Assembly (NCBI GenBank): GCA_000827205.1
Contig: KN832554.1
Coordinates: 2,256,892-2,320,891 of the forward strand
From: Plicaturopsis crispa FD-325 SS-3
Lineage: Eukaryota; Basidiomycota; Agaricomycetes; Amylocorticiales; Amylocorticiaceae
DNA length: 64,000 bases
Reading direction: 5' to 3'
Both the position numbers and the translations under genes were made by a program. The stretch's first letter is position 1; each line of letters opens with the position of its first letter. This document shows, in pieces, positions 1 through 64,000 of the stretch. The notes beneath the pieces were generated by a model. That model was not told the DNA's origin, ran no database searches, and saw only the letters and a list, made by a program, of their open reading frames with translations.

Positions 1-1859
1 GAGGACGGGGACGCGATGACGGACGAGGTATGTATTCGCTAGTACAGTTTCACTATCTTCCAATGATTAACCTCCTCCGTAGACTTTGTTTCATTTGGCT
101 TCGGTGTCCAAAGCCTTTTTATCCACCTCGATGGGAATCCTTATGAACGACTTCGCCACTGGAAATAATGCAACGGCACTTCCGCCGGGCCTGGCAGAGT
201 TTACTTGGAAGACAAAACTGAAGGACATCCTGCCTGACGACTGGCAGCTGATGGACGAGTGGGCCAACAAATATTCGCGATATCCTGTCGCATGTGTCTG
301 GGCTTCCAAGGTACGAGGTTGCTGCGCAAATGGTGTGCCAAACGATGTTTATGGGAACGTCTATGCTAGACACGATTATTCGTACAGCCCGTTCGATACG
401 GCGTTGGATGCCATCCACCGGATGAAGTATCTCAGGCCAGCATACGAGCTTCGCGGACAATGGCATTACAATAACCAGGAAAGTCTTTGAGGTACTATGG
501 CACGGGCCCTCCACTTGTTGACATTTCACCATGGCACAGATGTATACGCTAGGCTCGTATATTATAGGGTTGTATTCTGGTAAACCCTACACGGAATTCG
601 TGAAGGACAGAATTATCACGCCGCTCAATATGTCGTCGACCACCTACTCTCTCGCCGCCGCGAAGGGGCAAGGGAAAATGACGCAAGCCTGGACACAGAC
701 TGGACGGCGAATCCCCCAGTGGCTCCCTGACGAACTGATGGATCTAAACGCTGGACCCGGTGGGGTCATCTCCAGTGCGGAGGATATGGTCAGCCCTCTT
801 TTCGTTCTGTTGTACGACGTACATTTTCTTACTACTTGGTGCGACAGGCCAAGTGGGTCAGCACGCTGCTCAACTCCGGTGTAAATGCCCGCACAAATGT
901 CACCGTCATCCCCAAGTCTGTTCTCGATGACGTTACCGCTGCCTATGCCGTAGCCGCATGGTCCTTTTCGCCTGATACACATTCCATCGCTGGCTACGGC
1001 ATGGGCTGGGCGCGTTACTCGTATCTCGACAACGAGGTGCGGCTCCAATTCTGAACTCGATAATACACCCATATGCTATAGCTAATTTCCGGATGGAATG
1101 TGGCAGATGGTGACACACTCCGGTGGTATACCTGGATTCTCTACCCTCGTAACATTTTCACCGACCAACAACCTCGGTGTCGTCGCGCTCGCAAATGCCA
1201 ACTCAAACGCTGCTGCCTTGCAAAACCTGACTCATACAATTTTTAGGCAGTTCTCCGGCGCTCATCCGGACATAGAAAGGTCAGGACGGTACTCCCTTCA
1301 GCGCCTTGCCCTGCGCTCATGATGAACTAGTCTCTCAGCAGCTTACACCGAGTTCATCGTGCCCGAGGTGCCGCATACTAGTAGCACATCGACTCCAGTG
1401 GTAGCTGCGGCCTCCCTTGCCGTTGACGCCTATGCTGGGACGTATAGCAATGCAGGATACGGTTCCTTCACGCTCTGCGCGCCGTCAGACACTTCGCATT
1501 ATTGCGCGCAAGTCGCGGAAGATTTTTCCGCCGTGGACGCCCAGCTTGAAACAGCCACTCAACGCGACCGACTGCAGGGGGCCTGGCCCCGCTACTGGTC
1601 GTCCCATATTCGATTCACGCACCATGACGCCGACAGGTTCAGCGTGGCTCTGCCGTTCCTGTTTCCACACGGGTATGGTGCGAACACGACGGCCTTCGCG
1701 GCGTATGACGAGGCTGTCGGGGTGTTTGCAGACTTTGTTGTTGAGGACGGTGAGGTCTTGGGGTTCGGTCTGTTTGGATTGACCGGGGGTGAGACGGAGC
1801 GGGAGCGCACAGAGAGGACTGTAGAAGCTAGGGCAGATGTTTGGTTTACGAAAGTATAA
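1..1859 (+). CDS. Serine beta-lactamase-like hydrolase, 5'-partial and apparently disrupted
   Basis: Class C beta-lactamase/penicillin-binding-protein-like serine hydrolase; fungal members are poorly characterised hydrolases or esterases. The first exon lies partly off the window. The exon from about 83 carries the SVSK (SxxK) nucleophile motif. WHYNNQ near 460-478 supplies the YxN motif and THSGG near 1112 the third motif. A C-terminal beta-rich domain ends at TAA 1857-1859. Two oddities are visible. Between DEWA and the family-typical ILSHVSGLPR stretch (about 255-305) the reading frame changes by one base. The intron expected after YNNQ (478) starts with GA instead of GT, and an in-frame TGA follows. 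Either the gene is decaying or the assembly has errors. The remaining introns (about 790-850, 1036-1107, near 1280) look normal. The family assignment is firm; function of the allele is doubtful. Confidence 0.7.
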
Positions 1860-2450
1860 CAGTGTGTAGTTATCGTGTACTGTGATCAGTGTACACAAAT
1901 CAGTTCTGTGTACTCTCATGAGACCGTGCCAGTTGGAGGGCAAAGTCGTCTATGGTCATCGTCGGGGCAAAACCGATTGCTCAAACTTGCCAGGCTCGCA
2001 GCTCCTTCATGACTATCATATTGAACTATCGCATGGCTGGAACGTGGGCGACACATTCCATGAGCGCAGGGCTCCTGCTGAACGTTGAACACGCGCAGGC
2101 TCGAAAACATTTATGAACATTTCCACAGCAGCAATATATCCGTCAACATCGAGGTCCTCCGGGGGCCCAGCGCTCGTTCGCTGGGTGAGTGTTTGATACA
2201 TCCCATAAGCCTCTCCACCCGACAAGTTGGATTGGATGTGCTGTGGCACGGGCGTGCATTTACAAACACCCCCGCCTCAGTAAAGGGAATTTGGTAGCGT
2301 TGGACGGCGGGACCAGATACCTTTCGTTTTGCGTACATATTTTATTCGCAACTTTCAATAACTGCGACCAAAAAATCAAGATAGACATCGTCCCAGGGAA
2401 GCTACTCTGGCTCTGGTTTGATCCTCTTGACGGCACCTAAAGTCAAACAA
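1860..2450. other. Intergenic, no gene seen
   Basis: This lies between two convergent genes. Only short open frames occur, with no consistent codon bias, so it is probably 3' untranslated sequence of both neighbours. Confidence 0.5.
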
Positions 2451-4300
2451 TTACAAAATCTTGAGATACACCCTCGCATAGGCACATCTGCACTCACGGT
2501 TTTCGTCTAGCTCCTCCTTTATCCGCTTGTATGGTCCAATAGCTACATCCAGTATGAGACCTAGCTGCGGGCATTGTAAAACGTGAAGGCCAGCTTACGA
2601 TTTCGCACACGAGGATCGCGGGAGAGACGAGTGTCATTCGAGGGTGCGGAGTCTTCACGTTTGACGAGCACTAGTAGGGCAGATGCGGTCAGAGAGGACA
2701 AGACTAGATGCACCTTCGACATCGATTACCATCGCGGGTGTGCGTATGCGCGGTAGCACTTGAGGGATTGGCATCTGCGGAGTCAGCGATCAGTCGGGCA
2801 TAGGTCGACGTACCAGCTGCGCAATATATAGATGTCTGGAGTTACCTTGCGGAGACTGAGAGGCCTGTAGTTGTGCAATAGCGTCCATCAAGTCTTGTGA
2901 CGGTGTATATTCTAGAGGCGGCACGTTAGCATGTCCAAAGCGAGCGAAGGAACTTGGGCATGGGTTACTTACCAGATGCTTGAGACGGTGCCTCTGAAGC
3001 CGGCTCCTTCTTGACGTGTACGTCCTGTTGAGCTGGGCTACGATGACCATCCGAGTATGATAGAGAGCTCTCTCGCCACGTACTCTCTGACAAATTGGGG
3101 CGTCGGAGCGTCGAAAGTGCTTCAATCAAAGCATCAGAGGGCTGATATGCCAATGCTAGTATGTTTTTTGAGTAAGACATATGATGAAGCAGATTCAAGA
3201 GCTTACCAGAAGCAGTCGATTCCTCTTGCTTGACGGCATCGCGTTGGTGACTATCCACTTGCTTGAGATGAAGTGTTGATTCGGAGTGCAGTAGTTGGCG
3301 AGCAAAGTCCTCTGAAGTGACCATGGGCTGATATCGAGAATAATCAGAGGGTAGAACAGCTTACCTTCTTCGTAGGGATCACGCTTATCTACCAGCAACG
3401 CGACCTCCTCCTCCTTTATTGCTGGCTCAAGCTTAACAGGAACTGGTGGTGAGGAAGTCTCGGCTAAGGGCTGAGGCGGAAGATGGCCTGGGCGCTCGTA
3501 AGGAGTGAAGAGCGACTTAGAAAGTCATGCTTTATCAGATGTATCATGCTAGCGGACATGCATGTATACTTACTTGTGATTGCTCCTGCGGTATGTGAGC
3601 CTCATCGTCGCGTGAAAGTACCGCTTGTGATGGTTCGGGAAGAGGTGGTGGTGAGGGTGTTCGCGTCCGAGAGGACGGAAGTCTTTTTGCCCCAAGGTTC
3701 ATTAGGGCGGACGAGGGTTCTGCCCAGCTTGCCGGAGGGTACGGCAATTTTACAGGAAACTTCAAGTCTTTCGGAGGCATACCACGATCGGGATAGACAT
3801 CCCCCCATCCACCTGAGAACAAGTGAGTCAGCCAAATGCCCGCTGCACGAGGACTACATGCATACGCTTGACTGGATCACCCATGTTGCGAAAATTATAT
3901 TGGAAGATGGAGGACGTGCCCTTCCAGCTGTGACCCAGAAACTTCTGCCAATGGTGCGCACCTAAAAAGGGCTCTACATTGACGCTGCGCGGAATCTGGA
4001 CGATGACGGTATCTCTCTGACGGAGGAAGGGTCTAAGGTGGGCCCTGCAAGGAAGATTGAACAAAAACTCACCGTGCCCGTGTAATAAATCGTCTCGACA
4101 CGAGCATCATCATCGTGATCGTCCCCATCCACATGAAACATGAATCTTAGCCATGTCGCGAGGGTATTCCAATGACGCTCGTCGCGTTGGTTAAGTTCCC
4201 CGACTTTCGGCCAGCACCAAGTCGGATTTCCGACGACGAGGAACTGGTAATCAGGGTCTTCGGGGTAGGGCGGCCCAGCCTTCTTCTTACCTTTGGCCAT
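2451..4300 (-). CDS. Uncharacterised protein with N-terminal domain shared with the GW/RGG gene
   Basis: I do not recognise this family. Splicing by eye gives about 10 exons and a protein of a little over 400 residues, starting MAKGKKKAGPPYPEDPDYQF at 4300. The N-terminal ~130 residues (TVIVQIPRSVNVEPFLGAHH, then WQKFL) resemble the N-terminus encoded at 14395 (MVVIEIERDFPRFKDLLGEH, then RWSEFL). Both genes also have a phase-1 intron just before a Gly-Trp pair. The rest is low-complexity and rich in Ser, Pro and Glu. It holds five short psi-K-x-E sites (VKLE, IKEE, VKQE, VKKE, VKRE) and two related segments, YQPSDALIEAL and YTPSQDLMDAI. The C-terminus is probably helical and ends in RVYLKIL at 2451. 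A nuclear role fits the SUMO-like sites, but that is inference. Internal exon joins from about 2780 to 2700 are the least certain. Confidence 0.65.
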
Positions 4301-4675
4301 GAGGGCAGATGGGAGCAGCCTGTGGGGTACCAGTGGATATTCGTCGATGCCCTTGCTACGCGACGGGCGGCTTTATTGACTTGTCGAGATATCGTTGGTG
4401 TTGCACGACGAGCTCAGGCTCCTGTGCACAATGCAGATGAACAATAACTTCAGAATTGCGCGGATCCTGATAGCTAATGCAGCCGCAGATTCAAAGTAAG
4501 TTCAGACGATGAGATTTGAAGACGGCAGCTGCAGTGGTGGTGAAGCTTCAAGCTCAAGGCGCGAGTCGGAGAATGTCCGCGAATGAAGTTGCTCCCGACT
4601 ATCATCTCCCTCGACGTTTTAAAGCTACTGGCCACTTGGCATTGTTCGACCGGGCCCAATCTAGTTCTAAGGAAA
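4301..4675. promoter_or_regulatory. Divergent promoter region
   Basis: Head-to-head spacing between the 2451-4300 gene and REX4. Open frames here are shadows with poor codon bias. No clear TATA element was seen. Confidence 0.4.
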
Positions 4676-5902
4676 ATGGCCAAGCCGTCGAAATCGTCTG
4701 GGACTGTCCCCTCTCAAAATTGGATGGCGTTGCAGAAGGTATGCCGTCGTGCAATCACCACTACTTTTCTCATTATTTTGCGCAGACGCTCAGCTCCTCC
4801 ACCTCCTCCACTACAAAATTCTCCAAGGATATCTCTGCTCGCAAACGGAGAAAGGTTGATACCGATGCTCAGATAGCGGGCCCCTCCCAGCCTCCGAACA
4901 GATTTATTCTCCCGCCTCCAGCTGAACCGACGAAAAAGAACGGCGAGTCCGTGGAGCTGTTACAGAAGATGGTCCGCGGTGAGATGGTGTACACGCCGAC
5001 TCAAGAGACGTGAGTCACATATAGATTCTGTCGATGATCCGTGCTCAAATGCGTCCAGGCCAGGAAAATTTGTGTCGATGGATTGCGAAATGGTGGGCGT
5101 AGGGATCGACGGCATCGAATCATCTCTTGCCCGCGTCAGTCTCGTCAACTTCTATGGCGTGGTATTATTGGATGAGTTCGTGCGCCAACGAGAGCGTGTG
5201 GTTGACTATCGGACACAGTTCAGTGGGGTGCGGGAGGAGGACATGATACGCGCGAAACCGTTTGATGAGGTGCAGAAACAGGTCGCAGATATTCTCGAGG
5301 ATCGGATATTGGTCGGGCACGCAGTACACAATGATTTGCATGTAAGTCATCTTGTCACATGCCACCCATATTTTCTGACACTGTACAGGCTTTGCTTTTG
5401 TCGCATCCCTGGCCACAGACACGGGACACTCAGTATTTCTCTGGAAAACACAAACTCACCAAGACAAGATTTCCCGCACTCAGGAACCTCGTGAAGCAAG
5501 AGATGGGCATGGTAATCCAGAGCGGGGAACATTCTAGTGTGCGTATCGCAGAGTCTGTTGTTTTGCCTTGTTGACACCGCCTCGTAGGTTACGGACGCTC
5601 GGGCGACGATGGCTATCTATCGGCTGCATCGAAAAGAATGGGAGAAGGGTCTCTCGACACTCACACCAGAACATCGGACGAAACGGAAGCGGCCAGCACA
5701 GAGTGACGACGACGAGGATACTCCGATACCAGGAGGTGGGAGGAAAGGCGTCAGCAGTGGGCTGTCAACCGTCATAAAACGAAAGGGTTCCAGTGTTGTC
5801 ACACGGAAGGGCACGAGCACGCAGGGGGACGGAGGTAAGAGCGATTGGTGGAAGGAATTAGGTGGGACTTCCAAGGGTTCAATGTCCCTGCGGTCAAGGT
5901 AG
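4676..5902 (+). CDS. REX4: RNA exonuclease 4 (DEDDh family)
   Basis: 3'-5' exoribonuclease of the Rex4/ISG20L2 group, which acts in nucleolar pre-rRNA processing. Exons are 4676-4738, 4786-5009, 5059-5341, 5389-5538 and 5588-5902, all with GT-AG introns and an intact frame. KFVSMDCEMVGVG gives the first DEDD Asp and Glu of ExoI. GHAVHNDLHALLLSHP gives ExoII. ExoIII is the VTDARATMAIYRLH segment with its downstream Asp; the usual EDA is replaced here by TDA preceding the helix. The N-terminus is basic and Ser/Lys-rich (ARKRRKV looks like a nuclear localisation signal). The C-terminal tail is Lys/Gly-rich. The start at 4676 is chosen because it opens a coherent first exon. Family assignment is strong; exact ortholog status is inferred from the central domain. 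Confidence 0.88.
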
Positions 5903-6592
5903 CGTTACTCCATCGGAGGTATCGTGATTGTTTGCTGTACATCCAGTGCTAATGATATATCTCTGAGGGAACGTGAATGGCATCCCGACATAATGCGTCG
6001 AGCGTCTGACAGACGAGCTCTTCGACTTGACGTTACTGCGCCGGAAAAAGTGCCTAACAGATGTCGCGTCTCCCCGCAATTAGATATTCGCGTCCCTCAG
6101 GTCTCCTTCCCGGTAAACGCTATTATCAGGCGTACCGCGGCATGTGTGTATCTGGACAGGTTCGGGCATACTTTTGCATGCAATTTGCTATCTGCCGCGA
6201 ATAAGTCTGGACTCATCGCTAGGTGACTGAACTTGAATCTTTTAGGAATATACGCATCAGCACTTTCTATTTTTTTCTTGACTCTTTGTGCCATTTGAAA
6301 GACTACTGAACTCCGTACCGACCTCGAGGCCAATTCGATCCTGCGTTACAGTATGTGGCGTCGTAGTTGACTGACTAGCAAGAAGCGCTCGAGCTTGAGT
6401 TGTTGAAAGCGAGGCGGACGATCCCAGCCTAGAGAAATAGCCCCTAACAAAGATCTTCCCTAAAAGGCAGTCTGAGGATCGCGTCAGTGGTTCGCAATCG
6501 CCACCGCGGCTTCACATGCGGCAAAATGGATAAATGCAGAACATCTCTTGGACTTATCCTCCACCCTGCTTGGACATAGAACCATTGGAACC
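5903..6592. other. Intergenic, no convincing gene
   Basis: The stretch separates REX4 from the carrier gene. A 78-codon minus-strand frame (6097-6333) starts plausibly (MAQRVKKKIE) but has AT-ending codons unlike the neighbouring genes and no homolog that I recognise. I treat the region as 3' UTR plus promoter. Confidence 0.45.
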
Positions 6593-8177
6593 ATGGGCTC
6601 TTTATCGACCGTGAACGAGATCCTAGCAGGAAGCGTCGGTGGTGCAGCACAAGTGCTCGTCGGGCAACCGTTGGACACTATCAAGACGCGCGCCCAAATT
6701 GCCCCCAGTTCAGTCTTCGTCTGCTTTGCACAATTTGCACAATGCTGAATCTACGTGAAATACTGCAGAGGGAATGTTTGTAAGTGCTGGAGGCTCGTTT
6801 GACTGAGGCATTTGATGTGGACGGCTGGCCTTTGAAGAAAGGGCCCATGGACATATTGGCGCAGACGCTCAGGAAGGAGGGATTTTTCGCATTATACAAA
6901 GGTTAGAGTCTATCATTCACGAGTTATCAATCTGAAGACGTGTGCAATACAGGAATGGCGAGTCCGCTTGCCGGAATAGCTGCAGTTAACTCCTTGCTTT
7001 TCGCCTCCTACGGAATTTCACGGCGGATAATATCGCCGTTTCCTCAGCTTTCTCTGAAAGAAACAGCATTAGCAGGCTCTATGGCTGGTGCTGCTAACGC
7101 GATCTTAGCTAGCCCAGGCAAGCATTTCACATCTCGTTCGCGCTTAGTTGACCGATTGACATTGCGACCATAGTTGAAATGTACAAGGTACGGATGCAAG
7201 GCCAGTATGGCGACGCGTCCGATAAACGCCTAAGGGTCATCATTAGTGAGATGTGGTCGGAATGGGGATTCCGTCGCGGGGTGATGCGTGGATATTGGGT
7301 ATACGCGACTTTCGATTATTCTTGAACACATCCACTGACCATACTGTAGGTAACCGTCGCCCGGGAGATACCTGCATACGCTGGGTATGTACCGAACACT
7401 CTCTTGAGGCATTGCCATTGACGTATGTGCACTCCTCAGATTCTATACAGGTGTGTTCGTAGACTTTGATCGGAAATCCGGAAGTGACTCAAGAGCTACC
7501 AGCCTTCGAATTCAGCAAAAGGAAATTCAGCAAGTCTTACGGTGACTCATTACCAGTGTGGACTCTCCTTGCCAGCGGTGCTACGGGTGGCGTGAGTCTC
7601 ATCGGTTGGTACGACATTATTCTCTATGCTGAGTTTGCATGTAGATTGCATATTGGTTAGCTTGCTATCCACTAGGTACGCTCATGGAATCTATATATTG
7701 TTGGCCCTGCTGACGAGGAGCTAACCGTTATTATAGACGTCGTAAAATCGCGTGTACAGCTTAGAACCACGCCGCCGACGGGTACTCCTGTGCAGTACAT
7801 TGCTCACGAGCTGAAGGCTATCGTTGCCGAGTCTGGATTGTGCGTTATTTCTTACCGATTGCCTCCGCGTTCTCTGATCCTCTCTATACAGTACTGGACT
7901 TTTCCGTGGACTGTCCCCATCATGTAAGTAATGCTATCAGTAGTATGCGCTTTCAATTCTGACAAGTCGTCGTTTTAAGTGATACGAAGGTAGGATCAAA
8001 GTCAACGTCTTTGAAGTGCAGCATACTAAAACCCTTTACAGCATACCCGCTGCCGCGAGTACTTTTGCAGCCTTCGAATTAACGAGAGGTAAGCAGACTC
8101 GTCTTCTCTTATTGCGACTTGATTTCATCCAAATGACATGGCATTCAGAGTATCTACGCGGGATAACAGGTATATAG
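6593..8177 (+). CDS. Mitochondrial carrier (SLC25 family)
   Basis: Inner-membrane metabolite carrier with three SLC25 repeats. Signature motifs are visible in each: PLDTIKTRAQ (repeat 1), SPVEMYKVRMQ (repeat 2, where the usual P-x-D becomes P-x-E) and YPLDVVKSRVQ (repeat 3). Sequence such as KGPMDILAQTLRKEG and MASPLAGIAAVNSLLFASYG follows the repeat-1 matrix loop and is typical of the carnitine/acylcarnitine-ornithine-YMC1 branch. The substrate cannot be assigned from sequence alone. At least ten exons are needed, including an 11-nt microexon at 7440-7450 that restores GFYTAFEFSKRK. The frame is intact to TAG at 8175-8177. Start 6593 is the ATG directly ahead of the first transmembrane helix. 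Confidence 0.85.
7440..7450 (+). other. 11-nt microexon of the mitochondrial carrier
   Basis: ATTCTATACAG lies between an AG acceptor (7438-7439) and a GTGTGT donor (7451). It is needed to join YAG to AFEFSKRKF in frame (YAGFYTAFEF). Confidence 0.7.
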
Positions 8178-8456
8178 CATATCAACGAATATATATGTCA
8201 TAGACGCAATCGAGGAGCGTGCTGTTTCTCGTACAGGATGAATGGCTGCTTTCTGCCTAAATTCAGCTCTTCTTCAGTCCTCATTTTAAGCTCCCATCGA
8301 TGCTAGGAATATTGCAAACTCGTCATTGTCGTTGACCCGGAGAAAAACAACGCCGATAGGAGGAAACCTCGCTTTATAACATACGGGAACGCAAAATTGC
8401 TTGGAAGTATGGATGGATACGGGCTAATGCTACCTGCCGTATGGCATCGTGGAGCA

Positions 8457-8963
8457 TTATTGTGGACCATTTGCCTTTAGCTCTGGTGGGATATTACCCG
8501 TCTGAACCCGATCCTCGTTAGGTTGGGATTGATGACCTCGATGAACTAAAAGTACATACGGATGCTCCGGAAACGATATCAACAGTGCCATTCGCACCCG
8601 CCGCTCCGACCTTCGAGTCTTGTCCCTGTGCAAATCGATCAGCTCCATGCAACCACGACGAGCCCGACGGAAAACGATTTCATACCTTGCCTTTATTATT
8701 TATAGCATCAGCGGCGCTCGCTCCCTCTCCTGGCGTGTCCGGAAGAGTGTATGAATCCTTGGTGACAGGCGCGTTCTGGAATGCGGACGGCTCAACGCGG
8801 ACACCTGTTGATTGCGGTACGCCTGTGCCTTTAGCTATGCGTGCGACATTGCACATTAGATGTGGGCCGTGGTTCTATATGAATGCTGCGCACCTTGCGC
8901 TTCCTTCTTGAGCTGCTTATCCGATGCAATTGACGCGTCGGGTGCTGCTTTCGATGGGGCCAT
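8457..8963 (-). CDS. Small hydrophilic protein of unknown function (108 aa)
   Basis: I do not recognise this family. It is visible only after splicing five short exons on the minus strand: 8894-8963, 8686-8834, 8560-8625 and 8457-8501, with GT-AG introns at 8835-8893, 8626-8685 and 8502-8559. The product is about 108 residues: MAPSKAAPDASIASDKQLKK, a middle part with AFQNAPVTKDSYTLPDTPGE, and the end GNIPPELKANGPQ. It is Ala/Gly/Asp/Lys-rich, has no Cys and no transmembrane segment, and is probably disordered. All joins are in frame and no stop interrupts them, which chance rarely gives across three introns. A TTTAAATA box at about 9033-9042 sits 70-80 nt upstream on the same strand. (Four exons, three introns.). 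Confidence 0.65.
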
Positions 8964-9626
8964 GGTCGAGAGTTGTTGTGCGAGGTTTCAAATGATGTAT
9001 GGGTGGGTTGTGTCTTGACACTAGTGCTCGAGAGCTGAGGTATTTAAAGGCTACCATGGTGGGTGTGGCTCGTGGGCGGGTGGAATATATGACGCATTGT
9101 ATGCGTACGCCATGCCACCATGACTTTTGCATGACTTCACTCATGCCGTGAGACGTGCGTTACAGTGTGCCACAACGTCCACTCACCTACTTACAGCCAG
9201 GTGCCTGTACTAGCTTGTAACTGGCTTGTAAAGTAGTCCGACTACTCAATCTCTCCATTCAGCGCTCAGCAATGACGATTGTGTAATCTCCCGGAAATTA
9301 CACAGCGAGGATCTCTGCGCATGCGCCCCGCCGTCGCATGAATCGATCCGCATCCGCCAGCTCACGAAGTCCAGTGGCAGTCGGCCAAGATTCAAAACCA
9401 GGTGCAAGCAAAGCAGAGTGTCGTCTTGAATGCCTGTCAGATTGAAGGAAAAGAAAAGCAAAGCAGCGAATGAGAGTTGAGCCATTCGGATGTCGAACAT
9501 TTCTAAACAGTCGCGTCATTTCCGACCTTGCCGGTGTACTTGTATAATATCGATAACTTTTGAGAGCTCTCTTGCCTCTCGCAGTCCCAACGACCTCTAT
9601 TGCACCTTTAGCAGATACTTACTACG
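8964..9626. promoter_or_regulatory. Divergent promoter region
   Basis: Lies between the 8457-8963 gene and acireductone dioxygenase. A TATA-like TTTAAATA is read on the minus strand at about 9033-9042. Open frames near 9246-9519 overlap in several frames and lack codon bias, so I do not call a gene. Confidence 0.45.
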
Positions 9627-10376
9627 ATGCGCGCCTACTATTTTGACAACATTCCCGGTGACCAGCGTCTCGCGCACGATTCTGGCAAAGAAGTACCCCG
9701 GTCTACGCTAGACAAGATCGGCGTCAAGTTCTGGGACATTCCCGTGGAGGGCCACGAGCCCAAGCTCGATGCTGTCGCAGCGGAGCAAGGCTACAAGAAT
9801 CGCGACTTGATCAACGTCTCGAAGGAAGGATTGGGCGATGTGAGCGTCTACAGACTCGATCTCCGGGGAGATGCTAAACTTGTGGCGCCGCAGGTGTACG
9901 AGGAGAAAATAAAGGGTTTTTTCCAAGAGTGCGCTCCCATTCTCTATTTATGCTAGTTCTTCATGATTTATGTATCGGATAGGCACATGCACGAGGATGA
10001 AGAAATCCGGTACATTCTTGCTGGCAGCGGATTCTTCGGTACGTCGAATACGCACAACCTTCATCCCAGCTAACCGACACCGCCCACAGATGTCCGGGAA
10101 GCACCCACGGATTCATGGATCCGCCTCTTGGTCCAGCCCGGAGACCTGCTCGTAATCCCCGCCGGCATTTACCACCGTTTTACCCTGGACGAGAACAACA
10201 CCATCAAGGCCGTTCGCCTGTTCAAAGTACGTTCTCCGCACCCCAAAACTTCGTAAAGTCGCTCATGTGCCAATCGGTTAGGATGAGCCAAAATGGATCC
10301 CGTATAACAGGGGCCACGAAACAGACGTGAATGAGTACCGGATTGATTACCTGCGGAGCATCGGGGTGGGCGCATA
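9627..10376 (+). CDS. ADI1: Acireductone dioxygenase
   Basis: Cupin-fold enzyme of the methionine salvage pathway; it oxidises acireductone to 2-keto-4-methylthiobutyrate (Fe form). Exons are 9627-9928, 9983-10038, 10090-10226 and 10282-10376. The start [14 protein letters not shown] is family-typical. Metal ligands are visible in [15 protein letters not shown] (two His and a Glu) and the second cupin motif, [12 protein letters not shown] (third His). The C-terminus is [13 protein letters not shown]. Length (about 195 aa) matches fungal homologs. The frame is intact and the enzyme should be active and cytosolic. The call is secure. Confidence 0.95.
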
Positions 10377-10746
10377 AACGACTGAACGGCCAAATTCAGT
10401 AACCCTTAATCTATGTATCGGTATGTCTAGCGGAGAGGAATGTATGTATGAAGCGTTGTAAGCTAATGACTTTGGATCCAACGTCGGACGTGGGTAACAC
10501 ACACTTGGACTGATGCTGCTCAAGCGCTCAAGCGCTCAAGCTCTCAAGTAGCACCCGCAAGATGGGCAGCAATTGAAAAAATCGGCACACACATTGACCA
10601 TCAGCGCTGCATCAGCCTCGTCTCGTTTTCGGAGGTGGTGCACCGATGATATTTTCCATTATTTATGAGACGCCATCGATCTTCATAAGCATATAGCTCA
10701 TCCCATCCCTACCTCTACCACTGGCAGAACCGTCTACCTAGCCATA
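10377..10746. other. Intergenic between ADI1 and the cupin gene
   Basis: No gene seen. It contains a short tandem array (separate entry) and presumably the cupin promoter. Confidence 0.4.
10518..10548 (+). repeat. Short tandem repeat (9-mer, about 3.4 copies)
   Basis: GCTCAAGCG is repeated head to tail; the last copy is imperfect. Confidence 0.7.
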
Positions 10747-11183
10747 ATGCCAAAACCCACACTCGAGTTCTTTCCCACCGACTCATCATCCGTACCCACG
10801 ACGCCCCTCTCCCCGGAATCACCTATCACTGAGCGCATCCTCTCCTTCGACCCCGACACCGGCGACAAAACGGCCATCCAGGTCTGCCCCCCGAACTACG
10901 CATGGGGCCCGCCCCTCCCCGAGCGCGTGACACACACCTACTGGGAGGAGGTATACATCATCCGGGGCGGCTTGACGGACTTGGGGCTGGGGAAGACATG
11001 GAAGGCGGGGATGTACTGCTGTCGGCGTAAGTGCTTGTTATATTGTGCGCTGAAGGGGTGGGTTGGACTCACCGAGCTCACGTTGGCGTAGCACCGGGAA
11101 TGCCGCATGGCCCGTACACCACGGGCGACGAGGAGTGCGAGCAGCTGGTCATCAATAGACACGAACCTATGCCCAAAAAATAG
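10747..11183 (+). CDS. Small single-domain cupin protein
   Basis: Two exons (10747-11026 and 11092-11183) give about 123 residues. The middle is a conserved single cupin: TYWEEVYIIRGGLTDLG forms motif 1 and PPGMPHGPY forms motif 2, so this is the ChrR-like/metal-binding single-domain cupin type. Motif 1 is unusual in that it lacks the paired His, leaving Glu residues as possible ligands. The N-terminal 35 residues are Pro/Ser-rich. It stands next to another cupin enzyme (ADI1), but similarity is limited to the fold. The substrate is unknown. The splice CGGC|GTAAGT to GTAG|CACCGG restores RPPGMPHG exactly. Confidence 0.8.
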
Positions 11184-11658
11184 ACCGTCGGAAGTTTTAG
11201 TTTTGTAAACCGAGCGAAAATTGAGGCGGAATCCTGGATTCGTTTCTTTTCCTCAAGGGATGCCGTGAATCGGTAGCGTTGCTGGGTTGTGACGCTTGTT
11301 AGATTTGGGAAGACATAGGTGAAAGATGAGGACAACGAAGAGCTCCGATTGCAAATTACGACCTTCATCCAGCCGTTACATGGCCTACCACAGGCGGTTA
11401 CCGATGCATCCTCTGTGTAAGGACGTCGGAAACGCAGCTTCCGGGACAGACAGGCTGTCGAGTGTATGCTTGATTTCGTCATTGCCCTCGTCACATATGG
11501 CAAGAAACGCCTGCGGTGACGAAAGAGAGAGGCAGGGACTCACAAGCACTTCGAAAATTGCGATGCGTAGAGGCCTACACACAGAGAGTCGAAGGTCATA
11601 CTGCCCGACGCTGAAGTTTGAGTGACAAAAAAGCGTTCGTTGGTACGGGTGAAAACGA
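11184..11658. other. Unassigned stretch with a possible minus-strand ORF
   Basis: Lies between the convergent cupin and CMC4 genes. On the minus strand, a spliced frame from about 11660 to 11385 reads through RIAIFEVL, an intron of about 33 nt, then AFLAICDEGNDEIKHTLDSL. The reading is protein-like, but no start codon is convincing and it abuts the CMC4 stop. I leave it unassigned. Confidence 0.25.
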
Positions 11659-12019
11659 TCATCCGCTCTGAGTCTTCTCGGGGTGGGCCTTCAACCACCG
11701 ATGTACGACATTCGGCATCGGGCACGCTGTGGACTCGGCGTCCTTGCTTTCCTCGTACATCTTTTGGCAGCAGTGGTACAGCCCGCGAAGGTGATTATCG
11801 CATTTCTCGGGGCTGTACGTGTTCTTGGAGATACACGATTGGAGTGCACATGCTGTGGGTGCGCAACGTTAGCCATGAAATGCATACTTGTAGCCGAAAA
11901 AGTTACCTTCTGCCTGACACGGTGGGTCGGATGACTGGAGTGCAAGAGGAACGTTGTTAATCACGAACGAATACGCCGCGGGATAAATAGCGTGTGCAAG
12001 CAAGACGTACCTTCGGCAT
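11659..12019 (-). CDS. CMC4: Twin CX9C mitochondrial protein CMC4
   Basis: Small intermembrane-space protein of the twin-CX9C family (yeast Cmc4, human CMC4/p8MTCP1), imported through the Mia40 oxidative relay. Three exons on the minus strand: 12011-12019 (only M-P-K), 11907-11934 and 11659-11852. The spliced product is about 75 residues. CQAEACALQSC and CDNHLRGLYHC are two exact CX9C motifs. They are followed by CCQKMYEESKD and a further TACPMPN segment, matching yeast Cmc4 in order and spacing (both keep a CPLP/CPMP-like element). No contiguous open frame longer than 60 codons shows the whole gene, so it is easily missed. The frame is intact and the identification strong. Confidence 0.85.
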
Positions 12020-12495
12020 TAGACAAATTTACTGATGGCAACTTGTTGGTCAAAGAGCAAACTGAGGAAAAGCTATGCGGCTGCGAAAGTGGAAGAGACC
12101 AGTACGGTAGACTCCGGTGGTGAACATCGTGGCCAAGAGCCTCGTGAGTCGTCGCCGGTCGGACGCTAGCGCTTGATCTTGAACCACCGCGGCCGTCATG
12201 TTGTTGAGCTCATCCTGGTTCTCTCATTTACCCCGCTTGTTTATTACATATGATGTAGCTCGTACATTCGGGAGAATGGGACGGCTATACGAAGCCATAC
12301 GACCGTGACGGCGTTAATGAAGACGGTGCGACCGCGAGCTGAAGGCGGTGCCCCCGGGTGAACTCCCTGCCCTGCATAATAAGTACCTGTGCTCGCCGTT
12401 CTTTTTCTTCTACGCTTACGACCATACTCACGACCTAATTTTCTCAATCCGTCTCTTCGCAAGTGCTTTGGAAATTACGCGCCCTCCGCGCAGTC
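12020..12495. promoter_or_regulatory. Divergent promoter region
   Basis: Lies between CMC4 (minus) and the membrane protein (plus). No gene seen. Confidence 0.4.
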
Positions 12496-13840
12496 ATGTC
12501 AATCGTCACTGTGACGTCTACATACACCCCCACGCCAACAGCCACACCGACAGCCACTACACCAATTCCAACGCCAAGCAGCATCCCGCAACACATGGCT
12601 AACAAAAGCGCGATAATAGCTGGAAGTGTTATAGGAAGCGTCACGTTGATATGCATCATCGTCGCCGTTGTGATCGTTGTGGAACGCCGGCGGCGGCAGC
12701 GGAAGGCGAGCCGCATGAGCATGGTGTCGATGGAGGAGAGCGCTTTTGGCCGCCCTTCAATGCACGATCAGGACGCGTCGGGCCATAGTAGCCGTGCTCC
12801 TTTGTTGGCCCAGTCCGAAAGGTTTACGGTCGCCACCGCCGACGAGGATAGCCGTTCTCCTCTAGTAATGCCCACTGAAGGTACCGATGCGCCAGGATAC
12901 TATCACCAGGCCCGGCCATCGATATCCAGTCCTCGAGCCTTGCAGCCTGCCCCGCGCCATGCGCCTACGAAAATCTCCACTACGAGTCTCAGTCGGGCAA
13001 GCACTTCCCGCACGGCGACCAGTGCTGATTCCGCATCGATGTACTCGCAACCGTCCGCCGATTTACATACGCAACTCCCATTTGATGATACTCGCCATGA
13101 CTGGGACACTGAAGGTATCCGGCCACCCAGTTTGCGGCCGTCGCCGCACCCCACAGTGCTGCGAGCTGCTCACCCAGATTCGTCGATACCTGTGCGCATT
13201 CATTTCGTTCTTTTCATCGTAACTCAAATTAACTTGTAGCTGTTCTAAGCCACGGTCTCCTCCCTTGGACGAGCCTTTTTCGCCATCTAGGCTTGGGCTC
13301 GACTCCAGTAAACCTCGTATCAAAACGACTCTCGTCCGCCCTATGTCGTCTGTGCCGGAGGCTTCTTCTCCTAGCACATCGTCTGCATCGTCATTTACCG
13401 TGCGACCCAGACCCGCTCAGTCCCCGCCGTCCGCGGGCTTTGCCCAACTCACCAATGCGTTCCGGAGCAGCATCCGCTCCATTGGCACGCCCTCCAACGG
13501 GTCCCTGTCTGCCTCTACGCAGAGGTATCCTTCCGTCGCAACATCTTCTGTCACCGCCGGCCACTCCGATCATGATTCAGATGAGTTGATTGCAGCGGAG
13601 AACACCCTGCTCGCATATCCTTCGAAGGCGGAGCGCGAGCGCGTCATGGCCAGCCATGATGTACTGCACCAGACGCGGCCGGCAGTGTTCGCCGCAGACG
13701 ATACAGGCTCGGAAAGTCCAAGCACCCCGCGCGCGCGGCTGCGAGACCCTCACGTGGAGAGGGTACGCAAGGAGCCGCGGCACCATGGTGTGCACGACAC
13801 TTCGACGTCCACACGTCATAGGAGTACGGACACAATGTAG
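12496..13840 (+). CDS. Single-pass membrane protein with Ser/Thr-rich tail
   Basis: Type I/III single-span protein of about 430 residues. An extracellular stretch of about 38 residues rich in Thr/Pro (likely O-glycosylated) precedes a hydrophobic helix at about residues 39-62 (IIAGSVIGSVTLICIIVAVV), then a stop-transfer ERRRRQRK. A long cytosolic Ser/Pro/Arg-rich tail follows with no domain that I recognise. One intron (13192-13249) joins SSIP to PRSPPLDEPF in frame, using the second AG at 13248-13249; the first AG would give a stop. The layout resembles fungal mid2-like or mucin-like sensor proteins, but sequence similarity is too low to claim this. No cleavable signal peptide is evident. 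Confidence 0.75.
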
Positions 13841-14394
13841 AGGAGTTGAGGCTGCATCTATTTTTCGGACAACATACCCTGCTCCCCTCGCTAATGGACT
13901 TTCATGGACATACTTACAATTGATGACTTCGCTTTGTGTATCTACTTCCTTCGTTATGACTGCGTGTATTTGTACTTGCGATTCGGTATGCATGGACACC
14001 GTTTGTGACACGCGTTCTCTAGATCTCCTTTGTATTGCTTTTGTGCACCATTTTTTTTGTTCAAGTTTAAGCGCCTGGGCGAACATCGTGCACAGGGGCT
14101 AGGATTTTCCCGGTAAAGACCATTTCTCTTTGTGTTCTTTGAGGTTTGGACCACCTTGGACCCACACTTGACATGTATAAAGGCGGTAACGGCGACACCT
14201 AGCTGAGCCTGAGCATCTCCTTCCCCGTACATTCGTGCTCACTTTTGTGACCTTGCGTGGAACCCAGCGCGCGTAGACTCATATTATAGACTGCAGTATA
14301 CGCCACACAGTGCCCAATCTGTATCCAACACCCTTCCATCTGCCTTACCACCTCCTGCCCGACGCGTCTTTTCGCGTCATATTTGCTCTACATC
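13841..14394. other. Intergenic, no gene seen
   Basis: 3' end of the membrane-protein gene followed by the promoter of the RGG/GW gene. A 92-codon minus frame here has no codon bias. Confidence 0.4.
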
Positions 14395-16400
14395 ATGCCT
14401 AAGCGTATTGCGACACCGCCCCCCGGCGACGACGAGCCCAAGTTCCTGACGGTCGTGCACCCTTACCCGCTGAACGCCAACTGGGAGCTCCCGCTGGACC
14501 GCAAGGAATTCGTCTTCTGGCTTTCCTGCTGCATCGGAAAGGACTCGTTCTTCGCGTTCCATTATAAGCCTTCCGTACGTCGGTGTGCCTCTTATACCGA
14601 GTCGTTTAGTATGCTAACTGTACCGGCGGGTTCGGATGTGATAGGCGCCCAGCATGGTGGTCATCGAGATCGAGAGAGACTTTCCGCGATTCAAGGATCT
14701 CCTCGGCGAGCACAGGTGGTCTGAGTTTCTGAAGACGCCCAGTAAAGAGGAGCAAGGGAAAGTTAGCCGGATCTACTACTGCAGGCTAGACACCGGTAGA
14801 AACGTTCAGAAGAATGGTGAAACATTAATGACCCGCTCGACAGACTATCATTAACATCGTTATATTATTTTCATCAGGCTGGAAGAAGATTCACATTGAC
14901 GAGGCATGGTTCAACGACTGGTCGCCCCTAAACAAGAAGTATGTGCAAGCTATCTGTGCGTGCCGATTGTAGAGGCTAATTATAACAGGATTGCATACCC
15001 CTACCCAAAGACGCATTACTGCGCGCTCCCCGCCGAGGACAAAACAAACGCCCCAATCTGCCGCCCACTCCCTGTGGCCGATTTCCCGCCCCCGGCCAAA
15101 ACAACTGCTCGTCCTCCAGGTGTGCATTATCATTCACTGTCCACATGAAATATACTTATATGGCATGTAGTGGTTGGGTCCCAAGACTGGATTGGCCAGA
15201 AAGTGGCGCCTCCCCGCGGTGCATGGGCCAAGGGAAGTGCACCGCTCATGATCCCTGCCAAAGGCCGCGGTGGGAAGACAAGCGCCGTAAGCCCCGGTGC
15301 ACCCTCAACGAACCCTTGTATGTTCTCCACCATTTTTCGAGTTTCCTACCGCCTAATTTCTCTTGTAGGGACATCTGGAGCTCCTTGGGAGACGCCATCG
15401 ACCTCGGGCACGTCCCCTTCCAGTATGAGCTGGGGTTCAGGTAGCAACAGCCCGGTCGCCGGAGCTCCTCAGACGCCACCTGGCTTGCCGCCCCCGCCAG
15501 GTATACCTCACGTAGAGAATCAATTCCTTCTTCCAGGCGAAGCCGTCGAAGAGGAGATCCAATATGGCACTTCGTATGTGGAACCCGAACCGGAGCCAAA
15601 GAAAATTCTTTGCTCCGCGCATGGCATCGTGTGCAAGAAAGGCATCTGCCAGGCGTACGCGGACCAGCTGAAGAAGATCGAGCGCGAGGAGAGGAGGAAA
15701 CAGCAGGCCAGCGAAAAAACAGCCGGCGGTAATGACAACAACGGGCGTGGCCGCGGCACAGCTACTCGAGCTGGTCGTGGGAGTGGTAGGAGATCCACGC
15801 TCTATCCATGTTGATCAGAATAATATTTACACGCACCTTTTTCTTTCTGATGCAGGCCGAGGCGGTAGAGGCGGTGGAACCTCGGCAGCTCCAGCGCCTA
15901 TCACCCGCGATGGAGGCTGGGGCACTCGCGCCCGTCCGGGTCGCGGTGGAGTGACCAGCGCACGACCGACTCCCCCCGCCCCCTCTGCAGCGTCTTCTGA
16001 CGGCACAACGACTAGCAGCGACGGCGCAGCAAAGAACAAGGCTCCAGGCGGCTGGGGCAAAGGCATTCGACCCACACGCACCACCCCCGCAGCCCCCACC
16101 GTTACTAAGGATACAGATGACAACAACGGCTGGCCCGCATCGTATGACCAAACCGTACGACTAGGAAACACGAACGAGCCTGCCGCCGCCGCCGCCCCGA
16201 AAGCCCCGAAATTGTTGGGTGGGTGGGGTTCTGGAGTGCGGCCTGGCGCGAAGAGTACTGCTCCTTCTGAAGCCGGAACCGCGACACCCAGTGTCCCCGA
16301 GAACCCGTTCTCGGACTGGGGCGACGGTTCGGACACACAATCCGTCGCCGGGGAGAATGTCGCGGAGTCAAATGGATGGGGAAATGCCCCCGGCTGGTGA
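14395..16400 (+). CDS. RGG/GW-repeat protein with possible Argonaute-hook C-terminus
   Basis: Seven exons: 14395-14574, 14645-14816, 14878-14938, 14989-15119, 15171-15317, 15369-15785, 15856-16400. The N-terminal ~130 residues form a domain also found in the 2451-4300 gene. A Cys/His cluster, ILCSAHGIVCKKGICQAYAD (about 15601-15660), could be a zinc knuckle. Arg/Gly runs (GRGRGTATRAGRG, GRGGRGGG) suggest RNA binding. The last exon has spaced tryptophans in Gly contexts: GGWGTRARP, GGWGKGIRP, NGWP, GGWGSGVRP, DWGDG and NGWGNAPGW at the stop. Three of these follow one pattern, GGWGxxxRP. Spaced GW/WG dipeptides in disordered sequence are the known Argonaute-binding hook of GW182, Tas3 and QDE-2-associated proteins. 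A role in RNA silencing or RNA granules is inference. No established gene name is known to me. Confidence 0.8.
15909..16400 (+). repeat. Spaced Gly-Trp repeats in the last exon
   Basis: Six to seven Trp codons in Gly-rich context (about 15912, 16052, 16130, 16221, 16316, 16376, 16393). Three lie in the repeat GGWGxxxRP. They are separated by 30-60 residues of Ala/Pro/Ser/Thr-rich disordered sequence. Confidence 0.7.
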
Positions 16401-16718
16401 GGCCTCATTCACTAAAGAACGAGGACGAGGTGTGCATCCTATCTATTCTCATTTTCATGTTTCCTCTCCGTCCTTGTTACATGCATCCTTGAACCTGTCT
16501 ATATGTCCTGCATCACTATTCCTCGGCATTTCTCGGTTTTGTTGTTATGTATTTCATTCAAATCACAAGTATTACCAGCACGGACTTCATACGGACGACT
16601 CGGAAATGTTTCTTTCCACGAAATAATGATCATCGCAATGTTGTTTACTAGGCATGGCATCCGCCTTCCGTTGACCTCCATAGAGGTGGGGTAGAACAGT
16701 ATCCCGAAGCCGGGGTGC

Positions 16719-17006
16719 TCAGCCTGTAAGTACCAAAAACGGATACTCGGTGCAGACTCGGTGCGTGGCAAGCGCATTCCCCGAGGGTATCGCCTCGTGT
16801 TTATCAATAACCCTTGAAAGTAGTGCAAGGGATCTCCACTCGATTATCTCACCCCAAGCGACGTGCTTTATGACACCGTCAACGAATCCTAGATCGATAA
16901 CCCAAACTCTTCTTGGTTTTGGACCGTCCTCATCATCTTCAGCACCCAATATCGAGCGATCTCCGTCGACTGGCAAAGCGTGTTCTGCGAGGCCCCAAAA
17001 GCGCAT
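16719..17006 (-). CDS. Possible hypothetical protein (overlaps BTB start)
   Basis: A minus-strand frame starting at 17006 reads as globular protein (RVWVIDLGFVDGVIKHVAWG and so on). A second frame downstream (to about 16540) reads AEHPGFGILFYPTSMEVNGR, suggesting a second exon through the acceptor TTACAG near 16728. It overlaps the proposed BTB start by 2 nt on the opposite strand, so at least one of the two starts is wrong. No family recognised. Confidence 0.3.
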   Translation of the reverse strand: MRFWGLAEHALPVDGDRSILGAEDDEDGPKPRRVWVIDLGFVDGVIKHVAWGEIIEWRSLALLSRVIDKHEAIPSGNALATHRVCTEYPFLVLTG

Positions 17007-17944
17007 GATGCCCGACTATTGCGATACGTCCGACACCGTGTCGTCATCGAGTACATTGGCCAGTCCGGTTAGTATGCTGTGCCACGGATCGCATGTGCCA
17101 GAGATCTCAGTGACAACTTGTTAGCGACTGGGCTGGGCTGGACCGCGGGAGTCCTTGCCGGTGCGAAGCGACGACTTTTATTTCGACGACGGAAATATTG
17201 TGTTCCTGGTAAGTAACGAGTCGTCTCGATAACCGGTTACGCCGCTGACTTGAGTGCTTGAACTTGTGCACCCAACAGGTCGGGGATCGCCTTTTCAAAG
17301 TCCACAAGCATTTCTTTACGAAATATTCCGAGGTGTTTCAGGGCATGTTCACTGTGCCCGGCCCAGAGGGTACGCCGCAGGACGGATCGAGTGACAGCCA
17401 ACCCCTTCGACTGGAAGGCACGTCGAGTGTTGAATTCGAACGTTTCCTCAGCGTAATATACCCGGCGTGAGTAAGGTTTCTCAGACGTGCCAGCAACGAG
17501 GGATTCACACTGAGCAGGACACTCGGGCTGCAGCCCTACCGGACGACCGAAGAATGGTCATCCATCGCGTTCTTCGCACACAAATTTATGTTCGACGATC
17601 TCGAGCGGGCCGCGATCAAGGAAGTGACCGAGCGCACAGATGACCCTGTAGCACAGGTCTTCCTTGGCCGGCAGATCAAAGACGATGCTCTCCTGCGCAA
17701 GGGGTACCGACTCTTCGCAGCGCGCACAGACTTCCTCTCGCAGGCGGAGGCAGCACGCCTTGGTTTGGCCGAAGCAGTCAACCTCACCCATTTCCGCGAA
17801 CTTGCACGCATGTGCAAGAATGGGCGGATAAATTACAAGGAGCCGATCGACGATCTTATCAAGCCTACGGGTTTGCAGTGGAACGATTTGGACGAGCTTA
17901 TGGACCAATGCTTGCCGTATTACAAGCGGGCATCGCTGGATTAG
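17005..17944 (+). CDS. BTB/POZ domain protein
   Basis: Basidiomycete BTB/POZ protein, likely a protein-interaction or Cullin-3 adaptor. Exons 17005-17067, 17125-17208, 17279-17466 and 17518-17944, all in phase. The BTB core is clear: SDDFYFDDGNIVFLVGDRLF, then VHKHFFTKYSEVFQGMF, a typical sequence for the large Agaricomycete BTB expansion. It is followed by LRLEGTSSVEFERFLSVIYP, the acidic/aromatic helix region, and a C-terminal helical half (LGLQPYRTTEEWSSIAFFAH). There is no zinc finger or Kelch repeat. The start at 17005 (tandem ATG) precedes a short Ser/Thr leader. The start is less certain than the rest because of the overlapping minus-strand frame. Confidence 0.8.
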
Positions 17945-18057
17945 CTTTGGAATATATGTATACACACAGTAGGATACCCTATCAGCATAATACTGATCTG
18001 TATAGTTCAGACGATAGTAATGGCACTACCTGTTCTTGCGCGGAGACGTGAGCCGCG

Positions 18058-19903
18058 TCAGGTCTCCGTGTCCTCCCATGTGTCCTCGGGCAAGCGCACT
18101 GCGACGCGGGATATGCAGCCCACTAGCACGATAAGCACGGCGTAAACGGCATATCCACCGAGCAAGTTTTTCTGGATGGATAGTCCAAAAAGTGACGTCG
18201 CCATCGCTGGCCCTACTGCACGGGCGACAGCAACGGCAGTCTGTGCAAGGCCATTCACGGCGCCAAGAGAGCGTGAGTTTGGCACAGACGACGTAATGAA
18301 GATAAACATGCAGCCTGTTGGACAATATATGATCAAACACACTGAAACGATGATTGCGCCGGGACTTACTGTAGCACATATTCATGGCCACGCATAAGAC
18401 GAGCTGAACGGCTAGAAACAGCCATACGATCCAAGAGAGCCCCTGTGTGCCTTGCAAGAACATTGATAATTGGGAAGAGCGCAAATACGGGCACGAATGT
18501 GCCGATACCGAAGAGGAAAACGCGCTTGGGCCCCCACCGTCGTACGAAATGCGCGAAGAAGAATGCCTGCAGGAATCCGTTGAAAAATCCAAAAGCACTT
18601 AGACAGCGGCCGATGGTCGAAGGTGGAAGACCTAAACCTCCGTATTCGATGGGCGTTGCGTAGAAGACGGACTGCAAAGCATCCGTCGCGGAGCCCAAGA
18701 CAGCCAAGAGTGCATAGTTGGATATCGACAGAATCACGGGGTATATCATCAGGCGGCGCAAGGGAATGGGTTGATTGGGGGTCAAGTCAGATGGCGGCAA
18801 CGACTGTGACCGCGCACTTGGGACAGATTCGTCGTGAGTATGGTCGTCAGGTTCGAATTCCATGTTTGAGGGTCGGCCTTTCTTGACAGTCTACGGGCTT
18901 CGGTCAGTCAAGAAAGTAAGATTTTAGAGGCATAAAATCAGTTACCTCTTTCAAGAACAAACTAGCTACTAGAAACGCGATGGCAGAAAACATAGCAGAA
19001 GTTGCGCATGGCAGAAAATATGGATAATCTCTCCAGAAGGGGGCGCGGAACGTGTTTGGAAAATGATCCTGAGGTCGAGAAAGCGTGCCGCCAATAAAAG
19101 GACTGCAAATGCGAAGATGAGAATCTGGATTACTGATAACTGAAGGGGTTGGATGTACCCTATTGTTGCTCCGAAACTCCATGTTATGGGCATAAGAGCA
19201 GCACCTTGCCCCCTGTTCGTCGCGTCCGTCAACTCTCCCAGCGTACTCTTGCGGACGCCTGCGTTGGCACACAGCAAACCTGCAAGACTTCGAGCAACTA
19301 CTAAAGCCCAAAACGTTCGGGAAAGCCCAAAAGCCAGCATCGAGACACATAGGCCGAAGACGCCTAACAGTAGGATGGGTTTTCTTCCTGTATAGTCTGA
19401 GAGGCGGCTCCATTGCAGTATGGTCGCCGATTCAGTAAGAAAGAAGACGGATTCCTGAAATTTGTCACCATACCCATCAGAGAACTGCCGTATAACACTG
19501 TGCGATGCTGACTTACTATAACTCCAACATAGTATGCTGTTTTCCGCGGGTCGCCTCCGGTGACATCCAGTGAGTTCACGAGCTGGAGGACATGCCGAGT
19601 GCACAGCATGAGCAAGCGTACCGTCGCGGTAGGGAGCTCGCATCCAAACCTCGTTGATGAATGGGAAGATCGTGTGTGTTGTTATCGGTTCAGCTGGGTG
19701 TGTCGTTGTTCAGCGAGATGCAACCCTTGCAGACATATAAACCCCATTGTACCAAGTTGCAAAAACAGTAGGATTGATATCTGTAGTTTCGGGAGGGGTG
19801 TTATCTTGACCCTTGTGTCGCGGGACCGCGAACGCGATGGCAGCAGCGCGGCATCCTCTGCATCCTCGTCCGTATGTCTGTCAAGTCGGGATCCAGAATC
19901 CAT
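18058..19903 (-). CDS. Major facilitator superfamily transporter (DHA1-like)
   Basis: Polytopic plasma- or vacuole-membrane transporter. Helix 1 reads LPKLQISILLFLQL and joins through an intron to AEPITTHTIFPFINE. The loop 2-3 motif A is clear: WSRLSDYTGRKPILLLG. Other helices include FWALVVARSLAGLLCANAGV, LMPITWSFGATIG, PFIGGTLSRP, AIAFLVASLFLKE, IYPVILSISNYALLAVLGSA and GGYAVYAVLIVLVGCIS. A hydrophilic central loop (FEPDDHTHDESVPSARS) divides the two halves. The C-terminus is RLPEDTWEDTET. This is the multidrug-type MFS group common in Agaricomycetes; substrate unknown. The start could also be 19933 (10 residues longer). About eight introns; no frame break seen. Confidence 0.85.
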
Positions 19904-20102
19904 CGTATGCTCTAAAGTGTCAAGTGGTTTCAACTTTCCATGTATGACGAGTTTGCAGCACCCGCCATGAGCGTCAGGTTCAAGGAAGTGTGCCGAATCC
20001 GAATTTGAAGTTCAAGTCCTTACGCTGTCGTTTGCCTCAAGATTTATTGCGCTTTCCAAATTTGTTCCAAATAAAATGTGTTATAGATAATGCAGAGGGA
20101 AG

Positions 20103-22130
20103 CTATACTTCACTACCGAATCCATCGTCCAATACATACCGCCTCACCCCGTCTTCTGCAGTCCATGGGACCTCCTCCTCCCAGTGGCTAACCACCACCA
20201 CCGCCTGCTCGGGCCCAACTCCATTCCCATCGCGCAGATAGTGCCGTGCCGCCTCGATCATACCTTCGTCCATCCCACTCCAGACCTCATCCAACAGCAC
20301 TAAAGGCGGTCGACCAACCAGGGCCCGCATGAGGAGGACCATGGACTGTTCGCCGGCGGAGAGGTCGGCGACGGCGCGCTCCGCGAATGCTTTGTCGACG
20401 GCACTCGGGACGCTTTGATAATTTTGTTTGCCGTTAGAGTTGATAGACCATGCCGTGGGCCCCAGTTTCTGTATCATCTCCCAAACCCTACGCACACGCC
20501 AGGCTCTATCCTGATCGCTCAAGGGGCCCTCCAGCCCAACCCCCACATGGTCTCCGTCTTCCCCTCGTGGAAGGACGAATCCACCCTCGAACCCGGTGGC
20601 CACAGCCTCCCATACATTCATTCCGCGCCGGGGGAATGCATTGGACACCTCGGGAGAAACGACACCGATGCGCGCATGCAGGTGCGCCGTGGCTATGCGA
20701 GAGCGTGGGCGGTCGAAAAGAGTGAGCTCGGAGGTTGGCGGACGCTGGGTATACGACTGTGGGTGGTCTCCTGTAAGGAGGGAAAGAAGCGTCGTTTTTC
20801 CAGAGCCTGGTATGGGTCAGTATGATGTACCGCGCAATAGATAAAAACTGGATCACATACCATTAGGCCCGATGAGATGCCAGCGATCTCCCTCGCGGAT
20901 AGTCCAGTTGATGTCTTTGAGCACCTATAAACATTAAGCACATATCTCGCCAATGATTATTGGCGAAAGAGAACTGTACCTTGCGTTCATGACCATTATA
21001 CCCAACATTCACGTTCGCCAGTTTGACAACCGTCTTTCTATCCTTATCTGACAAGCTGGGCTCCTTTGGTACGAGCGTGGAACGAGCTTCTGAGTGCTTT
21101 GAGGTCTTCTCCGCTGTAGCAAGGACCGTTTCTCGCTCGCCGACAAGTACAGAACGATCCTTGACGAGAGCGATATGTGTGATCCATTCCGGCAATGGGT
21201 CTTGGGATCGCAAACCGATTATGATGCGCGGCTGCCGCGCGACATGTAACGCATGTAACGCCGCAAGCAGTTTCGGTCGGCTCCCAACATCGAGACCGGC
21301 TTGACGTATAGGTGATAAGCATCGCATCGCGGTTGCGGAGTATCTGACGCACTGAGAGGTTCGTCCAGAAGGAGAAGTTCGGGTTTGGAAAGTACGGCTT
21401 TCACGATGCGCGCCCTTCGCGTCTGACCGTTACTCAACGCGACAAACGGCAAATCCAGTAGGTCCTCGAGGCCGAGCTTGTCCACGAGATCATGGAATAG
21501 CTCGTGATCTGCCGCTGCATGTTGTTTCTCGACGCCTCGGATGTTGCCAGATGCATAGTCAGGAATTTCTGGGAACATGGTCTGCCTGAGCGTAGTACGA
21601 TCTTCGTCGCGCACTGCACCATATCGCGCAGTGTAGTCGTAGAAACCTCCTCCGTGCGCCGTGCGTGGCCTATGGGCAAATGATACTAGAGAGACGCATT
21701 CATGTGCATCGAGTAATCTTTCTCCGTGCGCGAGAAATGGAAAGAGGCCGCCTGGTGGGGGAGGCGGAGGGGAGATGCGGAGGTTTCCTGTGAGTGTCTT
21801 CCATAAGCCAAGACATTAGTATACATATACTTGGAGCACATGCATGATCCACACCTGTAGCAGAGTCGTCTTCAGACCGGAGCCTGAGCCGACGACAGCC
21901 CAATTCTCACCTTCTTTCACCGTCCACTCTAGATCACGAATGACAGGAACCGCAGTGTTGGGGTCGCCGAACTGATAGATATTTGCTCGCGGGATTCGAA
22001 GTACTATGTCAGCGGTCTGGCTAAGACCCGTTGCATATCCCCGCGAGCAGATACGCTTGCTGAGCACTTGGATTGAGCATGCGGCCCTGCAACCAGCTGC
22101 TGCCATAGCTGTGGCTAGTACAGACTCCAA
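20103..22130 (-). CDS. Double-NBD ABC ATPase (YDR061W/ModF-like)
   Basis: Soluble ABC protein with two nucleotide-binding domains and no membrane span, like yeast YDR061W and bacterial ModF/PhrA. The start at 22130 gives a basic, Arg/Ser-rich N-terminus that could be a mitochondrial presequence. NBD1: NWAVVGSGSGLKTTLLQ (Walker A with Leu where Gly is usual before Lys), LSNGQTRRARIVKAVL (signature) and LLLLDEPL (Walker B), then TGLDVGSR (D-loop, after splicing). NBD2: LIGPNGSGKTTLLSLLTGD (canonical Walker A), LSAGEQSMVLLMRALVG and LVLLDEVWSGMD, then VVVVSHWEEE (H-loop). About six introns. Its role is unknown; yeast YDR061W is also uncharacterised. Confidence 0.85.
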
Positions 22131-22611
22131 AAATTGCCACGAACACTGACAATGACGGTCTCAGAATTTTTGCACGACGCTCAGATGTGATACACGCACT
22201 TACACGCGATTCAGTGAGGCTTTCAAGTCGTTGACTTCGCTTTCAGGAGGAGAGAGAGCATTGCGGGACTCTCCGATCTCCGACTCCGAGTCATCGTCAT
22301 GCTCTTCCTGCGCGACGCGGCGACTGTTACAGTTGAACGTTGACTCCTGCCTTGTACTTTGTTCAGTCTTTGTCTTGTATCTCTTGTATCGCGGTCTATG
22401 GGCAGTGTATCCAGGTGCCTCAAGAAGACACAGCTATGCCGCCGTAAAGAATCGAAGTCGTTACGTTCGATTTGACCAGGACAACTTTGGGACACCGAGT
22501 TGGAACAAGCGCAGGATATGCGGCACGCCCTCTGAACAAGGTGCCTTGTTCTCTTGACGTTGGGCCCACCTATATTCTCTTTCCAACGATGTTGGTTTTT
22601 GACGACGGACT
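22131..22611. promoter_or_regulatory. Divergent promoter region
   Basis: Lies between the ABC gene and the unknown plus-strand gene. A 108-codon plus frame (22231-22557) and a 90-codon minus frame overlap; neither joins to a neighbour. Confidence 0.35.
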
Positions 22612-23679
22612 ATGGGTTCCCTACTTTCCCTCCTTCAGCGGGTACCAGCCGTCCTGCTCTGCCTACTCCCGGCCCTTCGAAGGGTACCTCATCAGACCTG
22701 GCGTATTGTTATGCGTGTCTTTGAGACGCTGTGTACTTCAGGCAATACTCTGGTCTTCAATTACGCGCAGGCTGCCGAGGTTTACAAGCGCTCTCCGTCG
22801 ATCTTTCTGAAATCGCCACAGGAACATATCCGCGAGTCATGGACAGATGGTGGGGGAGAATGTCCGCCTGGGTGAGCTCGCATTATGTTCTTGCCGTGGA
22901 TTCATCGCTGAAGAAGTTGAGCAGATGGATCCGTATACATTTCCACGCGAAATTCGCGGATTACATGAACATGAAGGCGGAGGACTTGTCATTCATTGCA
23001 CCTCTGGACCGCAAGACAGGCGAACTGGACCTAGCATTCGTATACGAGGGACTTGGACTCGAGTCCTATGCTGTATGTCGCGCGCTGAACTCGACAATTG
23101 GGGGCTCAATTACTGAATGACGAGACAGATCATAGACCCCGTGCGGTTCACAGTGTTCGAACCTCGGCGGCGGGATCGTGTCTCTGCCGTTGCTCTGAAG
23201 GTGCTCACCGAGACCCAAGCACACATAACCATCTTCGGTACGCTTTCACGGCATCGATCCCAATACGCCGCCAGATTGATTGATATGATGTAGAACCATA
23301 TGCGTCGCCTCTCACCCAACGCAAGCGGGAAATCCGGCTGTACTTTCTTGGGATGTGTGACGAAGGCAACCGTGCCCACGACCCCACCCTTGAATGTGCC
23401 TTTGGTGGTACCCTTCGCCGTGCATGTCACGCGATCTCGCATCTGGACGACGCAAACGCCAGCGAACTGAGTGTCACACACTTCTTGCAAGCGTTTTCGA
23501 GCCTGTTGTTGTATGTGTGCAAACTTTTCTGGGCACTTACACAGCCCTCTCGTGCAATCTTGCACGCGTACTGTACGTCGGGCAGGATTGAGGGAGAGGA
23601 TTTGCGCGAAATACATGATGGGGTGGATGTCTTTTTTTGGACCGTCTTCGTCGGAATCTGCTGGTGGTACGACTGCTGA
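22612..23679 (+). CDS. Uncharacterised protein (four exons)
   Basis: Unknown family. Four exons with matching phases: 22612-22871, 22925-23072, 23129-23237, 23294-23679. The product is about 300 residues. Recognisable stretches: MGSLLSLLQRVPAVLLCLLP (a hydrophobic N-terminal segment, possible signal anchor), FNYAQAAEVYKRSPSIFLKS, YMNMKAEDLSFIAPLDRKTG, IIDPVRFTVFEPRRRDRVSA, YFLGMCDEGNRAHDPTLECA and a C-terminus ending VFVGICWWYDC. It has many Cys residues (11 or more), including a terminal Cys, and a probable hydrophobic region around SSLLLYVCKLFWALT. The joins restore open frames in three separate places, so I consider it a real gene. No function can be suggested. The minus-strand frame 23110-23616 is its shadow. 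Confidence 0.65.
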
Positions 23680-24062
23680 GCGGGAACGCGTTGCATTATG
23701 TTTTATGTTTTCTATGCCACCATATGCTCTATGTGTATCACCTTTATCACTCTATGGTTTACTTGTGTTCGTGTATCTGCTTTGCTGCACGCACGCCTTG
23801 AAGCTTGTTGGCCTACATACCTTATTACCTACCTTCCCCGCATTTCGTCGGGAATCGGGCCGGTATGTGCACCATACGTAAGGCGAGTCTTCGAGGGCGC
23901 CTTCGAGCTGTTCTTCGTCCCTTGAAGACCTCGGAGTGTCGACTGTCCTCGACATACGTGCGTTATCACCAGGAAACGTCGGTGCACACCCTAGGACGCT
24001 CACGTTCTTCCATAAACTCCCTCCTGGCTCGCTCCGACTGATAAGAGCAGTCGAAGCCCTCG
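23680..24062. other. Intergenic, no gene seen
   Basis: Overlapping short frames only; the probable promoter of the vacuolar protease lies here. Confidence 0.4.
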
Positions 24063-27000
24063 ATGACGGTCAGGGAAGCATTATCGTCCGTCTTCGGGTT
24101 CAGGCCAATTCCGACGACCATTCTCCTTGTGCTGCTCTATGCCGCGGTATTCAGCACGGTACTCGTGACGGATGAGCTGCCAGAGATACCTAATGATAGG
24201 CAAGGCCTTGACCTTGACCAGGCGAACGCGGACCTACATTTCGTGCGCACATCCTGTTCGGCAGTCCCTGTTAAGCTTTTCTAACGGACACCAAATCACA
24301 GATTGCAAGGGCGCCGCACCCGTACAACTCCCATACAAACGATGCCGTTCGCGAGTATATCCACACCCGACTGCAGGATATCGCGTCGCAACATTCGCAT
24401 GTGCACCTTTCCTCCGATCTCGTCTCTAACGCGTCCTGGGCCTCGCTAGCAGGACTCGGGACGTATTTCGAGGGCACAAATTTGCTCGTGAAGATCGACG
24501 GCACCGATCCAACCTACGCGGAGAGTGGCGGGGTGCTGTTTTCGGCGCACTACGACTCAGTATCGACCACGCCAGGTGCGACCGACGACGGGATGGGCGT
24601 CACGACACTTCTGCAAATGGTGCAGTATCTGGCGGAGAGGAGGCCGCAGCGAACGTCCGTATTCAACATCAATAACGGCGAGGAAGATGGGTTGTCCGGT
24701 GCGCATGCGTGAGCAAATCCAGCATTCCATGTAAGACGACGAGATCAAATAACTATATCTAGTTTCCTCGAGCATCCTTGGTCGAGTATACCCGACACAT
24801 TCCTCAACCTCGAAGGTGCCGCCTCTGGAGGGTACGTGTTCTGAAACATCTGGAAGTACCATCTGCTGACTCTTAGGATAGGCGACCGATGCTATTCCGA
24901 TCGACTACCACTGCGCCGCTGTACTCGTTCTTGAACAAGAACGTCCCGCATCCACATTCAAATGTGATCTCCGCTGATGCTTTCGCTCGTGGCGTCATAC
25001 GCTCCGCTACCGACTACTCAATCTACGAGAAAGGTGGGATGGATGGACTGGACTTCGCTTTTTACAAAGGCAGGAGCAAGTATCACACAAAGTACGACTC
25101 TGTTCCTGGGACCGAGGGTGGTCTCAAAGCGCTATGGGCAATGATGGAAGGCACACGAGGTGCGGGATCTGCCTTGGTGAATGACGCTGCAACACACGGA
25201 AAAGGCGATGGGGCTGTATATTTTGACCGTAAGCTAACCCTTAAGATTGTTGACATTCCGGTCACTGATACCGTTTGCATCAGTCTTTGCTGCGGTGCTC
25301 ATCGTCTTCAAACTGAACACGCTCTTTACGGCCAATATTGTCCTCCTTGCCGCGGGACCCATTGCCATTCTGCTACTCATATACTCGCGATATGCGGTTC
25401 AACGCCCGACCCGTGGCTCCCAATCAGGAGAGGCTGCCTTGCAGAGAGGCTGGAAGAATTTTAAACGGTTTGGATGGCTCAAGGGATTATGGAAGATCAC
25501 AAGATTTTGGCTCGCTCTCGCTATTGGTGTGGGGCTTCAAGTTCTCCTCGTAGTTGGATATTTAAATCTGAATCCTTTCGTGAGTATCCTCCAACTTATC
25601 ACTCTCGCTATTACTCAAAACCAGGAGATAGATCGTATATTCACACCCATATATTGTGCTCACATCGGCACTGTCACTCGCCTATCTTTCTACGGTGCTT
25701 GTCCTCAATCTCCCTGTTGCTGCATCGCCCCCGGACCAGCAGAAACTCGCCATACTTCTGCATACTTATCTGCTCACATGGATCCTCCTTCTTGTATGCA
25801 CGATTGTCCTGGCGAAGCTCCATCTTGGAGGCATCTACTGGGTCAGCGCATGGAATGCTGTCGCCCTCGTCGGGTCTGTACTTGCGCTGCTGGAGGCAAT
25901 CGTGACCGCGAGGAGTAACAGCGGTGTCATAATCTTGGATTCGGACGATGAGGAACGCGGAGATACACGATACGTGTCGGGCATTCGATACGATGTCGCT
26001 GGTAGCGATGATGGCCAGCATGAGGGTGAGGAAGTGGAGACCGAGCCAACAGAGATCACGCCCCTCGTGCAACAAAGACGTCGTGTCTCAAAAAAGGACC
26101 AAGATGGGACGATCGGGTGGTGGATCCTGCAGATGCTGGTTGTTGTTCCCGTTCCCGCGATACTCATCTTCCATATCGGAGTATTCTTGCTTGCTGCGTT
26201 GGCTCAGACGCTCGCAGATGGCTCAAGTGCGGTCAATGGTAAGCGCAACCTCTATTTCACATTACCACCGTTGCTGGAATCTGACAAAGCTTCTGCACAG
26301 TGTACGCGTCCGTGTCGGTCCTGGCACTTATCACTGTCCTTCCTTTGGCACCTTTTAGTATCAGCATTCACCGCTCCCTGAGCATATTGGTTCTAGTCCT
26401 CTTCATCGCATCGACCGCCTACACCTGGCTTGCATTCCCGTTCTCGCAAGAGGCACCAATCAAGGTCTACTTCCAGCAGCATGTCGAGCTGGATCTCGGA
26501 TACAATTCCAACTCAGCCCATAGCGGGAATGCGATTCGTGTCGTCAGCGAAATAATCAGCGCCCCGGGATACCTCGACGCGCAGATCCTCCCACAACTGC
26601 CGTCGACCTGGGGAACGGACACTCTGTGTACCCCAGGCGGACGGATGGGCTTGTGGGCGTGCACTTGGGAGGGAGGACTTATACCTTTCCCGGATGCGAC
26701 AAGTTCCAAGAAGTATACTGCCCAATCTGAAGTGCCCTCTAGCACCTGGCTTACCGTGAATATCACGCGCCTTAGCCCTGGCTCCGCACGAATCTCGATC
26801 AAAGGTGTAAACACCCGGGCGTGCCGCTTATATTTCGATGCTCCAATTACGCAGTATCGAGTGCATGGGCCGGACGGATACGTTTCAGAAAACATGCAGT
26901 CTGGCTACGAGATACCCTCGAGTGGCCTGCAGGAGGTTCGCCTATGGAGTCGAGAATGGGATCGTGAATTCGTCGTAGATGTGGACACGGCATCCGATGG

Positions 27001-27187
27001 AACACTCAGCGGAAGGGCTGCGTGTGAATGGGCGGAATACGAGAGTGCCACTGCAGGGAGCGGTGCTAGTGGTCGTGGAGGTCGGATCCCTGCCTTGGAG
27101 GAGGTGTTGTCGTTCTTGCCGAGGTGGGCAGTAGTGTCGAAGTCGGCCGATGGCCTGGTCGAAGCGTGGGGTAACTTCACGATTTGA
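24063..27187 (+). CDS. PFF1: Vacuolar membrane M28 metalloprotease
   Basis: Type II/polytopic Zn aminopeptidase of the M28 family located in the fungal vacuole membrane (yeast Pff1/YBR074W). The N-terminal span is TTILLVLLYAAVFSTVLV. The catalytic domain has FSAHYDSVSTTPGATDDGMG (Zn His, then Asp), NNGEEDGLSGAHA (catalytic Glu-Glu), FLNLEGAASGG (Zn acidic ligand) and SKYHTKYDSVPGT (last His). About nine transmembrane segments follow, such as VFAAVLIVFKLNTLF and WWILQMLVVVPVPAILIFHI. A long luminal C-terminal domain ends WGNFTI at 27187. About seven introns, e.g. 24712-24762, 26239-26300; frame intact. Length (about 880-900 aa) suits the family. The identification is strong. Confidence 0.9.
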
Positions 27188-28134
27188 TTAGGCATTGACG
27201 GTTCAAATCTTTTATCGGACATCTTTCGCAGGTATAGGTTGCTTACTGAGTACTGATACCCCATTTCTTTTGCGTTATCTCTGTAGCATAGCCAATATCT
27301 TGTTGTGTTTTGTTCATCAATGTTCATCTGAACCATGTCAGTATCGTGTGGTCGACGCCTCGACGAAATATCCGGTTCGTATACTCGAGTATATATCGCC
27401 GACTGGTCCGCGGCGCCACGGGGACAATTAGTTGATCTATACAACCTGACTCGGAGTTGCTTCGTTTCAGCGAGGGCCTTTCTACCAATACCTACTCGGT
27501 CGTAGCTGCTGCAATGCCACTACAAACCTAGGTGAGTGGGTATCCACCGACAATCAGATCACCACCCTCACGAAAACTGTATCGTATAGATGGACTTGCT
27601 TGCCCAATTCACTGGGTGGCGTCGCCGCGCGGGGCACCATGTTCGACTCCGAGGAATCTGCTCAAAAGTATTGTCCAAAATATTAATATGCTCACCTGCC
27701 AACTACTGTCTTGTGAGCCGTTTTGATTGTTTGCAGAGTCCCGCGGCAGCCTGCAGGGAGGGGGCCTTTAATTTTCTCTGGCACATTGAAATTTTGTGGC
27801 GTGTGGTGTCCGCCGAGTCGGAGGAGCCTGCTTTGTTCATTGAATTTGCATGGTTACCCGTGTGTGCTGTCACAAGCTCTCAGCTTGCTGGCGCTTCTCA
27901 CAGACCGCACAGACACGTACCTCTGTTGTATTGGCTTTTGCGTCCTCGTTTGCATTGTCCCTCAGCAACCATCGGACAACAAACTGTTTTTGTTTTTGTT
28001 CTCGGACCTCGCATATAAACGAGCTACGTACGTCCCCATGCATATGTTCATCTAACGTCACTACTACAGGTCATTCTAGTCCCTGCGATTTTGACGCGTT
28101 TATTATCATTCTACAGTAGACGTCGACTCGTGCA
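27188..28134. other. Intergenic, no gene seen
   Basis: Almost 950 nt with several overlapping frames (longest 142 codons at 27590-28018, Cys/Arg-rich). None has consistent codon bias or splice partners. It is AT-richer than the flanking genes. Confidence 0.4.
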
Positions 28135-29839
28135 ATGGCCCCGAGTAAGGCTTCACTCCTCTACGCTCGTCATAGAGGCTAGCATGAACTGAAGACTGCT
28201 AATATCTAGGAATTTGCGGATTTAAATGGCACGGCCTAGCCCTGCGTCGGAGGCAGCCTGTTGACCTTGACGCATGGATAATATCGGAGCCCTTTGACTT
28301 TCGACGTACGCCTCAAGGCAATCCCACTCAATCCGATAATATGCAAGACGAAAGGCAACCAGGTGTACCTGGGCCCCGACCACTCAGGCACGAGACACGA
28401 CGCCTACCTCGTAAACCTATCCCATCATATTCTCCATACGTATCCGGGGACAGGCCTTTACAATCGCCTGTTGTGTCGGCCCCTCGTTCTCCCAAAAAGA
28501 TCAGGCGTAATGAAATCCTGTCTCCAACGGCTCTCCCATCTGGAGCGGGTCCATCCTCAGGTCCTGCTAACACAAGGTCTACCGTCCCGAAACGCCCAGC
28601 AACTTCTTCGTACGGCATCGACGAGACGAAGAGCTCGAGACCAAGTTCCTCTTCGGGTCCCAATACGCTTCAGCTGGACATTGACGGGAACATCTTTGAT
28701 CAAGACACCAATAAGGCGACACCTCATGCTAAACTAAGTCCGCAGCCTCATCGCTCCTCCTCTGAAGCCCGTGATGAGCAGTCTAATGGTATTTCCTCTC
28801 ATGACGTAGCGACACGTATGCTCGGACTCGATACTCCACCGAGGCCGTCGTCTACCGTTGCTCGAAAGCATAGAAAAAGCGGACCTGCGGAGTCACCACT
28901 ACAGTCATCTGTGAAAAACGGACAAGCAACAGCTAGACCATCGCCACTACAAATTCAAAATACTGATCCGACAACATCAGGGAACTATGGACTTATGGCT
29001 CTCGAGTCTGAATATAACGGTTCAACTCCCGCTGGGCATTCCATCAATACTACTCAAACAACGCCCGAACCCAGGTCGGACACTTTTTCGATAGGCGCTA
29101 AACTCTGTCTGGATAGTCTAGCAAGATTCTCCGAGGTATGCACGCCCTTATACCGTAGCTTGCTCGTCGTGGGTAGTACTGACTTCAGGCAAATCAGGTT
29201 ATGCATAAAAATGCGTTCGACGTAGTTCATCTCGTTGGCGAGCTCAGTAATACGATCAGGGATAGTGCTGACCAAATGGAGACCAAGCAAGACTCGCGTA
29301 GGGCGATACGGGACGAGAAGAAGTTACAAATGTGGGAGATCAAACGCGATTCTGTCGTCGCATCATATAATCGGTCAGTACCATCACGGTCCATCGCCCA
29401 CGGCGCTCGCCACTCAATAACCAGTCTTTCCAGAACCATAGACCTCTTACTTGAGCAAACGGACTTGCTGATGAAACGACCTCCACGGGATCGAGATAGA
29501 TGCCAGGTTGTCGACAACATGCTCATGGCGTACACTCGCAAGTTCGCAAACCTTCGAGACCTTCAGGATGTGAGCTACCTCATCGCTTAGATACAGCCTA
29601 TTGCATGCTGACTATTCGTATAGAAACTATCGGCCAAGCTCACCATCCAAATTTGCAAAGACGAATTGGCTAACGTCAAACGTGTAGCTCGACAAAAAAC
29701 ACATACCGAGCGGTCCCGTCGCGATCGTTATAGATCTGACCGCACAAGTGACGATTTGAAATGTTATGCCCTACGAGAGCAAATACGTAGCCTTCGGCAC
29801 AATGTCCACTATGACCTACCTACGCATGTAGAGGCCTAG
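28135..29839 (+). CDS. Uncharacterised Ser/Pro-rich protein with helical C-terminus
   Basis: Five exons: 28135-28144, 28210-29135, 29198-29373, 29434-29569, 29624-29839. The N-terminus (MAPRICGFKWHGLALRRRQP) is globular-looking. About 280 residues of disordered Ser/Pro/Thr/Arg-rich sequence follow. The last ~170 residues are charged and probably helical (HKNAFDVVHLVGELSNTIRD, TIDLLLEQTDLLMKRPPRDR, AKLTIQICKDELANVKRVAR), a coiled-coil-like region. No known domain. All intron phases agree. The composition suggests a nuclear or scaffold protein, but this is inference. Confidence 0.7.
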
Positions 29840-29970
29840 CACTCGACAGCATCTTTACGCACACTTACACGACTCAATATCATTTGCTCCATGTTATAAG
29901 TACGACAACCAAATACACCGCGTAACACCTACAAAGTTGCCTTCAAGAATATGACCCGTGCGTCCCAATG

Positions 29971-31077
29971 TTACGTGCTTAATTCGATCACTTCAACGTT
30001 ACGCGCCTTGTAGGTGGTGGTTCCCGTTGGACCTGGCGATCCGGAGCTACCCTCCATCTGCATATGGAAAGTTATTGGCCAGACACATCAGCACAGGAGA
30101 ACGCAAACTAGCCTGGAGATTGATGATTCTGTTCAGTAGAGCCAAATTGACCGAGCTTAGTAGAGAGCGACCTGAGCAAAAACGTTTGGAACTCACAGCC
30201 AAAGTGCTTTGCCGACAAAGCCTGCTCCGTATTGGGTAGTCTGCAAGACATTGTCCTTGTAGTAATCGATCTTCACGTCTGCGCCGTTTGGCTCGGCTGT
30301 TAGGACGGCCTTCAACGAATGAAAGGACAGATCGGTTGGCCACGAGACAAGGGTGGATTTGACGACGGAGGAGGTATTGAACGTGTTGTACCAGTTGTTG
30401 GCTGTCCCCTTCCATTCACCGATATCTGCTTCGGGCGGCCAGCCACTCACAGCCTGGATAATGTCTTTCAATAAAGAAATTTGCGAGACATATGATCCTC
30501 CGTACCGTCACCCTAAAGATAGATACCATGTAAGTGTATATTGTCCGTAAAATAGTGTAAAGACTACCAGAAAGCAGGCCAAGTCCCTGTGGCAGTCGGC
30601 GCGCTAAATTCGCCCTGTATCTGATACCCCGCCGTGTTCGTGACGGTCAGTTGAGATTTAGCATGAATCGCTCCACTAAATTGACAGATACTGTGAGATA
30701 TGAGTCGTTCGGTAGATCGGCTGATTATACCTCGCATATTTGATGGTAGGATGCGGGTTGGCCGAACTGGTAGGAGGATTGGCTCCTGAGGTCGGGGTCG
30801 CAATGAGACTCAAGGTGCTTGACGCGACGGCGATGTGGCTATGGTCCGACGAGCTTCCGACCATACGTGCAGCTGCACGCACTTGTGTGAGGCTCAAATG
30901 GATCAGCGAACCAAGGAAAATACCCGACGTACCTCCGTTGTGGTCAGACCCCCACGGGTAAAGATAGTCCCAGTAAGTCTCCAACTCAGAGTAGAACGAA
31001 AACGACGAGGCTGGAATAACCGTCGTGTCAGCGTGGACAACGACAACCATGCATGCTACAAGGATTTTGAATAGCAT
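29971..31077 (-). CDS. Secreted GH16 glucanase-like protein
   Basis: Glycoside hydrolase family 16 (beta-1,3- or beta-1,3(4)-glucan-active), secreted. The start at 31077 opens with a signal peptide, MLFKILVACMVVVVHADT. After splicing, the conserved strand LYPWGSDHNGAARM is seen, then TLSLIATPTSG, KYASGAIHAKSQLTV and GEFSAPTATGTWPAFWVTA. The catalytic motif ExDxxE is in PPEADIGEWKG (nucleophile Glu, Asp, acid/base Glu). The C-terminal strand is ALWLIINLQ plus MEGSSGSPGPTGTTTYKARN. A 7-nt microexon (30506-30512) is required. The intron after IINLQ appears to use a GC donor (GCTAGT). The stop is at 29971-29973. The family assignment is secure; subfamily and exact substrate are not. Confidence 0.88.
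30506..30512 (-). other. 7-nt microexon of the GH16 gene
   Basis: GGTGACG (minus strand) between introns 30513-30567 and 30454-30505. It completes WPAFW-VTAVSGWPPEAD; without it the catalytic domain is not in frame. Confidence 0.75.
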
Positions 31078-31255
31078 CGCTGCAGCGACTGAACGAGGCC
31101 GAGTTCTAAACGGATTCGGGGGTTAGCCGAGCGGCTTGTGCTCGGTCAAGACACTCACTGCGAAGAAAAGGCCATCGCGATGTTATATGTGTGCGAGGCT
31201 CGTGAGGTTCGACACTGGCAGTGCAAGCAAGGAACTCGCAGAGCGGCTAAGGCAC

Positions 31256-31791
31256 TTAAATACAGAGGGCACCACCTCTGCGGGCCCCATCCACCGGAGA
31301 AGTATACTGTGCACACATGGCGCAGGGTTCTTGGAGGGTAAACGAGCTGGCAATTGCACGCTCCCTCCTAAGTGAGTCTTGCAGTAGATCTCCTGCCGGA
31401 AACACTTGAGGGAGCTTTGATGCGTTTTAACGGATATTCTGTCATGAATAGGTCCAGAGTACTCACGAGTGACCGGTGTCATGACCCTATAGCTACCGTT
31501 TCTGCTTCGCATTGCTGGACCGAATGCCACGGTCAGCATGTAATAGCGACGTGGCTGCAGATGGGTACGGAAGATGATGAAGGAGATCTGAATGGCGACA
31601 CTGTGGGCATCGAGCGTGACAGCTCGGGCCTGGTGCAAGGAACAGTTGAACGTTGGAACGTTGAACACCGGCACCACTGGTACAAGAAAAGTCAGCAAAA
31701 CGACGCACGCATATGGATAGGACGAAAAAACACGCTCGCATAGACGACCCTGGACAGAACTCCATCGAAAGTCCCAGACAAAGCCATGCAT
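31256..31791 (-). CDS. Hypothetical protein
   Basis: Two exons on the minus strand. The first runs from ATG 31791 (MHGFVWDFRWSSVQG) through VTLDAHSVAIQISFIIF and YYMLTVAFGPAMRSR to a GTGAGT donor near 31467. The second begins with an acceptor near 31411, joins VTPVT-like sequence to LFPAGDLLQDSLRRERAIAS, and stops at TAA 31256-31258. A hydrophobic stretch (YACVVLLTFLVPVVPVFNV) could instead be an intron (it has a GCTGAC branch-like element and a CTTGTACCAG acceptor), so the N-terminus is uncertain. No family recognised. Confidence 0.4.
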
Positions 31792-32188
31792 TGTTCCAAA
31801 TCAAAGAGGAGGGATGGAGAAATATGTATCGTAATCGATTCGGATAAGGACCCTAAGGAGCGAGAAGGAAAGCGCTGAAGACAACATAGAATTAGGGACT
31901 GGCACAGCGAGGCTTGAGAAAAAAAGCGAATAGGATAATGAAGGAGATTAGCAATATACCATGCGAAAACACTTTTGATACATATAGCGTGCAGACGAAC
32001 TATGAAATGATGGGGGATGGGGCATGGGGAATAGTGCAGGGGAATCTATGTTTGCATGAAGGTGAAAGCTATGTTTAGGAACATATTGGACAATAGGTTA
32101 TGATATGCAGCAATGGGAGCATAGGACTGTTGATGGGTCGAGTGAAGGAGGCCGGAGGTAGTGGTGGGTGGGGCTTGAAGTCGAGCGC
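31792..32188. other. Intergenic, no gene seen
   Basis: AT-richer spacer, probably the 3' UTR of the CDH1-type gene. Confidence 0.4.
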
Positions 32189-34031
32189 TCATCGTATGAG
32201 ACGGCCATAGTCGAGGCGACTCTCTCGCTTCGCTTCGTGGTTCTCTTGCTTTGGGAAGGCATTCCAGAAACGCAGAGTCTCATCGCCAGCACCTGTGACT
32301 ATGGTCTCGCCGTCGGGGCTCATAGCGAGGTACAGGACTCGATGTGTGTGCCCTGTGAGCGAAGCGACCATGTTTAGCGTAGGGTACTTCCAGATGCAGA
32401 TCTGATTCTGCGCCGTGGTAGACGAGAAACCGTGCGTCGAAACCAGCTCGTGCGATGTGAGTGACCAGACCAAGTTGCAAACCTTGATATGAACAGACGT
32501 TAAGATTGTGACCGAGGGCGACGTAAACGAGTACTAACCTGACTGCCGGTGTCCAGCTCATTAAGCATGGTACCGTTGTACACATTCCAAAATCGGATAT
32601 GCTTGTCCTGGGTCCCTCCGCCAGTCGCCAGCACACCGGACACGTGGGGATCCCATGCAAGAGCTTTCACTGCAGCGGTGTGCTCGTGAAATTTCCATAA
32701 TGGCGCATCGCCGGCGTGCTCTCCTGCTGCGCTGGCGCTCGAAGTCCCTGCAGCCGCTCTGCTAGCGCTCGATCCGCTCATCCCACCGGCCCGGCGTGAT
32801 CCCCGAAGGTCCCAGATACATACCTTGTTATCATTTCCGCCACTCGCGAGGGTTGCGTTCTGCGGACCACCGTCGCCGCTCCATTTCAACCCGCATACTT
32901 CCTGGCGATGGCCTGCGCATATCTTGAACGGGCGGGTTTCCTTCTCACGGACGTCGCGATGATGCACCAGGCGGTCGCGTGAGCCCGAACTCAAGACATG
33001 GGCATTCCAAGCGAGCGCACCGACTCGCTGCATGTGCCCCTTGCGGTACGTCCTCTGCAACTGAAGCGTGTTCGCATCGTAGATGTGCATGTGGCCGGCC
33101 AGCGTGCCCACGGCGAGGTTGGAACCCTTCTGCACCCACGATACCGAGCTGACCGTGTCGTTCGTGGCTGACAGGTCGCACAACTTCGACACGGCGGCAT
33201 TGTGCGCCGTCCAAAGGTAGACACACGAGCCCAGGCCCACGCCTAGGACGTTCGTACTCGACCAGTCCACGAGGTTCAGGTAGAAATCGTCTGCAAGCTC
33301 CGGCGCGTCCAGCACGCGGTACGGCGTCTTGCATACGCTCCGCAACTGCCGTCGCGGGCTTTCGAGCAGGTGTCGACTCTCGGCGCGGACCGGACTCAGC
33401 GAGTATGCTTCATCAGTGGGCGTGTCCAGGCGCCGTGTGGGTGTCGCGGGATTCGATGCAGACGGAGAGTTATACGCAAAAAGGCGCTTACGCGTTGGTG
33501 TCGACGGAGTCGCAGCAGATGTCGATGCCACTGGGCGAGTCGGCGAGGCGTCCCGTCGCGGCGAGGGCGGAGTTACTTCCGTGTGTAGGATGGATGTGAA
33601 GATCGCATTGGCTTGTTCTGTAGGTTCATGGATATGATATTAGCGGTTGCACAATAGATACGCCACAATCACACACCCTTCAGCGCATCTGATTCGGTCG
33701 GTATGATTCTATTCTTTGAAGGTGTTGTTGGACCTGCGTCGTCCATAAGATGGTAGGAGGTGCGGAGGTCGCCTGAGTCTCTAGACGGCACGAATCTATC
33801 TCCATAGTCTCTCATAGATCCCCGTGGTTCTACGGGCGACTCGGGGCCACCTGCGCTGTCGCTGGTGCTTGGGCGGGACGAATCGCCTAGCGAGGGCGTT
33901 GAACCCGATGCAGAGGAGACGCCAAAGATGGGATTCATGCGTGGACGATTCCTTCTTGAGGCCTCGTCGTCGTTATCTTGATGCGAGGCACGCAGACGCT
34001 TGCCAAACGGCGAGTTTTTGAGGCCGGACAT
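32189..34031 (-). CDS. CDH1: APC/C activator, CDH1/Fizzy-related (WD40)
   Basis: Co-activator that loads substrates on the anaphase-promoting complex in late mitosis and G1 (Cdh1/Fzr1; S. pombe Ste9/Srw1). Start [14 protein letters not shown] at 34031. A C-box, DRFVPSR, lies in the N-terminus (about residues 72-80). A Ser/Thr-Pro-rich linker (CDK sites such as TPTRKR, SPVRAE) follows, then [13 protein letters not shown]-like [20 protein letters not shown]. Seven WD40 repeats include [27 protein letters not shown] and [16 protein letters not shown]. The protein ends LDYGRLIR, the C-terminal Ile-Arg tail that docks on APC/C subunits. Introns near 33620-33680 and 32480-32540. The CDH1 call over CDC20 rests on the C-box plus IR tail and the [16 protein letters not shown] form. 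Confidence 0.9.
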
Positions 34032-35078
34032 GGTAGAGTTGGTGTTGCTGTTCTTGCTGGCTGTTGGATAGGTGGAAAAAACGAGGGAAATCGGTTGGTC
34101 GACAGAACAAAAAGGATAGAGAAAGCGGATTGGATGAACCTATAGCATATATATGTGGCAGCAGGAGAGATACCGCGTAAAGGCGGGCAGGGCAGATGGC
34201 CGTTGGTGTTTAAGGATATTCAGCGCGAATTCTGGCGGCGCGACGCGGTCTTTGAAATCGTTCATGTTCCCTTTGTTCATATTTCATCTTGCCTTAATCT
34301 TGACGCTTCGACCGCGCTATGTCCCGCCCTCTGTAATATAAAGTACCAGTCGTCGAGGACGTTGCCATCGGTCTCCTTTATTGTGAAATAGCAGGGGACA
34401 TGATATATGCAAGGTCGAGTTGCCACCACTGTAGCGCATTCAAATACGATCGCCACATTTTTGGGGCAGGCCCTGGTGAGCTCTGCTACTCGAGATTGCA
34501 ACGAGATTGTAACTTACTTCTGAATAGATGTGTAAGTGGGCGTGCGTATAGCACACGTAGTCGGGAGCGTCGTATTTACACCGTACTTATATTCTGGCTA
34601 TGGGAAACGCCGTCCGCCGGGCCCTCTGTTTCGAGACTCCAGGGATGTGCCTTGAGGCTCGCGACATATGCACCACGCGGCTACCAGACTTGTAGCAGGC
34701 TACTGCTCGCTCATCCCCGAATGATCCCGCCTATATAGTTACTTATATTTTTCTGACAGTCCTTTGGATGCGAATAAGACAACTTCAAGCGCGGGGACAG
34801 GGAATTTTCATTATGCTGAGTACGACTCTGTGGCTCGAAATGAGTCGGGTTATGCTTCAATAAAGCTACCAATCGACTATCTCCCTATCTCCTGGCCGAC
34901 AGAGTGTGACGAGACTGACAGTGCGAGAGCAGCGCACAGACAGCGCACGCTGCTTACCAAATCGTTCAAACAATGAACGGATTTACGCGGAGTTTGAATT
35001 GCTTCGCCGACGTCAGCGTGCCCGTTTGAACAAGTCAGGATTCTATATCCTGTTGGGCCTGCTATTCGACGCGCGAGG
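34032..35078. promoter_or_regulatory. Divergent promoter region
   Basis: Over 1 kb between CDH1 and SPT7, head to head. Frames such as 34764-34976 have no homology and no matching splice sites, so I see no gene. Confidence 0.4.
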
Positions 35079-38017
35079 ATGAACGTAGGACGCGACACTA
35101 ATTTGTCTAAAGCACGTTAACTAACGCTATACCAATTTCATTAACAGAATCTGCTGAGGACGCTGACCGAGAGTCGTTCCTCGTTGGCGGACTCAGACCT
35201 CAAATTACTCTTAACGACTGTGAAGGATGGACGCGTGAGTTCCATGCTTCTAAGCCCTATGCCGTAGCTAACATCTCGGAAAGCGTCAAGCACACGATTC
35301 CAAGACCTCAGATGCGTTCTATGACTCCTTGGAAGGTCTCCTGCTCGACCTACGAACGATTACAATGGTGCGCCACCCTCGGATCGTGAAATGGACTCGA
35401 CTGACCCCAAATGTTTCAGGATAATCATGACGCGGAAGCCTTCTTGAAGCCCGTGTCGAAGACGGACTATGTGGATTATCCTTCCGGTATGTTTCAACCG
35501 CTTCACATGGGACGCGCACGCTCACACTCGTTCAGTGGTTTCGAATCCCATGGATCTTCAAACAATGCTTAAGAAAGTCAAATCGAAGCAATATAAGTCC
35601 AAGAAAGAGTTCAAGGATGATTTAGACCTCATTTGGCACAACTGTTACGCCTACAATGCTACAGAGGTGTGTGTCCTAGAGCGCTTGTCTACGCCGCTGT
35701 TCATGAAACCGTTGCAGAATCATCCCCTTCGCAGGTGTGCAGATCGTCTCGCAGCGAAGGCAGAGAAACTGTTGAAGAACATCACTGATCGCAAGGAGCG
35801 AGCGGACCCCGCCATCCCGTCGGACCTATCCCATGGGCCCAGGAGACTGAATGGTGCAAGAATCAACGGACATGGGCCTGCCCGCTCGACCCCTTCGGTT
35901 TCAAGATCTGCCAGCTCGACCCATCAGCTATCGAAAATTTTTGGCCGAGACGTTCCTTTTGCGGAAACTCCCGCCATTGTCCGCACAGCATCTGGGATGA
36001 CCACCTTTGCGCAATTGGACCGTGAAATCGACGAACAGGCTGGCCCGTCAAAACAATCCTACGGCTACGACGGCACGCCAACCTTGAGTGATCGTTTGAC
36101 AAGTTTCGCTGTTCCTACCCAATATGACAGTGACGAGAACGATTCTTCATTTGACGACTCGACCAAATCTAGCCAAGAGGAGGTAGGGGATAAACGGAAA
36201 TAGTAAGTGTTTTCTCCACGCGTCGTTTCAAAGGGAGCTGATATTCGTGCCAGTGGCGGGTTGGCTAGTCGGCCTCGCAAGCGTCCACGGCTGCATTCTC
36301 ATCCCGCTAACCGGGACCGGGATGTCACAGAGTTATGGTGGGACGCTGTCCAGTCGGACGCGCTGATCGGCAATGGTCTTCCTGTCCTGGTGCACTCGTC
36401 GTCGCAGCGAACGCCTGCCTCGCATCCGCGCAGCCCCAGGAAAAAGAAACGGCGAAAGGGGGCGACGTCGCCCGCCAACTCGATGCTTGGTCTGATGAAC
36501 AATAACATCAAGACAATGCGGCGAGTGCGGCAGACGCATGCCAAGTTCGCGGTATTGAATGCACATTCGGAGGAGGGAGGGGCAGCTGAAGAGTCCTTGG
36601 AGGCACCAGGTGAAATTATTGCAGAGACTGTCGATGAGAATCCGTGGAGACCGAGAGGCTCTGGGATTGAGCTCGGCGAGGAGAATGCGTCAGACTGTTT
36701 GCACTGGATGGGTGGGAAAGTCTTGGAGCACGCCGGCTTCCAAGGTCTGCGCTGTTGTTCATTCAGGGCTGGTGCATTTTTACAACTTTGCTTTTTAGGT
36801 ACTTCGAAGGTGGCCCTCGACGTGCTGACAAGCGTGACATCGGAATATTTTCTGAACGTCGGGCGAACGATTCGGTATTTGTGTGATAAGTATTCCAACC
36901 AGATGAGTGCTGAGGTATGTATCCTTTCCTTCATTCAATGCGCGGCCTGATCTCGAATTGTCCAGGAAATCATTCTGCATACCCTCTTCGAAAGCGGGAC
37001 CACCAAGATCCAAGATCTTGAGCGCTATATTAAAGACGATGTCATTCGTTACGGCTCTCGTTTGGGCGATTTAGAGAAGAAATTAGTGGGCGCTTACCGT
37101 GAAGTAGTGAGTATATCGGATGCCTTGACGTTGTTTCAAGTGACATCTGACTCTTGGAAATTCACAGACCGCTGTCGAAGTGCTCGACGACGACGATCTA
37201 TTCGGTAATGAGGACGAGGAGGAAGATGGTGCTTTCGTCATGTACGCCCTTGCATTCCCGTTACTCTTTCAAGTTGTCTCACCGTTCGATTTGCAGGGGG
37301 GAATTCGCAGATGCCTTTGGCGAAGATTTCCTTGGTCTTCGGGAGCTCGGAATTGCTGCCGAGCTTGGCATGTCGGATTTAAGCATTCCAAAACGACTGT
37401 TGAAGGGGAAAAGGAAAGGCGCAAACGAGGTTGCCACTGCTGCGTACGTATACTATTGCTATGTAGTCACCCGTGCACGCTTAAACGTGTACATCTATAG
37501 GGCAATACCAACCGAACCACCTCCACCATACCCACCGCCACCGCCGTTCATTCCCCTCACGTCGGACAAGATTGGCAAGCAGATCGGCCTTCTTCAACCG
37601 TATTACCATGCCCGCCTCCCACCCCAACCCACGTCCGTTTCAGTCGCTGTTCCCCTCTCTGTCCCGCCGAGTATGGCACCTCCGCTCCCTCCGCCTATTT
37701 CAGTTCCACAGGACGCACCCATCACTCTTCCGGATGATGTGCCCACACCGGTTCACGCTAAACTCGGGCCGCTCGGACAGGTTCTCAAAGGTGCGGCTGC
37801 TGGTGCCAGCAAAAAGAAAGTGAAAAAGGAGGGTGGCGTGTTCGGCATGCCCGACACCATAGATTCCGGCTCTGCTGTTGGCGACACGCCCAAGAAGAAG
37901 AAGGCATCGGGTGTGGGCACGGGAAATGGAGGGAAGAAGAAGGCCAAAGCAGTTGCAGACGGTGCCATAGACTCCCCAAGTCTTCCTCCGGGACCTATGA
38001 TCGCTGCGAACATTTAA
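35079..38017 (+). CDS. SPT7: SAGA complex subunit Spt7 (bromodomain, histone fold)
   Basis: Structural subunit of the SAGA co-activator; reads acetyl-lysine and pairs by histone fold with Taf10. The first coding exon is only ATGAAC (35079-35084). Exon 2 (35148 on) gives NLLRTLTESRSSLADSDLKL. The bromodomain is clear: AEAFLKPVSKTDYVDYP, VVSNPMDLQTMLKKVKSKQY and DLIWHNCYAYNATE (conserved Asn), then NHPLRRCADRL. A linker rich in Arg/Ser follows. The histone-fold region is CLHWMGGKVLEHAGFQ, GTSKVALDVLTSVTSEYFLN and RTIRYLCDKYSNQMS. The C-terminal third is Pro/Lys-rich with basic runs. About nine introns, in frame to TAA 38015-38017. Confidence 0.92.
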
Positions 38018-38303
38018 TCTATGCTATTCATTGTCGATTTCTTGTATTGCTTTACTAAGGATCATCCGTCTGTAGGATTATTGATTTATTTCATTGTGGA
38101 ATATATAATCCTGTCCGTTGTCAATCCGCTTGAAGATGATACCGTACCGTCAGTACTGCGGACTCCGGAGGACACGTGGAAGTGTACAGCATCCCGATTG
38201 CACTTTCGATTGCACCGCACTTTCTTCTTTGTTATTTATTGCAGTAGGCGCCAAATCTTCTGCTTTTAACATACCAATATCTCTTTCTGATTCACCAGTA
38301 GCA

Positions 38304-39504
<1,201 letters not shown>

Positions 39505-39859
39505 GCGGCTAGACGCGTAGGCGAGTCAGTTTGGACAATGTGACAGAAGGCATGAAAGAAAGAAAGAAGGTGTATCTGCCCTGTATATGATATGTGATCA
39601 ATGTACCACTTACTATAGCTCTTACTGCCGTGGATATACTATTCGACCGTTTCGCTTCGTTCCATCGAGAAATGGGCATGTGCTATTAACAAATGTATTC
39701 AAAGCATTGACATGGGAGTAGGTATAGTTGCAGGTAAGATATATGAACAAAGCAAATCAAGGAATCCACGGGTAGAAGAGTACAAGCTTGCATCAAGCAA
39801 ACGCTAAGAACTGCCGAACGATCGTCAGCCCGTCCCCTTGCCATCCCGACTAGAACAGC
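39505..39859. other. Convergent 3' spacer
   Basis: 3' untranslated sequence of two converging genes. No frame worth calling. Confidence 0.5.
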
Positions 39860-41543
39860 TCAGTCGTCCTCCTGAGGCGAGTGAGACCCAGCAGGCCACA
39901 CCTCAAATCTCGACCCCTCCTTGACACCGTGCCACGCAAGGGTGCTGTCTGCACTGCAGAACACGGGAACAGTGTTCGCGTTCAGGACGAGGACGGTGCT
40001 ATAGGAAGAGAAGACATATATAGATTAACGCAACATCGAATGGATACCGAAGGTTATTAACGCACAAACTAGGTACGAGGTTGAAGCGTTTACACGCGGC
40101 GCTGAGGATCTTGCCTGCACGGTGCCGCCCCCGGGCCCGAAACACCTGCGACTCGCCAGTCGGAGGAAAGGTGACTGTTATCTCAAAAAGCTCGTCCCGC
40201 TCGCCGTCGGCGCCTGCTTGTTTGGTGCGGGATTGTCTGATGGACCCGGCGCGAGATTGGGACATGAAGCTTTCCGCTAGACGATGGATAAGCACGCGTA
40301 CGAAGATATAGAAGTAAAAGCAAAGGGTGCATACCATATGAGGTGCGGTCTGCTGGATCGGCTTTCACCGAGAGCGATTTTACTGACGGAGACGAGCTTT
40401 CCGCCTTGACTGTGGCCGTGGGAGTCTGTTCCGCGGTTTCCGACCCCACAATCGACAGACGGGTATTGAGGGCGATTGAAGCGCCCGCTGTTCCGAGAGA
40501 GCGCGCCTCTTCAAAAGCGCGCTCGTCAGAATCAGAAGTGCGTGCAGAGTTGCCTGCATTGTCGATGGGGCTACTGCTTGGTGGCGGAGCATCAGCTTCA
40601 TCATCGGCACGCGTCTTTCCCTCCGCGTCCTCAGACGTTTGGCGCTCTGTGTCGGAGTCTCCGGCTTGCGCATCTCCTCCTCCTTCTTTGTCGTCTTCAC
40701 CATCGTCAGGATATAGTTGCTGCGGCTTACGCGGCGTGCGAGTATCCTTGAGCACTCTATTGGCTGCAGAGATGTTTTTGTTCATTCTGTTAAGTGCGAC
40801 CATGCTATTGTCTGCTTCGTGGTTGTACGTGTCGTTGGCCTGGTTGCCATTAACGCTGGTGTCGAGGTACATGGAGGGGTGGCGTTGACTATCGGCATCA
40901 TTGATATACGCGTCAGCGATACTGGCATCGGCCAAGAACGTATCTCTGCGGTGACTGTCATCATTGTTAAGGTTGTGGACATCGCCGACGGCATGTTCTG
41001 TTTCCTTGTGATGGTCGATGGGTGTGTCGGTAGTGTGTGCCTGGCGCGCGCTAGACATAAGCTTGTCTCCATGCGCATCACCGCCGTTGTGAGAGCTGCG
41101 AGCTGGCGTCGCAATTTCACCTGGCCTTGGCACCTCTTCCCCGTCGTTCAGCGACACTGAATCGCCTGTGTTCAGCAAGCGTATCCTTAACAAGCAGTGA
41201 TGTTGCGTACCTTCCATGCTCACGGTAATGACCGCCAGCGCGACGGATACATGCTCGTAGGTATCTTCGTCCACCACGACATTGTGTCCCATGCAAATGT
41301 CCAGCGAATCCGTCTCGAAACGCAGCCTCGCCTCGTGTGCAAACGCGAATTTCGAGCATGCGGTACGTTGTAACTCCTGTGTATGCCGTTATATTTTTCC
41401 AGGTGCTTGGAGAGCTATTGTGTACGCACCGCGTATGACAAAGGCAATTTTGCAAACACGCGCCTCCCGGATACCTTGTCATGCAGGACCACAAGATTGG
41501 TCCGGGCCCTGACCTCGGGGTTAACCGTAGAGGCAACATACAT
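39860..41543 (-). CDS. Uncharacterised protein with SUMO-like C-terminal domain
   Basis: The start at 41543 gives MYVASTVNPEVRARTNLVVL; exon 2 continues with HEARLRFETDSLDICMGHNV and VSVALAVITVSMEG. A long acidic, Asp/Asn/Ser/Thr-rich disordered middle follows (repeated Asp-Asn and His-rich stretches). The C-terminus (about 40290-39862) is FEITVTFPPTGESQVFRARG, RHRAGKILSAACKRFNL, then after an intron TVLVLNANTVPVFCSADSTL and WHGVKEGSRFEVWPAG. Strand, long helix, strand, x-D-S-TLxxxGVKEGSxFEV follows the pattern of ubiquitin-like domains of the SUMO/Rad60-SLD type, without a Gly-Gly end. I infer a SUMO-like fold, not a modifier. Intron joins are good; no other domain seen. Confidence 0.65.
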
Positions 41544-41997
41544 GGTGGCGACGGCGACGGCGGCTGATCTGCAGGCGTCAGCGATAAACGGCCGTCAGCA
41601 CGGCGAGCGAAGTGAAGGTAAGAGCCAAGCCCTCAACGCGTTGACAGGCGTCGGGTGCCACTTAATGAGCCCGATAGGGTCGTTCCGCATCCGGCATGTG
41701 GCGTCTCCTTCCTTCCCCTCCTCCTCCTCCCCTCCAGATCGTCCGGAAAATGCTACTAAACGACTCCGGATGCCACATAAATGAGCGATGACATACATAT
41801 ACCTCGGTGCAAGCTTCTCAGTTTTTTTTTGAGGGCCCCTTGGCTCTAATGCTCCCAGTGAATCCATTATATGGAATGCTGATTTTTGTACCCCTCACCG
41901 TTATCGTTGTAGCGCCACCAAAAAACATCCCGGTTTTATGAAAAGTAGCTTAAAATGACGGTACGATCCCGGGCGAGATTTGAGAGTGTCAAAAAGC
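41544..41997. other. Intergenic, no gene seen
   Basis: Contains a poly-T run near 41822 and no supported coding frame. Confidence 0.4.
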
Positions 41998-42102
41998 TGG
42001 ACGAACTGGGAATTGAACCCAGCACCTCTCGCAAACTGATTACGTAATCAGGAATTACGTAATATGCTAAGCGAGCGTGATAACCAACTACACCATCCGC
42101 CC
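41998..42102 (-). tRNA. tRNA-Ala(AGC) with intron
   Basis: Read on the minus strand, a full cloverleaf forms. The acceptor stem is GGGCGGA with TTCGTCC (including the alanine identity pair G3:U70), the anticodon stem CTCGC with GCGAG, the T arm CTGGG-TTCAATT-CCCAG and discriminator A. The anticodon loop is TT-AGC-A followed by a 31-nt intron (42034-42064) in the canonical place after position 37. The mature length is 74 nt without CCA. AGC decodes GCN alanine codons. The intron holds two copies of the palindrome ATTACGTAAT. Confidence 0.88.
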
Positions 42103-42494
42103 CTGACAATGCACTCAAAATAAAGGTCCTAGGATCAAAACCAATGAAATGCGAGCAGAAACGGCGGCGGGATAGTTTTTTCGGTGCGTATCTGAGCCTT
42201 TTCGATAAGAGAGCTACTCGTGTTGGGAAAAAATTACCGGACGAAACGCTAACTCTTACATATTTATGGGGCGTGGCTTCGAAAAATACGAGCTTTTATC
42301 TGGAGGGATTTGAGCGCGTTGACGTTGCCGCCGCCGTCGCGTACGAGCGCGCGTCTCGCGGACGTTACGCCACAAAATCCTTTCCACGTGTGCATTGTGC
42401 ACGAACGCCACTCACCACCAAATACTCACTTTCATTGGCTCTACATATCGCTACATTGGCCCTATTTTCCTTACCACTGGGCGCCTCTTTCAAC
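42103..42494. other. Intergenic, no gene seen
   Basis: Upstream of the 42495 gene; an upstream frame continuous with its first exon starts at 42144 but lacks bias and is treated as 5' UTR/promoter. Confidence 0.4.
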
Positions 42495-43530
42495 ATGGCG
42501 ACGATAGATCCTCGACGGCACGATACACTGATGTACATGAACATCGCAGCAGCGCAGGTTGCCCCGGAGAAGAGTGCCGAGGTGCTCGACAACCGCACTT
42601 GCCTTCGACTTCACAATCTCTAATCATTTCTTCCAGGAGTTTCGCATCGACGACTATATAAAAGCGTACTCTACAACGGGTCGACCACCAGCGCCTTGCC
42701 CACCTTTGCCATCCGGAGAACGCGAACGGATAGCACTCGGGTTGCCACCGCTTTTCCGTCCAACCCCGGTGAAAGCGACAGATGAGGACTCGAACACGGC
42801 GGCCAATGGACCCGCTGACGGCTCGTCGCTACCAGCGACGCAGTTGTACCATACACTAGCAAGTAATCCCGGTGGAGACGTGTGGCACACGATAACGGTG
42901 CAGTCGGAGTACAGCAACTATTCTCATGAGGTGCGTTTTCGTGTTTTGTTTCATGCTGCCGTCGTATTCATGTCTCTCGCAAGGAACTACGTCACTATGC
43001 GTACAAGAACGGTCACAAGTTCCCGCCAACACCTATCGCTCCTCATCTAATGCACCCCTTCACCGTGCCCTCTACGTCAAGTCTACACCAGTCGCGGCCC
43101 ACCCCACCACCACCCATAACGACTAACTTGAATCTAAGTCACACTTCAAACAGCGATTCCCCTGCAGCAGCTTTCAACCGCATAAATGGCCCGTCCGGCA
43201 CACCCGAACATCTCCTTACTATATCCTCGAGCCCACGGTACTCAAAACACAGTCTAGAGGTACGTCTGCCATGCCATCGTCATCTGCTCAAGGGTGTTGA
43301 TGCGAATGATTTTTTAGGAACTAAGAGTGTCGTATCTGGCGCTCGGTCGGGAACTGACCTCTGCGGAGATCATGCAGATAGCACAGGGCGGGCCACTGCC
43401 CACGAGCTCGTCTTCAATATCGGGATCGGGAAGTGGTGTACCACTTGCGCCCTCGGGCTCGAATGCTTCTTCTATATTCTCGCATTCTGGGGGTGGAGGG
43501 GCCTCGCGGAACACTGTGAGGCCCTTCTAA
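42495..43530 (+). CDS. Uncharacterised protein with duplicated EELR motif
   Basis: Exons 42495-42557, 42637-42930, 42984-43259 and 43318-43530, all phase 0. The protein is about 280 residues. The N-terminus is MATIDPRRHDTLMYMNIAAA. EFRIDDYIKAYSTTGRPPAP leads into low-complexity Pro/Ser-rich sequence. Two segments are related: HTITVQSEYSNYSHEELRHY and LLTISSSPRYSKHSLEELRV, each with Y-x(n)-S-x-EELR, and in each an intron falls between the two Glu codons of EELR. Such EELR motifs are reminiscent of a short motif near the end of Nup98-type FG repeats, but this protein lacks clear FG repeats, so I do not assign it there. The C-terminal tail is Ser/Gly-rich and ends SRNTVRPF. Function unknown. Confidence 0.7.
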
Positions 43531-44365
43531 CGGGTTCACCGGAGGACTTCGCTGCACTCTTGTCCACCGTCTCGTCAAGCGCATCGTTCCTATCTCGTCT
43601 TACTCTTCTCTCCGCCGCTACACGTCTCCATCGCATCACATCCAACACTTCCACGCTCAATGTATTTCCTCTCGCTTTCTAAGTACGTTGTTTTCGAACG
43701 CTTCTGCCATACTAACGCTACTCTCCGTTTTCTACTATTATCTATTCAATTGCAATATGTATGTTGACTTTTACACATTCCTGCTATCCATTGTGGGAAG
43801 CCTTTTCGTCGCACGCCCAGTTAGAGTGGCCGGGTAATATTACAGTACTGGTGCGATATCTTGCCTACTTTCCTCGAACTTTTCTTCCTTGCATTGACTG
43901 ATTACGACTACAGATTAGATAGAGATAGACCACAAGCCAAGAAGGATCACAACGGTCACGTCAGGCCCCCGTATGTAGATGCGTTTGATCGTTTGATCCA
44001 ACCCGTACTCAACGCACCATCCATTCAATCAATTCCACACTGCCACACCGCCATATTATTAATGCGACCCCTGCTCATCAGTAGTCTCCAATGCATTGCA
44101 TGTATGAGCAGCACGCTGATCAACGAGCACAAGTCGGCTCGATCATATGTTGCCGTGTGTAATTTGATCGTAGGCCTTTATAACCCTCGGTCTGCTGCCC
44201 ATGGAAAATCCAGCTGTGCTCACTCCCTCCCCATCACCCTACACATTCACTGACTGGTAAGCTCACGCATCGTCTTGTCTCGCCGTCCCTATCGCCCTCT
44301 GATCGTACCGCGTGCAGACTTTCGAGTCCCCTCACATTCATTACACGCTGCATATTACTCACATC
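43531..44365. promoter_or_regulatory. Promoter/5' UTR region of the repeat-peptide gene
   Basis: A TTTATAA element lies near 44176-44182. A likely 5' UTR intron runs 44257-44317 (GTAAGC donor, GTGCAG acceptor). No supported gene upstream; the 130-codon frame at 43861-44253 lacks bias. Confidence 0.4.
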
Positions 44366-45171
44366 ATGCGCTTTACTACGATATTCGCCGCCGTGCTCTG
44401 CGCTTTCGCATCCACCACCTTCGCCCTACCCACCAGCGTCCCTGCTAATGGTGTATCATCTGTCGTACGCCCGGCGAACTTGACCCACGTCGTGATCGAG
44501 CGAGAAACCGCGTTCGGCCAGCCCATCCAAGCGTACGTCATCCCTGACCGCCCATTTCTGCCACTATGCGTGCTAATCGGTGCATTGACAGTAAACGCGA
44601 CTGCGGGATCGTGTGCCAGACGCTCGGGAAGCTGTTCCCCAACATCCACAAGTATGTGCATGGCCTCTTCTATCTGAGGTGACTGGAACTGAATAACGTT
44701 TACTCGAAGGAAACGCGATTGCGGATTTGTGTGCACGGAGCTTGGAAAGCTGTTCCCTAACATTGCGCACGAGTAGGTCCATTTTTGTCACTCTATCCTT
44801 TCTCGAGGCTGAGGTTGCTTGCGACAGCCGTAAACGCGAGGTTGCAAACGAAAAGCGCGAGTGCGGCTGGTTCTGCCAGGAACTCGGCAAACTATTCCCC
44901 AATGTTGCTCACAAGTGTGTTTCATTCATTGCTCTGAAACGGACTGCAGGATGCTGACAGAACCGTGAATACTTAGGCGTGCCCCTGCTCCAGTAGTTCC
45001 GTTCGAAGGGGTGCCCGAAGTGATCGCACCCGGCGAATCAGTCAACAGGTCTTCCGTCTCTCTTTCTGCATAGTCGGTAGAAACTGACCACTCAATTGTT
45101 GACACAGGAAACGCGACTGTGGCGTTGTGTGCCAGTTCTTGCAGGACCATTTCGGCAATGTTATCCACTAG
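44366..45171 (+). CDS. Secreted Kex2-type repeat-peptide precursor
   Basis: Precursor of about 170 residues in six exons: 44366-44532, 44592-44651, 44710-44772, 44828-44914, 44977-45048, 45108-45171. A signal peptide (MRFTTIFAAVLCAFASTTFA) is followed by a ~35-residue leader with an NLT glycosylation site. Four related peptides follow, each after Lys-Arg: DCGIVCQTLGKLFPNIHK, DCGFVCTELGKLFPNIAHE, ECGWFCQELGKLFPNVAHK and DCGVVCQFLQDHFGNVIH. The consensus is [DE]CGxxCxxLGKLFPN. Two spacers (EVANE; a Pro/Val-rich one starting APAPVVPFEG) are also flanked by Lys-Arg. Every intron is phase 2 and sits just before a Lys-Arg codon pair. Dibasic sites between repeats are the known signature of KEX2 processing, as in pheromones, Rep1-type repellents and fungal RiPPs. 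The paired Cys suggest one internal disulfide. I do not know this peptide family. Confidence 0.8.
44592..45171 (+). repeat. Exon-encoded peptide repeats (four copies)
   Basis: Repeat copies begin at 44599, 44717, 44859 and 45115 (first residue after Lys-Arg). Copies 1-3 share LGKLFPN; copy 4 is the most diverged (FLQDHFGN). Exon lengths 60, 63, 87 and 72 nt are all multiples of three. Confidence 0.8.
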
Positions 45172-45430
45172 GTTGAGTGCGATTGGCACGTACGATGGAT
45201 GCTCGGACCATATTTTGGGACTCGCTCAGGCTCAGAATGATTCATGTTGTACTCACGTACCCTGCCTACTACAACGTTAATGATCATAGGGTATTTTTGG
45301 GAACAGATGTGCAATCAATAATTGCGTGAATCGATCATGCAAGACGCAGCATATGTATGCAGGCGAAGCAATACATTGAACGAGTCCACACATGCCTTTG
45401 ATGCACGTCCGTGAATAAATCGCTATGAAG
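45172..45430. other. Convergent 3' spacer
   Basis: Short gap between the peptide precursor and USO1, with no gene. Confidence 0.4.
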
Positions 45431-48400
45431 CTATGCCTCTTCCTCATCCTCGTCCTCGTCAGCTTCGTCTTCGGAAACATCTAGGCCAGCCCCCCGAAGG
45501 CGCTCCTTATCTCGTCTGCGCTTGCTGCTGACCTCGTCCAGCAGGACCAGCAGATCTTCCTGCTCCTTTTCAACCTCAACCCGCTTCTCCTCCGAAGCAC
45601 GTAGCTCTTCCGACAACTTTGCCACTTGACTGTGTGCTGCCGTGAGCTATCAAATTGATGGTCAGTTCAAATAGCCATGCAAGTAGAAGACAGCACGCTG
45701 ACCTCATCGCTGCTGGATGAAGAGGCCTGTTTTAGCTTGGTCTGTAGAGTCTCAATCTCTTGAGCCTGGTTGCGTATAACATCTCGTAATGAGGCGATCA
45801 GCATGGCGCTTTCGGCACTTTGTCCTGATATGGGGGAAGTCTAAGATAACGAATCTCACGCAAGCAAAAAAAGCACACCTGCAGTGGATGACAGAGCATT
45901 GGGATCAGCGGCAAAACCGCGCTGTACCGTGTCTAGAGCAATTGTCGGTTGTTGAGCGAGAAAAGAGGAGGCCGCAGGCCAGAGGCTTACAGTAGTTGGA
46001 CTTCCAGAAGTCTACGAAGGCCCAATCAAACCAGATCTCGCCCTCGCTCTCGGTCACGGGTTTAAGCCCTGGGTGCAGATTTGTTGCAGAGGGATATGGT
46101 AGGACAATGGAGTCGGGGCCGATGGCTTTGAAGCGCTCATCCTCCCTAAGGCGCACCATCCGACCGACCAGGTTGTCGACACCCAGCCTATTGAGGATCG
46201 GGTGTATTGTGGATCGTGTAATCTCGCCTGGATCCCTGTTATACTCGTAGCATATTCCTAGAAGGAATGCACACAGTCCGGGAACCACAACGTCGACTTC
46301 CGACGTCTGATTTGCAGGCTCAACAAGCTGGAATGAACACAGGCGAATATGAGTGACATGCAGAGCACGGAACGACGGATCTTACGCACGACACCTAGGC
46401 CACCGGCCTCAAGAAACTCCCGTACCGCCTTGGGATCTTCCCAAAGCCACTGTGATAGAAAGCAGAGGTACGCGACCACAACACGGTTCCACTCGCGTGC
46501 TTCCCGTTCCGATGTATCTGACCGCGCGCGTGACAGGAAAGACAGGGACAGATTTTCGCTCAATATCTGCAATAGGGTCTGTGGCTCGTCCTCCTCCTCG
46601 ACGGGCAAAGGCTCTACCGGTGGCGGGGGCGCGCCATCTGCTGGAACAAAAAATGCGCCCGGTTCGGTGCTTGGTTCAGCGGATACCGATGGAGGGGTGA
46701 TGGAGCGTGCGAGGGCTTTTGCTTGGGGGGATCCCCGGAGAAGGTGAGCGAAGAGTAGTGTGGCAAAATGTGTGGACGTCACGGCGGCGATATCCAACGG
46801 TGAGCTAGGCGGCACAATGAGCGCGTGTAATAGGGGAGTAATAGGTGGAGGATCGTCTGTGGTTTGTGGTCAGATGATTATAGATATCGAAGGCCAAGAC
46901 CTACTTGAGCCTTCAGGTGGAAGCATTGCCTGAACGATGGCTTGTCGTATCTCCTCTCTGCGGGAGAAGTTCTAGTAGGCGTTAGCAGATGTGAGGCTAG
47001 GCGAAATAACAGCTACCTCGAATACGGCAACAGCAACTCCGCGCAGCTCCAAGCCGTCCTGTTGTCGCTTTCCGTTATCCAGTCCATTGTATTCGCCGTG
47101 TAGAACAAGCTCGACGAGGGCGTCGAGGGCAGAAGCGGGCTCGAGACGGTCCCATTCTTCCCCGTTTGTCTCGGGCACAGGCATGTAAGGTGTCACTGTA
47201 ATCTCCGATAACGGGAAGTCGAGGTTTGTTGGCAGCATCCGCAGAGCCTAACGCGCTTGGTGAGTACATCTGAAGCAAGCACTTTTGTGTATCTTACCTG
47301 TGTTTTGAGGCGTGTTGGCGCGTTCGACGCTAGAGCGATCTCCACAAGGCATCGTAGAAATGCGGATGATTCATGGGTCTGAGGTAGCGTTCAGGATGTT
47401 GTCGATTAACACAAACACTGCTTACATTACCACCCTTCGAACCGACAAGCATTCCCATCACACCGATCACCAGTGCAGCGTTCGCTTGTTTTTGTTCATC
47501 CCAGAATTGGAGTGCAAATTCCTGAGGCGCTGGTTCGTGAATCTGCAGTTGCGGCGGGAAGAGCAGCAGCTGACAGAGGACAGGAGGGAGCGGCGTTTCC
47601 CTAAAATAGCTCTGCAAGAACATGAGTCCAATCCCCTTGTGACGCGACACTCGTTGTGTAGTACCTGATTCGAGGAATTGAAGCGAAGAAGCCCATCAAG
47701 GCAATTGAGAGCGTCTTGCGCGACTACGCCGCCCTCGACGCCGCCTTCCTGCGTGATGGTATTGAATAGCTTTTCGAACGCCCCTTCAAATGCCAGTATT
47801 TTCTGTATATCGGGGCTCTGAGAAATGAGGGACTGAACCATGGTGATGGCCTCTGCAACCTGCCTTAGCATAGGCAAATGCAGACTAACGCTCAGACTTA
47901 CCATTCCTGATAATTTCACGTTTGTCCTCCAGGACCGCAATCACACTGGCTGGTCCCGCAGATGCCTTGAGAAAATAACCCTGCACCACCTGGCGCCGGT
48001 GCTGCAGCAACGTCGATAGGTACTGCAAGGTCGCGAAACGCGTGTAGAAATTCGTGTCGGCGAGGAGCGTGAATAGCGTGTGCGTGGGCTTCTCTATCGA
48101 CAGCACATAGTCGATGTGCTTGTACGCAAGCTCCCTCGAGGCTGGCGGGGCACCATCTTCGACCTCGCACAACGTGTTCAGCGTCTCGAGCACCGCTTTA
48201 CCGATATCCGCGTCGACTTCGGCGTCGTTCTGCAGAACCTCGAGCAGACCAGGGAGTGCGCGCTCCCCGACGTCTTGCTTCCAGTCCCGAGAGAGGCCCT
48301 TGAGCGAGAGAACAGCTGCGCGCCGGTCTGCTAATAGTGTAGCTGGCGAGAGTCGGTCACTGAGTCTTCCGATGGTGTCTGCTGCGGTCTGGGGAGCTCC

Positions 48401-48445
48401 AGTTGGACCACGCAGCGCATTGTAAGTCTGATTGAAGAAATCCAT
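45431..48445 (-). CDS. USO1: Vesicle tethering protein Uso1/p115
   Basis: ER-to-Golgi tether of the Uso1/p115 family. The start at 48445 reads MDFFNQTYNALRGPTGAPQT, the conserved fungal N-terminus, then an armadillo-like head: RRAAVLSLKGLSRDWKQDVG, ALPGLLEVLQNDAEVD, HIDYVLSIEKPTHTLFTLLA and TNFYTRFATLQYLSTLLQHR. Further head blocks are WLWEDPKAVREFLEAGG, LCAFLLGICYEYNRDPGEIT and HPILNRLGVDNLVGRMVRLR. The C-terminus is a short coiled coil (SEELRASEEKRVEVEKEQED) and an acidic tail (SEDEADEDEDEEEA), as in p115. The coiled coil is much shorter than yeast Uso1's. About ten introns; frame intact. Identification is secure. Confidence 0.92.
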
Positions 48446-49054
48446 CGCCCTCTGAGCTTCCCTCAGTGAATTCCCTTGGCCTGGGCAGCGTAATTCGTGG
48501 TCAAGAGCTGGGCAGTGTCAAGCAGTGTGCACTGTCAGTGTGCCAAGCGTGCGGTGTACGACGCGCTTGCCGTCGCCGGGAAGTATCAGGCCCACTTTCC
48601 GAAGTCCGCGCCGAATCGCAGCGGGCGGGAGGTGCGAGTGCCAGTGGGCAGGGCATGGAGTTGTGATTCACTGAGACGAGGAGACATGGTGTATGACATT
48701 AATAGCAAGGTGCGACGGTATCTAAAGCTACGGAATCCTCTTGCGTACGTATACATGTATAACGGGTTTCCCACTGGCAGCAAACAGCGCGATAAACGAA
48801 ACGATAAGTGGTAGATTCAACTCTGGAGAGGGGAGGGGGGAGCCTGAGAAGGAGGAGATGTGATAGTGGTGACAGCGCCGGAAATAAGGGATACAGCGTA
48901 CAAATGTCGAAAAATGACCAGTCAATACATACCTACAACAAGAATAAGGAAAAACACTGGAAAAGCGCTCTTGATAGTACATTCCGCGATAACGTCTAGC
49001 AGTCGATTCTTCCTGTCCGTTGTAGCGTCATAGACGCCAGAGCGGCTCGCTCGC
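48446..49054. other. Intergenic, no gene seen
   Basis: USO1 promoter and 3' end of the next gene. Two overlapping frames in different registers, neither with bias. Confidence 0.4.
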
Positions 49055-51054
49055 TCAGAAAGCACGTCCGACGCCTAGCGCATCTGTGTATCGTTCCCAT
49101 AGCGCCTGCCGTGATTTGGTGTTGCCGATCGTCGCTGCAAACTGTATGACCCTCCATACATCCTGGAACGAGCTTGCAAGCCCGAAGCTTATTCGCACGA
49201 CACCTGCAGACAAGGACATAGAGCAGCTTGAGTACTTGGCACTGGTCTGCGAAAGAATACAGCACACCTAGCTCGCGGCCCACGGCACACTCGAAGTCTT
49301 TCAGCGTCACGCCGGGGTAGAGCTGACACATGTCTTCTTGGACGCCAAGTATTGCTGCTGCACCTCCCGGGTTGCACATGCATCCAGTCCTGAGCGAGAT
49401 GTTCTTCACTGTTGCTGCGTACTCGATGAACGCGTTCGAAATCATGTCGCCGGAGGCCTAGCATAGTCACGTAGTCAGAATGATAGGTATCTGACACGAG
49501 GGCATATGACTGTGGACTCACCGAGACAAATATCAGGGATACTGTCGAGCCGGTGTCCGCTTGCTCACCGACGGTGCGTAGACGTCGCTTCGGTAGTTTT
49601 GACAAAATCTGGACAACAGGTTTGTCTGTGTTGTCGTGTCGAAGACGCAGCAATGACGACGTGAGGAAATGCATGAGCGACGAGAGACGGAGGGGCAGGA
49701 ACGGCTGGTATGCCGACAAAAAACGCAAGCCATCCGTCACAGCGGGAAGATTCAGATAGTTGATTGTCCCATCCTGATGACTCGTCAGAAACTAATTAAT
49801 GGCATATGACGAGTCTAGCTCGCGCACCTCGAATTGCTCATGGAGATCGCGGGCCATGGTGACAATGTTCCCGGGGACCTGGACCACATCCACCGTGCCG
49901 CCGGCAAACCACGGGCGTTGGAGTTTCGCTAAGAATGACTTCTTGACCACAAGTGCGCCGACGCCCGTAGGGAAGCCAAACATCTTGTAAAAGCTGATTG
50001 CCATTGCGTCCACTGGAGTTTCTGTCAGCGAGACGACAGATGTTGCAGCAAGGGCAGCAGCGTCCAGAAGAGTATAATATCCGAGAGACGAGGCATATTG
50101 GGCTACCGACATCGGATTTTTGCAATTCGATATATTCGAGAGTCCCGTCATCGCGAATAGGCTTGGCGTCGTGTCTCGCGAGCGCGGGCGACTGCGCACA
50201 AGGACATCCTAAGGAAGTATGAGATTCGGTTCTATACTTGGAAAGAGAACACACGTACCTTGGCATAGGCCACGTCAAAGCCGCCGTGGTCGGTGGCATC
50301 GATATAGCAGACATTGGCCCCGCGACGGGTCGCAAACTGCCTGATGCCGTGGACACTGTTGTGGGAGTCTGCACCCAGGACATAGGTACTGCCCTCAGCA
50401 AATGGAAAAGATTCGCCGACGAGCTTCAAGGCGCCGGTCGCGTTAGCTGTGAAGATGACGGTGTATTCGGGAGGCGCCCGGAAGAATGTTAGAACAGCGG
50501 CTCTTGCTTCGCTGGCACAATCGGACGATAGCTTCGACCTACAAAATGGGACAAGCAGTCGTTAGGCGAGCAGCGTTTTGGGTACAAAGGAGGATGACGT
50601 ACGCGTTACTGACTGAGTGCGTATTCCCTAAAATGCTCTTCTTCAGGAAATCTGTGTGCACGCGGATAAGGCTCTCCGGATATAGCGAGCCGCCCATGTA
50701 ATCGCAGTACGCCTCGCCGGTCTGCTCCAGTCGAGAGAAGTCCGTGCGTCTCAGCGTGTCGAGAATCCAGGTGAGCTGGTATTCAGGAAAATGCTTTAGG
50801 AACGCCTTGTATGCAAGTGCGGCATTCTCGTCGACTATGTTGGCTGCCGGCGGTGTGTATGCGACAGCGGGCAGACGAGTGAATTCGGATCGGTCGAACT
50901 TCTCGTTCACGAAAGTCTCCGTCTGTGATGGAAGCGAGCTCGTGAACGACGCGTTCGACGTGCAGCCCTTGAGAGTGAGTCCCATCGTGACATGAGAGGG
51001 ACGGCGCGACACCGCGTGGACCTTTTCCGAGCGCGAGGACTGTGCGTTGCCCAT
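49055..51054 (-). CDS. Molybdenum cofactor sulfurase-like PLP enzyme (no MOSC domain)
   Basis: Fold type I PLP enzyme (aminotransferase class V) like the N-terminal half of HxB/MOCOS. Start MGNAQSSRSEKVHAVSRRPS at 51054. Conserved features: GEAYCDYMGGSLYPESLIRV, FLKKSILGNTHSVSN, YTVIFTANATGALKLVGESF, the cofactor lysine in SFYKMFGFPTGVGAL, and the Cys-containing ISLRTGCMCNPGGAA (the persulfide Cys of cysteine desulfurases). The C-terminus is GRAF at 49055, directly after VVRISFGLASSFQDVWRVIQ. The MOSC domain of full-length MoCo sulfurases is absent, so the enzyme is a stand-alone sulfurase-like domain. Substrate and partner unknown. Several introns; frame intact. Confidence 0.85.
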
Positions 51055-51398
51055 GGCGAAGAGCGAGGGGAATGGGCGGGAGGAGGAACAGGAGGGGACG
51101 GGGAGGGCAGGACATTATGTTTGAACGTATATATACCATTTCAGGACGGGGACAGTCCCAAAGGCGATGTTGTATATGCATATGGATGCGGCAGCCACCA
51201 CGGCTGCAGGTGTCCCACTGGTCGATACAACGCTCCCTGATCTAGGAAAAGTCAGCTCTCGACCTCCCCCCCTTCACATGATGGCTCCGAAAAACGCACA
51301 GATGTCGAACAAGGGACCGGTAGGCTACCCGCGCCCCGAAAAAATGACCAAATTGACGGCACTCGTTGGTCAGCTTTGTTCCATTCAGAGCAGCTGGA
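51055..51398. other. Intergenic, no gene seen
   Basis: Short AT/GC-mixed gap; no supported frame. Confidence 0.35.
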
Positions 51399-52480
51399 TC
51401 ACAGAGACTGGCCGGAGAGATGCTGTACGCGGTACAAAAGAAGGGATAACATCCATGTCAGGCGATGGCGCCTCAGATGCTCGATGATCTGCCAGCCCGC
51501 TTCATCGAGGACGGACGTCGAAATGCCCACGATGATTTTCGCGGACTTTGCGCACGGGGTGGCGTTAGAGTTTTCCGTGTCAGCGGCACTGCCATATATG
51601 TACCTCCGTGGCCCGCGCATCGTCCTGAACGACCTCAAACGTGATATCGGATAGCAAGGGTGCAAAGTTGAACAGCGCCTTGTTCCTCTGATATACACAC
51701 TGAAACGCAGTACACGAGCGATGAGAACGGTTATCCTTAGCGTCGGACGTTGTTCAGACGCCTTCCATGATGCATTCCACACCTTCATACTAGCCACGCC
51801 ATAAACAGGTTGCATTCAGAACGAGGCCCACGAATCGAAGACCTTCAAGCCGCATTGCGCCATTGAAACCTGCAATAGAAAATGTGGCGGCATGCCACGA
51901 CAAGAGACGCTCACATGATTACAACATAGCCCTTGTGCTGTACTCGTTCTCTTAGGGCACATACAGACTGGCCGTAACGGGGGATTCTTGAGGGAGGAGC
52001 TGATAGACAAGAGCCAAGTTGCTGATGCGGTGCCAACCGTGCTCCCCGAGAAATGAAGAACGGAGGGCCTGAAAAGCGGTGACTGACATATGCAAGATGA
52101 TAGACGTATCGGCGGATGTGTATCGCTCCGCTCGATCGGCTGATCCTTCATTAAGACACGAATCGAAGAGAGGCTTGAGCCTCCGAAAGGCGATGCCAAT
52201 TCGTATAGCGCGAGGAGCAAATATTCGGGCTTAGCTTGGCCATATACGGCACAGCGCGAGGGACAGCCGTCGACAGGGCGAATAACATGAACAATGATGG
52301 AGCGCAATGGATATCTCGGTGCATGTCGAGCAACCCTTCTGTGTGAAATCAGCTTAAAGCGTTGATACAAATGGACAGCTCCACAGGACGTACGGTAATT
52401 TCTGATATGGATGTTTGCTACTCCTGGTGCATAGAATACGAGGATACGAGACATAGAGCGAAGCATGTACGACATGATAT
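51399..52480 (-). CDS. Possible hypothetical (F-box/LRR-like) gene, uncertain
   Basis: Minus-strand segments read like one multi-exon gene. From upstream: RILVFYAPGVANIHI (52440), FRRLKPLFDSCLNEGSADRA (about 52180) with FQALRSSFLGEHGWHRISNL (52050), GFNGAMRLEGLRFVGLVLNA (about 51870), LFNFAPLLSDITFEVVQDDA (51680) and SAKIIVGISTSVLDEAGWQI (51550), the last joined through a GT-AG intron of 58 nt. The GC3 of the last exon is high. Spaced short leucine-rich stretches recall Agaricomycete F-box/LRR proteins, but no F-box is visible. I could not find a consistent start. It may be a real gene, a fragment, or a decaying one. Confidence 0.3.
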
Positions 52481-52760
52481 CAGCGGCCGCGTATCATGGT
52501 GAGCACCGTGGGCTCGAATGGTGACAGCGATGACCGAGCGGAGGCCGCTTTCCGAGATGGGTTGCACTTGGCTGGCGCAGGTTGCCCGTAGACGTCCGTC
52601 CCTCGCGTTAGCACAATGGACAATTCCCCCCAGGCGCGGAGGCCACGAGCCTCCAAATCTAGTATATCGCACAGATCTTAGATCAAGCGACAAACATGGA
52701 AGAACGCACTCCAAACGCCGGAGAATGTTCCAGGACTGAGAACCTAAATTAATTATCAAC

Positions 52761-53132
52761 ATGGAGGATTCTCGAGGGGTACTGTTGCGGCCCTGTATGG
52801 ACACCACTCACCGCATCCCAGGACCACGCATTCCAAAATTCACAGTCAGTTTCTCGCGAGCACAAGACCTAGGAACGACGGCGATCAACATAAACACATG
52901 TCGTTCGTCCAAGCAGAGAGCCACGGTCGACATAACGGTCGTGCTGTCCTTGCGTGGGCGCCACATTGCAGTGTACGAAGTTAGATGCGAATGGGGGACA
53001 GAAGTGGATGGCCGTCGCTTAGCTTCAACCCCTGGCAAACGCAAAGGCACGCAGGATGCTGTGACAGGGCACTCTGACTTTGAGTACTTCTGTACCGTGA
53101 CAGACTCCAGGTGCAGGCCCTTCTGGATGTGA
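52761..53132 (+). CDS. Possible small ORF (123 aa)
   Basis: Uninterrupted frame MEDSRGVLLRPCMDTTHRI to RCRPFWM with moderate codon bias (IPKFTVSFSRAQDLGTTAIN, then VDITVVLSLRGRHIAVYEVR). No homology recognised. Low confidence; the segment is otherwise gene-poor. Confidence 0.2.
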   Translation: MEDSRGVLLRPCMDTTHRIPGPRIPKFTVSFSRAQDLGTTAININTCRSSKQRATVDITVVLSLRGRHIAVYEVRCEWGTEVDGRRLASTPGKRKGTQDAVTGHSDFEYFCTVTDSRCRPFWM

Positions 53133-54164
53133 TGATCGCAGTGATATCACGATCGACACGTACGCAGCGTCCGTCCATGGGCACGGTGAGCATCGTGCGG
53201 AGGTATCAGGATCATTTGAAGGGCGTGTGTATGCCTCGAGGATACTGGGAGGCAGGTGAGTCAGATCATTGGTTACCCATTGAATGCCTGGGAGTCTGAA
53301 CATAAGTACTTACCGCTTACTGGATTTGAATGCAATTATAGTTCAGACTTCGTGCATCCATACATTGGCATCGGAACCCCGGGGTGAATTGGGCGGGCCG
53401 AACGGGAAAAATCTGCAGTCTTCCCCAAGGATCCCTTATCCCATAGAGCGCTGTCTAGGCGCTTCACAGACGGAAAGCGTAGAATCAAACCGGAAGGGTG
53501 ACTGGAGTTCGGGATGGAAGTTCAGCGTAATTTTGGGTGTCAACTTCGTGCAGACATTTGAAGAGCATCGGAGCACGGTGTATTATTCCATAACATGCCC
53601 TATAGCTAGAGCGTATGAAATAAAAGCAGAAAGAAAGCAGGAGGTTACACTGTCAGACTCAGACTGACAGTACTTGAGAGACAGTTCAGAGTTGGTTCAG
53701 AGTCGAGTTCGGCCAGAGACATACGGCAGCTTCGTCACGAGAATCAGACCGAATTCCGATTTGGCAAGTGCCGCTGCAGCGACGATCGCGACTTTGCCTT
53801 GGAGAAACTTTTCCTTCTTATACTTTTGTCTAATCCATCGACAAAATAGTATTGCTATCCATTTTGCCCTAGGATACGGAAAAGAAACACGGTGTGAACG
53901 AACCGAAAACACTAACACTGTGCGGTGGCAGAGGTATGTTTCGGCCACCTGGTCGAATAATATCATCATACTCAGTACTGAATCAATCATGCAGATCGAA
54001 TTACCTATACCCTACTCCTTGCCTGACTGAACTGGGCTCCAGTAGCCTTATTCAATCTGGCTTACCGTCTCGCAAATATTAAGGCCAAAAAACACCTCCC
54101 CCTCATACCGCTCTCGCCCAAGGAACAGTTCTCTCATAATCTCAGCCGTTTCGTGATCGCGGCC
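53133..54164. other. Intergenic, no gene seen
   Basis: AT-richer stretch upstream of the pseudouridine synthase. It contains a 7-bp inverted repeat, CTGTCAG...CTGACAG (53651-53671). No supported gene. Confidence 0.35.
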
Positions 54165-56319
54165 ATGTCTTCCGAGTCAGCGCCGCCCGCTATCGCGAAA
54201 CCAGGCCTCAAGAAGATCGCCCCGTACTGGTATCCGTACACAACGATGGCTAAGGGACGGTGGTTCGGGAGGGAGCTGCTGGAGATTGTGTCGACAGAAT
54301 TTCGCGATCGGTCGATGGAATTCTATGTGCGTCCACCCTGCGGATGGCTAGAATGAGCTCACGTGTGTTCATCAAAGTTTTAACAGAGGTACGCGCTGGA
54401 ATCCGGAGTGACGACTGTGAACGGTCAACCCGCAAAGCCCGACTTGATCATAAGGAACGGGGACAGAATAGAGTGCGTAATTTTACCTGCCGCGCATTGG
54501 GAAAGAAGTATACCAAACGTCTTGCTGCGCAGAAACGTGGTACACAAACATGAGCCTCCAGTCACATCGACTCCCGTCAAAGTGCTGTTCGAAGACCCGG
54601 ACCACGAGTACATAGTCGTTAATAAACCGGGGAGCATCGTTCGTCCGTCCGCTCTTCTCAGCCCACCTCCCTTGCTCACCGCTCACTCGCCGTATCCGTA
54701 GCCCGTACACGCCACTGGCAGATATTTCAGAAACAGCCTCATTGAAATTCTGCAAGACAGTTTTGGGTACAAGAAAGTCTACAGTGAGTCACCTCCGTTA
54801 TATATCATCGTCTCCTCCCCTGACCATATCGCAGCTATTAATCGACTCGATAGACTAACCTCGGGCCTGATGATAATACCACTTAATTCACGGATGGCAC
54901 GTAAACTGACGCTAGAGTTCACGTCTGGAACCGTTCAAAAGGAGTACGTGGCCAGATGCCTGGGTAAATTTCCTGAGTAAGTGTTTTACTTGGTGAGCAA
55001 GGCGGTTAGAACTCACGTATGTAGGGGCGAGGTCATATGCGAGGAACCCCTCTTGACAGTGGATCGCCAAATGGGCCTGAACATCGTGCACCCGGAAGGA
55101 AAGGTGCGCCTGCTCGACATTGACTTGCCCCCTACCTTCACTCAATCTTCTTCGTAGCACGCAAAGACAGTGTTTAAGTTTATACGATATGACGCGAATA
55201 CAGATACAAGTGTCATCCACTGTATGTCACGTTCAACTGACTCAGTATGGGCAACATGCATATATCAATTATTTTCAACAGGTCGACCACTGACAGGACG
55301 ATGTATGTTGCCATCGAAGCACGGAGTTTACCTTGCCCACTAATTTCATATCTTGTTCTGAAGCGCATCAAATAAGGGTTCACCTTCAATTCCTCGGGCA
55401 TCCTGTCGCCAATGATTCGGTCTACAGCGAAACGAAGATATGGGTACGTAGCCCTCCCACATTTTTGCCGACTCGACACTAAACCGACCCTCCAGGGCCC
55501 ACAATTAGGCAAAGGCGGCGTCGACATCGTCCCTACCGATGAGCGCATAGCGCCAGCGCCCCTCCCGCATGTTGCGGCAGACACAACTAGCGCATCGGGA
55601 TCTACACCATCCCGCACCCATGGGTTGGCAGAACAAAAACTGACAAAGGACCCAGATGCCGCACCGTCGAAATTGATGCCGCGGGAAACGGGGGAAGACA
55701 TAGGAATGGGATCGCCCGTGCCCCTGTCCCTCGAGGCCGTAGGCATCATCACACGTTTGCGCAATATGAAGGTTAGCCGTCGTATCTGCAGCCATCGAGA
55801 GCACGTGCTCATAGCTCATAGGACGAAGACGAAGACTGGAGTCGCTGGCGCGACGTCGTGTTTCACGCTAAAGGCGCATTGACGCCAAAGGAGGAGGAGG
55901 TCAGCGCCCTTCGCAAACCTCTTCCCCCGCATAATCAGCGGAAACGTGGTGGGCCTGCGTTTTCTGAGGAATCGAAGCGGAAATGGTCGCAGACGGTGGC
56001 TGCTGACCTAGCTACCGTGGAATCACCCCAACCGGAGGACGCGTCGCCGCCACCAGAGGAAGCGTCCGCCCTCCCCCCTCCGGTACCGCAATTGACGCCA
56101 TCTGAGGCTCTCGAGAAGGCTACAGAACTGGATGCGACAACTGCGACAACAGATGGCATGACATATTGCCCGGAGTGTTACATGCCTCTGCACCCAGATC
56201 CGAAACCAGAAAAGCTTTACATATTTCTGCATGCCCTACGGTACACGACGAGCCTGGGGTCTTTCGAGACGGAGATGCCCGAGTGGACAGCCGAGGGTTG
56301 GACATGGGATAGAGATTGA
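54165..56319 (+). CDS. PUS9: tRNA pseudouridine synthase, RluA family (Pus9-type)
   Basis: Isomerises uridine to pseudouridine in tRNA (Pus9: position 32; a DRAP-deaminase-fused RIB2 relative is the alternative). Order: an S4-like N-terminus (MAKGRWFGRELLEIVSTEFR, then YALESGVTTVNGQPAKPDLI), the EYIVVNKPGSI strand and PVHATGRYFRNSLIEILQ. The catalytic loop is INRLDRLTSGLM (Asp kept; the usual His before RLD is Asn). Then VQKEYVARCLGKFPE and the substrate loop, spliced as RPLTGRSHQIRVHLQFLGHP. The C-terminal ~200 residues are acidic/Pro-rich and end DGMTYCPECYMPLHPDPKPE (CxxC) and TAEGWTWDRD. At least nine introns. Assigned to Pus9 because the S4-like N-terminus and long C-terminus match. Confidence 0.85.
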
Positions 56320-56486
56320 TCAACTACCTACTTATACTTCCTATCCGACGAGAGCATGCATATGGTCCTGTCCAAAGTTCGCAATTAGAGGGGCTGAGAA
56401 CGACTATGTAAGTGAGGTTTATATTATGTGCACAACGGCGATACAACGGACAGCCCGGGGGGGGACAAAGATAGGTATGGCATTCA

Positions 56487-57530
56487 TCACTGCGGGGAAC
56501 ATACGACATCAGTATACAGCGGGCACACACGCACTCAGTTGGGCGTACCTTAATGAATTTCTGCATGAACTTCCTAGCAAAGGCGAAAACATGTCAGATA
56601 ATGCAGCACATGAGGAAGGGGCACACGTACTTATGAAACTCAGTCCGAAGTAGATCATTGACGAAGCCAGGATTGCCTTTGTCTCGACTCGACATCGCTT
56701 GATTTTTAAATATCAAGTCTGGCCAATGCGAATACATTCAGCGCATGTTTAAATGAACCAACCAAGCGGACAACACGTACCGTCGTCCCACCGCCTCTTC
56801 ACAGCAAATGTCCCTGGAACAGTGGTGTTGACACCCCCTGGTGTCTGTTGACCAAGCGCTGCGGCAAGATTCAGTAACGGATTCGCGGTAGCAATCTCAG
56901 CATCCCGTTCTGCAGCCGCCGAAGCTGACTGCTCTCGTTCCTGCCGTGCCTTCTCCTCAGCGCGTTCTCGCTTTATTTTCTCCAGTTCCCGTAACAGCTC
57001 TGCTGTATCGTCTTCTTCGTCGTCCGAGTCCTCGTCACTGCCACGAGAAATGATAAATACGCGATATAGCACACGAGGAGCCGAAACGCACCTTTCGTCT
57101 TCGTCTTTCTCCTCGTCTTTCGCCTTATCCCCCTTCTCGCCCGACTCGTCTTCATCGTCATCATCCTTGTCCAAATCTATTGCCTGCTGTAACATTTTCC
57201 TCCGTTTGTTCGCCTCTTCGTCCGCTGGGCCATCTTCCAAAGCAAGTGGTGGCAAACCCTCCGCTTTCCGCTTCTTATTCCTGGCTTCCTGCTCAGCGGC
57301 CAAGAGCTCAGCCCGCAGATCCCGCTTCGCGACGTCGGATGCAGCCGTTTGACCTGGTTGGCTAAGTACATAGATCCGTAAGCCAAAGCGCGCCCGAAAG
57401 CACAGTTGGCGATTTACCGAAATTTCAGCTTGGTGTGGGCTGCCATGTCCCTGACGGAAAACTGGCGCGAGCCGCCCTTCACATCCTTTGCCTGCGCGGG
57501 ATCCCATGTCGGTCTGTGGGCTGTCGACAT
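56487..57530 (-). CDS. CWC15: Pre-mRNA splicing factor Cwc15
   Basis: NineTeen-complex-associated spliceosome protein (S. pombe Cwf15, human AD-002). The start at 57530 gives MSTAHRPTWDPAQAKDVKGG and RQFSVRDMAAHTKLKFR, the canonical N-terminal signature. The middle is acidic/Lys-rich (Asp/Glu runs) with ETAELLRELEKIKRERAEEK-like coiled coil (DDTAELLRELEKIKRERAEE). The conserved C-terminus is RRWDDDLIFKNQ and FVNDLLRTEFHKKFMQKFIK. An intron after FIK (AAG|GTACGC to CCGCAG|TGA) puts the stop codon in its own exon, 56487-56489. The frame is intact. Identification secure. Confidence 0.9.
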
Positions 57531-58843
57531 TGTGGTGTGTAAGAGAGATAAAGCCCGGGACTGGGGATGTCAAATGGCGGTAAGAATTACAACTGCAATG
57601 AGACGGGCCCTGCAGACTTGGGGACTGTTGGAAGCCACAGTCAAACAAGCACAAACAACGCCTATCGACTCCGAGCCTTTCCTGTTTAAGAATGGCTGCC
57701 CATACACAAGCCACAGCTGCTACTACACACAGTGGTAAAATGCACCCTTATCCTGTTCTCAATGTTGTAGTGCCAAGTATTCGATTTCTTCATTGATTCT
57801 GCTTCAACAATCACGCAAAAGTTCTCTACACTCAGAGTCACCGCCATCAGACTCATGGTACAAGCGACAGTTACGATACAACTCGCTAAACTTGTCTCGT
57901 AGTGGAATGCCTTTCAAGTGAATGGTGCCGAAGGATATGCTGCATACCTGGCTAGTAGCATGTAGTCACTGTCACCGAGGCCCGTCAGACCTGCTATACA
58001 GGCTTGGTCACATCGGCCAGGGCCATGCTCATAGCTCGTGCGGCCTGGGCGCAAAGATCATCTTGAGTATTGCGGCACAGAGTGCAATGGAGAGGGTTAG
58101 CTAGACATACGCAAGCTAGATGGTGGACCAGCGGGTACATGCCGCGGTGTCTTTGGCAGCCATGTCGCGTCATGGTGGTGCCTTGGTACCAAGTGTTTTC
58201 GCCAAGGAGATATCGCAGCTGCCGTCTCGTGAAGCACGGTCTGGTCGATCGCTGTTTGGAGGAGGAAAATAGCATGGCAGGGAAGGACATGGGGGATGGG
58301 GTTGGATACCGCCCGGTCGCTGGTCGCTGAAGATATGCCCGATGACAGGACGGCCTGCATGCGGCTACTTCAGTCCTTGCTGCTCGATGAGATTCGGAGC
58401 CCTTCTCCGTCAGCCGTCCAATGGTCCGCGCAACCTAGTTGGAAGTACGCACCATTCAGACAGCAACGGAACAATCCCGCGGGTTACCCCAGATTATACC
58501 CCGCACCGTTCGACGCCGTTGAACTGCCGATCTTCGACACTCCTTGATCGTCGTCCTCCATGTGATCCATTGCCCAGCACCGGGTAAGATGATAACGAGC
58601 GCGGTTGAGGAGAGGAGCAGCTGCACATGGGTCTGGCGCCATATTTACTATCGAAACATGTGATGGCGGCTCGCAGACGGCAGCCGGTCCAGTCGCGGAA
58701 GAACTGATCGGCTTTACTACCTACCTCTGTGACAGTCTGAACTGCGTGGACGACGGCGACAGCGACGACGACGACAAGGACACCTGCGATACCCGCAACG
58801 GCGACGGCGTACAGGAAGACGCCCGAGGACCTACACGAGGACG
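57531..58843. other. Intergenic stretch, possible minus-strand gene fragment
   Basis: 1.3 kb between CWC15 and the RhoGEF. Frames of 60-110 codons overlap in all registers. The minus frame ending DDLCAQAARAMSMALADVTK (about 57994-58060) looks protein-like, and AIDQTVLHETAAAISPW lies upstream of it, but I found no consistent gene model. Confidence 0.3.
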
Positions 58844-61772
58844 ATGAGCGCTAATACTCGCGTGGTCACCGATTTGTCGGTACCCAGCAGCACGCCTCCT
58901 GTTCCCCCAGCTCGCTCGCCGCTGCGTCCTTTAGCTCGAACGCTGAAATCTGACTCCTCTGTCGCATCCAGATTCACGTTGACAGCCGTAGACGCCGACG
59001 AGGACAACGACAACGGCGATAATAACAAGGGGTCCATGCCTTTTCTGACAAGCAAGCCTAGTTTCGCTTCATTAAATGGCCTCCTCGACTCGCTTCATCT
59101 TTCCGATTCCCCCAAATCAATGACACATGTCCCCGATTCCATCCAAGGTGAATCACTTTCGCCGGTCGACGTCGCATCTCTCTCCTCCACGTCGTCCTTC
59201 GCGATTCCTACGACGAAACCTATTTCCAAGCGTACGCATGCATTGCTCGAGATCCTCAGCTCAGAACGCGCATATGCCTCCGACCTCGCCCTCATCCGGG
59301 ATATCCACATACCGCTCGCGTTAGGTGAGACAAACATGCTATAACTATGTTGACAAACGCTGACGTGCACAGGCGAGCCTGCACCCTTTCCTGCGACACC
59401 CCCTAACTCAAATCCATCCTCGCGCACAATGTCCACTGCCTCCGATTCGTCGACTGCCTCTCAGGGTCCGCCGATGTCCCGTGAGGATGCCCGGATAATA
59501 TTCGGGAACGTGCAAGAGCTCGCAGTGTTCGCTGATTCGTTCTCAGATCAGCTCGAGCAGGCGCTCGGTGATGTTCTCGAGGGGGGGCAGGGGTCAGACC
59601 ACGTTGGCGCGCTTTTCCTGCAAGCGGTGAGTGGGTCTCTTTGGCTACGAGTAGGCACTGCTAATGCTGTCCCAGATTCCCGCATTGGAGCCCCCGTACA
59701 AGTCGTACATTACGCGACACCCCACCGCGCTTGCCCATCTATCCACGCTCACCGCTTCACCGACACCCGCGCTCACAAAGTACCTCGCGGATACGCACAC
59801 GCTTGCTGCATCACTCACACATGCTTGGGACATATCCTCACTTCTCATTAAGCCCGTCCAGCGCCTTTTGAAGTATCCGCTTCTTCTAGGCGCCGTTATT
59901 GCCGAAACTCCAGATTCGCATCCCGACAAAGTAGATCTTGTTGAGGCCAAGGCGCGGATGGAATCTGTTGCACGCGACGTCAACGAAGGCCAAAGGCGTG
60001 CTGAAATTATCAAGAGCGTGCTGCAGGACGACCACAATGGGAAGAAAGGCGCGCAACTGCAGGCAAGTCTTGCACGCATCAAATCGATCCGCACGGGCGC
60101 CAAGCCGCCTGAAGAAGGCGCACACGCAGAGGCAGAGGCCGTGGCCAAACTCGAGGTTGACCTGCGCACCGCCATTGAATTTCTGCACAATCTAGCTGCA
60201 CGTGCGATCGAGTGGACGCAATTGATGCGTACCCAATTGGTGCAGCTGAAGATATGGGCGCTTGCGTTCGGACGGGCCATCGGGTTGTCACCCACGCAAT
60301 CGTCTGAAGCCTTCGACGCTTTCGTTCTACTCATCGAGAAGGAGCTATTACCGCTGTGCGACGAACTTGATCAGGCCGTACGAGAATCCTGGGCACGCGA
60401 AGTTGCGCGGCTGGTTGACAGTGCAAAAACGCCGACACGCCTGGTCGATGCGATGAATGGACTTGAACCATTGCACGATGCGCTGCTTCACAGTACGTTC
60501 ACGGCGCGCACCCGACCGCCGCCTGCCCTTCTAGAGGCATCGTCGTCGTATGTCGCACTCCGTGGCCAACTCGCGGCGGAGCTACCTGTGTATCTGCGGT
60601 TACTGCGACAAGGCGTGTCGAAACTGATTGTCGGTCTCGCGGACGTGCAAAGTGGCTGGTGGAGTGCAGTGCGGGAGAGGTGGGCTATGCTATGGGAAGC
60701 ATTGCGCGTAGACGGGGAGGGCAATGCTGGCGCTGGAGAGACAGTGAAGGTCTGGTGGGGGCGGTGGGCCGAGGTTGAACGGATGGCCAACGGACTGGCC
60801 ATTGTCAGCGATCGCCTGCTAAGGGTGGAAAGGGAGCGCGAGCGCAATAGATTACTCGTGGAGCGAGGGCGCGTGCAGGATCGACATCCCATCAGTCCGA
60901 CCAAAGTTAAATCCACCCCCAAGCAAAAGAAGGAGAAGGAAAAGAGCAAACCTGCTCCAGTCACGCCAGGTGTCATGTCAATGCTTTCCTCACTTGAGCC
61001 GTCGCATGTCCAGGCTCGAAGCGGCGAAAGCACCATAGGCGGGGGGTCGGTCTCAGGACGTACTGCTCGGGGACCGCGACGACGCTCGTCAAATGACAGT
61101 CTGAACAGCAGCGCAGCGCGCTCTACGAAGTCGTCCGGCAGGTCACGGACACGCCAGGACAGCCACCCCGAAGAAGTGCCTGCTGTCCCGGTACCGGTAC
61201 CACGGACGAAGAGTATGCCCGTCCCTTTGCCCCTTCGTGCGTCCCCGTCAAGCTCGTCCCTGGCACATCGCAGCCATGATGCAGGGGAACTTTTAGAGCC
61301 GGATGAGGGGCGGTTATCTCTCCGATCTAGTCTCCGCAACAAACTTGGAAAACCTCTCGGGCGTCCGCTCTCACGGCGACGGCGTTCGTCCTCTCTGAAA
61401 GCACCCTCCTCCCCCGGATCTGCATCCATTTTCACGAACACGAACATCCGCGACTCGACATCCACCGCAACCTCGTACGCGTTGTCCGACAATTCGTCCT
61501 CCATGTCAGCGTGGGCGGACCGGCCTGTGAAGTATATGTGCCACACGATACATGCATGTCACCCTCCGCCGGATGTTGCGTACCGCGGGCTGCCGTTCTT
61601 TAACCTCGAGGTAGGGTCGGTGTGGGGCGTGCTAGCGGAGGCAGGCCATCCACGGATGCACACGGATTTGCCCTTGTATATAGACGACGGAGAGGACTGT
61701 TTGCTTCTTGTGCGTGATGGCGAGGGAATGGTCGGTTGGGCATTGGCGAGTTTCATGATGCCTATGGACTAG
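58844..61772 (+). CDS. RhoGEF (DBL-homology) protein, Gef1/Tuba-like
   Basis: Guanine-nucleotide exchange factor for Cdc42/Rho-type GTPases. The start at 58844 gives MSANTRVVTDLSVPSSTPP, a Ser/Thr-rich leader of about 120 residues. The DBL domain runs from KRTHALLEILSSERAYASDL through NVQELAVFADSFSDQLEQAL, FLQAIPALEPPYKSYITRHP and the diagnostic AWDISSLLIKPVQRLLKYPL, then LLGAVIAETPDSHPDKVDLV. A helical module of about 300 residues follows (LQLKIWALAFGRAIGLSPTQ-like, EALRVDGEGNAGAGET); BAR-like helices would fit the position, as in S. pombe Gef1 and human DNMBP. Basic Ser-rich sequence and a C-terminal SH3-like strand (DGEDCLLLVRDGEGMVGWAL, ASFMMPMD) end the protein. Introns at about 59325-59373 and 59630-59680. 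Confidence 0.85.
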
Positions 61773-62087
61773 CTCGTCATGCTCGGACATGCTTTTGCTT
61801 CAATGTTTCCACACGTCGCGTTTTTGCTTTGGTTTTGCCCCGCTCATTTCATCTATCCCATGACCCATACCCACCTATCATCTCATCATCATGTGTTCTC
61901 AAATCTCCGGCGGCGAGATGTATCTGCTCCTTTATTCTCGCTCACATTGTATAGTACTAGTAGCCATTTACGATATGCCTCAATGGATATACCAAATCGC
62001 ATCGCGGCCGCACGAAAAAATACGCAACACATAGATTGTTAAACAAAGCAGGGATGAAAGCGGGGACCACATGATCGGGAGCGAGTA
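61773..62087. other. Convergent 3' spacer
   Basis: AT-rich 3' UTR of the RhoGEF and the oxidase; no gene. Confidence 0.4.
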
Positions 62088-64000
62088 TTAGGGTGTAGGT
62101 GGTTCGTGAGTGTGTGCATCGACAGGCTCACCGGCCGCATCGAGGGGCCAGAATGTGTTGCGGAACAAATTGTCAGGATCGTACTTCCGCTTGAGCGAGG
62201 CCAGACGCTCCCAATTATCGCCATACACAGACATCGTGCGTTGAGCAGCTTCATGACGGCCAAGGAACTGTTTGAACCCCGATGTCTCAGCGACACGCCG
62301 TGCGACCAAGAAAAACATACAAAAAACTCACACTTGGAAATGGCCCGCCGGTGGAGACGTTTTTCAAGGTTCCATGTATCCACTGTCGGAAAGCAGGTCA
62401 GTGAGCGCCCTGTTCGCATGATGTGTACGGTTGATACACACCTCCTCCGCTGATAGAATGCACCGCGGGTCCTCTACACCTACATCCCACTGGTGCAGAG
62501 CTGCGACCGTGAACTTAGCTTCACGCTGTGCCTTCGGCAGACACGTATCCTCGAAGTCAGCGATGGCGCCCCCTGCAAGCTCAAATAGCCATGCTATACG
62601 CCGATGTATTGAGAAGGAGAGCGTCGTGAGATGGGAAAAGGTACGCACTGCAACCGACGGGGGCATCTGCGAACTGCATCACGGTCTGGTTGATAACGGA
62701 GTCTGGAAGCGAGCTGATCAACGCCGAGCGAATAAACCAATGTCTTCCAGCTGTATGGCACAGTCAGGATGATACTTCTAACCTAGTTAAATCGTTAGGA
62801 CATACCTTTGCCGCGCAGCACCTGCGCGACACTGTCCTGGTGAGTAAGGAATGACTTCTCCGCTACCTCATTTAAGAGGCACGGTTCGCCATCCCAGCTC
62901 GACAGTGCTTTGAGATACTCGGTACCCTTCTCTCGCGGACCAACATAGCATATTTGGATCACTACGAGCGAGTCTTTTCCGGCAGGGCCAGCGGTGAGTA
63001 GACAGTTCGCGTATAGTTCACGAGGTGCATTCTTAATGCAGTCTCTGAAATGTTGGATAAGCGAGGGTGCAGTGGCACGGTGGAACCGGCTGAAAATAAC
63101 GTGTCAGCGCACCCGTAAGATTAAAGTGGTAATTTGGGCGTACTAGATGATGTTTCCAGCGAAGACGATAGGTACAGGAAACGCCTTCGCCTTGTAACGA
63201 GTGGCAACGCCGAAGACAGTACCTGCGCCTCTGATAGCCCACCACAGATCTTAATTGCGAAGGTGAGCCCTGAAATGCACAACGTGCTTGTTGTCGTAGA
63301 AAACCGTACCCGTGTTTTCCTTTTCGCTCACAATCACGACCTTTCCATCCGCGAGAACCATCTCGACTTCGACTAAGTTGTCGACACTCAGGCCGTGCAA
63401 GCGGCTGAGGAAACCAAAACCTCCGAGGAGCATGATGGACGAGCCTACCGGATGAGCCGCACTATACATAAGATCAATATAGCAAACCGAAGTGACACCA
63501 TTTGAGGATAACTCACGTCGGTACATGATACGGAATGACCGTGGACTGCCCAGTGAGAGCCGTGGCCTCTAGCGGCCGCGAAGCCGTGAACTGGTCTATC
63601 TCCTTCTGCCGCCTCCCCGCGCCAAACGTCACGTAGGCGTATTTGTGGACCGGGCGGGAGAGTGTCGCAAGCGCGGAGTCTGTTACCGAAGGCATCATGC
63701 TTCCAAACACATTACCCGACCAGGGGCTGAATGAGGCCTGCGAGGTGTATGTAGTTTGGAGTGCCCCAGGAGGAGGGGCAGGGGGGAAACGTGATGGTGT
63801 CGCGTTGAGGTAACCAAACGGATCAGAGCTGGGTGCTGCGGGCACACTGCTTGGCTTGTCGGCCTCGTCTGCAGCAGACGAGGAAGAAGACCTAGATGTA
63901 GCACTCGTAGAAACACCGCTGGAGCTGCGCGCACTTGCAGACGCAGCGCTGGACACGGATTCATCGGAAGGCAGCCTTAGAGGGGCAGCATCGTGCGACT
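62088..64000 (-). CDS. FAD-linked oxidase with BBE domain, 5'-partial
   Basis: PCMH-type FAD oxidoreductase (berberine-bridge-like); the N-terminus lies beyond the window. From upstream: a Ser-rich stretch, then PFGYLNATPSRFPPAPPP, FGAGRRQKEIDQFTASRPLE, and SSIMLLGGFGFLSRLHGLSV, VEVEMVLADGKVVIVSEKEN and DLWWAIRGAGTVFGVATRYK (FAD-binding motifs). Substrate-domain stretches such as RFHRATAPSLIQHFRDCI and SLVVIQICYVGPREKGTEYL follow. The BBE end is YGDNWERLASLKRKYDPDNL and FRNTFWPLD at 62088. Several introns, e.g. near 63480-63520 and 63115-63135. Frame intact where read. Substrate unknown; such enzymes oxidise sugars or secondary metabolites. Confidence 0.85.

Follow-up and report, generated by a model that had tools for sequence, protein, structure and literature searches.

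A candidate KEX2-processed repeat-protein gene of Plicaturopsis crispa with one CX3C peptide per phase-2 exon

The gene described here occupies positions 44366-45171 on the plus strand of a 64,000-nt stretch of Plicaturopsis crispa DNA, which we refer to as the window. Exon joining and translation of six predicted exons give one 513-nt coding sequence of 170 amino acids. A preliminary description of this DNA had proposed six exons, and as a prediction this holds: the joined exons stay in frame, and the five introns are all GT-AG, 55-62 nt long, and in phase 2. Two alignment gaps in the window's Fizzy/Cdh1 gene, of 50 and 59 nt, correspond to introns of like size. All five introns of the peptide gene sit inside a Lys-Arg (KR) pair or at most two codons before one, and the KR sites that precede four related Cys-containing peptides, here called cores, are at 44593, 44711, 44853, and 45109. 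The features of the locus, in window positions, are as follows.

44177-44186, plus strand: TATA-like TTTATAACCC, about 190 nt upstream of the ATG, picked by eye
44257-44317, plus strand: possible 5' UTR intron, 61 nt, GTAAGC..GTGCAG, picked by eye
44366-44532, plus strand: exon 1, by translation putative signal peptide MRFTTIFAAVLCAFASTTFA (cut placed by eye) and most of the leader
44533-44591, plus strand: intron 1, 59 nt, phase 2, GTACGT..CAG, branch-like CTAAT at 44573
44592-44651, plus strand: exon 2, KR and core 1 DCGIVCQTLGKLFPNIH, core codons 44599-44649
44652-44709, plus strand: intron 2, 58 nt, phase 2
44710-44772, plus strand: exon 3, KR and core 2 DCGFVCTELGKLFPNIAH(D), core codons 44717-44770, the D codon split by intron 3
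44773-44827, plus strand: intron 3, 55 nt, phase 2
44828-44914, plus strand: exon 4, RKR, the seven-residue insert EVANEKR, and core 3 ECGWFCQELGKLFPNVAH, core codons 44859-44912
44915-44976, plus strand: intron 4, 62 nt, phase 2, branch-like CTGAC at 44954
44977-45048, plus strand: exon 5, spacer peptide APAPVVPFEGVPEVIAPGESVN, STE13-like AP-AP start after KR, no Cys
45049-45107, plus strand: intron 5, 59 nt, phase 2, donor GTCTTC (weak by eye), branch-like CTGAC at 45084
45108-45171, plus strand: exon 6, KR, diverged core 4 DCGVVCQFLQDHFGNVIH, and stop, core codons 45115-45168

Within 44828-44858 of exon 4, a 21-nt insert (EVANEKR) separates the KR at the exon start from core 3 and would add a pentapeptide. 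Exon 5 contains an alternative phase-2 donor, GTTCGA at 45001, with which core 4 is still in frame; depending on which of the donors at 45001 and 45049 is used, the spacer peptide ahead of core 4 could be short or long. Downstream, the gene converges on a minus-strand Uso1/p115 gene whose stop we place by eye at about 45431-45433, which leaves a gap of about 260 nt (45171-45433).

The N-terminus of the precursor, MRFTTIFAAVLCAFASTTFA, has its hydrophobic maximum at TIFAAVLCAFA and was judged by hydropathy and by eye to be a putative signal peptide. The leader carries one N-glycosylation sequon (NLT at residue 38). Cutting after KR or RR, combined with trimming of trailing K/R, is predicted to give DCGIVCQTLGKLFPNIH, DCGFVCTELGKLFPNIAHD, EVANE, ECGWFCQELGKLFPNVAH, APAPVVPFEGVPEVIAPGESVN, and DCGVVCQFLQDHFGNVIH, plus the leader. 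Downstream of the signal peptide this makes seven fragments, of which four are similar cores. After C-terminal K/R removal the cores are 17, 19, 18, and 18 residues long, which corrects the 18-20 residues given for them earlier. Core 4 is closed by a natural stop (after ..NVIH) at just the point where the trimmed cores 1-3 end (..NIH, ..NIAHD, and ..NVAH). Because this natural stop matches the trimmed ends, we predict K/R trimming to His-ended products, and we regard the agreement as a sign of trimming and the best evidence for it within the sequence. Eight of the nine Cys in the 170-residue precursor lie in the cores, and no adjacent CC pair is present.

The four cores align as [DE]CGxxCxxLxxxFxN..H, with the acid, C, G, C, L, F, N, and H common to all of them and the two Cys of each spaced CX3C, four residues apart. 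Of the motif first put forward, [DE]CGxxCxxLGKLFPN, the portion [DE]CGxxCxxL stands in 4/4 cores, but LGKLFPN is found in only three, core 4 being without its G, K, L, and P. That related Cys peptides directly follow Lys-Arg four times is confirmed in the DNA: [KR]R[DE]CGxxC occurs 4 times in the six frames of the 64-kb window, every time at this gene, compared with a mean chance expectation of 0.017 (1 match in 60 order-1 Markov simulations). Pairwise comparison of cores 1-3 (15 codons each) gave dN values of 0.16, 0.25, and 0.21 against dS values of 1.16, 1.98, and saturation, with 5, 5, and 8 synonymous codons against 3, 4, and 4 amino-acid-changing codons of the 15. In comparisons of core 4 with cores 1-3, changing codons number 6, 7, and 8 against 4, 5, and 2 synonymous ones; dN is 0.70 and dS 0.86 between cores 3 and 4, and dN is 0.44 and 0.57 in the remaining two comparisons. 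The codon differences among cores 1-3 are mostly synonymous, whereas core 4 is diverged and as a whole shows little sign of constraint.

A domain search of the genome placed both the S8 and P domains of a kexin at a single locus on contig C7, the P domain being found at one locus in an exon-wise search that may miss others. The same genome gave 32 exon matches to S10 carboxypeptidase and three matches to DPPIV_N at one locus. By contrast, PMC9769878 describes three kex2 genes in C. cinerea and other agaricomycetes. The anatomy, the codon pattern of cores 1-3, and the processing enzymes in the genome give good support to the prediction of a secreted precursor from which four related peptides would be released in KEX2 fashion, in keeping with what had been proposed for it at the outset.

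When the whole precursor was searched against 5.8 billion proteins, none of 232 candidates reached E ≤ 1, and with the region of cores 1-3 none of 1492 candidates reached E ≤ 10. The reach of this search was annotated proteins of about 94-297 amino acids, from which unannotated or misannotated genes escape, and the negative result is weakened by these length limits and by the dependence on annotation. With the neighboring Fizzy/Cdh1 exon as control query, 4715 proteins were returned from 8000 scored candidates; among the matches listed, many are from Agaricomycetes at 69-83% identity, and one row at 100% is the window's own. The closest named matches are Agaricomycete proteins, and the top ones, from Boletales, Polyporales, and Agaricales, lie equally close at 81-83% and favor no single order.

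Two protein searches of the genome itself (33.2 Mb, 49 contigs), in which the best candidates were scored, returned only this gene and one weak match, at G000:C7:596807 (E 0.42, one search only); we dismiss that match as chance. The site resembles by eye a reverse-transcriptase element that lies on the minus strand, opposite to the match. No Pfam family matched the precursor over the cut-off (one sub-threshold match, PF13884, E 0.029), nor did any in NCBIfam, a bacterial and archaeal library. A PDB search with a 22-residue core 3 query returned zinc-finger proteins (6 sequences, best E 0.0008), which also made up three of the four rows in another search. We rejected a zinc-finger identity: in the two alignments shown, the score adds up matches none of which exceeds 4.8 bits for a finger, the query is without the second finger Cys, and a profile of the four cores misses zinc fingers, with one unrelated match at E 8.5. 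The core motif strings had no match in the literature searched, beyond whose reach lie the supplementary tables on KEX2-processed repeat proteins (KEPs). The family is accordingly unrecognised, as first described, to the extent that the searches made gave no match, and the description holds no further than that.

Only a single copy of the gene was found, and it is set among housekeeping genes. The window has 110 open stretches that are 130 codons or longer; a Pfam scan of 20 of them matched eight, namely Fizzy/Cdh1, a bromodomain, a weak EF-hand, two Uso1/p115 pieces, an aminotransferase class V, Cwc15, and RhoGEF, and left 12 without a match; no known RiPP peptide-modifying enzyme is among the eight. 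UstYa has 6 matches genome-wide, the nearest on the same contig about 252 kb from the gene. Because of this distance, and because STE3 matches are on contigs C19 and C21, the locus, as judged from its sequence, is neither a UstY-type RiPP cluster nor part of the receptor loci. Elsewhere in the genome, G000:C10:439447-443881 holds a divergent UstYa-type pair about 4 kb apart, a possible dikaritin-type cluster, and the STE3-type matches at G000:C21:298104-311359 amount to about four receptor genes in 13 kb, perhaps the mating-type B region.

Dikaritin and ustiloxin RiPP precursors resemble this precursor, as predicted, in having a signal peptide and KEX2 repeats, but their cores are centered on Tyr, whereas the 170 residues here contain no Tyr and no UstY/DUF3328 match lies within about 250 kb. 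Hydrophobins have an eight-Cys pattern with two CC pairs, and here there is neither a CC pair nor a Pfam family over the cut-off. The preliminary description had set the cores apart from both groups, and this is supported; its interpretation overall is partly supported.

The closest known systems are the KEPs described in PMC6339444, PMC7329392, and PMC9769878. KEPs share with the gene a signal peptide (here a predicted one), dibasic sites, at least three similar fragments, a short precursor, and, often, orphan status. Under the rule given in PMC6339444, cleavage of a KEP at KR/RR yields four or more fragments, of which three or more are similar; our precursor is predicted to give seven and four, with similarity assessed by alignment rather than by the FIMO pipeline. 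It differs from KEPs in its CX3C core, unmatched in the searches made, and in having one core per phase-2 exon. The word "exon" is absent from the main texts of the three papers, the supplements of which may list the same layout, and "cysteine" occurs only in that of PMC6339444 (4 times), being absent from those of PMC7329392 and PMC9769878. On the sequence evidence, we consider it probable, with good confidence, that 44366-45171 is a KEP gene of an Agaricomycete. Points against this reading are the weak-looking donor of intron 5, the faint signs of constraint on core 4, and the finding of a single P-domain locus.

In the mechanism we propose, the signal peptide would direct the precursor into the secretory pathway, kexin would cut after each Lys-Arg, and a KEX1-type carboxypeptidase would strip the trailing Lys/Arg. 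Besides four acidic-to-neutral peptides of 17-19 residues, the products would include EVANE and a spacer peptide that has no Cys and begins in an STE13-like way. Oxidation of the Cys and export of the peptides would follow. The precursor and its processing are very probably as outlined here. The most likely role of the peptides, and the weakest step of the proposal, would be as a diffusible signal or effector toward other hyphae or organisms; for signaling or biotic interaction as such, we see the chances as evenly balanced.

How the Cys would be bridged has two fair answers, the internal bridge put forward in the preliminary description or a bridge between two peptides, and the CX3C spacing allows a dimer as readily. 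A variant of the KEP explanation, compatible with it, is that the peptides are covalent antiparallel dimers in which two amphipathic helices are held by two bridges between their CX3C motifs, in a twin-CX3C-like manner. The CX3C spacing places both Cys on the same helix face, and the helical moments of cores 1-3 are above those of 97.2%, 95.7%, and 99.8% of 2000 shuffles each (uncorrected for four tests). AlphaFold2, given the 30-residue exon-4 (core 3) peptide with an intron-derived first residue and four alignment rows, modeled residues 3-23 as a helix, with low confidence (mean pLDDT 63.4, pTM 0.23). However, core 4 is without special amphipathicity (above 78.3% of shuffles; 21.7% reach it), and the Gly at position 3 together with the low pLDDT argues for flexibility. 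Twin CX3C motifs pair between helices in alpha-hairpinins and small Tim proteins, and alpha-hairpinins carry two CX3C motifs within one mature chain; the CX3C spacing and the likely helix are alike here, but each predicted mature peptide has only one CX3C. We regard such a dimer as possible, though we would not favor it.

The tendency of three of the four cores to form an amphipathic helix also suggests membrane-active peptides that act on competitors or other cells, as some fungal KEX-released peptides do. The net charge of the cores, 0 to -2 (counting K, R, D, and E only), is unlike that of typical cationic lytic peptides, and the cores are short and have two Cys. Even with the precedent of a Candida membrane-targeting peptide released by KEX1/KEX2, mentioned in PMC6339444, we find this reading unlikely. 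A structural cell-wall or surface protein with incidental KR sites has its own precedents in KEX2-cut repellents and wall proteins; here the peptide modules coincide exactly with the KR sites and the end of core 4 agrees with the trimmed ends of the others, which makes such a protein very unlikely. Secreted peptides that bind zinc or copper through the invariant Cys, Cys, and His and the N-terminal acid would account for the presence of both Cys and of a terminal or penultimate His in all four cores, the diverged core 4 included. Secreted Cys usually oxidize, though, no family in Pfam or NCBIfam is over the cut-off, and the weak zinc-finger matches rest on CxELGKxF without the second Cys of a C2H2 finger, so that metal binding is highly improbable.

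An alpha-factor-type sex-pheromone precursor would share the layout of a signal, a leader with a sequon, and KR-spaced repeats, as well as the APAP start of the spacer and a repeat length within the 9-24-residue class of alpha pheromones, and a two-Cys subgroup of ascomycete alpha-factors exists (both from PMC6339444). It is the reading we think hardly tenable: the same text has basidiomycete mating pheromones as a-type only, the core sequences differ, STE13 dipeptides precede none of the four cores (only the spacer starts APAP), all 18 STE3 matches are on C19 and C21 and none on the gene's contig, and the genome has no STE2 match, although control genomes gave none either.

Returning to the KEP reading, the exon layout suggests how the gene came about. 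Cores open exons 2, 3, and 6, and in exon 4 the core follows the seven-residue insert (KR-EVANE-KR). Because all five introns are in phase 2 and at KR sites, each internal exon can be left out without loss of frame, and all 16 combinations of the four internal exons preserve both frame and stop. This arrangement suggests that a symmetric phase-2 exon, made up of one KR site and one peptide, was duplicated in tandem as the gene grew, and the gene appears to be a clear example of exon duplication enlarging a peptide family. The duplications are probably old, since the introns resemble one another at most slightly (z of 1.2 to 3.5 in ten pairwise comparisons) and the cores differ at synonymous sites by 0.86 up to saturation. 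A broader proposal, in which the exon is a peptide cassette, duplication and in-frame skipping set the peptide mix, and CX3C helices pair into covalent homo- and heterodimers, is one we rate as quite unlikely; no description of a covalently paired CX3C-helix peptide scaffold was found for fungi in the literature searched.

The gene is probably a new orphan of a large known class, distinguished by its one-peptide-per-exon layout and its CX3C core. Orphan status is ordinary for KEPs, because 2560 of 7878 are without homologs according to PMC7329392. In PMC9769878, KEP peptides were detected by mass spectrometry in Coprinopsis and edible Agaricomycetes, and knocking out six kep genes of Coprinopsis left pure cultures with no apparent phenotype. 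That paper also states that little is known of what fungal KEPs do, and its authors favor biotic interaction as their role. This gene offers four fully predicted peptides, a built-in control in the end of core 4, and a clean structure, and processing, disulfide state, and splicing should therefore be easy to test.
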